DNA of 64,000 bases from contig JAAERX010000031.1 in assembly GCA_024229935.1 (NCBI GenBank), forward strand, positions 1 to 64,000. The letters are read 5' to 3'. Under the pieces are notes generated by a model, which was not told where the DNA came from, did not search any database, and was given only the letters and a program-made list of their open reading frames with translations. The stretch's first letter is position 1, and each line of letters opens with the position of its first letter. Below, in pieces: positions 1 to 64,000 of this stretch. This stretch comes from Gammaproteobacteria bacterium (GTDB taxonomy: Bacteria > Pseudomonadota > Gammaproteobacteria > Steroidobacterales > GCA-2729495). The position numbers and the translations under genes are program-made.

Positions 1-226
1 ACTGGTCCTGTGGTGCATAGTGCTCAATAATTGTATCGAACTCAGCTTTCAGTTGATCTGCCGGAAATTTTTGTTTAAGCCTTGCTGTCAACTCAAGCCC
101 ATGTAAACGTGTATCCAGCTGCCAAGGATAACGGTGCGAGAGCGGCTTGGTTGAGGAAGTCAAACTGGGATCAGAAAAGCCAAAAGCCTGAGGTGTCCAT
201 CGTTTATATTTTAGTTTTTTTATCAA
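1..226 (-). CDS. N-terminal part of an unrecognised protein (runs off the window)
   Basis: The minus strand stays open from about 268 to the window edge and reads like protein: basic at the start (KKLKYKRW), then a mixed soluble stretch. No ATG is available after the upstream in-frame TAG. The best start is a TTG at 226-224, preceded by GGAG about 8 bases upstream. Roughly 75 residues are visible and the rest lies outside the window. I do not recognise the family. It is divergent from the adenylate-forming enzyme at 366, with no overlap. Confidence 0.45.
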   Translation of the reverse strand, partial: MIKKLKYKRWTPQAFGFSDPSLTSSTKPLSHRYPWQLDTRLHGLELTARLKQKFPADQLKAEFDTIIEHYAPQDQ

Positions 227-365
227 CTTATATGCTCCAGCCAAATACGTATATATAAATGTACAGAGAAACCCTGACTATGACCATATTTACTTTTAAG
301 TAGCGAAAAACTTACTCTTGCCTTCCATTCACCCCAATCCTATACATTAGAAATATTGTACAACT

Positions 366-1577
366 ATGTGGTTTCCAACTTCAGCCCACCATTTACCCCA
401 GCCTGAATGGGCAAATACCCTACTTTCACGTGCTCTGTCTGATCAGACAGAGGTGAATTTGTATAAATGCCTAGAGACCTTTCGAAATCATGATGAATTT
501 TATGCTGAACGGTTAGCAGGCCTTTCTGACTGGCGTGATATACCACCACTGGAAAAAAGTGAATTAGCATCAGTACCCATTATTGCCACTGAGATACTGT
601 ATGAAACTCGTTCATCAGGTACCACAGGTAAACAGGCAGTTATTAAAAATACAGTTCTTGAGCGTCGCTTCCGTCAGGCTCTGGCATATCGGCCATTTTT
701 ATTTTATCCCCTGCAGCCCTCACCAAATAATATTATTAGACAGGTGATTTTTGTGGACGGCAAATATGTCGACCCTGCAGACAAGCAACAATGGTCATTT
801 AATTTTGGTGGTAATACCTGGCTTACCTGGCGAGCTGGCATTGCAGCATCACCAGAAAAAATTCACGCACTTTTAAAATTGGTCAAGCCACAGATTCTGC
901 GTGGCTTAACAAGTGGTCTTGTACGATTTGTGGAAGAGTTACATAGACCACTGGAAGGGTTAGGTGTTCAGATTGTCTCACCATCCGGTGAAAAGCTGTC
1001 AGACAGTTGGCGTACTTCTTTGCATGAGGCCTTTGCAATACCTGTACTGGATCGTTATGGCGCCACGGAAACGGGTTCAATGGCATGGCAATGCCCTTAT
1101 TGCCATGACTACCACGTTAATAGCGATGAAATTATTGTTGAGGACAGCAGTGAGGGTGTACTTGCCACACCATTATTTATTGAATCACAGCCTTTGCTGC
1201 GCTACCGGCTTGATGATCGTATTCAGTTTCATGCAGCCCAGAAAAATTGCCGCATACGCTTGCCTGTTATGACAGTGCTGGAAGCACGCCGTGATGATTG
1301 GATTATTGATGGCGCAGGTTTAAAGATATCACCATTGAGCTTTCAATTTGAACGTGTTGCCGGACTTAAAGCATGGCATCTGCACCAGCTTAGTAATGGA
1401 ACATTACGCTTGTATTTTGATTGTGAGACACCTAGTGGGCTACCTGGCAAAAGTATACGGGAGCAATTAATTAAACAACTTCAAGAGATTGTTATCGGTC
1501 GAGATTATGAATTGATGGAAGGCGTCTGGAAACTTAAACAGGTGGGAAAGTTCAAGCGGGTAACTTCAGACCTATAG
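366..1577 (+). CDS. PaaK/CapK-like adenylate-forming enzyme
   Basis: This belongs to the phenylacetate-CoA ligase / CapK branch of the adenylate-forming (ANL) superfamily, which activates a carboxylate as its acyl-adenylate using ATP. The phosphate-binding loop SSGTTGK is at residues 83-89 and the A5-type motif YGATETG at 231-237. A CPYC pair follows at 243-246, where PaaK relatives often carry a metal-binding Cys/His cluster. At 403 residues it is near the usual PaaK length. The start is the first ATG of the frame; I see no clear Shine-Dalgarno sequence. CapK-type members are common in capsule and exopolysaccharide loci, and one lies 3 kb downstream, but the substrate cannot be read from the sequence. 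It stands alone, with a 150-base gap to the next gene. Confidence 0.8.
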   Translation: MWFPTSAHHLPQPEWANTLLSRALSDQTEVNLYKCLETFRNHDEFYAERLAGLSDWRDIPPLEKSELASVPIIATEILYETRSSGTTGKQAVIKNTVLERRFRQALAYRPFLFYPLQPSPNNIIRQVIFVDGKYVDPADKQQWSFNFGGNTWLTWRAGIAASPEKIHALLKLVKPQILRGLTSGLVRFVEELHRPLEGLGVQIVSPSGEKLSDSWRTSLHEAFAIPVLDRYGATETGSMAWQCPYCHDYHVNSDEIIVEDSSEGVLATPLFIESQPLLRYRLDDRIQFHAAQKNCRIRLPVMTVLEARRDDWIIDGAGLKISPLSFQFERVAGLKAWHLHQLSNGTLRLYFDCETPSGLPGKSIREQLIKQLQEIVIGRDYELMEGVWKLKQVGKFKRVTSDL

Positions 1578-1731
1578 ATGCCACTGACAACCTCAATTCC
1601 GGCATCAAACACCAGACACATTCTTCGATCAAAGAGTCATATATATTATGGAGACCTAAGAAAAAGCAGTTTAGTTCACATTAGGTTAAGCTATCATACC
1701 TACGGATAAACAGACCCATTGAGCAAGCATT

Positions 1732-1938
1732 ATGACGAAAGTAAAAAAAGACTGGGATGAGGAAGGCGGTACAGGCCGCAACCCCACAAAGCATGTGCAT
1801 GGACCAGATTGTAACCACGATCATGAACATGTAGCGGCAGTTCCATTTCGGCATACTGAAGCCAAGCAAGGCCGTAATGATCCCTGTGCATGCGGAAGCG
1901 GCAAAAAATACAAGAAATGCCATGGACTAAAGAATTAA
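1732..1938 (+). CDS. SEC-C motif mini-protein
   Basis: This 68-residue protein is almost entirely a metal-binding tail. The last third carries the SEC-C zinc motif ([14 protein letters not shown]), the module found at the SecA C-terminus and in many stand-alone proteins. The middle is histidine-rich ([13 protein letters not shown]), suggesting further metal binding. Stand-alone SEC-C proteins are mostly uncharacterised; the SecA version binds zinc and contacts SecB and ribosomes. A weak hairpin follows the stop. Nothing nearby assigns a partner. Confidence 0.75.
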
Positions 1939-1982
1939 ACTCCAAACATACTATTCAAACTCACTGAAATAAGCACCTCCTC

Positions 1983-1998
1983 AGGCTTGTGAGCCTTT
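1983..1998 (+). terminator. Weak intrinsic terminator after the SEC-C gene
   Basis: A short hairpin AGGCT-TGTG-AGCCT is followed by TTTTAAT, 45 bases after the SEC-C stop codon. The stem is only 5 bp, so the call is tentative. Confidence 0.35.
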
Positions 1999-2110
1999 TA
2001 ATACCAGTGTTGTCCACTAGCATATAGCCCTTCTCCGATTCTGGTGTCTGACCAGAGGTACTTAAGCTAGACTAGTATTTCACAGGCTTAATAAACGACA
2101 AACCATACCT

Positions 2111-3340
2111 ATGCTTGAATCTATGTTTACACAACTTGCGACCATGAACCCACTACTGCCGGCTTTCGTAGGAAATGCCTTGCTCGCCTTAAGCGCATTC
2201 ATTGCCTATGTGCTTACCAAACATATTTTGCTATTTGTGCTGCATCACTATGCTAAACGCTCAAAGGCAAAGTGGGATGATGCACTCGTTAAACAAAATG
2301 TATTTGGACGAATGTCCCAGCTCGTGCCTGCACTAGTCATACAACAAGGCATTTATCTTGTGCCAAACTGGCCCATCACCGCAGAACTGGCATTACAGAA
2401 TGTAATCAAAGCATTCATGATCATTATGATCGTGCTGACCATCACCGCCCTGCTGGCCGCCATCAATCAGATTTATGAAAACCAGCCAGATGCTGGCAAT
2501 CGGCCTATCAAAGGTTTTATTCAACTGGGACAAATAATAATTTTTGTTATTGGCCTGATTCTGGTTATTGCTGCACTGATTGACAAGTCACCAGTCATTT
2601 TACTGAGCGGACTTGGTGCAATAACAGCAGTATTGCTGATTGTGTTTAAGGACACCTTGTTATCCCTTGTAGCAAGCATCCAGCTGACAGGTCAGGGCCT
2701 GATTCGTGTAGGTGACTGGATCGAGGTACCCCAGTACGGTGCTGATGGGGATGTTATCGACGTGGCCCTTTACAGCATTACTGTGCAGAACTGGGATAAG
2801 ACCATCTCAACCATACCCACTTATCAACTTGTGTCCGGATCATTCAAAAACTGGCGGGGTATGAATGAGGCAGGCGGGCGACGTATTAAACGATTCATCA
2901 ACATCGACCTCAACTCCATTCGCTTACTCACCAATACTGAACAGCTGCGCTTTAGTAAATTTGCCTTATTAAAAGATTACATCGCAGAAAAGCAGTCAGA
3001 TCTGGAGGCCTACAATGCGGCGCTGGATTCACCTGGTGAAAGTGACATTAACCTGCGCCGCCTGACTAATATCGGCACTTTTCGTGCCTATATCTATAAC
3101 TACCTGAAGAATCATCCAAAGATTCATAATGACATGACCCTAATTGTACGGCAGTTACAGTCTGGTAACGACGGTGTGCCTATTGAGGCCTATTGTTTTT
3201 GCAATGACACCAACTGGTTTAACTATGAGGGCATCCAGTCAGATATTTTTGACCACCTGTTTGCTATTGCACCTGAATTTGACTTACATGTATATCAAAA
3301 TCCTACAGGGATGGACGTGCAAAAGCTGCTGAAAAAATAA
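2111..3340 (+). CDS. MscS-family mechanosensitive channel (YbdG-like)
   Basis: This is an inner-membrane small-conductance mechanosensitive channel that releases solutes on hypo-osmotic shock. The N-terminal half has about five hydrophobic segments (around 17-40, 70-90, 100-125, 140-165, 170-195). These lead into the MscS pore and beta domain, with the stretch DTLLSLVASIQLTGQGLIRVGDWIEV. The C-terminal half is the soluble cytoplasmic vestibule. The conserved NWDKTISTIPTYQL and FKNWRGM stretches and the 409-residue length match E. coli YbdG (MscM) rather than the shorter MscS. The ATG at 2111 is the first start; a second ATG four codons later is possible. The gene is monocistronic. Confidence 0.88.
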   Translation: MLESMFTQLATMNPLLPAFVGNALLALSAFIAYVLTKHILLFVLHHYAKRSKAKWDDALVKQNVFGRMSQLVPALVIQQGIYLVPNWPITAELALQNVIKAFMIIMIVLTITALLAAINQIYENQPDAGNRPIKGFIQLGQIIIFVIGLILVIAALIDKSPVILLSGLGAITAVLLIVFKDTLLSLVASIQLTGQGLIRVGDWIEVPQYGADGDVIDVALYSITVQNWDKTISTIPTYQLVSGSFKNWRGMNEAGGRRIKRFINIDLNSIRLLTNTEQLRFSKFALLKDYIAEKQSDLEAYNAALDSPGESDINLRRLTNIGTFRAYIYNYLKNHPKIHNDMTLIVRQLQSGNDGVPIEAYCFCNDTNWFNYEGIQSDIFDHLFAIAPEFDLHVYQNPTGMDVQKLLKK

Positions 3341-3594
3341 TTGGGCACAATCAGCAGTCAATTAATGAAGCAGTGCATATTAACCTGCTGAATACGCTAA
3401 ATAGAGTTACCTCTATGGCTTATGAGTATGAGTTTTTATATACATCAAACGACACCTATACCCCACTTAACTCACTGAACCGTATGACAACTTTGACATA
3501 CGTTTCGGCAGCTCCCATCCCGCCAGCCACATAGCGATTTGCTTCCATACCTGTCAGGCTTTACTGGATACACCACAAGAGTAAATAAGGCAAA
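3341..3594. other. Intergenic stretch without a recognised gene
   Basis: This separates the MscS gene from the palindromic element. I translated the minus strand looking for the missing C-terminal half of the truncated antiporter and found nothing resembling it. No hairpin terminator for mscS is evident. Confidence 0.5.
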
Positions 3595-3653
3595 AATAAA
3601 TGAGGCCAGGGTAAAACTATCGTCAAATTGTTTTTACCCTGACCCTATTTATT
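3595..3653. repeat. 59-bp imperfect palindrome (REP/MITE-like)
   Basis: The two arms are nearly identical inverted copies. AATAAATGAGGCCAGGGTAAAA on the left (shown here only as its 3595-3616 extent) pairs with the complement of 3631-3653, around a short central loop. Each arm carries GGYCAGGGTAAAA next to an A/T-rich end. Palindromes with GGGTCAGNGTAAAA arms resemble the REP/MITE-like sequences linked to RAYT (Y1) transposases in gammaproteobacteria; that attribution is from memory. The element ends at the base before the stop codon of the truncated antiporter gene. Only one copy was seen in the window, and no transposase. Confidence 0.6.
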
Positions 3654-4220
3654 CTATTGAATTTCGTCAAGTGCAGAACTGAATTGACTGGCCAGTACAA
3701 CCTGGAACGCCAGCACTGCGAGGATGGCACCAACCGGGTCGATAAGGATGCCTTCCCAGCGAAGTATATTGCCTATATTTTGATTGGGCCGCACGGCCTG
3801 CAACATAGGCATGATGACCGTTGGCCCAGTTACCATCATGATTGCGCCGAACAGAAAGGCCAGTCGCCAGTCTGCCCCAATCACCCAGTGCGTAACCGTA
3901 GCTATCACCAGCCAGGTTACAAGCACGCCAACAGTAACAAGGTTACGAACGACATTGCCATGCCCTTTTATTTCTTCACGACGCAGCGTCAGACTGCCTT
4001 CGAACAGAATCACAGCAACAGCCAGGGAAATAAATGGAAACAGCAATTCACCGAACAGCGCGTCGGGCACAAGCCACCCGGTGACCGGCCCCATCACAAT
4101 GCCACTTGCCAGCAGAAACAGAATGGCCGGCACGCGAATTCGCCATGCCAGCCACTGGGACACCAGCGACAGAAGACCGATGCTAACGAGTATAAGGATG
4201 ACGTTATGATTCATGGGCAT
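3654..4220 (-). pseudogene. Truncated CPA1-type Na+/H+ (cation:proton) antiporter
   Basis: The product has 188 residues and covers only the N-terminal part of an NhaP-type CPA1 antiporter. It has hydrophobic segments from residue 7 on, the family stretch PAILFLLASGIVMGPVTG and ILFEGSLTLRREEI, then TGPTVIMPML and RWEGILIDPVGAILAVL, which include the conserved polar and acidic residues of the transport site. Relatives usually run 400-600 or more residues, so more than half of the gene is missing. The frame ends at a TAG abutting the palindrome at 3595-3653, and the remaining sequence is not found beyond it. A shortened product might still be made but would lack several transport helices. It is most likely a remnant created by insertion plus deletion. 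Confidence 0.75.
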
Positions 4221-4297
4221 ACATCAGGAAACAATTGCACGACAAAGGGGTTGAGTGATATTTAGAACTTGAGATTGGCGCATAAATCAGAAGTCAC

Positions 4298-5887
4298 TTA
4301 ACTTTTTGGTGTTAAAACCAAATACCAGTCATTGCTGCGGTCTATCAGGTAATCCTGCAGAAAAGGAAATTCCTCGGCCTGACCCAGAAAATATTCCTCC
4401 ATTGAAAATCCCGGCAGGCACCACTGGCAGTCACGACGATAGATTATCACCAGCTCGGGTTTGAGCTTTTCAATGTCTTCCTGAATTTCACTTTTATAAA
4501 GTTGTTCCTGATCAATTCGATTGCCAGCAACTTTGTATCCATGCGGAATATCCGGCTCCACACTTGCACCGTCGTATAGCATCGGAATCATGAAAGAAAA
4601 TGCATAGCGCGTTCCCGAATAGCGGTCCTGTTGCACCAGAGACGGGTAGTACCACAATGGGGTAACACCAAAAATTGCAACCCTGTCACCACGGGAGGAG
4701 TTGTCGGCGATTAACTTTACAAGCCCTTGGGTGCTGCGATAAGCCGCATTGTTGGCCGAAGAAAAAGTGGCTGAAATTCCGGCCATAAAAAAAAGGACAC
4801 AAAGCAATGCCATGTAGGGCATGTGTGCAGTGTCAACCCGGAAACGGAGTAGTAATTTATGCACCACAATCCCGCACAGCAGGCACAACATGAGATTGGC
4901 AGAGAAGCGCATGGGCATTTCGTGATAGCCAAACCCCTTTGCCTGAGCAATATACACAACAATGCCCATTACACAGACGACCAAAGCCAGCGTGCTTAAA
5001 TCCCGCAATACTTTTGGGATTTTCAGAAGCATGGTTGCGCACCACCCTACAAAAACAATTGCCACTTCCAGACCAAATCGTCGTAGCAATGTTGGCAGGA
5101 CCATTCCATCAGGATCATTCATCGCATTGTAGGAGGAGGTAAACAATGGTACGTATCGATTAACAAAAACATCGAACGAGGCACCACCCAGGAAATAAAA
5201 CAACGCGACATACGCTAAGGACACGCCTATTGCAGCTGTGATCTCGGGGGCTATTAACACGCGCAGCGACCGGTGTCTTAAGCAAATAAGCAATTCAACA
5301 CCGACCATGATGGCGCCGAACTGGGGAGGTTTCAGGCTTGCCATCAGTCCGGCAGCAATACCAATGGCAATGCTCAAATAAACAGGGACTGCCACATCAT
5401 GAAGTCGGGCAATGCGAAGTAGCAGGTAAGGCAGCAGCGCAAGCATAAAGAGTTGTTCGCGCTGCCCAAACCATGATGAGTCAAAATTGTGCAGTGAGTA
5501 AATCAGTGTTAGTGCAATCGCAAATGCCGCTATCCGATAGTCAGCAGGCAGTATGCGTTTAGCCAGATAAAAACTGACCAGAGATGAGCACAGGATGAAA
5601 GCAACTACGGTAACGAAATATGCCGCAATGCTGTCCGTATTAAGAATATCAGCCAGCCATACGACGGGCACATGCAAATACATGGCAAGCGGTGGGTTAA
5701 TGTCGACAAAATCAATATAGGGACGGGCTCCGGCAAGCAGGGCACGCGCTGAGTCAAGATAAATGCCGCTATCCACACTGACATAAACTATTTTTGAGAA
5801 CAGCTGCCAGACCATGATACCGGCGAGTGACGCTGCAGCGAGCCACAATAGCATTGCAGTAAAAGATTGCTTTTGGGCTCCACTCAT
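4298..5887 (-). CDS. GT-C (PMT/ArnT-like) membrane glycosyltransferase
   Basis: This is a polytopic inner-membrane protein of about 529 residues with roughly ten hydrophobic segments. The first periplasmic loop has the GT-C layout: DSGIYLDSARALLAGARPYIDF followed by DINPPLAMYLH, acidic and PP residues typical of PMT/ArnT-type transferases that use polyprenyl-phosphate sugars. The last 100 residues are soluble. I chose the ATG at 5887 because the upstream GTG at 5935 overlaps the preceding gene, while the ATG leaves an 8-base gap after that stop codon. It follows the SGNH gene in one operon inside an exopolysaccharide locus. A role in attaching a sugar to a lipid-linked or surface glycan is inferred; donor and acceptor are unknown. 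Confidence 0.7.
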   Translation of the reverse strand: MSGAQKQSFTAMLLWLAAASLAGIMVWQLFSKIVYVSVDSGIYLDSARALLAGARPYIDFVDINPPLAMYLHVPVVWLADILNTDSIAAYFVTVVAFILCSSLVSFYLAKRILPADYRIAAFAIALTLIYSLHNFDSSWFGQREQLFMLALLPYLLLRIARLHDVAVPVYLSIAIGIAAGLMASLKPPQFGAIMVGVELLICLRHRSLRVLIAPEITAAIGVSLAYVALFYFLGGASFDVFVNRYVPLFTSSYNAMNDPDGMVLPTLLRRFGLEVAIVFVGWCATMLLKIPKVLRDLSTLALVVCVMGIVVYIAQAKGFGYHEMPMRFSANLMLCLLCGIVVHKLLLRFRVDTAHMPYMALLCVLFFMAGISATFSSANNAAYRSTQGLVKLIADNSSRGDRVAIFGVTPLWYYPSLVQQDRYSGTRYAFSFMIPMLYDGASVEPDIPHGYKVAGNRIDQEQLYKSEIQEDIEKLKPELVIIYRRDCQWCLPGFSMEEYFLGQAEEFPFLQDYLIDRSNDWYLVLTPKS

Positions 5888-5895
5888 CTGGTTTT

Positions 5896-6936
5896 TTATC
5901 TCGTTACGCCCGGCTGCAGATAATTTGTAATGCACTGCTCCCAGATACTGTTCAGCTCATTGTTCGGGTGGCCTTCGCCGACCACACGGTATTCAGGCCC
6001 AAACACCGGCGGACTACAATTCAGATAGTCGAGGTCATTGGCATCCAGAAAACGGATAAAATCAGGAGTGTAACTGTCGGTGTCTAACAGCAGTAATACA
6101 ACAAATTTTGCCCCCTGAGACTCCGCAAGATTTTGCATCTCGACGACAATTTTCTCAGTAACTGCCTCATGTTTATCTGCACGACTCTGACTTAAGTAAC
6201 GTAACCATGCCCTTTCAGCCTTGTTCACCAAAGCAAGAGAATCACGGAATGGCCAGTTGTTGCTGCTGGATACCGGGTACCGCATCAGATTGCCATCTTC
6301 CCCGATAGTTGCATACGGCGGGAAATAACTCGGCTCCCCAACTCGGGTAAACATTTCCAACCAGCCAAAATGCAGCACGTTGCGCATTTGGTGATGGCCA
6401 ATGTATCCGTAGAAGATGGTTTTACCACCATCGATATCAGGAAGCACATCCTCCAGGGTCAAAAGTGATTGGAAGGTACCGTATCCTGGCACACCAAGAT
6501 TACGCACGCTGACATCAGGAAATTGCCTTTGCAGCTTCCACGCAAGAGTTTCCTGATCACTAATGGCATAGCCCTGAATATACGACCCACCCACAAGAAT
6601 CAGCTTGTCCTGTGTGGTCGGCAACGGACTGTCTGTAGCCATAGTTCGGCGACCGCGATCTGGCAGAACAGTTACGGTAATGGATTCAATGTCTGCACTA
6701 AAACCCGGGTAATTGTAGGTGCCCGGCTTGTTAACCCAGCCAAGTGATGGATGCTTCTCCGTCATAATCGGAGTTTCGGTCCGACTGCCATCACCAGTCA
6801 GTGTACGCGGCTGCAAGGGCGTGTGCCCCATAGCCCGCATTACAAGCTCTGCTGCAGCCAGCGAAAAAATCAAAGAGACCAACGAGATAGTGATCGCTGC
6901 AAATCGGCCTGTGGCTTTCTTCCTGCTTGATCCCAT
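5896..6936 (-). CDS. SGNH/GDSL hydrolase-like protein, membrane-anchored
   Basis: From the ATG at 6936 the product is 346 residues. A hydrophobic segment near residues 12-30 looks like a signal anchor, placing the rest in the periplasm. Block I of the SGNH fold is GGSYIQGYAISDQET, with the presumed nucleophile Ser118. The C-terminal GHPN at 322-325 supplies the catalytic His in the usual HPN context. Such proteins act as esterases or O-acetyltransferases on polysaccharides, often alongside an MBOAT acyl carrier. A broken MBOAT gene lies 5 kb away in the same locus. A GTG at 6963 would add nine residues but has no better ribosome site. It is the first intact gene of the pair with the GT-C transferase. 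Confidence 0.7.
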   Translation of the reverse strand: MGSSRKKATGRFAAITISLVSLIFSLAAAELVMRAMGHTPLQPRTLTGDGSRTETPIMTEKHPSLGWVNKPGTYNYPGFSADIESITVTVLPDRGRRTMATDSPLPTTQDKLILVGGSYIQGYAISDQETLAWKLQRQFPDVSVRNLGVPGYGTFQSLLTLEDVLPDIDGGKTIFYGYIGHHQMRNVLHFGWLEMFTRVGEPSYFPPYATIGEDGNLMRYPVSSSNNWPFRDSLALVNKAERAWLRYLSQSRADKHEAVTEKIVVEMQNLAESQGAKFVVLLLLDTDSYTPDFIRFLDANDLDYLNCSPPVFGPEYRVVGEGHPNNELNSIWEQCITNYLQPGVTR

Positions 6937-6963
6937 GTACGTTAAAAAACCCCGACCCGGCAC

Positions 6964-7161
6964 TTAATTTCTGATGATGCCACAAAATTTGCGGTTATTG
7001 TTGCGGCCCGCCTGACTCAGCCAAACCCCTGCTGCCATGCGTGTAATGCCAAAGGACTCTACCGACAGCACCCTGACGAGAATCAAGCCCAACAATAGCA
7101 GCATGACTACATTGATACCTGATGCAGGCAACATAACGGCTGCCTGCACAATTATTCTCAT
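6964..7161 (-). pseudogene. Possible Wzx-type flippase remnant
   Basis: A 65-codon frame starts with a single hydrophobic segment ending in LGLILVRVLSVESFG. This resembles the first helix and the following conserved R-x-L-S-x-E-x-F-G of polysaccharide flippases (Wzx/MATE-like). After that point the reading becomes unlike any membrane protein and stops. Intact flippases have about 12 helices and 400-500 residues. The position upstream of SGNH and glycosyltransferase genes fits. The resemblance rests on one short motif, so a chance open frame cannot be excluded. Confidence 0.3.
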
Positions 7162-7340
7162 CGCGCTTTATGACTCACACTATTTGTCTTGGAAGCTCTG
7201 CATGAAATGGATACAATATTTTTATCAATCCTTCATCAATCCGCCGCATGCTCGGGTTGATCACAGAACAACACCCTAAATGATATTTGCACTGGGCATG
7301 CTATAGAAGCTCACCAGAATTACTCAGAAAAGGACAGAAG

Positions 7341-8411
7341 ATGAGGGTCGTCTACATAACAAGGGGTTTCGGAGACTATCTCATCGATTTACTCAATGCG
7401 ATGGTTTCAGATACAGAGGTTCACATAGTCCTCACTAAAGGTGATGAATGTGTAGCTGAGCACCTCGATCCACGGATCAATGTCTGGTTTTCAAAAGCAC
7501 CAAGAGTAGGAAGCCTCGGTAACCTTGCTGCAATGCTCAGAACATCTCGCTATATCAAGAAAATATCTCCAGACATTATTCACATGCAAAGTGGAGTTAT
7601 ATGGGAGTTGCTTCTGAAATTATTTCTTCGTCATGTGCCATTTATTCTAACGGTACACGATGTAACCAGACACCCAACAAAACAAAAGTGGATTGAAACC
7701 CCTCAGCAGCTTCTGGATTGGGGGGCCAAACTGAGTGATGCAATTATCGTGCATGGCGAGCAAATGAAAGTGGCCGCACGGAATCGCTTTGGAAAAGCCT
7801 GCCGCATATTTGTCAGTCACCACGGAATCATTAGCAAATACGGAACCGGAGTGGCAGACCTAAACCCATCTCGATTCAATGTTCTATTGTTTGGCCGGAT
7901 TGATGCATACAAGGGCGTGGAATACCTGATCAAAGCCGAGCCACTTATCCGCCAGCAAATTCCCCAAGTCAGAATTATCATAGCTGGAGAGGCACAGAAC
8001 GTTGATTATTATCAGGGCTTAGTAAAAAGCGACCAGAAAATTGATCTGCGCCTGCAAAGACAGGATGACGAAGAAGTAAGCGAGCTCTATCAAACTGCAG
8101 ATGTGATTGCACTTCCCTATACCGAGGCCTCACAGAGCGGAGTATTGCAGGTTGGTTTTGCTTTTGGCATTCCACCGGTCGTTACTGCAGTAGGCGGCCT
8201 TCCTGATGTAATCTCTGATAAGAAGAATGGCCTGATTGTCCCTCCTGAAAACCCAGAGGAATTGGCTAAAGCCATTATTCGTTTGCTAACAGATATTGAC
8301 CTCAGAAAAACCATTATCGAAGGCGTTATTGAATCCCGCGAGGGCTGCTACAATTGGGACATAATTGCGGCAGACATAAGAACCCTTTACTGCGAATTAA
8401 TCCCTTCTTAA
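7341..8411 (+). CDS. Glycosyltransferase family 4
   Basis: This is a soluble 356-residue GT-B fold transferase. The N-terminal half holds the acceptor-side Rossmann domain (starting MRVVYITRGFGDY, with TVHDVTRHP). The C-terminal half has the family-4 donor site: NVLLFGRIDAYKGVEYLI, then LPYTEASQSGVLQVGFAFGIPPVVTAVGGLPDVI, including the E-x7-E-like region that binds the nucleotide sugar. The ATG at 7341 is preceded by AAGGA at a spacing of about seven bases, which favours it over the upstream TTG at 7287. It runs opposite to the other genes of the polysaccharide locus and converges on manB. The sugar specificity is unknown; a mannosyl donor is plausible because manB and manC are adjacent. Confidence 0.85.
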   Translation: MRVVYITRGFGDYLIDLLNAMVSDTEVHIVLTKGDECVAEHLDPRINVWFSKAPRVGSLGNLAAMLRTSRYIKKISPDIIHMQSGVIWELLLKLFLRHVPFILTVHDVTRHPTKQKWIETPQQLLDWGAKLSDAIIVHGEQMKVAARNRFGKACRIFVSHHGIISKYGTGVADLNPSRFNVLLFGRIDAYKGVEYLIKAEPLIRQQIPQVRIIIAGEAQNVDYYQGLVKSDQKIDLRLQRQDDEEVSELYQTADVIALPYTEASQSGVLQVGFAFGIPPVVTAVGGLPDVISDKKNGLIVPPENPEELAKAIIRLLTDIDLRKTIIEGVIESREGCYNWDIIAADIRTLYCELIPS

Positions 8412-8476
8412 TAGAACAAAAGACAGAGCCGCATTTTTTTATTCAGGACAGCCGCCACATACAACTGGCTTAAAGA

Positions 8477-9832
8477 TTACATTTTATCTAGTAGCGCAAT
8501 AATTTCCGAAGTTTTCTCTTCCATCAGCACAGCATCCCCGCGTGACTCAACGTTCAGACGTATAACTGGCTCGGTATTGGACATGCGCAGATTAAAACGC
8601 CAGTCCGAAAACTCAAAACCATAACCATCAGTATCATCAATTTTTGCCGTACCGTCATCATAGCGCTCGCGAATAATGGCAAGTGCTTGCTGAGCATCTG
8701 CAACTTTGCGGTTAATCTCACCGCTGGCGGGAAATCGTGCAATCCGGTCATTCACCAGTTCAGATAGCGGTTTGCCTGTCGATGAAATGATGCCGGCCAC
8801 AAGTAACCACGGAATCATGCCGCTGTCACAATAAGAGAACTCCCTAAAATAATGGTGAGCACTCATCTCACCGCCATAAATTGCGTCTTCATTTCGCATC
8901 CGTTCCTTAATGAATGCATGACCTGATTTGCACTGAATTGCCTGGCCTCCCTGTGCAGTGACAATCTCCTGAGTATTCCACGTCAAACGGGGGTCGTAGA
9001 TCACTTTACCCCCGGGATTCAGATTCAGCATCGCTTCGGCCAACAAGCCAACAATGTAATAGCCTTCAATAAAACCACCGTTTTCATCAAATAGAAAACA
9101 ACGATCAAAGTCTCCATCCCATGCAACACCAAGATCAGCACCAGAATCACGAATTGCATCAATCGTGCTAGAACGATTTTCAGGCAACAAAGGATTGGGA
9201 ACACCGTTCGGAAACGTTCCATCAGGATCATGGTGCACCTTGATAAACTCAAAGGGTAAAGAGCCTTCTAGCCGGTCAACCGTTGCCCCGGCACCACCGT
9301 TACCTGCATTAACCACAATTTTCAGCGGCTTGAGTTTGGCACAATCAACGTAACCCAACAGGTGCTCAAGGTAGGCATCAACACAGTTAGTCGGAATTAC
9401 CTCACCTGTAATCTCTGCCCTGGAAAGGTTGCCCGCTGCTATTTTATCGCGTATTTCATTCAGCCCCGTATCGGCACTGACGGGTCTGGAACCTTCACGA
9501 ACAAACTTCATGCCGTTATAGTCTGAAGGGTTATGACTCGCGGTCACCATAATGCCGCCATCAACACCGAGGTGTGCAGTTGCAAAATACACTTCCTCTG
9601 TACCACAACACCCGATATCCCGGACATTAACACCGGCACTAGTCAGCCCATCCATCAATGCTGAGACCATAGATGGGCTCGATAAGCGGATATCATGACC
9701 GACAACGATCTCTTTAGGCTGCAGGAATTCCGCATAGGCCAAGCCTATATCGTATGCGAGCTCCTCGTTAAGCTGATCGGGAACTCGACCACGCAAATCA
9801 TACGCCTTGAAACAACTAAGATCTCTTGTCAT
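8477..9832 (-). CDS. manB: Phosphomannomutase / phosphoglucomutase
   Basis: This enzyme interconverts mannose-6-phosphate and mannose-1-phosphate in GDP-mannose synthesis. The alpha-phosphohexomutase signatures are all present: active-site [14 protein letters not shown] with the phosphorylated serine, the Mg-binding DGDFDR, the sugar-binding [10 protein letters not shown], and the C-terminal phosphate-binding [10 protein letters not shown]. At 451 residues it has family length, in the ManB/CpsG/AlgC group. It lies 43 bases downstream of manC on the same strand, so the pair probably forms one operon making GDP-mannose for the surrounding polysaccharide genes. Confidence 0.92.
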
Positions 9833-9875
9833 CTTGTATAGCCTAATTAAAAATTATTATGGGGCCAGCGCGGGT

Positions 9876-11294
9876 CTAGTCAGTGCGACCTTCACGGCCA
9901 TATTTATCCTCGAAGCGGACGATATCATCTTCACCAAGATAGTCACCCACCTGCACCTCAATAATGTGCAGTATTGAGTCACCCGGATTCTCAATACGGT
10001 GCTTTGCACCAACAGGTATAAAAGTGTGCTCATTGACGCCAAGATCAAATACCTTATCATCAAGCGTAATACGAGCAATACCCGCGACAACAACCCAGTG
10101 TTCAGCACGATGATGATGCAACTGCAGGGATAGAATTGCGCCGGGCAACACAGTTAAACGTTTTACCTGAAAGCCCTCAGCGTTCTCAAGACTATCGTAG
10201 CTACCCCAGGGCCGAAACACTTCCCGACCAAGCTTAACCTCTTCCCGCTCTGCTAATTCCAATTCACTAACAAGGGTCTTAACCTCCTGCGCATGACTCT
10301 TATCAGCAACAAGAACAGCATCCTTGGTCTCAACAACAACACAACCATCAAGCCCAACGGCAGTAACAAGACGGCTTTCAGACCGAATCATTGTATCAGT
10401 GCAACCAACTGTAACCACATCACCAAAAATTGTATTACCTGACTCATCCTGCACACTGACATCGTGTAGTGATGCCCACGATCCAACATCATTCCAGCCA
10501 GCATCCAGAGGCACAACACTGGCTCGGTCAGTATTCTCCATGACCGCATAATCGATTGAATCCGCAGGGCAGGCCGCAAATTCATCAGCACTTAGATGAA
10601 TCTCGGTTGCCGTGGTATCAAGCCCGGCAACCAGACCCTGACAAGCCGCCGCCATTTTAGGTGCCTGTATAGCCAGCTCTTCAAGAAATGTCGCGGCGGA
10701 AAACAGGAACATGCCGCTGTTCCAGAAATACTCTCCAGACTTGAGGTAAGCACGCGCAGTTTCCAGATCAGGTTTTTCGACAAAACTATCCACATCAATA
10801 ACACCCTCACCGATTCCGGCTGAACGTATGTACCCGTAACCCGTCTCCGGTGAGGTTGGCACAATCCCAAAGGTGACCAGGCGCCCAGCTTCAGCTGCAG
10901 GTATTGCGGTCTGTATTGCACGTGTCATAGCATCTGTATCGCCGATAACATGGTCAGAGGGCAATATCAGCAACAGTGTCGACTCTGGCTCTTCTTGCAA
11001 CAACGCTGCAATTGCAGTTGCCGGTGCTGTATTACGACCAAGCGGTTCCAGCACCAGCTTTGGTGTGATGCCTATATCAGCAAATTGCTGAGCAACCAGA
11101 AAACGATGCTGCTCATTGCAGATAAGGAGCGGATCACTCAAATGTTCAGATAACCCGCCAAGCCTGGTCATCGTGCCCTGTAAAAGGGAATTGTCCCCTA
11201 TCAGCCGCAATAGTTGCTTTGGGTATTGTGACCGAGACATGGGCCAGAGTCGGGAACCCGAACCACCACACAAAATAACCGGAAGCAATTTCAT
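9876..11294 (-). CDS. manC: Mannose-1-phosphate guanylyltransferase / mannose-6-phosphate isomerase
   Basis: This is a bifunctional cytoplasmic enzyme that forms GDP-mannose from GTP and mannose-1-phosphate. The N-terminal nucleotidyltransferase domain opens with MKLLPVILCGGSGSRLWPMS and YPKQ. LILPSDHVI and ENTDRASVVPLDAGWNDVGSW follow. The C-terminal 110 residues form a cupin isomerase domain (QLHHHRAEHWVVV, FIPVGAKHRIENPGD). From the ATG at 11294 it has 472 residues; the upstream frame to 11333 adds non-family sequence. The full two-domain form is the ManC/AlgA type found in capsule, alginate and O-antigen loci. Confidence 0.93.
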   Translation of the reverse strand: MKLLPVILCGGSGSRLWPMSRSQYPKQLLRLIGDNSLLQGTMTRLGGLSEHLSDPLLICNEQHRFLVAQQFADIGITPKLVLEPLGRNTAPATAIAALLQEEPESTLLLILPSDHVIGDTDAMTRAIQTAIPAAEAGRLVTFGIVPTSPETGYGYIRSAGIGEGVIDVDSFVEKPDLETARAYLKSGEYFWNSGMFLFSAATFLEELAIQAPKMAAACQGLVAGLDTTATEIHLSADEFAACPADSIDYAVMENTDRASVVPLDAGWNDVGSWASLHDVSVQDESGNTIFGDVVTVGCTDTMIRSESRLVTAVGLDGCVVVETKDAVLVADKSHAQEVKTLVSELELAEREEVKLGREVFRPWGSYDSLENAEGFQVKRLTVLPGAILSLQLHHHRAEHWVVVAGIARITLDDKVFDLGVNEHTFIPVGAKHRIENPGDSILHIIEVQVGDYLGEDDIVRFEDKYGREGRTD

Positions 11295-11592
11295 CGCTGG
11301 TGTTTTCCCCTGAATAGCAGAAAGCCCCACCATTTGGTCGCAACAGCAAATGTATTTAATCTAACTATCATTAGGGCAACCTTAACAAGAATGCGACAAG
11401 CAAAAATGCCGAATAATACCCACTCTGTCAACCAGGTCATTATGTGCAACCATCTCAATTCATGCCCAGCCGCATCATAAACCTGCATTAGCAACCCCCA
11501 CAAGAGCCTGCTTTATCTATTTTCTGCCTGATTGGAGGTTTCTTTTGGCTGGCAGGTATATATAAAGAATCAGAACCTAAATAAGTCAGATA
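11295..11592. other. Gap between manC and the MBOAT remnant
   Basis: No convincing gene. A minus-strand frame of 70 codons (11291-11503) is rich in aromatic and hydrophobic residues and could be debris of another membrane protein of the locus, but I cannot match it to a family. The manC promoter must lie here or further upstream. Confidence 0.4.
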
Positions 11593-12055
11593 CTAAACTG
11601 CATCAAGAAAGGGAACGACCTGCTCCCTTGCAGCCATTTTGAATACCGGTGTTGCATATTCCCCAAAGCTATCAGCAACAACCATCTTCTTAAACAGGCC
11701 AATGATAAAGATTGAACAGCCAAGCACCTGTTGGCGGGTATTGTCACGGGGTTTCGCCAAATCCTTAAATTCGACAGCATATCACTATGGTGCACAATTG
11801 GACCGGCAACCAGCTGCGGGAAAAACTAACAAAAAACGCATACTCAAGCCGACCATGCGGCTCAGTCAAACCTTTGCTGGTATCAACAAGGTAGGTAATT
11901 TGCTCAAAGGTATAAAAAGAAATAGCCAACAGCAAAATGATGTGCTGGAGATTAAAGTCCATCGCTGTAGCAGTGGATATACTGTCAAAAAAGAAGTTGG
12001 CATACTTAAAAGAACCGAGTAACAATAAATTAAATTCGGTCAAATTAAATGGCAT
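11593..12055 (-). pseudogene. MBOAT (AlgI-like) O-acetyltransferase, frameshifted and truncated
   Basis: Three frames read in succession give a continuous AlgI-like stretch. Frame 1 (from 12055) has LLLGSFKYANFFFD and AISFYTFEQITYLVD, both AlgI hallmarks. After a run of As at 11821-11825 (plus strand), one missing base shifts the frame to FPQLVAGPIVHHSDM, the conserved P-Q-L-x-A-G-P-I-x-H block. Near 11773 a second missing base shifts it again, to FIIGLFKKMVVADSFGEYATPVF. A stop at 11593-11595 then ends it. The part preceding the first motif and the C-terminal half, with the catalytic His region, are absent. Intact AlgI is about 470 residues. The family moves acetyl groups across the inner membrane for polysaccharide O-acetylation; the SGNH protein at 5896 is its natural partner type. 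Read errors could mimic the shifts, but not the loss of both ends. Confidence 0.8.
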
Positions 12056-12196
12056 TACAAAGCCATACCTATAGCTTTAAGGGCCCTTCTACAGGTTAGC
12101 AAATGTTAAAAAAGGTATTTGAAGTTTCCGGACATAACATCAAGGCAAATAAATGGGTTTAAACCCATTTACCAACCCCAGACACGTTGCTGATAA

Positions 12197-13105
12197 CTAC
12201 GTATCTATTTTTCTGGTGGTGTCCATAATGTGTTCCTTAAGCGTTCTGGAGCCATAACCAGGGGCACGCATATCATTAACCAGGTAATACCGGGTCACTT
12301 TCAGGAAGGCTGAGAACATACCAATTTTTCTGGAGAATAACCCTATAAACCAGGTAATGTTAATCAAGGTGTTAAGCACCCAGACAGGTACGCTTTTGAT
12401 ATTTGGTTCTTTACCCAGGGATTCAAAGACCATATTAAGGGCATCCCTATAACTAACAATGTTATCAGGCACTTCCGGCCCGCCAAGAACAAAGACTCTA
12501 TCTTTGCGCTCAGTGTTAGTAATACTGCTCACCATAAACTCAGCCAGATCTTCCCTCGCGATAGGGTTATGAACAGCCTGTTCACCTGAACCCACCACAT
12601 AACCCGGTCTGCCTTTCATGATCATCTCGGTTTGAGTATCAAATACCCAGAAGTATGCCGTTGGCCTGACGATAGTGTAGTCAATACCTGAGCGCATGAG
12701 TGCGTCTTCCATTTTCAGCTTGGCAAGTTGCAGCGGCAAGTCCGGCTTGCGCACACAGATAGCTGACAGGAGTATAAACTTTTCTGCACCATGCTCCTGG
12801 GCGGCATTGAGTACATTAAGTGTTGCAATGTAGTCTATGTCATCAAAGTCCTTTGGCAGTCCCGAGCGGGTAGCCAAACAGGAAATAACAACATCAACCT
12901 TGCGGGGAAACATTGTTGCTATGGAGGCAGGGCTACTGACATCACCAACTAATACTTCTGCGCCAGCAAACTCCCCTTCTTTGGCTGGAGATCGGGTGAC
13001 AGCAATAACGTCATAACCCTGGTTGACTGCTTCCGCAACAACTGCCCGACCTATATAGCCTGTGGAGCCGACAATCAAAACTGTTTGAGTATTCTCATTA
13101 TTCAT
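12197..13105 (-). CDS. Atypical SDR resembling divinyl chlorophyllide 8-vinyl reductase (DVR/BciA)
   Basis: This 302-residue NAD(P)-binding protein has the dinucleotide motif GSTGYIG at residues 13-19. Beyond the general fold, several stretches follow the plant/bacterial DVR (BciA) pattern: DYIATLNVLNAAQEHGAEKFILLSAICV (112-118), AKLKMEDAL, IVRPTAYF (147-152), PIAREDLAEF, and the end RYYLVNDM with PGYGSRTLKE. True BciA reduces the 8-vinyl group of divinyl chlorophyllides. No other bacteriochlorophyll gene is in the window, so a different vinyl or enone substrate is equally possible. NmrA-like regulators share the fold and are the main alternative. It is monocistronic, with AAGGGCGG upstream of the ATG. 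Confidence 0.6.
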   Translation of the reverse strand: MNNENTQTVLIVGSTGYIGRAVVAEAVNQGYDVIAVTRSPAKEGEFAGAEVLVGDVSSPASIATMFPRKVDVVISCLATRSGLPKDFDDIDYIATLNVLNAAQEHGAEKFILLSAICVRKPDLPLQLAKLKMEDALMRSGIDYTIVRPTAYFWVFDTQTEMIMKGRPGYVVGSGEQAVHNPIAREDLAEFMVSSITNTERKDRVFVLGGPEVPDNIVSYRDALNMVFESLGKEPNIKSVPVWVLNTLINITWFIGLFSRKIGMFSAFLKVTRYYLVNDMRAPGYGSRTLKEHIMDTTRKIDT

Positions 13106-13505
13106 AGTGCCGCCCTTGGCTGGTATTGAAGTAATTTAGCAGGTTTGGAAAACAAAAGTGTCTAGGTAATTATTCCTACTTATATATATGACTGATATAC
13201 GTACTGAAATGGAATATATATTTTAAGGCTTAACCACAATTTTTTCAGTCCACTAACCTGTATACCGAATCGGCACGCATAGTAGCTTCAGGCAAGATAC
13301 ACCGACCGCAAATTAGAGACGCTAGCCTGCATTCTTGCGGCACCATCACACAGATCCTTCGGCAGTCCTGAACTGCATCGTAAGGCCGTTACATTTTTGC
13401 AGCAGCTGCTGCAATAGGACCTCAGCAAAACAGACTCTAAACCATCATTTATCTCGCTTTTATCTCATTATTCAGTAGAATGCGGCGCAGCAGCGGAAAT
13501 CGTTG
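13106..13505. promoter_or_regulatory. Divergent intergenic region between the DVR-like and HD-GYP genes
   Basis: Four hundred bases with no gene. It must hold both divergent promoters. The part near the DVR-like gene is very A/T-rich (about 13180-13230). A perfect 18-bp palindrome lies at 13397-13414. I could not fix -35/-10 boxes with confidence. Confidence 0.4.
13397..13414. promoter_or_regulatory. Perfect 18-bp palindrome, candidate operator
   Basis: TTGCAGCAGCTGCTGCAA is fully symmetric and lies about 92 bases upstream of the HD-GYP start codon. It could be an operator for a dimeric regulator. No second copy was noticed, and the CAG/CTG composition could also arise by chance. Confidence 0.3.
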
Positions 13506-14633
13506 ATGGATCAACACTTAAAAGAAGCTCTGCCTGACTTTGAGAACAAAGCATCCGCTTTCACAGTGACAGATGGGGCTTCATCGACGGCGACAATTAC
13601 ATACGATCAGGCGGCTGCTCCCGGTGATAGTGAGCAAGCACACATTACCGCTACCTCATTATCGGGTAATAGAACCAGCTGTAGTGAAATCGGCCGTGCA
13701 ATTGATTTGCTTAATAACACAGCATCAGCTGTAGCAAAAATCCATCATGACGCACGTCGCAAGCAGCCACTTACATTACAGTTCGCCAAACAGGCCATAG
13801 ATGAGTTAATCCAAAACTTTGCTGATGACCCAAATACCTTATTTTGGGCACTGACTGCCAATCACCGTATGCATCACCTAAATCGCAGGTCAGTAGGCTG
13901 TGCAGTTTGGGCACTGGCATTGGGACATCACCTGGAATTCAATCAGGCTGCCTTACACGAGTTGATGCTGGGAGCCTTATTGCTGGATATAGGCAAGATT
14001 AATGTACCGATCGTAATTCAAACCAAAGCCGGCAAGCTTAATAAAGCAGAGCAAAATTTTGTGCGGCGACATGTAGCTGATGGCATCCGTATGCTTGAAT
14101 CAGCAGTTGAGTTATCAGCAGAAGCTATAGAGATGGTACGTGCACATCATGAGCGTATTGATGGCAGTGGCTACCCTTTCGGCTTAAAGGGTGAGGAAAT
14201 ATCACTGTACGCACAAATTGCGGGCATTATTGATAGCTTTGATGCCCTTTCACTGCATCGCTACTACGCAGACGGATTAAGCGGGGATGCCGCACTTAAT
14301 ATGCTACGAGAGCAGCGTGGTAAAAAATTTGCTGCCAATTTAGTTGATCACTTTATTAATGCAATTGGGGAATTGCCTACCGGAACCTGGGTGCAGCTTC
14401 CTGATGGCAGTACCGGTGTCGTGTGTGCACAGAACCCTACAGACCCGGGTGAAGCACAGGTAGCACTGATAGCTAATGCAGAACAGCAACCCATTCTGGC
14501 TATCCACTGGCTCAGCCTCCATGAACACGGCAAAGCTCGGGTACTACCACCAACAGAACGACCACCCCATGCAGCAGCAATGGAGCGCAGCCTACAAGCA
14601 GCCATATATGCTCAAAGACCTCGAAAATACTGA
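13506..14633 (+). CDS. HD-GYP domain protein with a degenerate HD dyad
   Basis: The first 85 residues are low-complexity and unrecognised. An HD-GYP domain follows, the family that hydrolyses cyclic di-GMP. The distal signature is intact (HHERIDGSGYP, GYP at 222-224) and so is the later DSFDAL stretch. The HD dyad itself reads LLLDIGK, with Leu160-Asp161 where active members have His-Asp. That His is a metal ligand, so catalysis may be lost and the protein may instead sense c-di-GMP or bind partners. The end (residues 300 on) is a small domain seen in some HD-GYP proteins (TGTWVQLPDGSTGVV). The ATG at 13506 is preferred over the TTG one codon earlier. The gene is monocistronic. Confidence 0.8.
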   Translation: MDQHLKEALPDFENKASAFTVTDGASSTATITYDQAAAPGDSEQAHITATSLSGNRTSCSEIGRAIDLLNNTASAVAKIHHDARRKQPLTLQFAKQAIDELIQNFADDPNTLFWALTANHRMHHLNRRSVGCAVWALALGHHLEFNQAALHELMLGALLLDIGKINVPIVIQTKAGKLNKAEQNFVRRHVADGIRMLESAVELSAEAIEMVRAHHERIDGSGYPFGLKGEEISLYAQIAGIIDSFDALSLHRYYADGLSGDAALNMLREQRGKKFAANLVDHFINAIGELPTGTWVQLPDGSTGVVCAQNPTDPGEAQVALIANAEQQPILAIHWLSLHEHGKARVLPPTERPPHAAAMERSLQAAIYAQRPRKY

Positions 14634-15025
14634 ATATTCAGTTTCATTTTTGCTAATTTAGCCACCTCACTTTACTTCTTATATGTCTGACTCAGTTTAT
14701 ACCTACCTGAGTTAGGACAATCTAATTTGCCAACTCAGCCTGAGCCCCAACAACTACAACAACTACGTAGGCGTAATTTACATCTATAAGTATTGTTACT
14801 ATCGCTGGCCAAATTTTGGCTGAGCCAATAGGTAGAATTACGACTTGGGAGGAAGGACAGCCGGTGACTACGATACCTACTGTGATTTGGCACCCGTGCC
14901 AGGAAGTATGAAGAAAGAAATGCTGGGCGACATAACAATCAATCAGCACAGTCTGGCAACTGAAGTCAGGTAAAGCAATTCATATTTCTGATCTCAATAT
15001 TTATATAAATTTTAAGAGGAATGTT
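14634..15025. promoter_or_regulatory. Intergenic leader upstream of the first Rieske gene
   Basis: No convincing gene in 390 bases. AAGAGGA at 15014-15020 is a good ribosome site for the ATG at 15026. A 13-base palindrome (TTGGCTGAGCCAA, 14816-14828) and a 21-codon open frame at 14908-14973 are present but unremarkable. The region is long enough for a regulated promoter. Confidence 0.4.
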
Positions 15026-16234
15026 ATGTATATCAACTTTTGGTACCCGGTTGTTCGTAGTGAAGATCTAAGCTATGACCAGCCGGAAAAAGTCAGGTTA
15101 CTTGGCGTCGATCTCGTTGCATTTCGTGACCAGAACGGTGAAGCGAGAGTATTAAGTGACACCTGCACGCACCGAGGTGCATCATTAGGTGGAGCCTGGT
15201 CTCAGGGCGAGCACAGACCACGAATCATTGATGGCTGTATCGTCTGCCCATATCACGGCTGGGAATTCAACGGTGACGGTGAATGCGTCAACCTCCCCTC
15301 ACTTGGTTACGGTAACAAGGCTCCTGCACGTGCAAAGGTCGACTCATACCCTGTTCAGGAAAAATACGGCATCGTATTTGCATTCCTGGGTGATGAGCCT
15401 GAAGAAACACGGATTCCACTTCTCGATGTTGAGGAATTCAATCAGGAAGGCTGGACAGCCAACGAAATACTGGTTCTTGAAGTGCCTTACTTCTACGAAC
15501 GTTCAATTGAAAACGGTATTGACCCATCCCACAACGAGTTCGTCCACCCAACACATGGTCATTCATCTATAGACCGCGAGACCTATAGCGTTCCGGACTA
15601 TACGCCTGAAGATCACCGTCAGGGTTGGGGCTTCTGGTTCTGGGCGCAGTTTGATTCTCCACCACTACCACAGAAAGACCACCATACAGCCGGTGGTCAG
15701 GATACACCTTGGGGTGATGTGAAGACTGTAGATCATATGAAAGTGTTTGTTGGCGGTGGTACCTATGGCCCGAACATTATGCCGACCTACATCAACATCA
15801 CAGAAGATAAGATGTTCCGTCAGTATTTCTTTGAAGCGCCTGTGGATGAGCACAACACAAAGATATTCTTCCTGAACATGCGTAACTTCCTGCTGGATCC
15901 GAAGCACAATGGTCCTATCCACGCACGTAATAAAGTTATTGCAGGACAGGACATCCAGATTCTGTCCACCATGTGTCCAGAACAAACACCCTTAAAACCA
16001 ACTGATGAGGTTCTGGTTCCATCTGACAATGCAGTTGCAGCTTATCGTGGCTGGCTGGAGAAGTTTGATGACAAGGGCTGGCGTATCGATACTGTAGCCT
16101 TCAACGCCCGTCATGGTAAGGATAAGGCATTTGCCATTCCTTCCCCTGCGCGCAGAACATCCAAAAACTGGGTACTGGATGAAATTCCTCTGCTCAAGGA
16201 TCGTGCTGATCGCAAAGAGAAGAACGAGGTTTGA
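15026..16234 (+). CDS. Rieske non-heme iron oxygenase, alpha-subunit type (copy 1)
   Basis: This 402-residue oxygenase should take electrons from a separate ferredoxin/reductase and oxidise an organic substrate with O2. The N-terminal Rieske domain binds [2Fe-2S] through Cys47, His49, Cys74 and His77 (CTH and CPYH). The mononuclear iron site is NGIDPSHNEFVH, with Asp166, His169 and His174, the D-x2-H-x4-H layout of the PaO/CAO/vanillate demethylase group. His49 and Cys74 are 24 residues apart instead of the usual 16-18. A paralogue at 62656 shares this. No ferredoxin or reductase gene adjoins. A strong ribosome site (AAGAGGA) precedes it and a textbook terminator follows, so it is transcribed alone. 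The substrate is unknown. Confidence 0.88.
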   Translation: MYINFWYPVVRSEDLSYDQPEKVRLLGVDLVAFRDQNGEARVLSDTCTHRGASLGGAWSQGEHRPRIIDGCIVCPYHGWEFNGDGECVNLPSLGYGNKAPARAKVDSYPVQEKYGIVFAFLGDEPEETRIPLLDVEEFNQEGWTANEILVLEVPYFYERSIENGIDPSHNEFVHPTHGHSSIDRETYSVPDYTPEDHRQGWGFWFWAQFDSPPLPQKDHHTAGGQDTPWGDVKTVDHMKVFVGGGTYGPNIMPTYINITEDKMFRQYFFEAPVDEHNTKIFFLNMRNFLLDPKHNGPIHARNKVIAGQDIQILSTMCPEQTPLKPTDEVLVPSDNAVAAYRGWLEKFDDKGWRIDTVAFNARHGKDKAFAIPSPARRTSKNWVLDEIPLLKDRADRKEKNEV

Positions 16235-16265
16235 TTTAAACCTGATCTGACCTTAGTAAAATCAG

Positions 16266-16299
16266 CGGCACGGGTAGGTAACTACCCGTGCCGTTTTTT
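16266..16299 (+). terminator. Strong Rho-independent terminator
   Basis: A perfect 12-bp G/C-rich stem (16266-16277 with 16282-16293) and a GTAA loop are followed directly by six T residues. It lies 31 bases after the stop codon of the first Rieske gene and closes that transcript. Confidence 0.92.
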
Positions 16300-16365
16300 A
16301 TTGTCAGTATCAGTTAACTGGAGACGTAGTACATCAGAACCCGATCAGCTATATAATTCAGATCG

Positions 16366-16983
16366 ATGAAAAACACCATGAAAAAGCCTCCTATACCACT
16401 GCCAGTTATCAGCCTAATTGTTATGTTTATCGGGATTTGGGCCTATCTGCAGATTGAGAAAGAGCCTTTCACCCAGACTCCTGTTATTGAAACCCATGCA
16501 ATTACACTATTGCAGTCACCACGTGACTTACCCGAACTGCAGATGGTGAACAAACAAGGGGAGCTGGCAGGTAAAGAAACTTTCTATGGCAAGTGGTCGC
16601 TGGTATTTATGGGCTTCACCAGTTGCGGGCATATCTGCCCAACCAAAATGGCAGAAATGCGTATGATTCAGGATCAGCTGAATGTCCCGCTGAGTGTTGT
16701 ATTTGTATCAGTTGATCCTGAACGTGATACGCCTGCTGTTATTAAACAATACGTGGATAGTTTTGACCCAAATTTTTCCGGCATGACCGGTTCAGCTGAG
16801 ACAATTGAGGTATTTGCCTCTGCATTGGGTGCGCCCTACTTTGTTGACCCTGATCCAGAGCTATATATTGTTGATCATTCTTCAGCCCTTTTTCTAATAG
16901 GGCCTGATGCCAGCCTGGTTGGTACTATCACTCCACCATTAGACATCAATATTATTGTGGATGATCTACACCAGCTTCTTTAA
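16366..16983 (+). CDS. SCO1/SenC family copper chaperone-like protein
   Basis: This is a thioredoxin-fold protein of 205 residues, anchored by one N-terminal hydrophobic segment (about 10-27) with the domain in the periplasm. The copper-binding set is complete: CGHIC (Cys87, Cys91) and His171 in DHSSALF. VSVDPERDTP is also typical. SCO proteins deliver copper to the CuA site of cytochrome c oxidase or act as thiol reductases. No oxidase gene lies in the window. A second ATG at 16378 could be the start. It is convergent with uppP. Confidence 0.87.
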   Translation: MKNTMKKPPIPLPVISLIVMFIGIWAYLQIEKEPFTQTPVIETHAITLLQSPRDLPELQMVNKQGELAGKETFYGKWSLVFMGFTSCGHICPTKMAEMRMIQDQLNVPLSVVFVSVDPERDTPAVIKQYVDSFDPNFSGMTGSAETIEVFASALGAPYFVDPDPELYIVDHSSALFLIGPDASLVGTITPPLDINIIVDDLHQLL

Positions 16984-17031
16984 GCAATTTCTTAGCTGTG
17001 GTTGGCGCATAACATCATTAGACCAGCAGCA

Positions 17032-17817
17032 TCAGGCCAGTGCCCAGACCACCGTAATACCACCCACAACCCAGGCATACCAGGCAAAGATGAAGAAACG
17101 TTGCGTTCGCAGTAACCAGACGAAAGCAGCCAATGCAGCTAAACCGCTCAGCAATGCTGCAACTGACCCAAACAAAATGGCATTCATTAATTCAGGCGAT
17201 ACACTGGTTAGTTCTGGTAGCAACAATACACCTGCACCTGCCATAGCAATCATACCAAGCATGAAAGAAAACTCTGCTGCTGCTAGTGGACTCAGCCCTA
17301 AAGCCAGCCCAGCAGCAACGGTAGAACCACTACGTGAGATGCCCGGCAATATTGCAAAAGCCTGCACACAGCCAATCAAAAATGCACCTCCCCAGCTAGG
17401 CTCTTCCAGTCCAGTGTGTTTATTTGTAAAGCGGGTGCTGAAAACTATAAAGCCAGTCAGAATCAAACAGATACCAACACCCAACAGTGAGTCAAATTGT
17501 TCCTCAATCCAGTGCCGGAACAGCAGTGCAACAAAAACTGCCGGCAATGTACCAATAATGAGCTTACCCGCATACTTAAGTGCATGCCGATCACACGTAA
17601 CCGTACCGTAAATAAGCTGTGTTACACGACGATGATAGAAAATCAGGATGGCAAATAATGTAGCAATATGCACTGCCACTTCAAACAGGATACCCTGCCC
17701 TAAATTTGCATTCAGCACCTCCTGGGCCAGCACCAGGTGTCCGGAACTCGACACCGGTAGAAACTCAGTCAGTCCCTGAACTATGCCCAATAGAATCGAG
17801 TCGAGAATTTCTTCCAT
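17032..17817 (-). CDS. uppP: Undecaprenyl-diphosphatase
   Basis: This integral membrane enzyme removes a phosphate from undecaprenyl diphosphate to recycle the lipid carrier of peptidoglycan and surface glycans. The BacA/UppP signatures are present: GIVQGLTEFLPVSSSGHL near the start and PGISRSGSTVAAGL in the middle. At 261 residues it has the family length, with about seven to eight hydrophobic segments. It stands alone. Besides cell wall synthesis it would serve the polysaccharide locus upstream. Confidence 0.93.
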   Translation of the reverse strand: MEEILDSILLGIVQGLTEFLPVSSSGHLVLAQEVLNANLGQGILFEVAVHIATLFAILIFYHRRVTQLIYGTVTCDRHALKYAGKLIIGTLPAVFVALLFRHWIEEQFDSLLGVGICLILTGFIVFSTRFTNKHTGLEEPSWGGAFLIGCVQAFAILPGISRSGSTVAAGLALGLSPLAAAEFSFMLGMIAMAGAGVLLLPELTSVSPELMNAILFGSVAALLSGLAALAAFVWLLRTQRFFIFAWYAWVVGGITVVWALA

Positions 17818-18097
17818 GATACATCCTGTGCCAGGCGGGCTTTTACTGAACAGAGACAGTCAGTCCACGACCCATTGTGGCGCCAATACTACCGCATTTT
17901 GAGATTTTCATAGCCAGTCATGACATATTCTTGAAGCCGACAGTGGCTAAACAACAAATAATGAATATCCGCACTTAAGCACATCTCACAATATCATTAT
18001 CAGTAAAATACAGCGAGACTCAGGCGCACAGTTTGCGTATGCTTCGTGGCGGACACAGACACCCAATAACCCCAGCAACATCAGGATCTATACCGGC

Positions 18098-19429
18098 ATG
18101 GAAACCGCCAGACTCAGCACCCACCAGAAAGCTTTATCAATAAACCTGAATGACCGCATCTACGGCACTTTAGCTGAGATCGGTGCAGCTCAGGAGGTCG
18201 CTCGCTGGCTATTTCGCGTGGGTGGGGCTGCCGGCAGCATTGCCAAGACCATGTCTGCCTATGACATGACGGTCAGTGATGAGATCTACGGTAAATCCGG
18301 ACGGTATGTATCCCGTGAACGCCTAGAGGCAATGCTGGATAAAGAATACAACCTGTTGATCCAACGCCTTAGTAAAGAACGCAAAGGCACACGTTTTTTT
18401 GCCTTTGCCAATACCATTACTGCCCGTAGTTATGAGGGCACAAATGAATGTCATGGCTGGGTGGGTCTGCGTTTCCAGGATGAGCCAGGCGGCGAACCTA
18501 ATACCATTATTTTGCATGTAAACCTGTTAGAAGAAACAACCGTCCAGCAACAGGAAGCTATAGGCATACTCGGCGTCAACCTTTTATACAGCGCAATGCT
18601 CAATCCTCAGGGTCCGTTAAGGGGGCTTGATAATCTATCTGATAACCTAAACCAAGGTGAGCTGGAAGTTGATGTAGCCAATTTATCAGGCCTAGTCTTT
18701 GCTGATACTGACCCAGCCCGTATTGGTCTGGCCATGATCCGCAGCGGTCTGGCCCAGGTTATTCTGTTTGGACGTGATGGCAACCAGCTACCGCCTACGG
18801 AAATTGTCCACAAGCGACCCATGGTTATAAAACGGACATCGACACGCTATTCCACTGTTATTGATTCAGCTACATTTGCTGCCGCTGGTGATCACCTGAA
18901 AAATGAAACACCCAATCTGGACGTTAAGCCACTCAGTATCACTGAGTTCAGCATCAACAGTGTGCATGCCTCTCAAGGCAGCGATATCGATACCAATCTG
19001 GAACATCTACGAGAACTTATCGCTCAGGATGAATGGGTAATGCTTACCAGGCTGCGACAAAGTTATAAACTAACAGATTATTTACGTCGTTACTCTCACC
19101 AACCTATACGCTTTGTTATGGGAATCTCTACTTTTGCCATGCTGTTATCAGACAAGTTCTATGTAGACTCAACAGGCGGCATTTTGGAAGCCACAGGTAA
19201 ACTGTACGCCGATGAGGTACGCATCTACATACAATCAATGTCCGAGGGGGATTTTCGCCAGCACCTTGACTCCGTAGGGTTGGCACCTGACTGGGTGACA
19301 GTCAATGCTGAAAATAGCAATGACCTGGCATCCATCCATAACCTAGAATTTCAGGGCCCTACCCGGTTGCTGCATCGATATCTCATGGAAGCGGGCTGGG
19401 TTGAAGAGCTAACCTCGCTTACTCAATAG
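18098..19429 (+). CDS. Conserved-looking protein of unknown function
   Basis: This 443-residue soluble protein has well-distributed codon use and no signal peptide or membrane segment. I do not recognise the family. Visible features are an N-terminal block (NDRIYGTLAEIGAAQEVARWLFRVGGAAGSIAKTMSAYD, in pieces), which looks like a glycine-rich nucleotide- or cofactor-binding segment. Then come TRFFAFANTITARSY and GWVGLRFQ, and a C-terminal half with DKFYVDSTGGILEATGKLYAD. Composition and the long uninterrupted frame make it a real gene. It is monocistronic. I assign no function. Confidence 0.7.
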   Translation: METARLSTHQKALSINLNDRIYGTLAEIGAAQEVARWLFRVGGAAGSIAKTMSAYDMTVSDEIYGKSGRYVSRERLEAMLDKEYNLLIQRLSKERKGTRFFAFANTITARSYEGTNECHGWVGLRFQDEPGGEPNTIILHVNLLEETTVQQQEAIGILGVNLLYSAMLNPQGPLRGLDNLSDNLNQGELEVDVANLSGLVFADTDPARIGLAMIRSGLAQVILFGRDGNQLPPTEIVHKRPMVIKRTSTRYSTVIDSATFAAAGDHLKNETPNLDVKPLSITEFSINSVHASQGSDIDTNLEHLRELIAQDEWVMLTRLRQSYKLTDYLRRYSHQPIRFVMGISTFAMLLSDKFYVDSTGGILEATGKLYADEVRIYIQSMSEGDFRQHLDSVGLAPDWVTVNAENSNDLASIHNLEFQGPTRLLHRYLMEAGWVEELTSLTQ

Positions 19430-19554
19430 CAGTTAAGTCTTTATTTGGCAGTTCATTTCCTCTCTGATTTATCAGGGTAAAACCTTGTGGGCAATAACTT
19501 CACCCAGCCATTCCAGGCACAACATAGGTATAACTCACAGCTTCCAAACTTAAT

Positions 19555-19573
19555 GCGAATGATTATCATTTGC
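19555..19573. promoter_or_regulatory. Fur box upstream of the porin operon
   Basis: GCGAATGATTATCATTTGC matches the 19-base Fur consensus at 14 positions and is almost perfectly symmetric about its centre. It lies 132 bases before the porin start. It predicts repression by Fur under iron sufficiency for the three genes that follow. Confidence 0.75.
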
Positions 19574-19647
19574 TTCTGGAAAGGGCTATATACCCCCTGA
19601 ACCATACCTGCAGAAGCAGGGAAAAACTCACTCAACAACTTGAAAAC

Positions 19648-19682
19648 AGTGCTTTTTAGCACTACAGGCACGGTTTTGCCTG
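19648..19682 (+). promoter_or_regulatory. Two adjacent small hairpins in the porin leader
   Basis: AGTGCT-TTTT-AGCACT (19648-19663) is followed one base later by CAGGCA-CGGTTT-TGCCTG (19665-19682). Both sit between the Fur box and the start codon, ending 23 bases before the ATG. They could stabilise the 5' end of the mRNA or gate translation. There is no U-tract long enough to call them a terminator. Confidence 0.45.
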
Positions 19683-19705
19683 CAAAAAGTAAAGGATAAA
19701 CGACA

Positions 19706-20989
19706 ATGCGTAACTTAACTCTTCTGGTCCTTCTGGCTATACCTGTTTTACAGGCACAGGCACAGACACCTGCCCCGGGTAATATCAGTGAACTTTGGGA
19801 AATTATCCAGCAACAACAGGCTGAAATTAACTCTCTGAAAAGTAAAGATGCTAAAACTAAACAGGAACTTGCCGAGACACGTGAAAAGGTATCAGCCAAT
19901 GAACAACGTGTTAATGCCACCGACGATGCCATTGACACAATGGCCAACAGCCAATCAACCCTGGCTTCATGGGCAGAAAACACACAAATTGGTGGCTATG
20001 GCGAAATGCATTACAACAACCTTGATGCTAAAGACAGCAGCAAAGATGTAAAAGAAATTGATTTACACCGCTTCGTTTTGTACTTCAATCATCAATTCAA
20101 TGATGATTTAAGGTTTTTCTCAGAATTAGAAGTTGAACATTCCATTGCCGGTGACGATCAAAATGGTGAAGTTGAACTTGAACAAGCCTATCTGCAATAC
20201 GACCTGAATGACAATCACACAATACAAGGCGGTCTATTTTTAGTACCGGTTGGCATTATTAATGAAAATCACGAGCCAAATACATTTTATGGTGTTGAAC
20301 GTAACTCAGTTGAGAAAATTATTATCCCAACAACCTGGTGGGAGGGTGGCGCAGCTTTAAGCGGTCACTATGAGAATGGGCTCAGCTGGGATTTCGCCAT
20401 GACCTCCGGACTGGAAATGAGTAATAACTATCAGATACGCAAAGGGCGACAAAAGGTCTCAAAAGCATCAGCTAATGATCCTGCTTATACCGCACGATTA
20501 AAGTACACCGGTGTACCAGGGCTAGAGCTAGCAGCCAGCTACCAGCTACAAGTGAATGCTGCACAAGGCAAATCATCAGAAGACATTGGTCAGGGCCAGC
20601 TTATCTCTACCCATGCCATCTACAATAAAGGCCCCCTTTCAGTACGTGCACTGTGGGCCGACTGGGACTTTGATGGTGATGACATTAAAGCTGCAGGGGC
20701 CAACAACCAGTCTGGCTGGTATGTAGAACCATCCTGGAAATTCTCACCAGGTAACTATGACATTGGTATTTATGCCCGCTATGAAAACCTCGATGGCTAT
20801 GCCATCAAAGGTGACACGGATGAATTTCAGGTTGGTGAGTTTGACGAATGGCAGGTCGGTATTAGTTACTGGCCCGTAGAGAATGTGGTCATTAAATTTG
20901 ATTATCGTGAGCGTGACTATGATGAGGCACTAACTGCAGCTACTTATGACTTCACAGGCATAGACCTTGGTCTTGGCTATTCATTTTAG
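19706..20989 (+). CDS. Outer-membrane porin (coiled-coil N-terminus, OprP/O-like barrel)
   Basis: This 427-residue protein has a clear signal peptide (cleavage after LQAQA). Residues 35-75 form a heptad-rich coiled coil (EIIQQQQAEINSLKSKDAK...), as in trimeric porins that contact peptidoglycan. The rest is alternating beta-strand sequence ending in GLGYSF, with the terminal Phe needed for barrel assembly. IGGYGEMHYN at the barrel start and the WWEGGAALSG stretch are typical of porins annotated as phosphate-selective or OprO/OprP-like. The Fur box upstream and the redox-type genes downstream suggest iron-related transport rather than phosphate. It is the first gene of a three-gene operon, with 24 bases to the next. 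Confidence 0.8.
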   Translation: MRNLTLLVLLAIPVLQAQAQTPAPGNISELWEIIQQQQAEINSLKSKDAKTKQELAETREKVSANEQRVNATDDAIDTMANSQSTLASWAENTQIGGYGEMHYNNLDAKDSSKDVKEIDLHRFVLYFNHQFNDDLRFFSELEVEHSIAGDDQNGEVELEQAYLQYDLNDNHTIQGGLFLVPVGIINENHEPNTFYGVERNSVEKIIIPTTWWEGGAALSGHYENGLSWDFAMTSGLEMSNNYQIRKGRQKVSKASANDPAYTARLKYTGVPGLELAASYQLQVNAAQGKSSEDIGQGQLISTHAIYNKGPLSVRALWADWDFDGDDIKAAGANNQSGWYVEPSWKFSPGNYDIGIYARYENLDGYAIKGDTDEFQVGEFDEWQVGISYWPVENVVIKFDYRERDYDEALTAATYDFTGIDLGLGYSF

Positions 20990-21013
20990 TAGTGATAATA
21001 GCGATCTGAACTC

Positions 21014-21532
21014 ATGTTGTGTAAATATCATGCAGGTCTAATTATTGGTCTAATCTTGCTGGCTTCTGTAAATGCTAATGCTGAAAGCATTTACCAGGAG
21101 CCAGCAGATTTCATTGCCTCTGCTTTTGACGGCAATGAGCCAAAATCTGCAGTACTGTGGATTACCAATGATATTCAAAATAAGTCATATAGCATACTGG
21201 GCCGTAATCTCCGTCAACTACGTATACGCTATTGGCAAGTGGCTAATCGCAGCGCATGGATACTGGATGAAACTGGCAAAGACCTGCCCATTACCACAGG
21301 CGTAGTTGTCGAATCGGGCGCCATTAAAACAATTAAAGTTCTTATATTCAGGGAAAGTCGTGGTTGGGAAGTACGTTACCCATTCTTCACCAACCAGTTT
21401 AAGGACGCTCAACTGGACACAAAGAACCAGCTTGATCATTCAATTGATAATATCAGCGGCGCAACACTGTCTGTTAATGCCCTCAAGCGACAGGCACGGC
21501 TTGCTTTGTTGTTATCAACCTATATTGATTAA
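21014..21532 (+). CDS. FMN-binding domain protein, exported
   Basis: The product is 172 residues with a signal peptide (cleavage near NANA). It is built around the FMN_bind domain found in RnfG/NqrC and related flavoproteins. The key motif SGATLS at 148-153 places Thr151 where FMN is attached through a phosphoester bond in that family. It therefore probably works as a periplasmic flavin electron carrier. The next gene, a PepSY-type membrane protein, is the usual partner in predicted extracytoplasmic or ferric reductases. It is in operon with the porin and under the same Fur box. Confidence 0.8.
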   Translation: MLCKYHAGLIIGLILLASVNANAESIYQEPADFIASAFDGNEPKSAVLWITNDIQNKSYSILGRNLRQLRIRYWQVANRSAWILDETGKDLPITTGVVVESGAIKTIKVLIFRESRGWEVRYPFFTNQFKDAQLDTKNQLDHSIDNISGATLSVNALKRQARLALLLSTYID

Positions 21533-21554
21533 TTATGGTGAGGTTAATATAAGC

Positions 21555-22310
21555 ATGCCAATACCATCAGGCCGAAAAAGGCATCTTTTTGCAATGCTGC
21601 ATCGTTATGGCGGCATTAGTTCAGCATTACTTGTTATTGTGATATGCACAACAGGCTTACTACTGAACCATACTGATGATCTTAATCTAAGTAAGCAAAC
21701 AGTGGGCAATGAATGGCTGCTTGACTGGTATGGCATCAAGACACCTTCAACAGTCAGCTACATATCAGGGAGCCATTATGCAAGTCAGCTAAACGAAAGT
21801 ATTTATTTTGATGGTGTACCTGTAGAAGGAAGCTATACCCATCTACAGGGATTAGCTGTAAGTGATAACGGAGTTATTATTGCCACTACAAATCAGCTAA
21901 TTATATTAACACCAGAAGCTGCACTCATTGAGGTACTTGATGCCCGACATGGGATCCCTGAAGGTATCGAGAATTTTGGATTACTGCCCAGTGGGGCGTT
22001 TGTACTTAATGCCAAAAATACAATATGGATTGCCGATAATGATTTACTTGAATGGGTAAAAACGAACAACCCTATAGATAAGAGTAGCTGGTCAACTCAT
22101 GCAGCATTACCCTCATCCATACTGAATAGAATCAATCAAAATTATCATGGCAGCGGCCTGTCAACAGAGAGAATTCTGCTGGATTTACATTCCGGTCGTA
22201 TTTTTGGTCGGGCTGGCCCGTGGCTAGCTGATGCAGTAGCAATACTGTTCATTATATTAGCTGCAACAGGCACATGGATGTGGTTTAAATCACATCACAA
22301 GACTGGCTGA
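21555..22310 (+). CDS. PepSY-associated membrane protein
   Basis: From the ATG at 21555 the protein has 251 residues. One hydrophobic helix lies near residues 20-37 (GISSALLVIVICTTGLLLNH) and a second at the C-terminus (WLADAVAILFIILAATGTWMWF), with a periplasmic domain between. Helix one, with its preceding LHRYGG, matches the PepSY_TM pattern, where His residues may coordinate heme or a quinone site. The upstream open frame from 21306 overlaps the FMN-binding gene and is not the true start. It is the third gene of the Fur-controlled operon and converges on the RCCR-like gene. Confidence 0.7.
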   Translation: MPIPSGRKRHLFAMLHRYGGISSALLVIVICTTGLLLNHTDDLNLSKQTVGNEWLLDWYGIKTPSTVSYISGSHYASQLNESIYFDGVPVEGSYTHLQGLAVSDNGVIIATTNQLIILTPEAALIEVLDARHGIPEGIENFGLLPSGAFVLNAKNTIWIADNDLLEWVKTNNPIDKSSWSTHAALPSSILNRINQNYHGSGLSTERILLDLHSGRIFGRAGPWLADAVAILFIILAATGTWMWFKSHHKTG

Positions 22311-22332
22311 CATCTTTGTTCCTGACATTGGC

Positions 22333-23055
22333 CTACACCATCATTGCTGCTTCAATAGAACAAACAGCTTCCTCACCATAAACCTTAACAATCATGTCAC
22401 GGTCCGGGTCCATCTCTACAATTGTGCGTGCAATATGTTCACGCCTCAGTTGTCTTTCTTCGGCTTCTCGTGCACCTAACAGTTCTGCCGCATGATAGAT
22501 ATTCAACCATACATCAAAATATTGATTAGCAATCTCTTCAAGGATTGTCAGGTTTTTGGGAGCAACATCAGGCGCATTTAAAAAATAGGGAGAACAAAAA
22601 GCGCGCATATGTGTGTACCGGGAAGGCTGAAAAGTAATTTCTGACTTCCTAGCCTTATCGTATATCGACGTCACTCCACTACACAGCTCCTTAAACTTAT
22701 GTATATCCATAATGACATCAATATCAGGATACAAATCCATAGATATCTTACTGCCATGAGAGGTAACCATACCCTCAAAGTTAAAGCGTGGAATATTGTA
22801 TTGCGCCTGTGGAATAATATGAATATTAAAGTAACGCCCACCAGGCATTACATTAATTGACATACATGCCGCTTTATCAAGTTTTTCAGCCTTAAATACA
22901 TGCACATAGCCCGTGCTTTCACCGGCAGGGTTCTTTACATCTTCCAATTCAGGAAATTGATCAGAGGGCGTTGCCCCAAGCTCACTAATAATGCGCTCTT
23001 CTATGGATTGACCAAAACCGGCCAGTAATTTTGGACCGACGGACCCATTGCTCAT
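22333..23055 (-). CDS. Ferredoxin-dependent bilin reductase superfamily protein, RCCR-like
   Basis: This 240-residue soluble protein shows the pattern of red chlorophyll catabolite reductase and its bilin-reductase relatives. IHIIPQAQYNIPRFNFEG resembles the core strand that leads to the catalytic acid (Glu94 here; plant RCCR has PHF-x2-EF with an essential Glu). ISMDLYPDIDV at 105-114 fits the D-L-x-P segment. MRAFCSPYF (150-158) fits RSAFSPTAV, and ILEEIANQYFDVW fits the following helix. Plant RCCR reduces the C20/C1 double bond of red chlorophyll catabolite with ferredoxin electrons; other members reduce biliverdin. GAGGAAG gives it a strong ribosome site. It is the second gene of an operon after the MFS carrier, 31 bases downstream. 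The substrate here is not known, and the assignment is by eye. Confidence 0.6.
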   Translation of the reverse strand: MSNGSVGPKLLAGFGQSIEERIISELGATPSDQFPELEDVKNPAGESTGYVHVFKAEKLDKAACMSINVMPGGRYFNIHIIPQAQYNIPRFNFEGMVTSHGSKISMDLYPDIDVIMDIHKFKELCSGVTSIYDKARKSEITFQPSRYTHMRAFCSPYFLNAPDVAPKNLTILEEIANQYFDVWLNIYHAAELLGAREAEERQLRREHIARTIVEMDPDRDMIVKVYGEEAVCSIEAAMMV

Positions 23056-23086
23056 ACTTACTTCCTCAAAATCATATTTTTATACG

Positions 23087-24409
23087 CTAAGCATAATCTT
23101 TACGCGGTTGTGTTGCGCGTGCGACACCTATGGAAAAAAAACACAGCAAACTATTGACAATGCCAATGAGTATAAAAGGCGCCAAAGGTGATACGGCATC
23201 AAAAGCCCAACCACCCACACTGGAAATAAAGAGTATTCCTGCTGCACCAAACATAGAGAACATACCCACTACAGACCCCCGGTACGATGGTGGAGACTCC
23301 TGCCCTATTAAGGTCTGACTGGCCAAAACCACACTAATCTGGCCTATACCCAGCACAACCATGGCCGGATACATCCAAACTCCAAAGGGGTCAGGCACAA
23401 ATGCGATACCGATATACCCCACTGCTGCAAGACCCATGGCCAAACCCATAGCATGGGCACGGTCCATATGATCATTCAACCAGCCCATAACAGGCGCCCA
23501 TAAAAGTGCCGCAAACATAACCATGGCAAAACGTATACCTGCCTTAGTTGCCGCAACCTCAGGTGACATACCCGACTGTATACCTGCCTGGATAAGCCAT
23601 AAGGTATAAAAGGTACCTATTACAACAAGATCGCCACGCGCGACAAATGCACAAAAATACGCCAACAATACCCGCTTATTTTCCCGCCCTGCCCGTATAC
23701 CCATACCCACACGTTGCCTGAATGGCTCATTTTTTTGCGCCTTCTCAGGACGGCCTCCCTTGAGGCCTGCACGAACAACCAAGGCCAGCAGCAGGCACAA
23801 ACCTGCCATGGTAAACATGGTTAACTGACCAGCTGTGAGCGCATCAGTTCCATCTGCTGAATATATTTCCGGCAATCGTAAGAAAATAATACCAATCAGC
23901 ATATTACCTATACCTATAGCAATACCCGCCAGTGCCACAAGCTTGCCACGTGATTCCTCTGCCGGATAATCAACCATTAACACTCCAACCATGACGTTAA
24001 CGACGGCAATACCAACAGATATAAACATACGTACAGCAACCAAAGCCACCACAGTATCTACGTAAGCAAATAAGACATAGCCAAGTGCCAATAACAAAGC
24101 ACCACCAAGAAATACACCACGTCGTCCTATACGATCAGAAAATGCACCAATAAAAGCACTACTGACAAGCAGTACAATCTCACCTGCAAATAATGCCAGA
24201 CCACTCACCTGCCCCTGCTGATCATTTGGCAGGCCAAGATTAACTGCCAGCACATAGGGCTGAATCGTACTTATATAAGTAGTAAGACATACACCAAGTA
24301 ATGCAGACATCACAAAGAACAGAGCATTTGCCGGGCGAATACCTCTGGCAAGCTTGATAGGGCCTAAACTGTGTGGTCCACCTGTCATTTCATTCATTCC
24401 CTTAACCAT
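23087..24409 (-). CDS. MFS transporter (operon with the RCCR-like gene)
   Basis: This is a 12-helix major facilitator of about 440 residues. The loop 2-3 motif reads GAFSDRIGRRGVFLGGALL, and a second half-copy appears as GWLNDHMDRAHAMGLAMGL. The end is lysine/arginine-rich. It resembles drug or metabolite exporters and small-molecule uptake carriers; direction cannot be told. A clear paralogue is encoded at 55494-56846 (shared VNLGxP near helix 1, LxGQExxPxxRG, SPLAPF-like end). The start is uncertain, as ATGs exist at codons 1, 5 and 8. Since it is the first gene of the pair, it likely moves the substrate or product of the RCCR-like protein. Confidence 0.82.
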   Translation of the reverse strand: MVKGMNEMTGGPHSLGPIKLARGIRPANALFFVMSALLGVCLTTYISTIQPYVLAVNLGLPNDQQGQVSGLALFAGEIVLLVSSAFIGAFSDRIGRRGVFLGGALLLALGYVLFAYVDTVVALVAVRMFISVGIAVVNVMVGVLMVDYPAEESRGKLVALAGIAIGIGNMLIGIIFLRLPEIYSADGTDALTAGQLTMFTMAGLCLLLALVVRAGLKGGRPEKAQKNEPFRQRVGMGIRAGRENKRVLLAYFCAFVARGDLVVIGTFYTLWLIQAGIQSGMSPEVAATKAGIRFAMVMFAALLWAPVMGWLNDHMDRAHAMGLAMGLAAVGYIGIAFVPDPFGVWMYPAMVVLGIGQISVVLASQTLIGQESPPSYRGSVVGMFSMFGAAGILFISSVGGWAFDAVSPLAPFILIGIVNSLLCFFSIGVARATQPRKDYA

Positions 24410-24601
24410 GCATCAATAGGAATACCCGAAAGGTATCTGATCTGACCGCACAACCAAGTCAAGTACATATAAAACCCTGCTCAGGCACAAGCAGGTATAT
24501 CATTTATAGCAGTGACCACATCGCATATCCAGCAGTCGATTGTCTGCAGCTATGAGGCTACCATTGCTTAATTCTAGATACCTCAACCGTGAGTTCTTTA
24601 T

Positions 24602-25282
24602 ATGTCTGCAACCGATCTTAACCCTGACAAACTGCTAACCACCACTCGTGCTGTACGTAAGCGACTTAATTTAAAAAAACCTGTGCCCATAGCAGTTGTG
24701 CATGAATGCATCGAAATTGCCCTACAGGCACCAACGGGTGGCAATACACAAAGCTGGCAGTTCATGATCGTGACAGATGCCTCTCTGCGCACACAACTGG
24801 CTGATCTGTATCGCACAGCATGGGACAAATATCGTGGTGCACCTGGTTCTATCTATGACCTTGCCACTAAAGAAAATGAGCCACAGCGCAAACAACAACA
24901 CCAGCGTGTAATCAGTTCAGCTGAGCATCTGGTCGAGCATTTACAAGAAGTTCCCGTACACATTATTCCCTGCATGAAAGGGCGCAATGATCAAATGACA
25001 GGTAGTTATGCCAATGCAATACACTCTGCCAGCTATGGATCCATTATTCCAGCCACTTGGAGCTATATGCTAGCTGCACGCTCACGAGGTCTGGGTACCG
25101 CATGGACAACCGCACACCTAATTTATGAACAAGCCGCAGCAGAGTTGCTGGGCATTCCGTACGACCAATACACTCAGGTTGCCCTGATTCCAACAGCCTG
25201 GTACACAGGTAAACTATTCCATGCTTCACTTCGCCGTAACGTAGCCGATGTTGTGCATGAGAATAACTGGCACAGCACATGA
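24602..25282 (+). CDS. Nitroreductase-family flavoprotein
   Basis: This 226-residue FMN enzyme of the nitroreductase fold should use NAD(P)H. The N-terminal RAVRKRLN segment binds the FMN phosphate, APTGGNTQSWQF is the usual flavin-contacting stretch, and GLGTAWTT lies near the second flavin contact. The family reduces nitro groups, quinones, enones or acts in flavin chemistry; the exact substrate is open. It is divergent from the MFS/RCCR-like operon. Its stop overlaps the next start by four bases (ATGA), so it is translationally coupled to the TPR-oxygenase. Confidence 0.82.
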   Translation: MSATDLNPDKLLTTTRAVRKRLNLKKPVPIAVVHECIEIALQAPTGGNTQSWQFMIVTDASLRTQLADLYRTAWDKYRGAPGSIYDLATKENEPQRKQQHQRVISSAEHLVEHLQEVPVHIIPCMKGRNDQMTGSYANAIHSASYGSIIPATWSYMLAARSRGLGTAWTTAHLIYEQAAAELLGIPYDQYTQVALIPTAWYTGKLFHASLRRNVADVVHENNWHST

Positions 25283-26808
25283 GTACCGATCCTGAAACAT
25301 ATCTGCAACAAGCAATGCAGGAGCACCAACAAGGCAACCTTTATGATGCAGACCTGCTCTATGCACAAGCATTACAAATAAATCCTAACAATATTCAGGC
25401 ATTGCGGCTCAAAGGCATACTAAAGCGCGAATATGGTGATATTGATGAGTCCTTAAAACTCTTCACACAAGCAAGTAAGCTTAACCCTAAGGATGCAGAG
25501 CACATAAATGAAATTGCCCTATCACATATGGCAGCCGGAAATTTGCAGCAGGCAGAACAAAGCCTACGACATGCACTACACACAGACCCAGAATCAATAA
25601 AAGCACTAACCAATCTCGGTGCATTACTGCAGCAACGTGGCCATATTCAGGAAGCCATACATCTCTATCAGATGGCTTTGGAAATTCAACCAGATGATGT
25701 ACAGCTACGCTGTAATTATGCCAAAACACTAAGTGATGCGGGTGAAGATGAACAAGCCTTGCAGCAATGTGAAACAGCTTTGAAACAAAGTAGTGACCAC
25801 CCTTATGTTCTAACGGTTAAAGGCGCCGTACTTCTTGACCAGAAATGCTATGAAGAGGCAGGCAGCATTCTCGAAACAGCCAGATTACAGGGCTATGAAG
25901 AAGATATGGCACTGGTCAATCTAGCTCTTGCCCTTTATCAGACCGGTGATATTAAGTCTGCAACAAAAATTCTACAGCGAGCCATTACATTAAACCCATA
26001 CAATGCCCGAGCTGTAGCTGATCTAACAAACTGTCACTGCACCACAGGCAATTATGCAGACGCACTTACTTTATGTGAAGAATTCCTTAAGCAGCATCCT
26101 GGTGAACGACTGGTCCTTGGCGCATATGCACTGGCACTCCATAATGCGGGCCAATCTGAGCAGGCACTGACACTAAGCAACTGCACCAAGCTTGTTCATG
26201 TGTTTGATCTTGATACACCAAAAGGCTTTGCTGATCTCAATGTATTCAATAATGCATTAGCATCGCAAATACGCTCAGACAGCTCTTTACTAACAAATCC
26301 AGTCAGCAAATCAACATATGGTGGCGATCAGACAGGCGAACTGGATATGGAAGCATCATTAGCCAGTAAAGCCCTGCTGACTTTTATCCAGGACAGCGTA
26401 ACCTCCGTAGCCAATCAATTCATGGCATCAGGACTTGATAAACACCCCGTAATGGCGCCCGCTAACGGAACACAAATGATTCGAGCATGGGGCACTCTAA
26501 TTCGGGCAGGCGGGCAACAAACTGCACATATGCATCCACTCGGATGGCTAAGTGGCGTCTACTATGCCCATTTACCACCTGATATGGGTGCAGCATCTGC
26601 TGAAGCTGGCTGGCTGGAATTCAATAAACCACCGGAACGGTTCTATTGCGAAGCAGAACCAGACACCCGGCGTTATGAGCCGCGTGAAGGAAGACTAATC
26701 ATCTTCCCCTCTTGGTTCTGGCATCAGACATTTCCTTTTGAATCTAAAGATGAACGTATCAGCATTGCCTTTGATATTGTTCCACTGGAGGCACTAAGGA
26801 TGATATGA
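25279..26808 (+). CDS. TPR protein with C-terminal 2OG-Fe(II) oxygenase-like domain
   Basis: The protein has 509 residues in two parts. Residues 1-300 are consecutive tetratricopeptide repeats (for example ALQINPNNIQALRLKGIL, ALEIQPDDVQLRCNYAKTL). Residues 310-509 form a putative 2-oxoglutarate/iron oxygenase (2OG-FeII_Oxy_5 type). HMHPLGWLSGVYY carries the first metal His, FPSWFWHQTFPF the distal His, and ERISIAFDI the 2OG-binding Arg. Proteins of this architecture may hydroxylate protein or peptide partners held by the repeats; that is inference. It starts within the stop of the nitroreductase gene and converges on the LLM gene 8 bases away. Confidence 0.82.
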   Translation: MSTDPETYLQQAMQEHQQGNLYDADLLYAQALQINPNNIQALRLKGILKREYGDIDESLKLFTQASKLNPKDAEHINEIALSHMAAGNLQQAEQSLRHALHTDPESIKALTNLGALLQQRGHIQEAIHLYQMALEIQPDDVQLRCNYAKTLSDAGEDEQALQQCETALKQSSDHPYVLTVKGAVLLDQKCYEEAGSILETARLQGYEEDMALVNLALALYQTGDIKSATKILQRAITLNPYNARAVADLTNCHCTTGNYADALTLCEEFLKQHPGERLVLGAYALALHNAGQSEQALTLSNCTKLVHVFDLDTPKGFADLNVFNNALASQIRSDSSLLTNPVSKSTYGGDQTGELDMEASLASKALLTFIQDSVTSVANQFMASGLDKHPVMAPANGTQMIRAWGTLIRAGGQQTAHMHPLGWLSGVYYAHLPPDMGAASAEAGWLEFNKPPERFYCEAEPDTRRYEPREGRLIIFPSWFWHQTFPFESKDERISIAFDIVPLEALRMI

Positions 26809-26815
26809 GATCAAA

Positions 26816-27838
26816 TTAACGCAATGCAGGAACCACTCTTTCACCAATAATTTTAAGTGCATCCATTGGCTGACCATGCAGCCTTAATGCCACCTCAGTT
26901 AAGCCACCTGCAGCAAATAACTTGTACCGCTCAATTTCACGATCCACATCTTCCAGCCCACCGGTCGAGGTCAACCCTTCAGCTAACTTAGCAGATATCT
27001 CAAAAGGAATATTCTCAATCTTCTTAGATGAGTCAAAATAAGCATCAACATATTCCTGATAATTATCTCTTACAATTTTCACTTCTTCCTCATTGAGGTA
27101 CATGCTGATCATCTCAGGATCAAGCAAACGTGCACGCCAAGGCAGCTCACGAATTGATTCAGCAAAGGCAGCATCACGATCCTCTTTAATATGCCAGCCC
27201 CAGAAGGTATTTACACGGAAGTCTTCTGGCTGCTCTTCGCGTCGACTCAGACCTGTGCGGACTGCTTCCATTGCAGGCTCTACAACTTCTGGTGGTGTAC
27301 AACCAATATAACAACCATCGGCAACACGACCTTCCATACGCATCATCATCGGACGATATGCCGTACCGTATATTTTTGGCGGTGTTGCTTTGACCCATGG
27401 ATAGGCACAAGGCAGGTTCACATTGAATATTTCTCCATCATAACCACCAGCTAACTGACCGTGTGCAGCACCACGTACTATTTCAATGGCCTCACGAATT
27501 GCCAGTACAATCTTCTGAGGCTTCTTCAGTGCCATTGCTTCAAGGTTACCTTCACCTGCACCCATTGCCAGAACAGTACGCCCACCTGACATCTCATTAA
27601 GTGTCAGTAAAGCATTGGCAATTTTCAGTGGATGCATTTCAAATGGGCTAACAGCCAGCGGACCCATCAGAATTTTCTTAGTCGACAACGCAAGTGGCGC
27701 AAGACTCAAAAAGCCATCCCAGTGAGCAAAATAATTAGATGTCCAGATAGCACGAATGCCATATTCCTCTGCCTTCTGGCCAATTTCGGTAATCTGATCC
27801 GGCGTCAGGTCCGGCTCCAGTATTAAATCAATATCCAC
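26816..27838 (-). CDS. Luciferase-like (LLM) flavin-dependent oxidoreductase
   Basis: This 340-residue TIM-barrel enzyme belongs to the bacterial luciferase / F420-dependent group. Typical stretches are IRAIWTSNYFAHWD, KKILMGPLAVSPFEMHPLKIAN, LNEMSGGRTVLAMGAGEGNLEAM (phosphate-binding loop of FMN or F420), and GLTEVALRLHGQP at the C-terminus. Members oxidise or reduce small organic molecules. Whether it uses FMN or F420 cannot be read off; F420 is less usual in this bacterial group. The start is GTG at 27838, with GGAG eight bases upstream. It is monocistronic. Confidence 0.8.
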   Translation of the reverse strand: MDIDLILEPDLTPDQITEIGQKAEEYGIRAIWTSNYFAHWDGFLSLAPLALSTKKILMGPLAVSPFEMHPLKIANALLTLNEMSGGRTVLAMGAGEGNLEAMALKKPQKIVLAIREAIEIVRGAAHGQLAGGYDGEIFNVNLPCAYPWVKATPPKIYGTAYRPMMMRMEGRVADGCYIGCTPPEVVEPAMEAVRTGLSRREEQPEDFRVNTFWGWHIKEDRDAAFAESIRELPWRARLLDPEMISMYLNEEEVKIVRDNYQEYVDAYFDSSKKIENIPFEISAKLAEGLTSTGGLEDVDREIERYKLFAAGGLTEVALRLHGQPMDALKIIGERVVPALR

Positions 27839-28243
27839 TTCTCTATCTCCGCTTTACCCACAGAGCATGGGGCTGCTTATTGGGTTGGCAAAGATAGACG
27901 GTTTATCAGCTGATTACCAGATATGTTCTTGCTAGCTCAGACCTGATGCGCCACCCTAAAGGCTATTGAGAGTAATACATACACACAGCACTATTGGGTG
28001 CTACAGGCTGACAACTGGGTGCATACGGCCTAAAATGCCAGCTAACCAAACAGCGCTCTTTTATTCTGTTTTTTCAGTGATTTCACATATAACGGGACTT
28101 CAGAAATGAGAATCAGTTGGTTGTTTTATGGTCAGGTTCTGTCAAATTGTCTGTTATAAGTAAGTGCCAAACGACTTTAAAGTGAAAATCACAGCCATCT
28201 GGGGCATAAAAGCCCTAATCAACACAAAAAGTTAGGGAAATGA
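27839..28243. promoter_or_regulatory. Divergent intergenic region before the TonB receptor
   Basis: Four hundred bases without a gene, containing the promoters of the LLM and TonB receptor genes. A weak Fur-like sequence at 28102-28120 agrees with the consensus at about 11 of 19 positions and was not accepted as a site. Confidence 0.4.
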
Positions 28244-30700
28244 ATGATGAAGGTCTCAAAGACCAGCAAACCATTAGTCAGGCCCACACCTGTACGACTA
28301 ACATCCGTTACAGCTCTAGTCGCAATGATTCTAAGCAACTTTTTTGGAGTTAGCCTTGCGGCTGATGATGCCAAACCAGAAGAAACTAGTGGCGCTTCAA
28401 AAGGAACAGATGAAATAGTTGTTACTGCAACCCGTCGAGACACCTCTATCCAGGAAGTTCCTTACAACCTGTCTGCTATAAGTGAAAAAGAAATTGAACA
28501 CTTGCAGATATATGATTTATCAGATGTTGCTCGCTGGACCCCAGGATTGATTGAGGTTGATCAAGGCGCACGTAATGCAAACCTTCTGATCATGCGTGGG
28601 TTAAATTCAAGCGCTATTAATGCACCAGAATTACTACGCAACTCTCAGGGTGACCTGGTGGGCACCTACTACGGCGAAACACCAGTCTATATTGACATGA
28701 ACCCCATTGATATTAACCGTATAGAAATTTTACGTGGGCCACAGGGTACTCTGTATGGGGCTCGGTCACTTGGTGGAACCGTAAAATATATACCAAACCT
28801 ACCTGATACCAGTGAGTTTACAATCAATGCCAATGGTCGTTCATACGGCATGTCAGAAAGTGATGATCTTGGTTATAACGGCAGCCTTATTATTAATGCA
28901 CCCCTGATAGAAGACACGCTGGCACTTAGAGCCATGCTTGGTTACCTGTATACACCTGGATTTATAGATCAGGACTACCTGGTAAATGACCCCGGTGTCT
29001 CCTGCCCTGAACCTTTTTTCTCTGACCCTGACTGCACACCAGATGACCTGCACGCCGAGAAAGATACAAATGATGATACAACCAAATCAGCAGGCCTTGC
29101 CCTTTTATGGAACATTACAGAATCAATTGATGCCACACTAAGCTGGCGGTTTCAGGATCAGGAAGTTGGCGGCCGCCAGATTAATACTGTTGATAGCATG
29201 GCTGTTATTGATTCAGACCCCGTCACTCCCGGTGTACAACCACTACAAACGGGCAATTATGATAATGGTTTACGTTTTCTGGAAAAAAATGACCGTACGA
29301 ACAATATCTATAACCTAACATTTAATATTGATACAGATATAGCAGAACTGGTCTCAACAACCTCTTATACAACTTATGATGATAGTGGCAATCGGGACCA
29401 GACTGATTTACTGCTATTGTTTGGCTTTGGTGATCCTTTTCCTGCCTTCTCCTCATACACAAAGGACCATACGGACGATAAAATTTTTACTCAGGAACTC
29501 CGCATGGTCTCAACCATGTCCGACAGTCGATGGGACTGGATTGTTGGCGGTTTCTATCAATCAGCTAACCTTGATCAAAGCAGCACAGAATACGCACCTA
29601 ATCACCCCTGGTCACTAACAACTGATGATAGCGTAACGTATATAAGCGCCAGCAAAGACACAGATGAGTACGCTTTCTTTGGCGAACTTGGCTATCAGAT
29701 TACAGACAAATGGCATGTACTGGGTGGTGCACGTTGGTTTGATTTTGACGACTCTATGGAGAGTTGCTTCTGGGATAAATCATGGGACCTCATTCAGCCA
29801 CCCTGTGAATCTGGTGATGGGGATGACTCAGATACACTATTCAAACTAAATACAGATTATGCTTTTACTGACAATATGCTTGGCTATGCACTATTTTCTC
29901 AAGGGGTGGGTACTAGTGGCGTTAACGTAGGCCCAACAATTCTCCCCAGAGATCGCTTCATTAAACCTTCCTCAATTGATAATTATGAAGTTGGTGTACG
30001 CAGTTCATGGCTTGATGACAGACTAACCATTAATTACTCAGTCTACTATGCAGACTGGAAAAACCTACAGCTCGAAGCAACCAGCCCTGATTTTCTCGCT
30101 ATTACAAAAAATGGTGGCTCTGCAGAAACCAAGGGCATTGAACTGGAAACCCGATTAATACTTAATGAGCACTGGTCATTTGGGCTTGGCTATGCCTATA
30201 CCAATGCCGAACTATCAGACAGCTGTATCAATATTGTTGACTGGGATGATCCAACTCTTACCTGCCCCATTTATGGCGTCGAAACCGAAGATGGAGATCG
30301 TTTACCCGGTTCCCCCGAGCATCAGGGTAACTTTGTCGTAACCTACAATACTGACTTGGATAATAGCCTCGGACTAATGGCTTCTTATCAAATGACCACC
30401 CAAAGTGATGTATTAACCAAACTGGGTGACGGTGATGACTGCTGTCGTGACTTTGGTGAATCACTTGCAGGCTTTACAATTCATTCGGCATCTTTGGGCC
30501 TGTCAGGTGACACATGGGATGCAACCTTGTTTGCTGACAACATGTTCAACAAGTATGCAGAAACAGGTGTACGTAATGACACCAGTTTTATAGGAACTGA
30601 TGACGGCACTAATAATTTTGCCCTACGCCGTTATTTCATAAACGTAATTACACCACGCACAATAGGTATTGATTTTCGCTATCGCTTTCGGGGCGATTAA
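28244..30700 (+). CDS. TonB-dependent outer-membrane receptor
   Basis: This 818-residue receptor has a signal sequence ending near SLAADD, followed by a linker and the TonB box DEIVVTATRR. The plug domain follows (VPYNLSAISEKEIEHLQ, RIEILRGPQGTLYGARSLGGTVKYI). A 22-strand barrel then runs to the C-terminal RYRFRGD. The barrel is rich in Asp and carries paired Cys residues (SCPEPFFSDPDC, DDCCRDF) that may form disulphides in extracellular loops. It belongs to the large group common in marine gammaproteobacteria for complex organics, rather than a recognisable siderophore type. The ligand is unknown. Confidence 0.9.
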   Translation: MMKVSKTSKPLVRPTPVRLTSVTALVAMILSNFFGVSLAADDAKPEETSGASKGTDEIVVTATRRDTSIQEVPYNLSAISEKEIEHLQIYDLSDVARWTPGLIEVDQGARNANLLIMRGLNSSAINAPELLRNSQGDLVGTYYGETPVYIDMNPIDINRIEILRGPQGTLYGARSLGGTVKYIPNLPDTSEFTINANGRSYGMSESDDLGYNGSLIINAPLIEDTLALRAMLGYLYTPGFIDQDYLVNDPGVSCPEPFFSDPDCTPDDLHAEKDTNDDTTKSAGLALLWNITESIDATLSWRFQDQEVGGRQINTVDSMAVIDSDPVTPGVQPLQTGNYDNGLRFLEKNDRTNNIYNLTFNIDTDIAELVSTTSYTTYDDSGNRDQTDLLLLFGFGDPFPAFSSYTKDHTDDKIFTQELRMVSTMSDSRWDWIVGGFYQSANLDQSSTEYAPNHPWSLTTDDSVTYISASKDTDEYAFFGELGYQITDKWHVLGGARWFDFDDSMESCFWDKSWDLIQPPCESGDGDDSDTLFKLNTDYAFTDNMLGYALFSQGVGTSGVNVGPTILPRDRFIKPSSIDNYEVGVRSSWLDDRLTINYSVYYADWKNLQLEATSPDFLAITKNGGSAETKGIELETRLILNEHWSFGLGYAYTNAELSDSCINIVDWDDPTLTCPIYGVETEDGDRLPGSPEHQGNFVVTYNTDLDNSLGLMASYQMTTQSDVLTKLGDGDDCCRDFGESLAGFTIHSASLGLSGDTWDATLFADNMFNKYAETGVRNDTSFIGTDDGTNNFALRRYFINVITPRTIGIDFRYRFRGD

Positions 30701-30758
30701 CCGCCCTGGTAGCTAAAAAAATAACTATTGCAGTAGTAGCTGACTCAGGCCCGAAAAA

Positions 30759-31514
30759 TCAGCCAATAGACTCATAAAGCCGCCGTGCCAAAGAGTCCAT
30801 TAACTGAACCGGCATCTCATCAACAAATAGGTGACCGCCCATAATCATGTGCACCCTGAAATCCCCCTGAGTGTGCACTGACCAAGCATCCAGACGATCG
30901 CGCTCCACGGTATCATCGCTCAACCCGCCATAAACCCATATGGGAAAATCAAAGGCTTCCTGTTCAACATAGTTATAGGCTTCATGCGCGGTGCAGTCTG
31001 CCCTGAGTATAGGCAGAAACATCTCCAACAATTCAGGATGTGTCGATAACTCATCTGACAGCACACCAAAGCTACGGATCTCATCCAGTAATTCTTCATC
31101 GGGCAGGGTATGAAATATTTTGCTTTCTGGCGTCTGTGGTGCACCACAGGCAAATGGCAACAAACAGGTCGGTGCTGGTAAACCCTCAGCCCGTAACAAC
31201 CTTGCCAGCTCAAAAATTAAGGTTCCGCCCATGCTGGTACCGAGCAATGCAAAGGGTTTATCAAGGAATGGTCGCATACCCACCAATACATCAGCGGCAA
31301 GGGCAGACATATCTGCAATGGGCTGTTCCGCTATACGCCACTCACGCCCTGGTAATTGTACCGCTGCGACCTCGATATCAGCTGGCAGGGATTTATGCCA
31401 GTCACGGTATGAAACTGCACCACCACCTGCATAGGGGAAACAAAATAAACGGATGCGTGCCGCAGGATTCTTTGCCCTGATACTTACCAGGCTGCGTTTA
31501 GTAACAGCAGTCAT
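30759..31514 (-). CDS. Type II thioesterase (alpha/beta hydrolase)
   Basis: This 251-residue enzyme is like GrsT/TesA editing thioesterases that release misprimed acyl groups from carrier proteins. The opening FCFPYAGGGAVSYRDWHKSLP and VQLPGREWR are diagnostic. The nucleophile elbow reads GTSMGG (usual GHSMGG), and the terminal MGGHLFVDE supplies His. No NRPS or PKS gene is in the window; FabD at 52111 is the only carrier-protein enzyme nearby. It starts two bases after the nadB stop, so it is cotranscribed and probably coupled with nadA-nadB, an unexpected partner. Confidence 0.82.
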   Translation of the reverse strand: MTAVTKRSLVSIRAKNPAARIRLFCFPYAGGGAVSYRDWHKSLPADIEVAAVQLPGREWRIAEQPIADMSALAADVLVGMRPFLDKPFALLGTSMGGTLIFELARLLRAEGLPAPTCLLPFACGAPQTPESKIFHTLPDEELLDEIRSFGVLSDELSTHPELLEMFLPILRADCTAHEAYNYVEQEAFDFPIWVYGGLSDDTVERDRLDAWSVHTQGDFRVHMIMGGHLFVDEMPVQLMDSLARRLYESIG

Positions 31515-31516
31515 GT

Positions 31517-33160
31517 TTAGCCGTCTTCTGTAGCCGATGCAGAATAATTAGGTGGCACCATGACAGTGTCAGAAATTTCATCTTTCACAAATGACTCCGG
31601 GTAATCCAACGTGTAATGTAAACCCCGGCTTTCTTTACGCATTAATGCACTACTGATAATCAGATCGGCCACCGTCACCAGATTACGCAATTCAACCAGG
31701 TTATTGTCAACCCGGAAGTTACTGTAGTAATCACGTATTTCTTCCTGCAATAAACGTACCCTGTGTTGTGCGCGCTCCAGTCGTTTATCCGTACGCACTA
31801 TGCCTACATAGTCCCACATAGCTCGACGCAATTCGTCCCAGTTATGTGTCACCACAATCTGCTCATCCGGATCAGTCACCTGCGTTTCATCCCAACCGGG
31901 CACTTCAGCTGCAGTTAACCCACAATGTTCATCATTTGCACCACTATTAGCCAGAATATGCTCACTTGCTGACGCACCCATTACCAGGCATTCCAGCAGG
32001 GAATTACTCGCCAAACGATTCGCACCATGCAAACCAGTACTGGCACACTCACCTACTGCATACAAGCCAGCAATATCAGTACACGCATCCAGGTCTGCAA
32101 TTACGCCACCACAGGTGTAATGGGCGGCTGGTACAACGGGTAAAGCCTGCTTCGTCATATCAAAACCAAACTGTTCACAGCGTTTGGAAATATTTGGGAA
32201 ATGCTCAAGAATAAAATCAGCCGGCTTATGACTGATATCCAGAAATACGGAATCAAATCCACCACGTTTCATTTCATAGTCGATGGCACGGGCCACAATA
32301 TCACGCGGGGCAAGTTCAACACGTTTATCGTGCTCTTGCATAAACTGCTCACCATTTGGCAATACCAGCTTGCCACCTTCACCGCGTACGGCTTCAGAGA
32401 CAAGAAATGATTTTGCCTGCGGGTGATACAGACAGGTTGGATGAAATTGAACAAACTCCATATTGGCAACCCTACAGCCTGCACGCCAGGCCATGGCTAC
32501 ACCATCACCTGTCGATGTATCCGGATTGCTGGTGTACAAATACACCTTAGAGGCACCACCTGTTGCCAGCACCACTTTCGGCGCTATAAACGTATCCACC
32601 CGGCCAGAATCTTTATTGAGTGCATAGACACCCAGCACCTGGTTTGGCCCTGATATATCAAGCTTGGCACTCGTAATCAGATCAATTGCAATGCTCTGAT
32701 CAATAATTTCTATATCAGGGCTAGCGTATGCCTTCTCTTCCAGCACCCGCATAACCTCAGCTCCAGTTGCATCACTGGCGTGTACAACACGTCGCTGTGA
32801 ATGCCCACCTTCCTGGGTCAAATGCAACCTCTGATCACTGTCATCCCGGGTAAAATCAACTCCCTGGTCAAGTAACCATTCAATCGAAGACTTTGCATTC
32901 TCTGCTACAAATCGTACCGCTGCTTCTTGACACAGTCCGGCACCTGACTGCAATGTATCTTCAATATGAGACTCAACTGAATCTGCAGCATCCGTAACTG
33001 CTGCGATACCGCCCTGCGCATAACGGCTGGATCCTTCGGTAAGGGTACGCTTGGCCAGTAGCGTGACTTTCTGACCAGACGCGACCAGTCTGAGCGCAAT
33101 ACTCAGCCCTGCAACGCCACCGCCCAGAATAAGAACCTGGGTGTTATGCCTCTGGCCCAT
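31517..33160 (-). CDS. nadB: L-aspartate oxidase
   Basis: This FAD enzyme oxidises L-aspartate to iminoaspartate, the first step of de novo NAD synthesis. The N-terminal dinucleotide motif VLILGGGVAGLSIALRL, then EGSSRYAQGGIAAV, RGEGGKLVLPNG and HGANRLASNSLLECLV are characteristic of NadB and succinate dehydrogenase-type flavoproteins. The 547-residue length fits NadB. It follows nadA by 15 bases. The cytoplasmic product passes directly to quinolinate synthase. Confidence 0.95.
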   Translation of the reverse strand: MGQRHNTQVLILGGGVAGLSIALRLVASGQKVTLLAKRTLTEGSSRYAQGGIAAVTDAADSVESHIEDTLQSGAGLCQEAAVRFVAENAKSSIEWLLDQGVDFTRDDSDQRLHLTQEGGHSQRRVVHASDATGAEVMRVLEEKAYASPDIEIIDQSIAIDLITSAKLDISGPNQVLGVYALNKDSGRVDTFIAPKVVLATGGASKVYLYTSNPDTSTGDGVAMAWRAGCRVANMEFVQFHPTCLYHPQAKSFLVSEAVRGEGGKLVLPNGEQFMQEHDKRVELAPRDIVARAIDYEMKRGGFDSVFLDISHKPADFILEHFPNISKRCEQFGFDMTKQALPVVPAAHYTCGGVIADLDACTDIAGLYAVGECASTGLHGANRLASNSLLECLVMGASASEHILANSGANDEHCGLTAAEVPGWDETQVTDPDEQIVVTHNWDELRRAMWDYVGIVRTDKRLERAQHRVRLLQEEIRDYYSNFRVDNNLVELRNLVTVADLIISSALMRKESRGLHYTLDYPESFVKDEISDTVMVPPNYSASATEDG

Positions 33161-33175
33161 ATAAACAGAGAGGTC

Positions 33176-34174
33176 CTAGCGACCAATCTCCAGCATGCGT
33201 GCAACTGAAAGCCTTGCTTTTGCAGCAATCTCAGGCTCTATTTCAACTGGGTAACGCATGTGCTGTAGTGCTTCAAGAATCTTTGGCAACGTAATAGTTT
33301 TCATATATGGGCATAAATTGCAGGGGCGGATAAATTCAACATCAGGAAACTCTACTGCAACATTATCACTCATTGAGCATTCCGTGATCATTACAATCTG
33401 CTTTGGTCGTACTTCTCCTACATGATTAATCATGCCTGAAGTTGAACCAACAAAATCAGCTTCTTCCAGAACATCAGGCGGGCATTCCGGATGTGCAATT
33501 ACCTGAATCCCGGGATAGCCCTTGCGGTATTCACGTAACTCTGTTCCCGTAAAGCGCTCATGCACTTCACAGGCTCCTTCCCAGTAAACAATCTCTACAT
33601 CAGTCTGAGTTGCAACATACTGGGCCAGATAACCATCCGGAGTAAAAATAACCTTATCAACACCCAGTGACTCCACAACTTCAACTGCATTGGCAGAGGT
33701 GCAACAAACATCTGTCTCTGCTTTCACTTCTGCTGTGGTATTAACATAGCTAACCACGGGAACACCCGGATTGTCCGCACGCATCTTACGAACATTTGCA
33801 GCCGTAATAGAGGCAGCAAGGGAACACCCTGCTCCCAAATCCGGGATAAGTACGGTTTTATCCGGATTCAGTAACTTAGTGGTCTCTGCCATAAAGTGCA
33901 CACCACACTGCACAATAATATCCGCATCTACTTCAGTTGCCTTTCGTGCCAGCGCCAGGGAATCTCCCACAAAGTCGGCAACACCATGAAAAATTTCAGG
34001 CGTTTGATAATTATGCACCAGTAGAACAGCATTCTTCTCACGCTTTAATTTATTTATTGCCGCTATATACGGCGCATGCACAGGCCACTCAATATCCGGA
34101 ATGACACCTTTTAGCCGCTCATAAGCCGTGGCTGTAATTTGTTCTACCTCAGGGGTAAATTGAAGTTCGTTCAT
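33176..34174 (-). CDS. nadA: Quinolinate synthase A
   Basis: This [4Fe-4S] enzyme condenses iminoaspartate with dihydroxyacetone phosphate to quinolinate. The three cluster cysteines sit in [24 protein letters not shown] and [18 protein letters not shown] and [10 protein letters not shown] are further family marks. From the ATG at 34174 it has 332 residues. A TTG at 34231 would add 19 residues without a ribosome site, so I prefer the ATG. It is the first gene of nadA-nadB-thioesterase, divergent from aceE. Confidence 0.94.
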
Positions 34175-34449
34175 GTGAAAGTAATACTCAGCTTTATCAT
34201 GTAATAGGATTATGTCGCTATAGTCAGCCAATATAAGTGCCCTAGCTAACCCGTATATACCGAGAGTATATCGCCTGCCCGGAATCTAGCCTACCGCTGT
34301 TATACTCATTATCACGCGACATTTTCACCAGATTCAACCATAGTGCGGCCGTAAGACAATATACTAAGCCCGACAAGTCCCGGCAGATTCGCTAAAATAG
34401 CCACCCTGAGTCAAACCGACTGATATACACCTAAAGAAGACCTATCTCT

Positions 34450-37143
34450 ATGTCATCCAAGCACGTGATAAAATTACCAGACGATATTGAACTCAGCGAA
34501 TGGCTGGAATCAATGGAATCACTGCTTCAGGCCGAGGGGCCTGACCGCGCCAAGACAGTGTTTCGGGCCCTACGGGACTACCTGACTGATGCAAATGTCA
34601 TTGTTGAAGATGCAACACTGAATACGCCTTATCGCAATACTATCCCACTGGAACAACAGCCCCTGTACCCGGGTAATATTGAGACAGAAGAACGTCTGGA
34701 AAATATTATCCGCTGGAACGCTATGGCCATGGTATTGCAGGGTTATGACAGCGGCACGGGTGTAGGCGGTCATATTGGCACCTATGCTTCTGCTGCAACC
34801 ATGATTGAAGTGGGCTTAAATCATTTTTTTCGGCTACGTGATGAAAACTACGGTGGTGACCTGGTCAGCGTACAGGCACATGCATCTCCAGGCGTATACG
34901 CAAGATCACTACTGGATGGCAACCTGCCACCAGAACAAGTCAAAAATTTCCGCCGAGAATTACAGCCAGGAGGCGGACTGTCCTCTTACCCACATCCACG
35001 TAATATGCCGAACTACTGGCAAATGCCCTGCGCATCAATGGGCTTATCCACTCCAAGTGCAATTTATCAGGCCCGCTTTGCCAAATACCTCGAAAACCGG
35101 GGTCTTAAACCCAACAATGGTGGCAAGGTCTGGACCTTTATAGGTGATGGTGAGTCAGATGAACCTGAAGTTCTGGGCACAATAAATATTGCAGCCCGGG
35201 AAAAACTGGACAACCTGATTCTTGTTGCCAACTGCAACCTACAACGCCTAGATGGACCCGTGCGCGGCAATGGAAAAATTATCCAGGAGCTGGAACGCAG
35301 CTTCCGTGGTGCTGGCTGGAATGTCATAAAAGTGATCTGGAGTGGTGAATGGGACGTGCTGTTTAGCCGTGACCATGAGGGCATCATGCAGGCACGTATG
35401 GATGAGGTAGTTGATGGCGATTACCAGATGTACTCCGTATCCAGTGGCAAAGAAGTTCGTGAGCACTGGGTTGGGGACAACGAGAAGCTTGGTGAAATAA
35501 TGCAGACCTTGTCTGACAAAGAAATTCGTGGCATTCGCCGGGGTGGACACGATCACCGCAAAGTATATGCCGCATTTCAGAAAGCCATCGAAACCGAAGG
35601 TAAACCCACTGCCATCCTAATCAAGACAATCAAAGGTTTCGGGATGGAGGGTCACGAGGGCTCAAATATTGTCCATCAGAAGAAAGACCTGACGGGTGAT
35701 GAGCGTATTGCCGCTGCTGCACGGTTAGACATCCCTCTTACAGATGAAGCAGCCAGGGCTGCTGATTTCTATATTCCTGATAATGACAGTCCGGAAATAC
35801 TCTATCTGCGCGAACAAAGAGACATGCTGGGTGGTAACTGGCCAAAACGTACAACCGAATACCCAACACTCACAGCACCCAAACTGAGTTTCTTTGCTGA
35901 TCACCTCAAGGGCAGTGGAGAACGTGAAATTTCAACCACAATGGCATTCGTACGCATGCTATCGAAACTGCTACAGAATGATGAGGTTGGTAAATACGTA
36001 GTACCCATCGTACCTGACGAGGCACGTACCTTCGGTATGGAAGGCCTGTTTCGTAAAGCTGGTATTTATTCTTTTGAGGGGCAACACTACAAGCCTGTCG
36101 ACAGCAAAACACTAATGCCCTACCGAGAAGCACAGGATGGGCAAATACTGCAGGAAGGCATATGTGAAACTGGCGCCATGGCATCATTTATGGCGGCGGG
36201 TACTGCCTATGCTATCCATGGCATACCAACCATCCCATTCTATATCTTCTATTCAGTGTTTGGCTTTCAGCGAGTAGGTGACATGATCTGGGCCTGCGGC
36301 GATATGCTGTGCCGGGGCTTCCTGCTTGGTGGCACTGCAGGACGCACTACACTTAATGGTGAAGGCCTGCAGCATGAAGACGGACATTCACATGTAGTAG
36401 CCAGCACCGTTCCTAATATGCTTAGTTATGACCCTGCCTTTGGCTATGAACTGGCTGTCATTATTCGTGATGGTATAGAACGCATGTACCAGAATCATGA
36501 AGAAATTTTTTACTACATCACGGTATACAACGAGAACTTCGTAATGCCCGAAATGCCTACCAACTGCGAGGAAGGCATTATTAAAGGCATGTATCGCTTT
36601 AGTAAATCTACTCAGAAAATCAGCAATAATCATAAAGCACACCTATTTGGCAGCGGCTCAATCATGAATGAAGTCTGTACTGCACGAAATATGCTTGAAT
36701 CAATTGGTGTCTCAACTGACATCTGGAGCGTGACAAGTTACAACGAGTTAACTCGTGATGGCCTTGCAACAGAACGTGCAAATCGACTCCGTCAAGAAGA
36801 CAAACAATGCTATGTAGAGGCACTACTGACTAATGAAGAAGGTGTCTTTGTCGCTGCCAGTGACTACATGAAAGCCCAGCCACTGGGTATTTCACAGTGG
36901 GTACCAGGACGCTATGCAGTACTTGGAACAGATGGCTATGGCCTTAGTGAATCACGGCCCGATTTACGTGATCATTTTGAAGTAAGTGCAGCACATATTG
37001 CTTATGCGGCACTTGCAGAGCTGAAGAATGATGGCTTGCTGGATAATCAGGCGCTTAGTACAGCCGCAGACAAGCTGGGCATTAACCGTGACAAACTGGA
37101 TTCGGCAAAGGCAGGTCCTGCGCAAGTGAACCCTCAAAAATAA
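34450..37143 (+). CDS. aceE: Pyruvate dehydrogenase E1 component, homodimeric
   Basis: This 897-residue thiamin diphosphate enzyme decarboxylates pyruvate and passes the acetyl group to the lipoyl E2. The ThDP/Mg motif runs from GDG at 232-234 to NCNLQ at 261-265. IKGFGMEGHEGSNIVHQ and EQHYKP-like VDSKTLMPYREAQ segments also match AceE. The N-terminal residues that bind E2 are present. Neither aceF nor lpd follows: a convergent gene begins after 60 bases, so E2 and E3 must be encoded elsewhere. The promoter lies in the 275-base gap shared with nadA. No PdhR-type operator was identified. Confidence 0.95.
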   Translation: MSSKHVIKLPDDIELSEWLESMESLLQAEGPDRAKTVFRALRDYLTDANVIVEDATLNTPYRNTIPLEQQPLYPGNIETEERLENIIRWNAMAMVLQGYDSGTGVGGHIGTYASAATMIEVGLNHFFRLRDENYGGDLVSVQAHASPGVYARSLLDGNLPPEQVKNFRRELQPGGGLSSYPHPRNMPNYWQMPCASMGLSTPSAIYQARFAKYLENRGLKPNNGGKVWTFIGDGESDEPEVLGTINIAAREKLDNLILVANCNLQRLDGPVRGNGKIIQELERSFRGAGWNVIKVIWSGEWDVLFSRDHEGIMQARMDEVVDGDYQMYSVSSGKEVREHWVGDNEKLGEIMQTLSDKEIRGIRRGGHDHRKVYAAFQKAIETEGKPTAILIKTIKGFGMEGHEGSNIVHQKKDLTGDERIAAAARLDIPLTDEAARAADFYIPDNDSPEILYLREQRDMLGGNWPKRTTEYPTLTAPKLSFFADHLKGSGEREISTTMAFVRMLSKLLQNDEVGKYVVPIVPDEARTFGMEGLFRKAGIYSFEGQHYKPVDSKTLMPYREAQDGQILQEGICETGAMASFMAAGTAYAIHGIPTIPFYIFYSVFGFQRVGDMIWACGDMLCRGFLLGGTAGRTTLNGEGLQHEDGHSHVVASTVPNMLSYDPAFGYELAVIIRDGIERMYQNHEEIFYYITVYNENFVMPEMPTNCEEGIIKGMYRFSKSTQKISNNHKAHLFGSGSIMNEVCTARNMLESIGVSTDIWSVTSYNELTRDGLATERANRLRQEDKQCYVEALLTNEEGVFVAASDYMKAQPLGISQWVPGRYAVLGTDGYGLSESRPDLRDHFEVSAAHIAYAALAELKNDGLLDNQALSTAADKLGINRDKLDSAKAGPAQVNPQK

Positions 37144-37158
37144 TTATTCGCCGCTATA

Positions 37159-37196
37159 GCAACTCTTGTAACCTGGGCTCCAACCAGGTTTGTTGC
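37159..37196. terminator. Nested hairpin between convergent aceE and the flavin-reductase-like gene
   Basis: An inner stem AACCTGG/CCAGGTT (37170-37176 with 37184-37190) sits inside an outer GCAAC/GTTGC pair. It lies between two converging genes and may end both transcripts, but lacks a long T run on either side. Confidence 0.4.
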
Positions 37197-37202
37197 CACA
37201 GC

Positions 37203-38096
37203 CTAGGAATTACGCTCTGCATTAATCTTCTTAACATAATCAACATCAACCAGCTCTACACCATCTTCTTTTGCACGTTTGATAATGCCCTTAAGCACTG
37301 TTTTGATAAACGGTCTCGGGACGCCTGTTAATTCCTTGCAGGCATCGCGCGTAAACTGAACATACTCAGCATCAAGTCGATTTGCCTCATACAGAATTGA
37401 CTCTTCCTTAGGTCCTTTATTTGTAGGCGTTGGGAAAAAGAAGGGCTTCTTGTGCTCAGTAAACCAGAACCTGGCGCCATCCCGGAAACCATAGGCAAGT
37501 GGGATATTAGGTAACTGAGTTGCCCCATCTGCAAGATTCTTCTGCCAGGTTTCTTTCATCAATATTTTTTCAATTCTGAGCACAAAGTATGAAGGTGTAA
37601 CACCGTTGTCACGTATAGGCTGTTCTGTATCAACAGAGACTTCATAGACCTGAAAAGCCTCCTTGATAATCTTTGGAAAACGATCACCATCAGCTTCACG
37701 TCCGGGTGTCGGACTATCAATCAGGGTATAGGGGTTATCCTTCATCTTTTCTTCAGTGGTCTGGCCCGGGTAGCCAAGATCCACAATCTTCTTAAGCTTG
37801 GCCTTGTCAAACTCCACATAGTTCAGTGCCGCAACTTTTGTACGTTGCAGGTGCAAATCCGTATTTGAATTCATACGACTGCACATTATGAATGAATGAC
37901 CCTTAATAACCTCAAAAGGAAATGTCAGCTGATAAGGCCCGATATTAGTCTCACCATCCTCATTTACCGTAGTGATTAATGCAAAAGGTGATGGATAATA
38001 AGAACTGGCCTGATACCAGTTATCCCGAAGCGGACTCTCAACAAATTTCTCATTAATTGTATTTGGATGACGTCGAAAAATGTCCAGCAGTCCCAT
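37203..38096 (-). CDS. Flavin reductase-like split-barrel protein
   Basis: This 297-residue protein has the FMN-binding split barrel of flavin reductases in its first 200 residues. SSYYPSPFALITTVNEDGETNIGPYQLTFPFEV (cited in part) is the usual start, and MCSRMNSNTDLHLQRTKVAALNYV contacts flavin phosphate. The last 90 residues are an unusual basic extension (KTVLKGIIKRAKEDGVELV). It might bind FMN in a redox role or supply reduced flavin to a monooxygenase such as the LLM protein, but that is inference. It is monocistronic, converging on aceE. Confidence 0.75.
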   Translation of the reverse strand: MGLLDIFRRHPNTINEKFVESPLRDNWYQASSYYPSPFALITTVNEDGETNIGPYQLTFPFEVIKGHSFIMCSRMNSNTDLHLQRTKVAALNYVEFDKAKLKKIVDLGYPGQTTEEKMKDNPYTLIDSPTPGREADGDRFPKIIKEAFQVYEVSVDTEQPIRDNGVTPSYFVLRIEKILMKETWQKNLADGATQLPNIPLAYGFRDGARFWFTEHKKPFFFPTPTNKGPKEESILYEANRLDAEYVQFTRDACKELTGVPRPFIKTVLKGIIKRAKEDGVELVDVDYVKKINAERNS

Positions 38097-38501
38097 ATCC
38101 CATAACCTCTATAAATAATATACTCAATGCGTGCAGATGCGCGGAAGTGTAACAATAAGCCCCCCTGCTATTGGTAACAGTTCGTAACAACAGGCCACAG
38201 AATGACCAGTCTGCCTAAGAAATTTCAATCCATACTGTTATAAGGCCCAATCAAACGATAATGACAGGATAAGCACCTGCTCAACTAGCTTAACCGGCAC
38301 AAAACCCTTAATTTATCCGGCACAGGTTAATCAAACAGGCCATCAATAAACCAACCCTATAGCCAGAAAACCCTGCATTCCCAGACATCTCATGCAGTTC
38401 TTCCATAGATCTAAAACCTGATTTTTTGCCTGCGGTACATTTCGCTACAATGCACTAAGCAAGACCAACAATAAGATGAACAATAGCGCGGACCTCAGCA
38501 T
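38097..38501. promoter_or_regulatory. Divergent intergenic region upstream of the MatB-like gene
   Basis: Four hundred bases with no supported gene. A nine-codon frame (ATG at 38476, stop 38503) overlaps the TTG start of the next gene in another frame and might influence its translation. No riboswitch fold was recognised. Confidence 0.35.
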
Positions 38502-40028
38502 TTGAACAATAACAATAAAAACCTGTTTACAGTATTTGAGCAACACTTCCCGGATGACCAGCGCTGCACCCTAATACACACTCCTGAGGGCCGTCGCTAC
38601 AGCTATATGGAGGCGCTGGATGAGGCATCCCGGATAGCACGCTGCCTTACAGACCTGGGGCTGCAACCAGGTGATCGGGTCACTGTACAAGTTGAAAAAT
38701 CCCCAGAAGCTGTTTGGCTCTATCTGGCGTGCCTGCAAGCTGGCCTGATATTTCACCCGCTTAATACTGATTATCAACTTGATGAACTGGTTTACTTTAT
38801 TGATAACGCAGAACCTTCAGCCATTATCTGCGATCCGGCAAAAGAACAATTATTTTCTCAACTAACTGAGGGTAAACACTGCGAAATCCTGACACTTAGT
38901 GCCAATGGCCAAGGTTCATTAAACAATATATTACGGGAAACCCCACCTGATTTTACTCCCGTGCCGAGAAAAGCCGACGATATTGCAGTACTGCTGTATT
39001 CATCTGGCACAACAGGTATACCCAAAGGCGCAAAAATCAGTCATGGCAATCTGAGTGCTAACATACAAACCCTGGCAGAAAGCTGGGGCTTTACAAGTAA
39101 TGACCGACTGCTGCATACCTTACCAATCTATCACGCACATGGTTTATTTGTCGCCATAGGCTGCGTATTAATGAGCGGCAGTTCAATGACATTCCTGTCA
39201 CGCTTTAAAACTGAAACGGTACTGGATGCACTACCTGACTGTACAGTCATGATGGGAGTGCCAACATTTTATACCCGACTATTAACAAATAAGCGATTAA
39301 CCCCTGAACTGTGCAGCAACATGAGGCTTTTCATTTCCGGCTCTGCTCCATTATCAGTAGAAAGCTTTACTGCATTTAAAAAGCGCACAGGGCATGCCAT
39401 TCTCGAACGCTACGGCATGACTGAAACCAGCATGAACGCCTCAAACCCGCTTGAGGGAGAACGCCGTCCGGGTAGTGTTGGCCCAGCACTACCCGGAGTC
39501 AGTTTTAGGATTACAGATGATAATGGCAATACATTACCCACCGATGAAATCGGACACCTGCAGGTAAAAGGGCCCAATGTATTTTCTGGTTACTGGCGTA
39601 TGCATAAAAAGTCAGCTGCAGAATTTACTGAGGACGGCTATTTTAAAACTGGTGATAAGGCTTTTATTGAAGCAGATGGATACGTGACCATAGTAGGACG
39701 CGCCAAAGACATGGTTATTTCTGGCGGTCTGAATGTATATCCACGTGAAGTAGAAACTTTACTTGATTCACTACCGGATATTGCTGAGTCAGCTGTCATT
39801 GGAGTACCACACCCGGATTTTGGTGAAGGTGTTGTTGCTATTGTAGTGCCACTAAATAACAAACAAATATCAGGCTCGGCACTTATTGCACAGATTAGGC
39901 CTCAAATGGCTACCTATAAATTGCCCAAGCAGGTTTTTACTATTGAGCAACTACCACGAAACAGTATGGGTAAAGTACAAAAAAATCAGCTACGCAAGCA
40001 ATTCATCAATACTTTTCAGGCTAACTAA
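38502..40028 (+). CDS. Acyl-CoA synthetase, MatB-like (malonyl/methylmalonyl-CoA type)
   Basis: This 508-residue ANL-family ligase has the P-loop LLYSSGTTGIPKG (residues 165-176), LPIYHAHGLFVAIGCVL, RYGMTETSMNASNP, then GYFKTGDKAFI and the hinge GRAKDMVISGGLNVYPREVE, ending with PRNSMGKVQKNQLR (catalytic Lys). The HAHGLF and GMTETxMNxSNPxxGxRRPGSVG stretches are those of malonyl-CoA synthetase MatB. It probably charges malonate or methylmalonate with CoA. It starts the propionyl/methylmalonyl module and could feed free methylmalonate into the mutase. No in-frame ATG exists near the start, so TTG at 38502 is chosen. Confidence 0.8.
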   Translation: MNNNNKNLFTVFEQHFPDDQRCTLIHTPEGRRYSYMEALDEASRIARCLTDLGLQPGDRVTVQVEKSPEAVWLYLACLQAGLIFHPLNTDYQLDELVYFIDNAEPSAIICDPAKEQLFSQLTEGKHCEILTLSANGQGSLNNILRETPPDFTPVPRKADDIAVLLYSSGTTGIPKGAKISHGNLSANIQTLAESWGFTSNDRLLHTLPIYHAHGLFVAIGCVLMSGSSMTFLSRFKTETVLDALPDCTVMMGVPTFYTRLLTNKRLTPELCSNMRLFISGSAPLSVESFTAFKKRTGHAILERYGMTETSMNASNPLEGERRPGSVGPALPGVSFRITDDNGNTLPTDEIGHLQVKGPNVFSGYWRMHKKSAAEFTEDGYFKTGDKAFIEADGYVTIVGRAKDMVISGGLNVYPREVETLLDSLPDIAESAVIGVPHPDFGEGVVAIVVPLNNKQISGSALIAQIRPQMATYKLPKQVFTIEQLPRNSMGKVQKNQLRKQFINTFQAN

Positions 40029-40222
40029 ATAATTATTTCGGCCCATCAACAACACCATAAAGGCTATAAATACTGTAAATACAAGATTATACGAAGATAA
40101 TCTGATCCGTTATAATTGCGCACTGCATTAACCCCTCACAACCACCCCCTAGTGTGCAACCACAGAGAAATATTAAACATTGCCAGACTCACTAATCTGG
40201 CAAAATATTAAAACCACAGCTA

Positions 40223-41089
40223 ATGACTACTCATTTCCGTCCTCGCCGCTCAGTGCTGTATATGTCAGGCTCCAATTCACGAGCCCTCAAAAAAGCACGC
40301 AACCTACCGACAGACTGCCTGATCTTCGATCTGGAAGATGCTGTCGCGCCAGAAGCCAAAGACATTGCACGATCACAGGTTGCAGCAACTATCAGAGCCG
40401 GGGGTTATGATCAGAGAGAAATCATTATCCGCACCAATGCCGTTGAAACCGAATGGTTTACCGCTGATGCTGCTGCAGTTGCTGCCAGTAGTGCTGATGC
40501 CATATTACTACCCAAAGTAGAGTCACCAGCAGTCATTAAAGAAGCCATCCGGCAATTAAGTAAAGCTGGAGCTGCAGCTGACCTGCCTATTTGGATTATG
40601 GCAGAAACCCCAAGGGGCCTACTGAACCTTGATGACATCATCGCCACAGAACCCAGGATAGAAGTTATCATCATGGGCACTTCAGATCTTAGTAAAGAAA
40701 TGCGTATCCAGCCCTCTACAGACCGCAGCGGGCTTATACATGCTCTTAGTCACTGCTTATTAACTGCAAGAGCCCACGGCCTTGATATAATTGATGGCGT
40801 GCATCTCACACTGGATGACCCGGATGGGCTTCTGGCTGCATGTAAACAGGGTCGAAATCTGGGCTTTGACGGCAAATCGCTGATTCACCCCCAACAGATA
40901 GCCCCTGCTAATGAAACCTTTGGTATTTCAGATAAAGAGGCTGAAACTGCCCGGGAAATCATTCATGCCTGGGATGTTGCACGCAATGAGGGACAGGGCA
41001 TCACCGTGCTCAATGGTCAGCTCATAGAACAACTGCACGTGGATGAAGCTAAACGGATACTCGCAATTCATTTAGCAACAATAAAATAA
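40223..41089 (+). CDS. CitE/HpcH-family acyl-CoA lyase
   Basis: This 288-residue TIM-barrel lyase resembles CitE. It carries the Mg- and CoA-site motifs RSVLYMSGSN, DCLIFDLEDAVAPEAK, ILLPKVESP, MAETPRGLLNLDDI, IMGTSDLSKEM and GFDGKSLIHP. Family members cleave malyl-CoA, citramalyl-CoA or citryl units. The CitE-like CLYBL group in animals cleaves citramalyl-CoA, which protects the B12-dependent methylmalonyl-CoA mutase from itaconyl-CoA. Its position 60 bases before the mutase makes citramalyl-CoA or malyl-CoA lyase activity plausible. It is likely cotranscribed with the mutase. Confidence 0.82.
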   Translation: MTTHFRPRRSVLYMSGSNSRALKKARNLPTDCLIFDLEDAVAPEAKDIARSQVAATIRAGGYDQREIIIRTNAVETEWFTADAAAVAASSADAILLPKVESPAVIKEAIRQLSKAGAAADLPIWIMAETPRGLLNLDDIIATEPRIEVIIMGTSDLSKEMRIQPSTDRSGLIHALSHCLLTARAHGLDIIDGVHLTLDDPDGLLAACKQGRNLGFDGKSLIHPQQIAPANETFGISDKEAETAREIIHAWDVARNEGQGITVLNGQLIEQLHVDEAKRILAIHLATIK

Positions 41090-41149
41090 AGCAAAGTAAA
41101 TATGTGCCTGGCAAATCGGGCTCTCTATATTTAAAAACAGGATGCAGGA

Positions 41150-43300
41150 ATGACCAAGCAGGAAAAACAAACACCGGAACAGTGGCGCAAGCTAGCCACA
41201 AAAGAATCCAAAGGCAAGTCACCTGATGAAATGATCTGGAATACACCGGAAGGGATTCCAGTCAAACCACTCTACTCTGCCGAAGATATCGAAGACCTTG
41301 ATCACCTTGGCAACCTGCCTGGTTTCAAACCTTTTGTGCGTGGGCCACGTGCAACCATGTACACAGGTCGCCCCTGGACAGTACGTCAGTATGCAGGTTT
41401 TTCCACAGCCGAAGAATCAAATGCCTTTTATAGAAAAAACCTTGCCGCCGGGCAAACCGGTTTGTCAGTCGCATTTGATCTTGCCACTCACCGTGGCTAC
41501 GACTCAGACCACCCACGTGTAGTTGGTGATGTTGGTAAAGCGGGCGTGGCTATAGACACCGTTGAAGATGTCAAAATTCTGTTTGACAGCATTCCTCTTG
41601 ACAAGATGTCTGTCTCCATGACCATGAACGGTGCAGTACTACCAATTATGGCTATGTATATAGTTGCTGCTGAAGAACAGGGCTTTTCCCCTGATCAACT
41701 GGCAGGAACATTACAAAACGACATTCTTAAAGAATTCATGGTACGTAATACGTATATATACCCTCCTGAACCATCGATGCGAATTGTAGCTGACATTATT
41801 AGCTACACGGCTCATAACATGCCCCGCTTTAATTCAATCTCTATCTCCGGCTATCACATGCAGGAGGCCGGAGCGACTTGTGTGCAGGAACTTGGTTACA
41901 CCCTCGCAGATGGCATCGAGTATGTACGTGCAGCTATAGACAGTGGGATGGCTGTGGATAAATTTGCGCCACGTTTATCATTCTTTTTTGCTATAGGCAT
42001 GAACTTCTTTATGGAAGCCGCCAAACTACGGGCAGCACGTTTACTGTGGGCAGAACTAATGGAAGAGCACTTCCAGCCACAGGATCAGCGCTCATTGATG
42101 CTGCGAACTCATTGCCAGACCTCAGGTGTCAGCCTGACCAGTAAAGATCCATATAACAATATTATTCGCACCACTGTTGAAGCAATGGCTGCTGCACTTG
42201 GTGGCACTCAGTCATTACATACAAACTCCTTTGATGAAGCACTGGCGCTACCAACTGAATTCTCATCCCGCATCGCCCGTAATACCCAGCTGGTATTGCA
42301 GGAAGAAACCGGCATCACCAATGTAGTAGATCCACTGGCAGGTTCTTACTATGTGGAAAGCCTGACTGCAGAGCTTGTTAAAGAAGCACGCAAACTGATT
42401 GATGAAGTTGAAGAGCTTGGCGGCATGACTAAAGCCGTAGAGTCCGGCCTGCCAAAAATGCGTATTGAGCAATCAGCTGCCCTACGCCAGGCAAATATTG
42501 ACCGTGGCGAGGAAGTTATTGTTGGCGTTAATCGTTATGAGCTCGAAAGTGAACCTGATATTGACGTACTTGATATTGATAATACTGCAGTCCGTGACTC
42601 ACAAATCACCCGTCTTGAGCGCGTACGCAAGGAACGTGATGAGGCAGCCTGCCAGGCAACTCTTGATGCACTTAATTCAGCAGGTGAATCCGGTAAGGGC
42701 AACCTGCTTGAGCTTGCCGTTAATGCGGCCAGAGCGCGTGCCAGCGTTGGCGAAATTTCCGATGCACTTGAAAAAACCTGGGGTCGTCACAGCGCCGTGA
42801 TACATTCTATTAGTGGTGTATATGGCTCTGCTTATGAGGGAGATCAAAACTTCATGGATATACAGCAGAATGTTGAAAAGTTTGCAGATGAACAAGGGCG
42901 ACGGCCACGCATACTCGTAGTAAAACTTGGTCAGGATGGCCATGATCGTGGTGCAAAGGTTATTGCAACCGCGTTTGCTGATATCGGCTTTGATGTAGAC
43001 ATAGGCCCACTTTTCCAGACTCCAGAGGAAGCGGCTCGCCATGCCATTGAGAATGATGTGCATATAGTTGGCATTTCCTCTCAGGCTGCCGGACATAAAA
43101 CCCTGATACCACAACTTATCGACGAGCTGAAGCAACAGGAAGCTGAAGACATCATCGTTATCTGTGGTGGGGTAATTCCACCGAAGGATTATGCCGAACT
43201 CAAGGCTGCAGGGGTCTCCGCAGTCTATGGGCCAGGCACAAATATCCCTGAAGCAGCCAGTGAAGTCCTCAATATCATTCGTGAGCGCAGCTCAGGCTAG
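41150..43300 (+). CDS. Methylmalonyl-CoA mutase
   Basis: This adenosylcobalamin enzyme interconverts (R)-methylmalonyl-CoA and succinyl-CoA. The 716-residue single chain has the catalytic TIM barrel first ([28 protein letters not shown], in pieces), then [12 protein letters not shown] and [12 protein letters not shown]. The C-terminal B12 domain follows, with DGHDRG near residue 600, whose His replaces the benzimidazole ligand. The single-chain ScpA/MutB type is fully conserved. It lies in the propionyl-CoA module ahead of pccB, pccA, meaB and the epimerase. ACAGGA precedes the ATG. Confidence 0.95.
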
Positions 43301-43439
43301 CAGACAGACCAACAATAACGGATACTTAGCATCGGCCTGATACAGACCAACAAATGTAATACTTAAATTCGGCTCACACCGAAGCAAATAAGAAACACAC
43401 CTCGTCCAGCACAGTATGTACGGGGGTAGCGGAGTAATC

Positions 43440-44972
43440 ATGCAGGACATTATCGAGCAACTGGAAGAAAAGCGTGCTGCTGCAAAACTTGGCGGTGGCC
43501 AAAAGCGCATCGACAAACAGCACAAGAAGGGCAAGCTGACTGCCCGTGAACGAATTGAATTACTGCTTGATGAAGGCAGCTTCGAAGAGTGGGACATGTT
43601 CAAGGAGCATCGTTGCACCGACTTTGATATGGCTGAACAAAAAATACCCGGTGATGGCGTTGTAATCGGTTATGGCACTATTAGCGGGCGGCTCGTATTT
43701 ATTTACAGTCAGGACTTCACTGTATTTGGTGGCTCTTTATCAGAATCACATGCTGAAAAGATTTGTAAGATCATGAAACAGGCAATGAAGGTTGGCGCCC
43801 CTGTTATTGGCATGAACGATTCAGGTGGAGCACGTATTCAAGAAGGTGTTGCATCACTTGGTGGCTATGCTGATGTATTTCAACAAAATGTACTTGCATC
43901 AGGCGTTGTGCCACAGCTTTCACTCATCATGGGACCCTGTGCAGGTGGGGCAGTTTACTCCCCCGCCATTACTGATTTTATCTTTATGGTGAAAGACAGC
44001 TCCTATATGTTTGTTACCGGCCCTGATGTTGTGAAGACCGTAACCCATGAAGAAGTCACTGCTGAAGAACTGGGTGGTGCAATGACACACAGTTCTAAAT
44101 CAGGCGTTGCCGATCTTGCCTTTGAAAATGATGTTGAAGCAATAATGCTGACGCGTCGGTTCTTTAACTACATCCCCTCCAGTAACCGAGAACCAGCACC
44201 AGTATGGCCAACTGATGACCCAGCAACCCGGATAGAGACCTCATTGGATTCACTGATTCCTGATGATCCAGCTAAGCCATACGACATTAAAGAGCTCATC
44301 ACCAAGATGGCTGATGAATACGATTTCTTTGAAGTACAGCCAGATTATGCTGCCAATATTGTCATAGGCTTTATCCGTATTGAGGGGCATAGTGTTGGGG
44401 TTGTTGCCAATCAACCCATGGTGCTAGCCGGGTGTCTTGATGTGGATGCATCCAGGAAAGGCGCCCGCTTTATACGCTTCTGTGATGCCTTCAATATCCC
44501 AATTCTCACACTGATTGATGTACCGGGCTTTATGCCAGGCACTGCTCAGGAATTTGGTGGCATTATCAAACATGGCGCCAAGCTTTTATATGCTTATGCT
44601 GAAGCTACAGTTCCGAAGGTCACACTAATCACTCGTAAGGCTTACGGTGGTGCATATGATGTTATGGCCTCAAAACATCTACGCGGAGATGTGAACTACG
44701 CTTGGCCAAGTGCAGAAATTGCTGTAATGGGGCCAAAAGGTGCCGTAGAAATTATTTTCCGGGCTGACATAGGCAATGAAGAGAAAATTGCAGCACGCAC
44801 TGAGGAATATCGGCAGAAATTTGCCAACCCATTTATTGCCAGCAGCCGGGGTTATATTGATGATGTCATCATGCCTCGCAATACCCGTGCACGAGTTGCA
44901 CGTTCACTTAGAATGCTGAGCAACAAAGAGCTTGAAAATCCGTGGCGTAAACACGGCAACATCCCACTTTAA
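43440..44972 (+). CDS. pccB: Propionyl-CoA carboxylase beta subunit
   Basis: This is the carboxyltransferase subunit that moves CO2 from biotin to propionyl-CoA, making (S)-methylmalonyl-CoA. The N- and C-terminal crotonase-like halves are present ([58 protein letters not shown]). From the ATG at 43440, preceded by GGAG, it has 510 residues; the longer frame from 43416 adds eight residues without support. It runs into pccA 18 bases later. Confidence 0.94.
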
Positions 44973-44990
44973 AAGACGGTACCGATTACG

Positions 44991-46976
44991 ATGTTTGACA
45001 AGATATTAATAGCTAATCGTGGCGAAATTGCCTGCCGCGTTATTAAGACAGCCAAAAAGATGGGCATTAAGACGGTTGCCGTTTATTCAGATGCGGACCG
45101 GGAAGCATTGCATGTACGTATGGCTGATGAAGCCATCCACATAGGCCCCTCCCCATCAGCTGAAAGCTACCTAATTGCAGACCGGATTATTGATGCCTGC
45201 AAACAAACCGGGGCACAGGCAGTACACCCAGGCTATGGCTTCCTGTCTGAGAACGCCACCTTCACAACAGCGCTTGATGAAGCCGGCATTGCATTCATCG
45301 GCCCTGGCAATCACGCCATTACTACAATGGGCGACAAAATTACTTCCAAGAAACTCGCGGAAGAAGCTGGTGTTAATACCGTCCCAGGCTATACAGACAT
45401 TATTGATGGCCCGGATCATGCCGTTGAGATTGCCAGGAAAATTGGCTATCCGGTCATGCTTAAAGCAAGTGCTGGCGGCGGTGGAAAGGGCATGCGTGTG
45501 GTACGTGATGATGACGAGTGCCGCGATGGCTTTCAACGTGCTCAGAACGAGGCGCGCTCAAGCTTTGGCGATGACAGAGTGTTCGCAGAAAAATTTATCG
45601 AAGAACCACGCCATATTGAAATTCAGGTGCTCGCTGACAGTCATGGTAATACCATATATCTGGGCGAACGAGAATGCTCTATCCAACGGCGCCATCAGAA
45701 AGTAATTGAAGAAGCTCCTTCCCCGTTCCTTAATGAAAAAACCCGCAAGGCAATGGGCGAACAAGCTGTTGCCCTGGCAAAGGAAGTGCAATACAAATCT
45801 GCCGGAACCGTTGAATTTATCGTTGATGCCAAGCGTAACTTTTATTTCCTGGAAATGAACACACGCTTACAGGTTGAGCATCCAGTAACAGAATTAATTA
45901 CCGGGCAGGATCTGGTCGAATGGATGATTCGGATTGCTGATGGTGAAAAGCTCACATTGAAACAGAAAGATGTGCGGCTTAAAGGCTGGGCAATCGAAAC
46001 ACGTGTCTATGCAGAAGACCCATTCCGCAACTTCATGCCTTCAATCGGCCGACTGGTACGGTACAACGCACCTACTGAAACAGCCCATGTACGCGTTGAC
46101 ACAGGCATTGAAGAAGGTAGCGAAGTGTCAATGTACTACGACCCAATGATTGCCAAACTGATCACCTATGGTGATGATCGGACGGAGGCGCTTGAGCACA
46201 TGGGTGAAGCACTGGATGCCTATTACATACGTGGCGTTTCTCACAACATTAGTTTTTTGAATGCACTTATTGCGCACCCTCGCTTTATTGCGGGCAATAT
46301 CACCACCAATATGATCGCCGAGGAATACCCTGAAGGCTTTTATGCAGCAGATGTGCCGCAGGATAACCCAGCGCTGGCTATAGTCATTGCTGGTGCCATC
46401 AACACACGGCTTATGGACCGGGCTGCGCAACTTTCTGGTCAGGTACCCAGCCATGAACGCCAGGTGCCACGTGACTGGGTTGCTGTTATCAATCAACAAG
46501 AAACAGCCCTGAGTGTAAGAACCATTTCAGGTGGCTATGATATAGCAGTAAGTGATGAGCTATATCACGTCCTTACCGACTGGAAACCCGGTGATGCTCT
46601 GGTACGTGCAACTGTTAATGGCAACAAAGTCTGCTTCCAGCAGGATAAATCAGGTGCAGGTATCAGCCTGTTCCGTCGCGGAGCTCAAATCAACATAACC
46701 ATTTGCACGCCCCGCGCTGCAGAGCTAAATCGTCATATGCTGGAAAAAATCCCACCGGATCTTTCCAAATTTCTGCTTTCACCTATGCCAGGCCTCCTGG
46801 TTAAACTTGTCGTTAAGGTCGGTGAAGAAGTAAAAGCTGGCGAAGAGTTAGCCGTGGTTGAAGCCATGAAAATGGAAAATAGCCTACGCGCCGAAAATGA
46901 TGTGGTAATTACCAAGATAATGGCTGAACAAGGCGATAGTCTTGTTGTGGACCAGCCAATTCTGGAATTTGAGTAA
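44991..46976 (+). CDS. pccA: Propionyl-CoA carboxylase alpha subunit (biotin carboxylase + BCCP)
   Basis: This 661-residue subunit has a biotin carboxylase domain (residues 1-450). It opens MFDKILIANRGEIACRVI and contains the ATP-grasp glycine-rich loop KASAGGGGKGMRVV and EMNTRLQVEHPVTE. A middle domain of the alpha-subunit type follows, and the C-terminal biotinyl domain carries AMKM at 625-628 with biotin on Lys627. The pairing with pccB fixes the substrate class. The stop is two bases before meaB. Confidence 0.94.
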   Translation: MFDKILIANRGEIACRVIKTAKKMGIKTVAVYSDADREALHVRMADEAIHIGPSPSAESYLIADRIIDACKQTGAQAVHPGYGFLSENATFTTALDEAGIAFIGPGNHAITTMGDKITSKKLAEEAGVNTVPGYTDIIDGPDHAVEIARKIGYPVMLKASAGGGGKGMRVVRDDDECRDGFQRAQNEARSSFGDDRVFAEKFIEEPRHIEIQVLADSHGNTIYLGERECSIQRRHQKVIEEAPSPFLNEKTRKAMGEQAVALAKEVQYKSAGTVEFIVDAKRNFYFLEMNTRLQVEHPVTELITGQDLVEWMIRIADGEKLTLKQKDVRLKGWAIETRVYAEDPFRNFMPSIGRLVRYNAPTETAHVRVDTGIEEGSEVSMYYDPMIAKLITYGDDRTEALEHMGEALDAYYIRGVSHNISFLNALIAHPRFIAGNITTNMIAEEYPEGFYAADVPQDNPALAIVIAGAINTRLMDRAAQLSGQVPSHERQVPRDWVAVINQQETALSVRTISGGYDIAVSDELYHVLTDWKPGDALVRATVNGNKVCFQQDKSGAGISLFRRGAQINITICTPRAAELNRHMLEKIPPDLSKFLLSPMPGLLVKLVVKVGEEVKAGEELAVVEAMKMENSLRAENDVVITKIMAEQGDSLVVDQPILEFE

Positions 46977-46978
46977 TA

Positions 46979-47962
46979 ATGTCTGCTGCCAACGCAACAG
47001 AACTTGCTGCGCATGTACTGGAAGGTGATCGTCGTGCACTGGCACAGGCCATTACCTTAATTGAATCTCAACGACCTGAAGACCGCAACTCAGGCCGCCT
47101 ATTACTTGAAGAACTGGTACCCCATTCCGGAAAATCTGTACGTATTGGTATCTCTGGTGTACCCGGTGTTGGCAAATCGACTTTTATCGAAAGTCTTGGC
47201 AATCACCTGATTGATCAGGGACATCGCGTCGCAGTATTGGCAGTAGACCCATCCTCTGCTATCAGTGGCGGCTCCATACTTGGCGATAAAACCCGCATGG
47301 AACGACTCTCACAAAGGGTTGAGGCTTTTATACGCCCCTCACCAGCAGGTGCAACACTGGGCGGCGTTGCCCGCCGTACCCGTGAAACCATGCTCATCAC
47401 TGAAGCAGCAGGTTTTGATGTGGTACTGGTTGAAACAGTTGGTGTGGGCCAGTCAGAAACCACCGTATCACGCATGACAGATATGTTTGTGCTCATGCTA
47501 TTACCAGGTGGTGGTGATGAATTACAGGGCATCAAACGAGGCATAGTCGAATTGGCTGACCTGATTCTGGTCAATAAAGCTGACGGCAATCTGGAACTTA
47601 CTGCAGAACAATCCGTCACAGACTATCGCAAGGCCTTGATGTTTATGCACCCACGCTCTGCAAACTGGGAGGTTCCCGTAGAAGCCTGCTCCGCACTTAA
47701 AGGCGAGCAAACGAAGAGCATATGGAAAATTATCCAGCAATTTCAGAGTAGCCGTGATGCCGAAGGACTAATCAACAGCAATCGTGCACATCAGGCAAAA
47801 AACTGGATGTGGAATGAAATCAGTAACGGCCTGGTAGAACGGCTTAAGGCCAACCCAGAAGTAGCAGAAAAAGCTGCAGAGCTTGAGCAGGCTGTTATTA
47901 CTAATAAGCTCTCACCTACTACAGCTGCTGATGAATTAATGGATATTTTTGCAGGCAAATAG
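46979..47962 (+). CDS. meaB: Methylmalonyl-CoA mutase-associated GTPase MeaB
   Basis: This 327-residue G3E GTPase is the ArgK/MeaB chaperone that loads and protects adenosylcobalamin on the mutase. Walker A is GVPGVGKST (residues 60-68). VDPSSAISGGSILGDKTRM contains the switch metal residues, VETVGVGQSE the Walker B side, and NKADG the guanine specificity motif. It starts directly after pccA, tying it to the mutase four genes earlier. Confidence 0.94.
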   Translation: MSAANATELAAHVLEGDRRALAQAITLIESQRPEDRNSGRLLLEELVPHSGKSVRIGISGVPGVGKSTFIESLGNHLIDQGHRVAVLAVDPSSAISGGSILGDKTRMERLSQRVEAFIRPSPAGATLGGVARRTRETMLITEAAGFDVVLVETVGVGQSETTVSRMTDMFVLMLLPGGGDELQGIKRGIVELADLILVNKADGNLELTAEQSVTDYRKALMFMHPRSANWEVPVEACSALKGEQTKSIWKIIQQFQSSRDAEGLINSNRAHQAKNWMWNEISNGLVERLKANPEVAEKAAELEQAVITNKLSPTTAADELMDIFAGK

Positions 47963-48050
47963 CAATAGTATTCACAGCTATAGCCACGCCTGAAAGCCAT
48001 ACTAAAACTCATCAAAAGTAAAAATACCAGAAAATACCCAGGGACAAAGC

Positions 48051-48455
48051 ATGATAGGAAAACTCAACCATTTAGCCATAGTCGTACCCGACCTGGAGGC
48101 AGCAAGCGCAACTTATCGCGACAATCTGGGGGCCTCAGTTACAGCACCCGTGGATTTGCCTGAGCATGGCGTCACAACGGTATTTGTGGAACTACCCAAT
48201 ACCAAGATTGAGTTATTACTACCACTGGGTACTGATTCACCTATAGCAAAATTTCTTGAAAAAAACCCCTCAGGTGGTATGCACCATGTGTGCTATGAGG
48301 TCGAAGATATTATTGCAGCACGAGATACACTGATTGCAGCCGGTGCACGCATCCTCGGTAATGGAGAACCCAAAATTGGCGCACACAATAAGCCCGTGCT
48401 ATTCCTGCATCCTAAAGATTTTTGCGGAACACTTGTAGAACTCGAGCAGATTTAA
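48051..48455 (+). CDS. mce: Methylmalonyl-CoA epimerase
   Basis: This 134-residue vicinal-oxygen-chelate (glyoxalase fold) protein racemises (S)- to (R)-methylmalonyl-CoA, linking PccAB to the mutase. Metal ligands are visible in LNHLAIVVPDLE, GGMHHVCYEVED and GTLVELEQI. AGGGA sits seven bases before the ATG. It completes the pathway from propionyl-CoA to succinyl-CoA inside one cluster. Confidence 0.92.
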   Translation: MIGKLNHLAIVVPDLEAASATYRDNLGASVTAPVDLPEHGVTTVFVELPNTKIELLLPLGTDSPIAKFLEKNPSGGMHHVCYEVEDIIAARDTLIAAGARILGNGEPKIGAHNKPVLFLHPKDFCGTLVELEQI

Positions 48456-48507
48456 CCTGTGAAACCAGCCTAAAAAAATAAGCCCATAAATTCCACCAAT
48501 AACCAGC

Positions 48508-48732
48508 CTAGTTAAATTTCAACACCCTGGCCTTATGCTGCGCCAGCACCTTACGACTGCATGCATGGCACAAGGCTAGTGGCTGGTGGTGGCTTGATAT
48601 TAGCTGTCGAATCGGCCGTTGTACCTTATGGCTAAAACACCGGCTGCAAATTAACAACTCAGTAAAGTACCCCAATAGCTCATAACTGACTTTATCAGCC
48701 ACCCCACCCGGTTTATTCGTTTTTACTGCCAT
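48508..48732 (-). CDS. Small zinc-ribbon-like protein, unknown function
   Basis: The ATG at 48732 is preceded by GAGGG at a spacing of six bases, a strong ribosome site, which argues that this 74-codon frame is real. Two CxxC pairs (CSRC and CHAC) about 28 residues apart would form a zinc-ribbon-like knuckle, with several His and basic residues around. The longer frame to 48804 has no such site. I do not recognise the family. It lies between the epimerase and an unknown membrane protein on the minus strand. Confidence 0.5.
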   Translation of the reverse strand: MAVKTNKPGGVADKVSYELLGYFTELLICSRCFSHKVQRPIRQLISSHHQPLALCHACSRKVLAQHKARVLKFN

Positions 48733-48847
48733 GCCAATCCCTCGAAACCATTGCAGTTTCAAGGTATCCGGACAGCACCTAACAGACTGTGCGCAGCCGC
48801 ACATTATGGAGAATTACCGTAAATTACAGAGACTTATTGTTAGGCAG

Positions 48848-49783
48848 TCAACTAGCTTGCTGGCGGGATAATTCAGCCTTTTTGTGAGCAGGTGTTTTTA
48901 CTGCAAGGAATGCAGCAATAACAATAGCTACTGTAAAAAGTGTCATCTCCAGCCAGAACTCCTGGGGCTTTTCCCAAATTGAAGTAAATAAATTCCACCG
49001 GCCCATAAGCTCGATCGAGTTCCAGGCAATAATTGCTGTTGGAATGCCATAGCGTATGGCTGTAGTTACACGCCAGAACTTAATCAAACGCTGAAACAGA
49101 TACACGGCCCAAATTGTATTAAGGAAGAAAAACACATAAGCAGCGATTGATTTATCACCAGCAATATCATCGTTATATAAGAACAATAACACCAGGTAAA
49201 AAAACCAAATAACATAAATTGTTTCAAGTGCCGTAATTGCAGCAAAATTACGCTTATGACCTTTAGTCGGTTTACCAGTTTTAAGTTTGGCATTACGCTG
49301 CAACCAAAGAAACATATTACACTTGGTTTCCGGATTAAGCAGAAAATAAGCCAGCGTTGCTGCCAGCACACCAACTGAGGACATCATGACCAGGTACTCA
49401 GCTTTAGTGACAATTTCTCCTGCTATATTTGGGTCCATCAGATCCGGAACCTGCAGGAAATCTCCAGACCAGACAAAGGCAAACTCCACCCAGCCTGTCC
49501 AAAGAAAACTGCCAGCCCAAAAACCAAGCCAGGTCGCGGCAACCTCCTTATCACTACGCATTCCATAAAACAGTAAAACTGCGCCAAACAAACCCAGAGC
49601 AAATGCAGATTCATAAATATAATGTTCGCCCGGCCATACATTCTCCATCACAATCATGATGGTGTGGCCAATACCCTGAAAGACAAAAACAATGACAAAT
49701 GCCATCAAACCCACCCACGGCGGGCGATACAGCATATTCATGAATCCTGACTGATTGTTTACAGGTACTGTCTTAGCTGTCAT
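48848..49783 (-). CDS. Polytopic membrane protein, unknown function
   Basis: This 311-residue protein has about seven or eight hydrophobic segments (for example around 20-40, 55-75, 80-105, 135-155, 185-205, 215-235, 275-295). It is rich in Trp and Tyr, with conserved-looking loops MENVWPGEHYIYESA and WNSIELMGRWNLFTSIWEKP. A basic loop (LKTGKPTKGHKR) marks the cytoplasmic side. GGAG is placed eight bases before the ATG. I cannot match it to a known transporter or enzyme. It is followed, on the same strand, by the small zinc-ribbon-like gene. Confidence 0.65.
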   Translation of the reverse strand: MTAKTVPVNNQSGFMNMLYRPPWVGLMAFVIVFVFQGIGHTIMIVMENVWPGEHYIYESAFALGLFGAVLLFYGMRSDKEVAATWLGFWAGSFLWTGWVEFAFVWSGDFLQVPDLMDPNIAGEIVTKAEYLVMMSSVGVLAATLAYFLLNPETKCNMFLWLQRNAKLKTGKPTKGHKRNFAAITALETIYVIWFFYLVLLFLYNDDIAGDKSIAAYVFFFLNTIWAVYLFQRLIKFWRVTTAIRYGIPTAIIAWNSIELMGRWNLFTSIWEKPQEFWLEMTLFTVAIVIAAFLAVKTPAHKKAELSRQQAS

Positions 49784-49996
49784 TCAAACAACTCCATGTA
49801 TTAAATATCCAACTTCCACTAATCACAAACTAATACCCAGACTTGCGAAATATGTGCTTTTAGGTCACAAATTAGCTTATGAGCTATCTTCCTGACTTGC
49901 AATTCTGTATACAAATACTATGCCCTTCAAAGCCTTGGGTGTGTCAACAGATGGTTAACATCTGCAATAATTTGTAACTGGGATGCGCAACTACCA

Positions 49997-50698
49997 ATGA
50001 CCGAACCTACCCCATGCCTGATGCTGGTTGATGATGATGCTCAACTTGCTACGATGCTGCACGATTTTATGGAGCTGCATGGTTTCAAGGTAGTCATGGT
50101 GGGTGACGGGGAAACAGCCCTTGATCGTCTTGCAGAGATTAAGCCAGATTTAATAATTCTTGATGTCATGTTGCCCGGCATGAATGGCTTTGATGTATTG
50201 GAAAAACTACGCCAGACTCAGGATTTACCCGTCATTATGCTCACAGCAAGAGGGGAGGAACAAGATCGCATCCTCGGTTTAATGCGTGGAGCAGATGACT
50301 ACTTACCCAAACCTTTTAACCCACTTGAGCTTGCAGTCAGAGTTAAGGCCATTCTTAAACGGGCCGGTGGTAGCACTAAAATATCTGTAGATGAGCTAAA
50401 AACAGGCCCTCTAGAACTAAACCTGAGCCGTAAAGAGTGCCATGCCCATGGTAAAGCGGTCGCTCTTACAGCAGCTGAAATGAGCGTACTGGAGCAGCTG
50501 TTACACCACCCAGATGAAGTCATATCACGTGCACGACTTACGGAACTGGCACTACATCGCCCTATAGAAGCTTATGACCGCAGCATAGATACACTTATCA
50601 GCAAACTAAGACGCAAACTTTCCAGTGCCGGAGTTAATAAGGACTGCATACGTAGTCTGCGTGGACACGGTTATGTACTTGATACAGACTCCCTCTGA
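49997..50698 (+). CDS. OmpR-family response regulator (CpxR-like)
   Basis: The 233-residue regulator has a receiver domain with the acidic pocket VDDD (11-14), phosphoacceptor Asp56 in LIILDVMLPGMNG and the conserved Lys in LPKPF. A winged-helix DNA-binding domain follows (LTAAEMSVLEQLLHHPDEVISRARL; IDTLISKLRRKL; IRSLRGHGYVL). The sensor kinase starts 12 bases downstream. CpxR-type envelope stress control is suggested by the overall similarity of the pair. The targets are unknown. Confidence 0.88.
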   Translation: MTEPTPCLMLVDDDAQLATMLHDFMELHGFKVVMVGDGETALDRLAEIKPDLIILDVMLPGMNGFDVLEKLRQTQDLPVIMLTARGEEQDRILGLMRGADDYLPKPFNPLELAVRVKAILKRAGGSTKISVDELKTGPLELNLSRKECHAHGKAVALTAAEMSVLEQLLHHPDEVISRARLTELALHRPIEAYDRSIDTLISKLRRKLSSAGVNKDCIRSLRGHGYVLDTDSL

Positions 50699-50710
50699 AG
50701 CTAACAGTTT

Positions 50711-52090
50711 ATGAAGCTACCTTACCCAAAACTCTATTTACGTACTGCCGCAAATATAGGCATAGCACTTGCGGCCTTTGTTCTGATTGGTGCACTAAGC
50801 CTTGGGTTAATTGCTGCCTGGGAGCTGCGTGGCTACATAGAAACAAGACATAGTTCACTAGGAGAAGAAGCCGCCAGAATACTGCACACCGATGGGCGTA
50901 TAGCACTGGAAATATGGCTAAAAACCAGCGCTGAAATACCAGCCGATGTAAGCATCTATATTCTTGATGAGGCAGGTCAGGATATCCTGAACCGAAAACT
51001 ACCTGATCAGTATGCAGAATTTGTTCGGAACTCAGTTATTGGTGAACCATCAAGGCCTGGAAGCAACTTCAGACCCGTTCGTCTGGCGCCTGAATTAGTA
51101 GGCCAGGACGGTAAAACCTATGCGTTCCTTGTTTTACCTAAAGGAATTTCACTTTGGGGTAGACCGACAATAATACTGGGTCTGTTTACAGTTGCTCTAC
51201 TAGTTATTGCCAGTGTTGCCTGGTTAATTGCACGTGCTATTACCCGTCCTGTCAGTGAACTGCAGCTTGCCGTAAGGGAGCTGGCATCAGGAGATATCAC
51301 AGCACGGGTACCAACCTCCATATCAGCACGTCATGATGAACTCGGCACTCTGGCAGCTGATTTTAATTCCATGGCCAACCAAATCAGCAAACTTATTGAT
51401 GGTCGTGAGAATTTATTACGAGAAATGTCTCATGAATTACGCTCACCCCTGGCTCGACTACAAGCTGCCATAGGATTAGCAGACCAGCGAAACTCTCTGG
51501 CCACTGATGAACGCAAGCAGATTGAACAGGAAATTGAACGCATGAATCATGTTATCGGTGAAATGCTTCGATACTCAAGCCTTGAAGCACCTGTACCACC
51601 CAAACAAAAACTTATCCGCATAGGCAAGCTACTAAAAGAACTGGTTGCAGTTGAAGAGATTGAAGCAACAAGCAAAGGCAATCAACTGCGACTCAACACG
51701 CAGAAGAATCTAACCGTTATTGGCAACCCTGAGCTATTACTAAGCGGCTTTGAAAATATTCTACGTAATGCAATTCGTTATGCACCTGAGGGTAGCACAA
51801 TTGATATTGATGCAAGTTATAGAGAAGCGTCAGAGGGCATCACTAAAGTAGCCACAATTATCGTAGCCATATCGGACCGTGGACCAGGAGTTGAAAGTCA
51901 GTATCTTGAGAGTATCTTTGAACCTTATGTCCGAACCGCAACGGGCGCCCATGATAATGCCAGCACAGGCCTGGGACTAGCCATTGTTAAGCGCGTTGTT
52001 GAACACCATGCAGGCACGGTGGTCGCCCAACCACGTCCAGGAGGAGGCTTAACAGTTACAGTCAAAATACCCGCAGCCAACCTGAGTTAG
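50711..52090 (+). CDS. Sensor histidine kinase (CpxA-like)
   Basis: The product has 459 residues: a transmembrane helix near 13-36, a periplasmic domain (about 38-150), a second helix (152-175), and a HAMP linker (ITRPVSELQLAVRELASGDI). The dimerisation/phosphoacceptor helix has His241 in REMSHELRSPLARLQ, and an HATPase domain carries NAIRYAPEG, DRGPGV and GLGLAIVKRVVEHH. The short periplasmic sensor and H-box resemble CpxA. It forms an operon with the regulator and converges on fabD. Confidence 0.88.
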   Translation: MKLPYPKLYLRTAANIGIALAAFVLIGALSLGLIAAWELRGYIETRHSSLGEEAARILHTDGRIALEIWLKTSAEIPADVSIYILDEAGQDILNRKLPDQYAEFVRNSVIGEPSRPGSNFRPVRLAPELVGQDGKTYAFLVLPKGISLWGRPTIILGLFTVALLVIASVAWLIARAITRPVSELQLAVRELASGDITARVPTSISARHDELGTLAADFNSMANQISKLIDGRENLLREMSHELRSPLARLQAAIGLADQRNSLATDERKQIEQEIERMNHVIGEMLRYSSLEAPVPPKQKLIRIGKLLKELVAVEEIEATSKGNQLRLNTQKNLTVIGNPELLLSGFENILRNAIRYAPEGSTIDIDASYREASEGITKVATIIVAISDRGPGVESQYLESIFEPYVRTATGAHDNASTGLGLAIVKRVVEHHAGTVVAQPRPGGGLTVTVKIPAANLS

Positions 52091-52110
52091 GCCATATCAA
52101 TAACAGGCAC

Positions 52111-53073
52111 TTAGTTACCCACACTCTTGAGAGATTCGACATTAATAGCCGCCTCATAGTCAGCATCATACTCTAGGGCCCGCAGATTCTTATTGATAAT
52201 ACTTTGCAGATTAGGCTTTTTCTCAGCCGGGCTCTCACCCTTACCAATACCACCACCAAATTCAATAAATTTACTTACCCCGTACCCAGCAGCAGTTTTC
52301 ATGCAGCCAACCCAATTCACAGGATTAAATAACTGAAAGAACAGGCGAGTACGTATTGAATCAGGCTCTGCCTCATGCATAAGCCCCGTGTAATTAGATA
52401 AAACCTGAACATCACTAGGAACAAATTCAACAGAATCCAGTACCGTCCTGAATTCACGTGCCGCTGTCACCATCAGATAAGTATGAAAAGCCCCTTCAGT
52501 TTTTAAGCGTGTTGCCCGTTTGCGTGGGAAAATTTCAGGCAGCGCTGCCTCCAATGCATCAAGATCAGCATCAGTACCTCCAACTACCGTCTGTTGAGGC
52601 AAATTACAGCTCGCTATTTGACAGTAGAAACGATCAGCTACAGGGGCTGCTTCTTCAACTGTAAGCCCTAATGCCAGCATGCCTCCCTCACCATGCTCAC
52701 CCATTAACTCACCACGTTTTTTTACCAGCTTCAAACCATCTGCAAAGCTAATCACACCCGCAGCAACTAAAGCCGTGTACTCACCCAGACTATGACCCGC
52801 GGCCAGACTTGCCTGCACACTGCCACCTGTCAGCTCTTTATATACCTCAAAACATGCAATTTGATGGGCAAGTAATGCAGGCTGAGTATTACGAGTTAAT
52901 CCCAGCTCCGCTTCTGGTCCATTTGCAGATAAGGACTGAATATCATACCCAAGCACATCATTGGCTTCTGCATATACTTTCTGTGCAGTCGGATATTCAG
53001 TTGTCAGGTCACTACCCATACCAGCGTACTGAGATCCCTGGCCAGGAAAAACAAACATAATCTTGTCAGACAT
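52111..53073 (-). CDS. Malonyl-CoA:ACP transacylase (FabD-type)
   Basis: This 320-residue acyltransferase has VFPGQGSQYAGMG at the start, the nucleophile in GHSLGEY (Ser95) and the catalytic His in EGAFHTYLM. The canonical FabD Arg position appears in the LVKKRGELM region. It normally loads malonate on acyl carrier protein. It is not in a fab cluster, so it may be a second copy or serve a special synthase. The ATG at 53073 is chosen, because the frame from 53139 only adds unrelated residues. Confidence 0.85.
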   Translation of the reverse strand: MSDKIMFVFPGQGSQYAGMGSDLTTEYPTAQKVYAEANDVLGYDIQSLSANGPEAELGLTRNTQPALLAHQIACFEVYKELTGGSVQASLAAGHSLGEYTALVAAGVISFADGLKLVKKRGELMGEHGEGGMLALGLTVEEAAPVADRFYCQIASCNLPQQTVVGGTDADLDALEAALPEIFPRKRATRLKTEGAFHTYLMVTAAREFRTVLDSVEFVPSDVQVLSNYTGLMHEAEPDSIRTRLFFQLFNPVNWVGCMKTAAGYGVSKFIEFGGGIGKGESPAEKKPNLQSIINKNLRALEYDADYEAAINVESLKSVGN

Positions 53074-53223
53074 TACACTCTCACTATATGGATAACTGAT
53101 GCAGAACGGGAGGATACGAGGTTGTGACGGGCTGAACAAGATAGTTACTAATTTAGAAAGCTGGTTATGGATAGGGTGTGGCTTACATAAGCTTCAACAT
53201 CACACTACCTGAAAAACCCTGAC

Positions 53224-54483
53224 CTAAGCTTCACTAAATGCGCGCTTTACTTCCTCAGCAATTATAGCAATACCTTTTCGGACACTCTCACTATCCTGAG
53301 AATAAGTTACCCGTATACATTCATCTCTATGCTGCCACTCTTCATCAAGGCCAGGGAAAAAATGGTGCCCAGAAAGCACTAAAACATCACGCGCTTTTAA
53401 TCGATGATAAAGTTCATTACTGCTAATTGGAATCTCAGGAAACCAGAGCCATAGGAATAAAGCACCCTCGGGCCTGTGCACACGATAGTCTGTCCCGGAA
53501 AGGGATTCATGCACCCATTCCAGTGCGGCATTTACTCTTTGTTGGTAATAGGGTTGAATTATATTCTTACTGATCTCAAGTATACGGCCACTCTCAACCA
53601 GCTCATGCAAAAGCACAGCACCCACACTTGGCACTGCAAGACTTAATACAGAATTCATGCTGGCCAGCGCATCAATAATCTCCTCGCTGGCAACAACCAC
53701 ACCTGTCCGGAGACCAGGTAAACCCAGCTTGGACATGCTCATGCACATAATTACATTATCATTCCAGACCGGCTTAACTTCAGTAAATACAATATTTGGA
53801 AATGGCATACCATAAGCATTATCGATAATCAGCGGCACACCCTGTGCCGATGCCACTGCAATCAGACTGTCTATTTCAGCATCCGATAAAACATTACCAG
53901 TGGGATTAGTTGGCCTTGATACACAAAGGGCACCAATGTCATCTCCCACAGTCAGGTTGTCTACATCAAGCCCATATTTAAAAGTACGATCATCAAACTC
54001 TTCAATCGTTGGCTTAAGCGCCGTTAACATGCCTGCACGTATACCAACATCCTGATAACCAATATATTCAGGTGTAACTGGCAGCAGGATACGTTTAAAG
54101 CTGCCGTCAGCTTGCGGCCCTGCAAGCAGGTTAAACAACTGAAAAAAACCTGCCTGGCTACCACTGGTTAAGGCAATATTTTTTGCTGTTACCTGCCAAC
54201 CATATTCACGTGCGAATAATTCTGCCAGTGAAGTTCTGAACCTTTCCTCACCTGCGGGTGAAGGGTAGTTAGCCAGCATTCGGCGGTAATCACTCTCTGA
54301 GTCCAGCACCCTGCGCAATTCATTGCTAAACAGCTCTTCAAGCTCAGGGATATGTGCTGGGTTACCACCACCAAGCATACATACAGGATGGTCACCAGAA
54401 AGTGCATCACCCAAATCATCCATAAGCTGGCGTGCGCCCGTTGGACGGGTAAATCGTTCACCAAATTTTGACCACTTAGCCAT
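53224..54483 (-). CDS. avtA: Valine-pyruvate aminotransferase
   Basis: This is a class I/II PLP aminotransferase of 419 residues. The PLP lysine is Lys252 in MSMSKLGLPGLRTG. DNAYG at 221-225 and SRPTNPTGN are the cofactor contacts. The start MAKWSKFGERFTRPTGARQLMDDLGDAL is the AvtA type, which exchanges amino groups between valine or 2-oxoisovalerate and alanine/pyruvate. The start overlaps the end of the preceding deoxyinosine glycosylase gene by eight bases, so the two are coupled. Confidence 0.88.
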   Translation of the reverse strand: MAKWSKFGERFTRPTGARQLMDDLGDALSGDHPVCMLGGGNPAHIPELEELFSNELRRVLDSESDYRRMLANYPSPAGEERFRTSLAELFAREYGWQVTAKNIALTSGSQAGFFQLFNLLAGPQADGSFKRILLPVTPEYIGYQDVGIRAGMLTALKPTIEEFDDRTFKYGLDVDNLTVGDDIGALCVSRPTNPTGNVLSDAEIDSLIAVASAQGVPLIIDNAYGMPFPNIVFTEVKPVWNDNVIMCMSMSKLGLPGLRTGVVVASEEIIDALASMNSVLSLAVPSVGAVLLHELVESGRILEISKNIIQPYYQQRVNAALEWVHESLSGTDYRVHRPEGALFLWLWFPEIPISSNELYHRLKARDVLVLSGHHFFPGLDEEWQHRDECIRVTYSQDSESVRKGIAIIAEEVKRAFSEA

Positions 54484-55024
54484 GCTGTTCCAATACAGTT
54501 TTGATAACTGACCACTTTTCCAGCTTAGCCTCAAAATTGAGAACAGCCATGGCCGGACTGGTCGAAGGCAAACAAGTGTAGTGAATATCCGACCATAGTT
54601 CATTTATCCCGGCCAAAACATATCTGTTGAATACTTCTTCTGCCTTACGGCCATTAAAGTACACATGATCAATTCCTGCATATACAGTCATAAAAGGAAT
54701 AAATTCATTAATCACGGCACTACGCATATCAATAGCACTATCAAGGCTTCCGGGACGGTTGCATGATGCCAATACATCCCAGACAGCAATACCTGCTTTA
54801 GAAAGGACTTCAATCCGTTGCTCATAGATTTGTTCAGGCCCTGCCCCAAACAATTCCCCCATGATGCGCCAGAATGCATTTTGCGGCTTACCGTAGTACT
54901 GCAGCTTCTTAAGTGAGGCAATGCTGGGTGCAGACCCCAAAATAAGAACCCGTGGCTGTTCACCAACAATAGGCGGGAACCCTTGTACAAAGCTCACATT
55001 ACTTAAGGGTTCTTTAGGCATCAT
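54476..55024 (-). CDS. DNA-deoxyinosine glycosylase (UDG superfamily)
   Basis: This 182-residue uracil-DNA glycosylase fold protein is of the family 6 (HDG) type that excises hypoxanthine. It has VLILGSAPSIASLKKLQYYGKPQNAFWRI (in pieces), GIAVWDVLASCNRPGSLD, and the C-terminal LPSTSPA loop that contacts DNA. It lies in a minus-strand run after the MFS and SHOCT genes and before avtA. It is a base-excision repair enzyme with no functional tie to the neighbours that I can see. Confidence 0.85.
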   Translation of the reverse strand: MMPKEPLSNVSFVQGFPPIVGEQPRVLILGSAPSIASLKKLQYYGKPQNAFWRIMGELFGAGPEQIYEQRIEVLSKAGIAVWDVLASCNRPGSLDSAIDMRSAVINEFIPFMTVYAGIDHVYFNGRKAEEVFNRYVLAGINELWSDIHYTCLPSTSPAMAVLNFEAKLEKWSVIKTVLEQHG

Positions 55025-55066
55025 TTGGCATAGTCATTCACCTAAGGCACTGGTAGTGTAATTACC

Positions 55067-55489
55067 TTATTCCTCAGGAATCCTGAGCTTAATACGTTCA
55101 AATTCACCATCAGTCAGAATGCCTGCTTCATGCAATTCTTCCAGTTTTTGCAGGTTTGTTATTTCTCCTGCAGATGTCTTAGTTGATATGGCTGTTATTA
55201 CTGACGCATCAACATTACGTAGTGCTACATCCTTATTATTTTTTCGTATCCAGCCAAATTGCACATCCTGAAATTCCGGATTAATGTTTACTGCAATTCC
55301 TGATGGGGTTGGCTAGTCACGATTAAGAACCATCGTATCAATAAAAACAAAACCCTTTGGGTTACTAAGCTGTATTGATGAAAAGAAATTATCCAGATCA
55401 GGGTATGCCTTAATCGAACCTAAAGCATTAACAGCCCCTGTATAAATAAGCAGTGTTATAAAAATTGTAACTTGAGCTAAGTGAAACAT
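55067..55489 (-). pseudogene. Exported SHOCT-domain protein interrupted by an in-frame amber codon
   Basis: Starting at an ATG four bases after the MFS stop, the frame runs 140 codons to a TAA, broken once by TAG at codon 59 (55313-55315). Before it lie a signal peptide-like start (FITLLIYTGAVNALG) and a short domain (FVFIDTMVLNRD). After it the frame continues into a SHOCT domain at the C-terminus (LQKLEELHEAGILTDGEF). Both halves read as one protein, so a single nonsense mutation, amber readthrough or sequencing error would explain it. A GTG at 55264 could start the shorter C-terminal part alone (65 residues). SHOCT proteins are mostly uncharacterised oligomerisation modules. Confidence 0.65.
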
Positions 55490-55493
55490 AAAC

Positions 55494-56846
55494 TCACTCT
55501 GACAAGTTCAGTGACTTCCCAGGTGCTTTAATACGCACAAAAACAGCAAAAAGAAACACAGCTGCCTGAAATGCACCAATCATTACAAACGGTGCTGATG
55601 GGTCTATACGGTCAAACAATATGCCTCCCAGAAGACTGGCAACCAGAATACCCACTGCGCCAAACCAGCCATTGGTAGCAATAACTGTTCCTCGTTCCTC
55701 AGGAGAGGCTTCCTGACCGACCAGGGTCACCGAAGCAATAATCGCACTACCCTGCCCAATTGCCAGAATAATAAAAAACGGTAATGCTGAATTATCCAGC
55801 GGGGAAGAGATCAGTCCCATTGATGCATAGCCTATAGAAGCTAATAACATGGCCAGACCCATACCTGTGACCCGATTAAGTTTATCAAGTATAAAACCAA
55901 AAATCGGAGTCCATATAAGAGTAACCGCCCCCATAAGCCCCATAAGTTTGCCCGCCTGCCCCATTGCCTGAGGTACGGCAATACCAGCATCCGGGGCAAC
56001 CTGTAAGATCCACATAGAGACAAACAACCCTTTGATCGCATTATCAGAACGACCGGCAAAAGCTGCCAGGTAAGACAACACAATACGTGGATTACGTGCT
56101 GCACGTATACCACCCATCAGCATCATCTTTAAGGGTAGGCGCTCAGCTTCATCTACATCCTGAGGCACCCCACCCTTAAGGCCAAAACGAAAAACTACAA
56201 TAGAAATAAAACAAAGCAGGGCCGCGGCCATAAACATACCGGTACCGGCTTGCTGTTCAGTAAACCCGCGTGATGACAGCAGCATGGGAATCTGCGCAAG
56301 AACAGCACTCATGAAAATAACACCCAGGCCATTCATAAACCCACTGAAGCCAAATAAACGACCACGGGATTTCTCCTGCGCATAGTCATTACCGACTGTG
56401 GGGATCATGGCAGAAAGAGCTGCTGCACCAATGGCAAAGATGACCCGGTAAATAATCAATTCATTCAGCGTGGTTGCAAAAGGGAACAGTCCATAACCAA
56501 GGCCGCACAAAAAGATTCCGGCAATCATCACCTGCTGCCGCCCTACACGGTCAGCCAGAACACCAAAGGGAATAATTAACAGGATGGCGACAATTTCTGT
56601 AGCAGTGGCGAGAATACCGGTAGCAAAACCCTGCTCACCTTTAGGGATACCGAGATTCACTTCAAGCAGATAGGCCTGCAGAAAGTTCATACCAGCCAGC
56701 ATGGCAATGCATATGAAGGCGGCATACATAAAGGACCAGAAATTGAATTTACGTATGCCTGGCTGCAATACCACCGGACCTACCGCCTGAATATCATCTC
56801 TCATATTTCTGCTAACCGCTGAAATCAGTTGCTCACCATAACTCAT
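55494..56846 (-). CDS. MFS transporter, paralogue of the one at 23087
   Basis: This 450-residue, 12-helix facilitator has the loop motif GVLADRVGRQQVMIAG. Shared features with the 23087 protein include VNLGIPKGEQG near helix 1, SRGRLFGFSG, LVGQEASPEERG and SAPFVMIGAFQ at the end. It is not an exact copy, so the duplication is old. Direction and substrate are unknown. It leads a minus-strand operon with the interrupted SHOCT gene four bases later. A downstream ATG at codon 15 is an alternative start. Confidence 0.85.
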   Translation of the reverse strand: MSYGEQLISAVSRNMRDDIQAVGPVVLQPGIRKFNFWSFMYAAFICIAMLAGMNFLQAYLLEVNLGIPKGEQGFATGILATATEIVAILLIIPFGVLADRVGRQQVMIAGIFLCGLGYGLFPFATTLNELIIYRVIFAIGAAALSAMIPTVGNDYAQEKSRGRLFGFSGFMNGLGVIFMSAVLAQIPMLLSSRGFTEQQAGTGMFMAAALLCFISIVVFRFGLKGGVPQDVDEAERLPLKMMLMGGIRAARNPRIVLSYLAAFAGRSDNAIKGLFVSMWILQVAPDAGIAVPQAMGQAGKLMGLMGAVTLIWTPIFGFILDKLNRVTGMGLAMLLASIGYASMGLISSPLDNSALPFFIILAIGQGSAIIASVTLVGQEASPEERGTVIATNGWFGAVGILVASLLGGILFDRIDPSAPFVMIGAFQAAVFLFAVFVRIKAPGKSLNLSE

Positions 56847-56930
56847 AAGCAGAGAGGCACAAAGTCACCACATAATTCCTATAACCCTCAGAATCATGCA
56901 AAATAGCCTATCAAACAGATACATTACTCT

Positions 56931-59072
56931 ATGCACAAATCCAAACTATTGATTTTCAGCCTATTCTTGCTGCTCATAGCAGTAGCTGCCTACTTTGATC
57001 TGTACCAATCCATAACTTTAGAAAACTTTAAAGCCCAGCAAACTGAAGCTAATAACTGGGTAACTGAACATCCATTTATTGCCACAATCAGCTATCTGGC
57101 TATTTACATCATAGTTACAGCTATCAATATTCCAGGCGCAGCGGCAATGACCCTCATTGCCGGCGCTTTATTTGGCATTATTAAAGGCGTAATTATTGTC
57201 TCCTTTGCCAGCACTATTGGTGCAACCCTGGCTTTCCTGCTATCCCGCTACCTGTTACGTAACTTTGTTGAACAACGATTCAGCAGCACACTTACCCGAA
57301 TTAATAATGGGATTGACAAAGAGGGTCCTTACTACCTATTTACTCTGCGGCTGGTGCCCTTATTTCCATTTTTTGTCATTAACTTGGTCATGGGCCTGAC
57401 CCGATTAAACGTAAAAAGTTTTTTCTGGGTCAGCCAGCTCGGCATGCTACCCGCAACCATTTTGTATGTGAATGCCGGCACACAAATCAGCCAACTGGAA
57501 TCATTACAAGGAATCCTGTCACCACAGATTATCGGTTCATTCATATTATTGGGAATATTCCCATTGCTAGCTAAAAAGTCTCTTACCCACTACAACACCA
57601 CAAAACAGCAACGAAAGTTCACTAAACCAGACTCATTTGACACCAATATGGTAATCATTGGCGCAGGTTCAGCAGGCCTGGTAACAGCTTATATTGCAGC
57701 TGCCTCCGGGGCCAAAGTAACCCTGATCGAGAAAGGCCGTATGGGTGGTGACTGCCTGAATACCGGCTGTGTGCCCAGCAAAGCTCTTATTCGCTCATCA
57801 CGTATTAAATCCTACATAGACCGTTCACGTGAGTTTGGTATCAATTCAGGCCAGGCAGAAACTGACTTTCCAGCAGTCATGCGGCGTGTACAAGATATTA
57901 TTACCCACATAGAGCCCCATGACTCTATTGAACGTTATTCCACACTGGGCGTGGATTGCGTGCAGGGCAATGCACGTATCACATCACCATGGACCGTTGC
58001 AGTAAATAACACCACAATAACAACCCGTAGTATTGTCATTGCCTCAGGTGGCAGTCCGGCAATCCCACCTATCTCTGGCCTGGAAAAAATTGACTACCTC
58101 ACCTCAGATACCTTGTGGAAACTCGACAAACTACCTGAACGATTGCTGGTATTGGGCGGTGGTGCTATCGGTTGCGAGCTCGCACAGGCATTTCAACGAC
58201 TGGGCTCTGAAGTAACCCTGGTTGAAATGCTGCCTCGCTTGCTTGCAGCAGAAGATGAAAGAGTCGCAACAGAAGTTGAAACTGCATTCCATTTTGCAGG
58301 AATAAACGTACTTATTAATTGCCGCGCCAAGTCATTCGAACCCGGCAATATACTTATCTGCGATGATGCAAGCGGTGAAAGACAAATTGAATTTGACAAG
58401 GTACTGATTGCTACCGGGCGACATGGCAACAGCAAAGAACTTGGGCTGGGTACACTCGGTATTGAGGCCAGGCCTAATGGCACTATTCCTGTTAACGACT
58501 TCCTGCAAACCATTTATCCAAATATATATGCCTGTGGTGATGTTGCTGGTCCATACCAGCTCACCCATGCTGCTGCCCATCAGGCATGGTATTGCGTCGT
58601 AAATGCCTTGTTTGGTCATTTCTGGAAATTTCGGGTGGATTATTCAGTACTCCCACGTGCCATATTCTGTGATCCGGAAGTCGCTAGCGTAGGTATTAAT
58701 GAACAACAGGCCTATGAACAAAAAATTGCTCATGAAGTGACAACATATGAAATTGATGATCTTGACCGGGCAATTGCCGACGGTGAGGCAAAAGGTTTTG
58801 TAAGAGTTATCACACCACCCAACAGCGACAAAATACTAGGTGTGACCATCGTTGGTTCACATGCGGGAGATATAATCAGCGAGTATGTACTAGCAATGCA
58901 AAATGGGCTTGGGCTTAGCAAGATACTAGGCACCGTACATATCTACCCCACCCTGGCAGAAGCCAACAAATTTGCCGCCGGTAACTGGCGTAAAGCGCAT
59001 CTATCAGCACGCCTTATAAGGTTGTCAGGCTGGCTAAATGCTCGCAAAATCAAGGCATCTGGGGGTAAGTAA
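56931..59072 (+). CDS. Fusion of TVP38/DedA membrane domain and disulfide-type flavoprotein reductase
   Basis: The protein has 713 residues. Residues 1-225 are a TVP38/TMEM64 (DedA-like) membrane domain (AMTLIAGALFGIIKGVIIVSF, RLVPLFPFFVINLVMGL). Residues 235-713 are a pyridine nucleotide-disulfide oxidoreductase resembling mercuric reductase and dihydrolipoamide dehydrogenase. It has FAD motif IIGAGSAGLVTAYI, redox pair in GGDCLNTGCVPSK, NAD motif LLVLGGGAIGCELA, and C-terminal dimer domain with HIYPTLAE in place of HAHPTLSE. The HIYP-type tail and absence of a MerA Cys pair at the end argue against mercury. Function is unknown; membrane-tethered thiol chemistry is inferred. Confidence 0.85.
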   Translation: MHKSKLLIFSLFLLLIAVAAYFDLYQSITLENFKAQQTEANNWVTEHPFIATISYLAIYIIVTAINIPGAAAMTLIAGALFGIIKGVIIVSFASTIGATLAFLLSRYLLRNFVEQRFSSTLTRINNGIDKEGPYYLFTLRLVPLFPFFVINLVMGLTRLNVKSFFWVSQLGMLPATILYVNAGTQISQLESLQGILSPQIIGSFILLGIFPLLAKKSLTHYNTTKQQRKFTKPDSFDTNMVIIGAGSAGLVTAYIAAASGAKVTLIEKGRMGGDCLNTGCVPSKALIRSSRIKSYIDRSREFGINSGQAETDFPAVMRRVQDIITHIEPHDSIERYSTLGVDCVQGNARITSPWTVAVNNTTITTRSIVIASGGSPAIPPISGLEKIDYLTSDTLWKLDKLPERLLVLGGGAIGCELAQAFQRLGSEVTLVEMLPRLLAAEDERVATEVETAFHFAGINVLINCRAKSFEPGNILICDDASGERQIEFDKVLIATGRHGNSKELGLGTLGIEARPNGTIPVNDFLQTIYPNIYACGDVAGPYQLTHAAAHQAWYCVVNALFGHFWKFRVDYSVLPRAIFCDPEVASVGINEQQAYEQKIAHEVTTYEIDDLDRAIADGEAKGFVRVITPPNSDKILGVTIVGSHAGDIISEYVLAMQNGLGLSKILGTVHIYPTLAEANKFAAGNWRKAHLSARLIRLSGWLNARKIKASGGK

Positions 59073-59151
59073 ACAGCGAATATATAAACACTAAAGCTAA
59101 ATCGTTACATTTTGGTACAAAAAAAGCTGCCTGAAACAGGATAATAGTGTT

Positions 59152-59865
59152 GTGGACAGACAACCCAACAGCCCAAGAGCAATAATAAACATCAGTGACC
59201 TGTGTCGCCGCTATCAGATGGGTGACACCACCATTAATGCCCTAAGTGGCATTAATCTGGAAATATTGCCCAATGAATATGTTGCCATCATGGGGCCATC
59301 TGGTTCCGGCAAGACAACCCTCATGAACATGATCGGCTGTCTCGACAGCCCGGACTCCGGTAGTTACGAGCTTAACGGCACTATAGTATCGGCATTAGGC
59401 GACCGACAACTAGCAAGAATTCGTAACAAGGAAATTGGCTTTGTTTTTCAGACATTTAATCTACTGGCAAGAGCAACTGCTCTGCATAATGTGGAACTTC
59501 CACTCATATACGCAGGCCTGAACCACAAGGAACGGGCTGACAAAACTCTACATGCACTCGATCAGGTTGGCCTGCTTGACCGTGCAAATCATAAACCCGG
59601 CGAAATGTCCGGCGGACAACGCCAGAGAGTAGCTATAGCCAGGGCACTGGTAACCGAACCAAGCATTATATTAGCCGATGAGCCTACCGGTAATCTGGAC
59701 TCTAAAACCGGCAATGAAATAATGACATTATTTGACGATCTACATCGTAATGGACAAACCATTATTCTGGTGACACATGAAGCAAATATTGCCGCTCATT
59801 CAAACCGCCAGATTCACCTACTGGATGGTGGCATTGAAACAGACACAGGAAAAGCTCTGCACTAA
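59152..59865 (+). CDS. ABC transporter ATP-binding protein, MacB/LolD-like
   Basis: The 237-residue ATPase has Walker [10 protein letters not shown] (48-56), signature [14 protein letters not shown], and Walker [14 protein letters not shown]. It belongs to the MacB-type group working with FtsX-like permeases. The start is GTG. Two downstream genes, an adaptor protein and a permease, follow with two- and one-base gaps, giving a complete tripartite exporter lacking only the outer-membrane channel. Confidence 0.92.
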
Positions 59866-59867
59866 TA

Positions 59868-61223
59868 ATGAATTTTAAAAAACACATAACTATCAGCATT
59901 ACACTTACCTGCATTTTTCTTAGCGGCTGCGCACAGGATGAAGAAGTACGCACATGGAATATTACTAATGTAACTGAGCGTAATATTATTGTTGCAGTAC
60001 AAGCCGCTGGCATTATCGAGCCGGTCACAACCGTAGAACTAAAATCCAAAGCCTCTGGCGAGATACTGGAAATCAGCGCTGAAACTGGCACCAGAGTGGA
60101 AGCGGGCACATTACTTGTGCAAATTGATAAACGCACACCACGAAATTCACTGGCCCAGGCCGATGCAGAGCTTGAAGCTGCACGTGCCCGCAGGGATATT
60201 GCTAAATCACAACGTACACGTGCAGAAAAACTCTTCAAGTCTGGCACCCTGAATCAGGTTGACTTAGAACAGAGTATCCTGGAATACGCTAACTCAAAGG
60301 CTGAAGTTGTACGTGCAGAAGTTGCTGTTGAGAATGCCCGCATTGCTCTTGATGACACTGAAGTTCGCGCCCCAATTCAGGGCACAGTTATAAGACGTGA
60401 TGTGGAAGTTGGCCAGGTTATATCCTCACCCACACAAGATGTTGGTGGAGGCACCGAGTTAATTAAAATGGCAGACCTGCGCTATGTGCAGGTTCGTGCC
60501 CTTGTAGATGAAACAGATATAGGCAAGATAAGCCCTGATCAGCTAGCCATCGTGACAGTAGCCGCCTACCCAAACCAACCCTTTAACGGCATAGTTCTTA
60601 AAGTTGAACCACAGGCTGAAGATGAAGAAGCAGTTACACTTTTTGCAGTCATTGTCACAATCAAAAATGAATCTGGGCTACTCAAACCCGGCATGAACGC
60701 AGAAGTTGAAATTGACATAGCGAGCCGACTAAAAGTCCCAGCAATACCTACCATTGCCTTACGTACAGCTGCTGATATTGAGGCAGCCGCTCTGTTTACA
60801 GGTATTACTGAAAAAACTATCAGGGAACAATTAACCAGCGGCGGGATGGACTTGCCAGACATAGTCTCTGCAGCTAGTGAGGACACAACAACTGGTAACG
60901 AAAATAATACTGAAGAATATGTGGCTTCTTATAGCAACAACCCTGAAGAACCATTAAGTAATCAGGGCTACCTGTTTGGTGGAAAGTACTGGATATTTGT
61001 CATGCGGGATCAAAAACCCTATGCACAATATATCCAAACAGGCCTGACCGACCTTGATTACAGTGAAGTTGTAGCCGGTATAGATAATGATGAACAAATC
61101 ATTTTACTTCCAAGCTCAGACCTAATTATGTCTCAGGATCGATTCAAAAAATGGATGGGCGATGTCGTAGGAGTGCCTGGCATGAAATCCGACGACGACG
61201 ACAAAAAAGATAAGGACGATTGA
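59868..61223 (+). CDS. MacA-type periplasmic adaptor lipoprotein
   Basis: This 451-residue membrane-fusion protein has a lipoprotein signal (LSGC, Cys around residue 22), unlike the usual MacA transmembrane anchor. A lipoyl/barrel-sandwich half (VELKSKASGEILEISAETGTRVEAG) and a coiled-coil hairpin (AQADAELEAARARRDIAKSQRTRAEKLF) link to beta-barrel and MP domains. An acidic 50-residue insert at about 325-375 (SAASEDTTTGNENNTEEY) and the C-terminal tail SDDDDKKDKDD are unusual. It should bridge the permease and an outer-membrane channel encoded elsewhere. Confidence 0.88.
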   Translation: MNFKKHITISITLTCIFLSGCAQDEEVRTWNITNVTERNIIVAVQAAGIIEPVTTVELKSKASGEILEISAETGTRVEAGTLLVQIDKRTPRNSLAQADAELEAARARRDIAKSQRTRAEKLFKSGTLNQVDLEQSILEYANSKAEVVRAEVAVENARIALDDTEVRAPIQGTVIRRDVEVGQVISSPTQDVGGGTELIKMADLRYVQVRALVDETDIGKISPDQLAIVTVAAYPNQPFNGIVLKVEPQAEDEEAVTLFAVIVTIKNESGLLKPGMNAEVEIDIASRLKVPAIPTIALRTAADIEAAALFTGITEKTIREQLTSGGMDLPDIVSAASEDTTTGNENNTEEYVASYSNNPEEPLSNQGYLFGGKYWIFVMRDQKPYAQYIQTGLTDLDYSEVVAGIDNDEQIILLPSSDLIMSQDRFKKWMGDVVGVPGMKSDDDDKKDKDD

Positions 61224-61224
61224 A

Positions 61225-62430
61225 ATGCTATTCTGGGAGATGGTTCTGGTAGCACTACAATCAATAAAGGTAAATTTCTTTCGTGCCATCCTCACAATGC
61301 TAGGCATTATCATCGGTGTTGCAGCTGTTATTTCAATGGTGGCTCTGGGTACAGGGGCACAGCAGGCCATTAACTCACAACTTGACAGCCTCGGCGGAAA
61401 CATACTTTCCGTCAGTATGGGCTGGGGCGGACACAAAGGTGTAGCAACAGACCAGAAGCTAAACATCAGAGATGCAAAGGCTATTGAACGCAGCGTACTC
61501 TCTGCTACCGCTGTAGTACCGGAGACAGCGGGACGCATTCAGGTTAAATTGGGCAACAAAAACCGCAACATAAATATAGTTGGCACCACACCCAATTATG
61601 CAGATGTAAACAGTTATAAACTTTTATACGGAAGAATGTTTACTGAATCAGAAAATTCTGCCAAGAAGCGCGTAGTTGTTCTGGGAGGTGAACTACCGGC
61701 AACTTTTGAAACTGATGCAACTATGCTCATAGGCCAAAGCCTGATGATCAAGGGCACGGCTTATAAAATTATCGGCATCTTTGAGGAAAAAGGTTCAGTT
61801 GGCTTTACTAATAACGACAGCAATGCATGGGTTCCGCTAAGCACTGCTCAATTCAGGCTTACCGGAAATGATAAGCTGGATAAAATTGGTGTACAGATAA
61901 GTCCTGATGTGCCTATAGAAGTTGCGATTATCGATGTTGAAAGAGTCATGCGTAAAGAGCACCAGATAATTCCAGGCGGAAAAAACGACTTTATGCTCGG
62001 CGACCGAAAAATGTTCCTGAACATGCAGGCTGATGCAGCTGAAATTTTTTCCTATTTACTTGCTGGTATTGCCGGCATCAGTCTTATTGTTGGCGGCATT
62101 GGCATTATGAATATTATGCTGGTTACTGTCACAGAACGCACCCGGGAAATTGGTATACGCAAAGCACTTGGTGCAACAAAAATGAATATCCTGCTGCAAT
62201 TTCTGGTTGAGGCAATGATACTATGCATAGTCGGTGGATTAATCGGCATTGCTCTTGGTGCAACTGCAGCCACCCTACTTGCCTCACTTGCTGGCTGGTC
62301 TACACCGTTATCAGTATCTGCCGTGGCCATTGCATTTTGTTTCAGTGCAGGAGTCGGCCTGTTATTTGGCTTGCTTCCTGCTCGTAAAGCAGCCAGTCTG
62401 GACCCTATAGAAGCATTACGTTTCGAATAA
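61225..62430 (+). CDS. FtsX-like ABC permease (MacB membrane part)
   Basis: This 401-residue permease has an N-terminal helix (FRAILTMLGIIIGVAAVISMVALG), a large periplasmic domain and three C-terminal helices. It carries GGIGIMNIMLVTVTERTREIGIRKALGAT, the MacB coupling stretch, and ends GLLPARKAASLDPIEALRFE. It is the separate membrane half of a MacB, as the ATPase is its own gene. It exports peptides, siderophores, antibiotics or lipoproteins in other systems; the cargo here is unknown. Confidence 0.92.
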   Translation: MLFWEMVLVALQSIKVNFFRAILTMLGIIIGVAAVISMVALGTGAQQAINSQLDSLGGNILSVSMGWGGHKGVATDQKLNIRDAKAIERSVLSATAVVPETAGRIQVKLGNKNRNINIVGTTPNYADVNSYKLLYGRMFTESENSAKKRVVVLGGELPATFETDATMLIGQSLMIKGTAYKIIGIFEEKGSVGFTNNDSNAWVPLSTAQFRLTGNDKLDKIGVQISPDVPIEVAIIDVERVMRKEHQIIPGGKNDFMLGDRKMFLNMQADAAEIFSYLLAGIAGISLIVGGIGIMNIMLVTVTERTREIGIRKALGATKMNILLQFLVEAMILCIVGGLIGIALGATAATLLASLAGWSTPLSVSAVAIAFCFSAGVGLLFGLLPARKAASLDPIEALRFE

Positions 62431-62459
62431 GCCCCACCATTAGTTATAAACAACCAGCT

Positions 62460-62498
62460 ATTTTGTAGTGCCAACCATGTAGATGCTGGCACCAAAAT
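62460..62498. repeat. Inverted repeat after the exporter operon
   Basis: ATTTTG plus GTGCCA on the left pair with TGGCAC plus CAAAAT on the right, around a 13-base loop. It lies 30 bases past the permease stop. It lacks a downstream T run, so a terminator call is weak. Confidence 0.4.
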
Positions 62499-62655
62499 AA
62501 GCATCTGACATCCTTACTCAACCGCTATAGTCTATTGTATTTAGTGTAATTTTTACGCTACGTACCATTACTTATAGATTCCAAAAGCAGCCAACCCGAG
62601 GATGTCTATTAGGGTTTTATCACCTGCATTGGGCTACAGTAAGAGAAAAATAAAG

Positions 62656-63831
62656 ATGTTTATAAATTTCTGGTACCCCATTATTCGCAGTGAAGACTTA
62701 TCTACCAAATCGCCAGAAAAGGTTATGGTCTTGGGCACTAACCTGGTGGCCTTCCGTAGCCAGGCAGGCCAGGCACACGTACTAAGCGATACCTGTGTAC
62801 ACCGTGGCGCCTCACTCGGTGGCCCCTGGTCTGCCGGTGAGCATACCCCCCGTATTGTTAACGACTGTATCGTATGCCCCTACCATGGCTGGGAATTTGA
62901 TGGTGAGGGTCACTGTCAGAATATTCCGTCTGTAGGCTATGGCAATAAAGTTAATGCCCGAGCCAAAGTGGATTCATACCCTGTACAGGAAAAATACGGC
63001 ATCATTTTTGCTTTTCTTGGTGATTTGCCAGCTGAAGAACGGCCACCATTACTCGACATTGAAGAATATGAACAAGAAGGCTGGCGTGCAAACCAGGTGC
63101 TGGTGCTTGATGTGGACTATTACTATGAGCGCTCAATAGAAAACGCGCTCGATCCTGCACACAATGAATTTGTTCATCCATCACACGGCTTTACTGCCAT
63201 AAATCGTGATACCTACCGTGTCAATGATTACAAAACCGAAGACAACCAACAGGGCTGGGGAATGTGGTTTATGCATAAATTTAATGCACCACCACTTAAC
63301 CCTAAAGTCTGGGAAGAAATACGTACAGAATCAGGTGCACTCTGGGCTGGTGGTGGAACCTACGGCCCAAATACTGTAATCACCCATATTAATATTCAGC
63401 CCACCGCTGGTTTCCGCCAATACTTCTTTGAACAACCCATCAGCGAAAATAAGACCCGCATTTTCTTCCTGAACATGCGCAACATAATGCTTAATACAAA
63501 ACATGATGGCCCCATCCATGCACGTAATAAAGCCATTGCCAAACAGGATATTGATATCCTGGAAGCATTGCATCCAACCCTAACGCCTATCAGCAACACT
63601 AAAGAAGTATTGATGCCAGCCGATAAGGCCGTTATTGCCTACCGAAAATGGCTCAACAAGTTTGATGAAGCCGGCTGGCGAATCAATCTTAAGGAATTTC
63701 GTCGCATCCATGGCAAGGACAAAGCTTTTGCAATCCCATGTCCGGCACGAAAAAATTCAAAAAACTGGGTAATAGAAGCCATACCACTAGTAAAGAAACG
63801 TACTAGAAACAAGCTATCCAAAGCCAGCTAA
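62656..63831 (+). CDS. Rieske non-heme iron oxygenase, alpha-subunit type (copy 2)
   Basis: This is a paralogue of the gene at 15026, of 391 residues from the ATG at 62656; the upstream 18 codons from 62602 have no counterpart in copy 1. The ligand positions are identical: Cys47, His49, Cys74, His77 for the [2Fe-2S] cluster and Asp166, His169, His174 for iron (ENALDPAHNEFVH). The same GGxWSxGEHxPRI insert lengthens the Rieske loop. The largest difference lies around residues 205-230, the region between the iron motif and YGPN, a likely substrate-specificity segment. No redox partner gene is adjacent. It is 225 bases from the exporter operon, probably its own transcript. Confidence 0.87.
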   Translation: MFINFWYPIIRSEDLSTKSPEKVMVLGTNLVAFRSQAGQAHVLSDTCVHRGASLGGPWSAGEHTPRIVNDCIVCPYHGWEFDGEGHCQNIPSVGYGNKVNARAKVDSYPVQEKYGIIFAFLGDLPAEERPPLLDIEEYEQEGWRANQVLVLDVDYYYERSIENALDPAHNEFVHPSHGFTAINRDTYRVNDYKTEDNQQGWGMWFMHKFNAPPLNPKVWEEIRTESGALWAGGGTYGPNTVITHINIQPTAGFRQYFFEQPISENKTRIFFLNMRNIMLNTKHDGPIHARNKAIAKQDIDILEALHPTLTPISNTKEVLMPADKAVIAYRKWLNKFDEAGWRINLKEFRRIHGKDKAFAIPCPARKNSKNWVIEAIPLVKKRTRNKLSKAS

Positions 63832-63953
63832 GCCCTGCAGCGCCGCTGCCACAAAAGAACTTCACTTTTAATCAAAACATGCCGGCTAATCAGCCCTTGC
63901 ATGACCTTGTATATATGATTTAGAGTGCTTATATTAAAGCACGTGATTTAATA

Positions 63954-63984
63954 CATAAGGTCGGATATAAGATCGGATATAAGG
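63954..63984. repeat. Two 12-bp tandem repeats at the window end
   Basis: TCGGATATAAGA (63961-63972) is followed directly by TCGGATATAAGG (63973-63984), after a partial unit ATAAGG. Short and possibly continuing beyond the window. Confidence 0.4.
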
Positions 63985-64000
63985 CCGGTCTGCATTAATC

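Follow-up and report, generated by a model that had tools for sequence, protein, structure and literature searches.

The window analysed here comprises the first 64,000 nucleotides of contig JAAERX010000031.1, part of a gammaproteobacterial draft genome (GCA_024229935.1; 189 contigs, 99.5% complete by tool estimate). On its reverse strand lies a two-gene tandem: a MamH-like MFS transporter of 440 residues (23087–24409; PF07690, E 6.1e-46), followed after 31 bp by a 240-residue protein of the ferredoxin-dependent bilin reductase (FDBR)/red chlorophyll catabolite reductase (RCCR) superfamily (22333–23055). The open reading frame list, a PF05996 match, an AlphaFold model with its PDB matches and 14 further orthologues all document the second gene, which together with these orthologues we term family A1. 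A ribosome-binding-site-like GAGGAAG (23061–23067, reverse strand, judged by eye) sits 5 nt ahead of the reductase ATG. The gene downstream of the pair is convergent and the one upstream divergent, so transporter and reductase stand alone as a possible operon. Both reading frames, their order and their coordinates are as an earlier note on this DNA had described them. For the transporter, the top NCBIfam model is MamH (a magnetosome MFS transporter), whose 184.3 bits fall under the cut-off of 300 and leave the protein outside that family by score. Between 22200 and 24700 we counted three promoter-like sites (shuffle mean 5.4) and seven terminator-like sites (shuffle mean 2.6), most of the latter within the two genes.

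The 240-residue protein matches the Pfam family Fe_bilin_red (PF05996) with E 4.2e-9 and 36.8 bits (cut-off 31), and gives no match to RCC_reductase (PF06405) at E ≤ 1, hence none at the Pfam cut-off. We aligned it with sequences from related loci (alignment A5, 14 rows, also the input to AlphaFold2); all 14 rows match PF05996 at E ≤ 0.1, and three reach PF06405 at the same threshold (best 1.8e-4). Whole-genome searches with PF05996 list five of 14 known A1 genes over the cut-off, three below it (24.7–26.5 bits, in genomes G011, G023 and G026) and omit six; by this model A1 belongs to the family as a remote member. A profile built from 14 of the orthologous proteins retrieved GtPEBB (E 1.9e-5) and tomato HY2 (E 0.0089) from the PDB sequences, the third match being at chance level. 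Neither an RCCR chain nor HemF (coproporphyrinogen III oxidase) was among its matches at E ≤ 10.

The AlphaFold2 model (pLDDT 90.9, pTM 0.89) has the α/β/α sandwich of FDBRs. Its top Foldseek matches are GtPebB (1.3e-11), Arabidopsis RCCR (3.2e-11), HY2 (2.5e-10) and PcyA (8.6e-10), and the best VIA-align scores are nearly tied: HY2 (Z 24.1), GtPebB (23.9), RCCR (23.8; 2.6 Å over 231 residues, structures 2zxk, 2zxl, 3aga and 3agb), PcyA (23.0) and PebA (22.9). These are enzymes that act on linear tetrapyrroles. An algal PcyA-like subunit of a motor complex (21.3), PebS (18.6), coproporphyrinogen oxidase (18.1) and PcyX (16.0) come next, and the first unrelated structure in the ranking scores 4.4. 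HemF shares the overall fold, but its best Z of 18.1 is below those of the best FDBR and RCCR chains. The resemblance to the FDBR/RCCR superfamily is far above chance, as the above-cut-off PF05996 match and the structural matches agree. The earlier note had assigned the protein to this superfamily and had named two outcomes that would overturn the assignment, no hit to the RCCR/bilin reductase fold or a model of a different fold; we found neither.

Active-site columns were read from a superfamily alignment of 45 rows. Glu94 (codon 22774–22776, reverse strand, as are the next two) occupies the position of GtPEBB Asp-99, PcyA Asp105 and the Glu of plant RCCR; the column holds Asp in GtPEBB, PebA and four PcyA rows, Asn in HY2 and Glu in plant RCCR. 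Asn77 (22825–22827) takes the place of PcyA His88, a position that is also Asn in PebA and GtPEBB. Asp216 (22408–22410) corresponds to GtPEBB Asp-219, and its column is Asp in all groups with the exception of two cyanophage PcyA rows (Thr). All three residues are invariant in the 15 distinct orthologues across two ortholog alignments. Judged by these columns, A1 carries carboxylates at both sites of the FDBR pair, with Glu for Asp at the first, and likewise has the Glu of an RCCR at the catalytic position, since Glu94 aligns with that of the Arabidopsis enzyme. The latter residue we take to be Glu154, with a catalytic role. Both carboxylates of the equivalent pair in GtPEBB, including Asp-219, are described as essential (PMC6755814). 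GtPEBB also has an Arg-215 reported to be needed for A-ring reduction, and by eye there is no Arg at the matching place in A1. Arg151 is common to A1, RCCR and the RCC_reductase paralogues described below; Asp113 is common to these and HY2.

The four segments from which the RCCR likeness had originally been read are all present, PRFNFEG at 89–95 (with Glu94), DLYP at 107–110, RAFCSP at 151–156 and ILEE at 171–174, and the placing of Glu94 at the superfamily's catalytic acid position holds. As conserved marks the segments fare unevenly. Both ortholog alignments keep P89, R90, E94, G95, D107, R151, S155 and P156 in every row; ILEE is variable, and the proline of D-L-x-P occurs in 10 of 14 rows. 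Motif order alone does not make the protein an RCCR, given that Pfam returns Fe_bilin_red and that a clearer RCC_reductase paralogue is encoded elsewhere in the genome.

Three further branches of the superfamily occur in these bacteria. The window's own genome encodes a second FDBR on contig C73 (63.5 bits against PF05996; family A3) and two RCC_reductase relatives, one on C140 that passes the cut-off with 45 bits and one on C123 that stays under it with 22.1 bits. The RCC_reductase family A2 (PF06405) differs from A1 in that its profile matches plant RCCR chains directly (E 2.1e-8) and in its residue at position 94, Ile in 11 of 11 sequences. That position is Phe in 8 of 8 A3 sequences and Gln in 4 of 4 of A4, a branch that includes the PF05996 match of G028 and the second one of G009. 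Of the four branches seen here, A1 alone therefore has both acids. Profile–profile comparison links A1 strongly to A2 (probability 96.6, E 7e-10), about equally to the FDBR branch A4 (96.3) and less strongly to the FDBR branch A3 (88.9), whereas A3 against A2 scores 0.5. All four branches are present in G009 and G016. At E ≤ 0.001, PF06405 is found in 25 of 45 genomes (22 over the cut-off): in all 13 A1-bearing genomes searched (10 over the cut-off, 3 below) and in 10 of the 15 A1-less genomes from the same GTDB-level family, a weak association (Fisher p 0.04) that ignores relatedness.

The side of the superfamily on which A1 belongs is harder to settle. The best tree sets it beside A2 and plant RCCR with support of 98/87, falling to 94/75 when A2 is removed and to 85/44 when plant RCCR is removed. 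The test does not reject an alternative in which A1 joins the FDBR references (p-AU 0.065), nor one that places it with PebA, PebB and HY2 once A2 is left out (p-AU 0.186). These trees carry a long-branch warning from the program, contain no pre-PcyA sequence and omit the RCC_reductase loci L105, L111, L112 and L114. Pfam and the PDB profile search favour the FDBRs and the tree favours the RCCR side; with the evidence pointing both ways, we regard A1 as a separate lineage near the RCCR/FDBR split, its side unsure. The label 'RCCR-like' in the earlier note is supported in part: the best tree leans towards it, whereas the Pfam assignment, the missing PF06405 match and the p-AU value count against it. 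RCCR–FDBR homology is described as detectable, a point restated in 2026 (PMC13193486), some cyanobacteria are reported to have RCCR homologues (PMC2716323) and Candidatus Schekmanbacteria sequences fall in the RCCR outgroup (PMC10151467). A1 members may themselves lie in the trees of the last paper.

A search of 99 related genomes, among them that of the window itself, yielded 15 with a match and 14 with A1 orthologues, all from one GTDB-level family. A further orthologue from a named metagenome-assembled genome (L093) brings the distinct A1 proteins to 15. Scanning contigs with the single protein gave no match, and with an alignment as query 13 loci. Among 369 genomes drawn from the class, A1 matches were confined to G000, G004 and a weak half-length match in G537, and among 398 drawn from the phylum to G000. 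With both draws nearly empty, A1 looks restricted to the one GTDB-level family plus L093. A phage or plasmid origin finds no support: tblastn at E ≤ 0.01 matched no plasmid or phage sequence, and no A1 relative was found on viral contigs.

An MFS gene lies immediately upstream of A1 on the same strand at 8 of the 15 loci (the window, L017, L018, L019, L020, L024, L027 and L028). L026 retains a C-terminal MFS remnant upstream, and at L093 the transporter is one gene further upstream; at L021 it is convergent with and touches A1, and at L023 it lies 3.3 kb downstream. L022 and L029 have no such gene within several kb on each side, and L025 has none on its short contig. The pair is therefore not obligatory, three loci lacking an MFS gene of this kind. 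These tandems occur in neighbourhoods of four kinds. The genes around them vary among four genera, which means that the pair was kept while its surroundings changed. Chance adjacency on repeated occasions is unlikely, because the genome encodes 10 such MFS proteins (the paired one among them) plus one weak match. A tree of 21 MFS proteins unites the 11 that are linked to A1 with weak support (48/94), a grouping that says little, as only 3 of the 10 comparison proteins belong to the same MFS branch and the genome's other paralogues were left out. The pairing seen in the single sequence is confirmed: the gene pair is real and conserved.

No photosynthetic reaction centre was detected in the host, in line with the heterotroph supposed in the earlier note: the reaction-centre domain PF00124 is found in 0 of 25 genomes of the GTDB-level family (3 of 40 overall, all three in other families). 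Canonical heme oxygenase (PF01126) occurs in none of the 13 A1-bearing genomes searched; among all 45 genomes two match it, one of them over the cut-off. Its absence is compatible with other heme-degrading enzymes. The PaO domain (PF08417) is missing from all 45 genomes, 13 of them A1-bearing, so the PaO after which an RCCR would act was not found; the same model matched 2 of 14 control genomes (one over the cut-off), and a different ring-opening enzyme could take its place. The A1-bearing G030 lies outside all four domain draws and G026 outside that for the reaction centre.

From the computed fold, superfamily, conserved acids, recurrent gene pair and genome content we infer a reductase activity, a substrate class, an electron donor, and a role and direction of transport. 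We read A1 as a lineage new to a known superfamily; its protein probably reduces a linear tetrapyrrole in partnership with the carrier. Most likely the pocket of the enzyme's α/β/α sandwich would accommodate an open-chain tetrapyrrole, where Glu94 would protonate the bound substrate, Asp216 would position a water or a proton, and a ferredoxin-type donor would supply single electrons. The MFS protein would import the substrate or export the reduced product. Since the genome shows neither a canonical heme oxygenase nor a reaction centre nor a PaO domain, the substrate more probably comes from outside than from the known routes; degradation of heme, phycobilins or chlorophyll in organic matter could, for example, supply it. 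That the pair is an FDBR/RCCR-superfamily reductase and an MFS carrier working with it, on a linear tetrapyrrole acquired from outside, is the explanation we favour, at somewhat better than even chances.

Among the closest known systems, the PebB/HY2 branch (GtPEBB 6qwq and 6qx6; tomato HY2 6kmd and 6kme) supplies the top profile and structure matches, and GtPEBB has the same residues as A1 at the Asn77 and Asp216 positions. Identity to A1 is nevertheless 14–18%, the first acid and the Arg-215 position of GtPEBB differ, and A1 stands beside an MFS gene in a host with no detected reaction centre. An alternative role would be bilin synthesis in the manner of PcyA or pre-PcyA, providing chromophore for a phytochrome or a bilin-binding globin. 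The shared PcyA fold is in keeping with it, and PMC10151467 reports active FDBRs (pre-PcyA) from non-photosynthetic bacteria, with pre-1 sequences in beta- and gammaproteobacteria, which also leaves unsupported the statement in the earlier note that bilin reductases are otherwise known from phototrophs. The same paper, however, gives these genes other neighbours, typically heme oxygenase, Fe-S, V4R and globin genes for pre-1 and pre-3, and a B12-binding protein and a globin for pre-2. None of these appeared among the scanned A1 neighbours, a minority of all neighbours, whereas A1 has its MFS gene. Pre-1 is moreover described there as lacking the catalytic acid and pre-2 and pre-3 as having Asp, in contrast to the Glu that A1 keeps, and no A1-bearing genome searched has the heme oxygenase. 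We hold a bilin-synthesis role to be improbable.

It would be just as surprising if A1 were a bacterial RCCR proper, reducing red chlorophyll catabolite that a Rieske oxygenase had made from pheophorbide, as in plants. Plant RCCR, a ferredoxin-dependent bilin reductase acting after PAO according to PMC8219035, shares with A1 its side of the best tree, the Glu at the catalytic position (Asp in the FDBR references, Asn in HY2), Arg151 and, together with HY2, Asp113, and two Rieske oxygenases are encoded within the window. Those two are of VanA type, 6 and 38 kb away from A1, and we rejected them as PaO-type partners, none of the 45 genomes searched having the PaO domain. The A1 profile also misses the RCCR chains, A1 is Fe_bilin_red by Pfam, and the tree placement weakens on removal of either A2 or plant RCCR. 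Action on a cyclic tetrapyrrole or porphyrinogen, or binding with no reduction (as a carrier, chaperone or sensor), is unlikely too, if slightly less so. Coproporphyrinogen oxidase scores as high as PebS and above PcyX in the structural ranking, and position 94 is not acidic in three other branches, which leaves room for non-canonical roles within the superfamily. Both acids are nonetheless kept in 15 of 15 A1 proteins, whose best structure and sequence matches are HY2, PebB, RCCR and PcyA.

A wider proposal builds on the reductase–carrier reading and is more doubtful, though possible: the pair could be the core of a bacterial route that takes up and reduces linear tetrapyrroles of the phyllobilin or bilin kind, which decaying phototrophs would release from chlorophyll or heme, run by a third FDBR/RCCR lineage near the split of the two, in hosts with no detected photosynthesis and up to four branches of the superfamily. 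Chlorophyll is degraded in very large amounts every year and, to our knowledge, bacterial enzymes for its open-chain products are hardly known. The presence of a bilin-reductase relative and a transporter in bacteria with no detected photosynthesis suggests that they handle pigment breakdown products, and an acid-keeping relative with a carrier and RCC_reductase relatives is a concrete candidate for a bacterial step on chlorophyll products. The position of A1 close to the RCCR/FDBR split bears on the origin of plant chlorophyll breakdown and of bilin synthesis. Searches of the open-licence literature brought up neither a bilin reductase linked to an MFS gene nor RCCR-type proteins from bacteria of this kind.

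The genes upstream of the pair offer possible further partners. Divergent from it is a nitroreductase-family gene (24602–25282, forward strand; PF00881), whose part in any pathway is uncertain and which adjoins the pair in one other genome (L017). Next come a TPR protein with a putative 2OG-Fe(II) oxygenase domain (25279–26808, forward; PF13759) and an LLM-class (luciferase-like) oxidoreductase (26816–27838, reverse; PF00296). Relatives of the TPR/2OG protein occur near A1 in four more genomes of the genus and directly beside an RCC_reductase paralogue in G022, which belongs to a different genus. The LLM orthologue clade has six members, five near A1 in genomes of one genus (the window included) and one near the RCC_reductase paralogue in G022. 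Neighbours common to two branches of the superfamily hint at one pathway, on the strength of two independent cases; the LLM clade, whose five members from one genus are not independent of one another, we read as a possible link. LLM oxidoreductases as a general partner were discarded: although they lie near superfamily members at many loci, they fall in several separate branches of the LLM tree (four label changes), and the genome has 13. Beyond them lies a TonB-dependent-receptor-like protein (28244–30700, forward), so named from its sequence, and reading frames related to it are found near A1 at L017, L023 and L029.

At L093 the gene next to the reductase encodes an NAD(P)-binding protein of PF13460 (8182–8850, − strand), the family type to which biliverdin-IXβ reductase belongs; at L021 an NAD(P)-binding protein gene (10202–10921, − strand) likewise adjoins the reductase gene, the family scan having covered the L093 counterpart only. 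Directly 5′ of the reductase gene at L026 lies the C-terminal fragment of an MFS gene (712–925), split over two frames; the carrier here is either broken or misassembled. A second MFS gene in the window (55494–56846), one of 10 in the genome from the same branch as the reductase-linked carrier, has no adjoining reductase among the FDBR/RCCR superfamily members found. The window also encodes a 443-aa protein (18098–19429) without a Pfam match at E ≤ 1, relatives of which lie close to the reductase gene at L023 and L029. Two VanA-type Rieske oxygenases (15026–16234 and 62602–63831) are encoded within this single 64-kb window.

Two further FDBR branches have features of their own. In the second, a molybdopterin oxidoreductase gene (L085:5760–8603, + strand; family assigned from one scanned protein) precedes the FDBR gene, in a cluster kept across three loci, L085 and, with relatives, L077 and L082. 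Members of the third branch (L081:8854–9786, +; L084:2194–3105, −; L031:9032–9925, +) carry an additional C-terminal tail with weak likeness to PCP_red, a domain found in subunit B of protochlorophyllide reductase. The PCP_red match (PF08369) in the L081 protein is weak (E 0.098), as are those of the branch profile to the PDB entries 2l09 (E 0.12) and 2kru (E 0.46).

The window's genome also holds two RCC_reductase (PF06405) relatives, on contigs C140 (L071:8601–9413, +) and C123 (L072:6908–7732, +), one scoring above the Pfam cut-off and the other below. Their family matches plant RCCR structures and lacks the catalytic acid. Response-regulator-like and kinase-like neighbours of the C140 type, named by reading the sequence, recur in several genomes.
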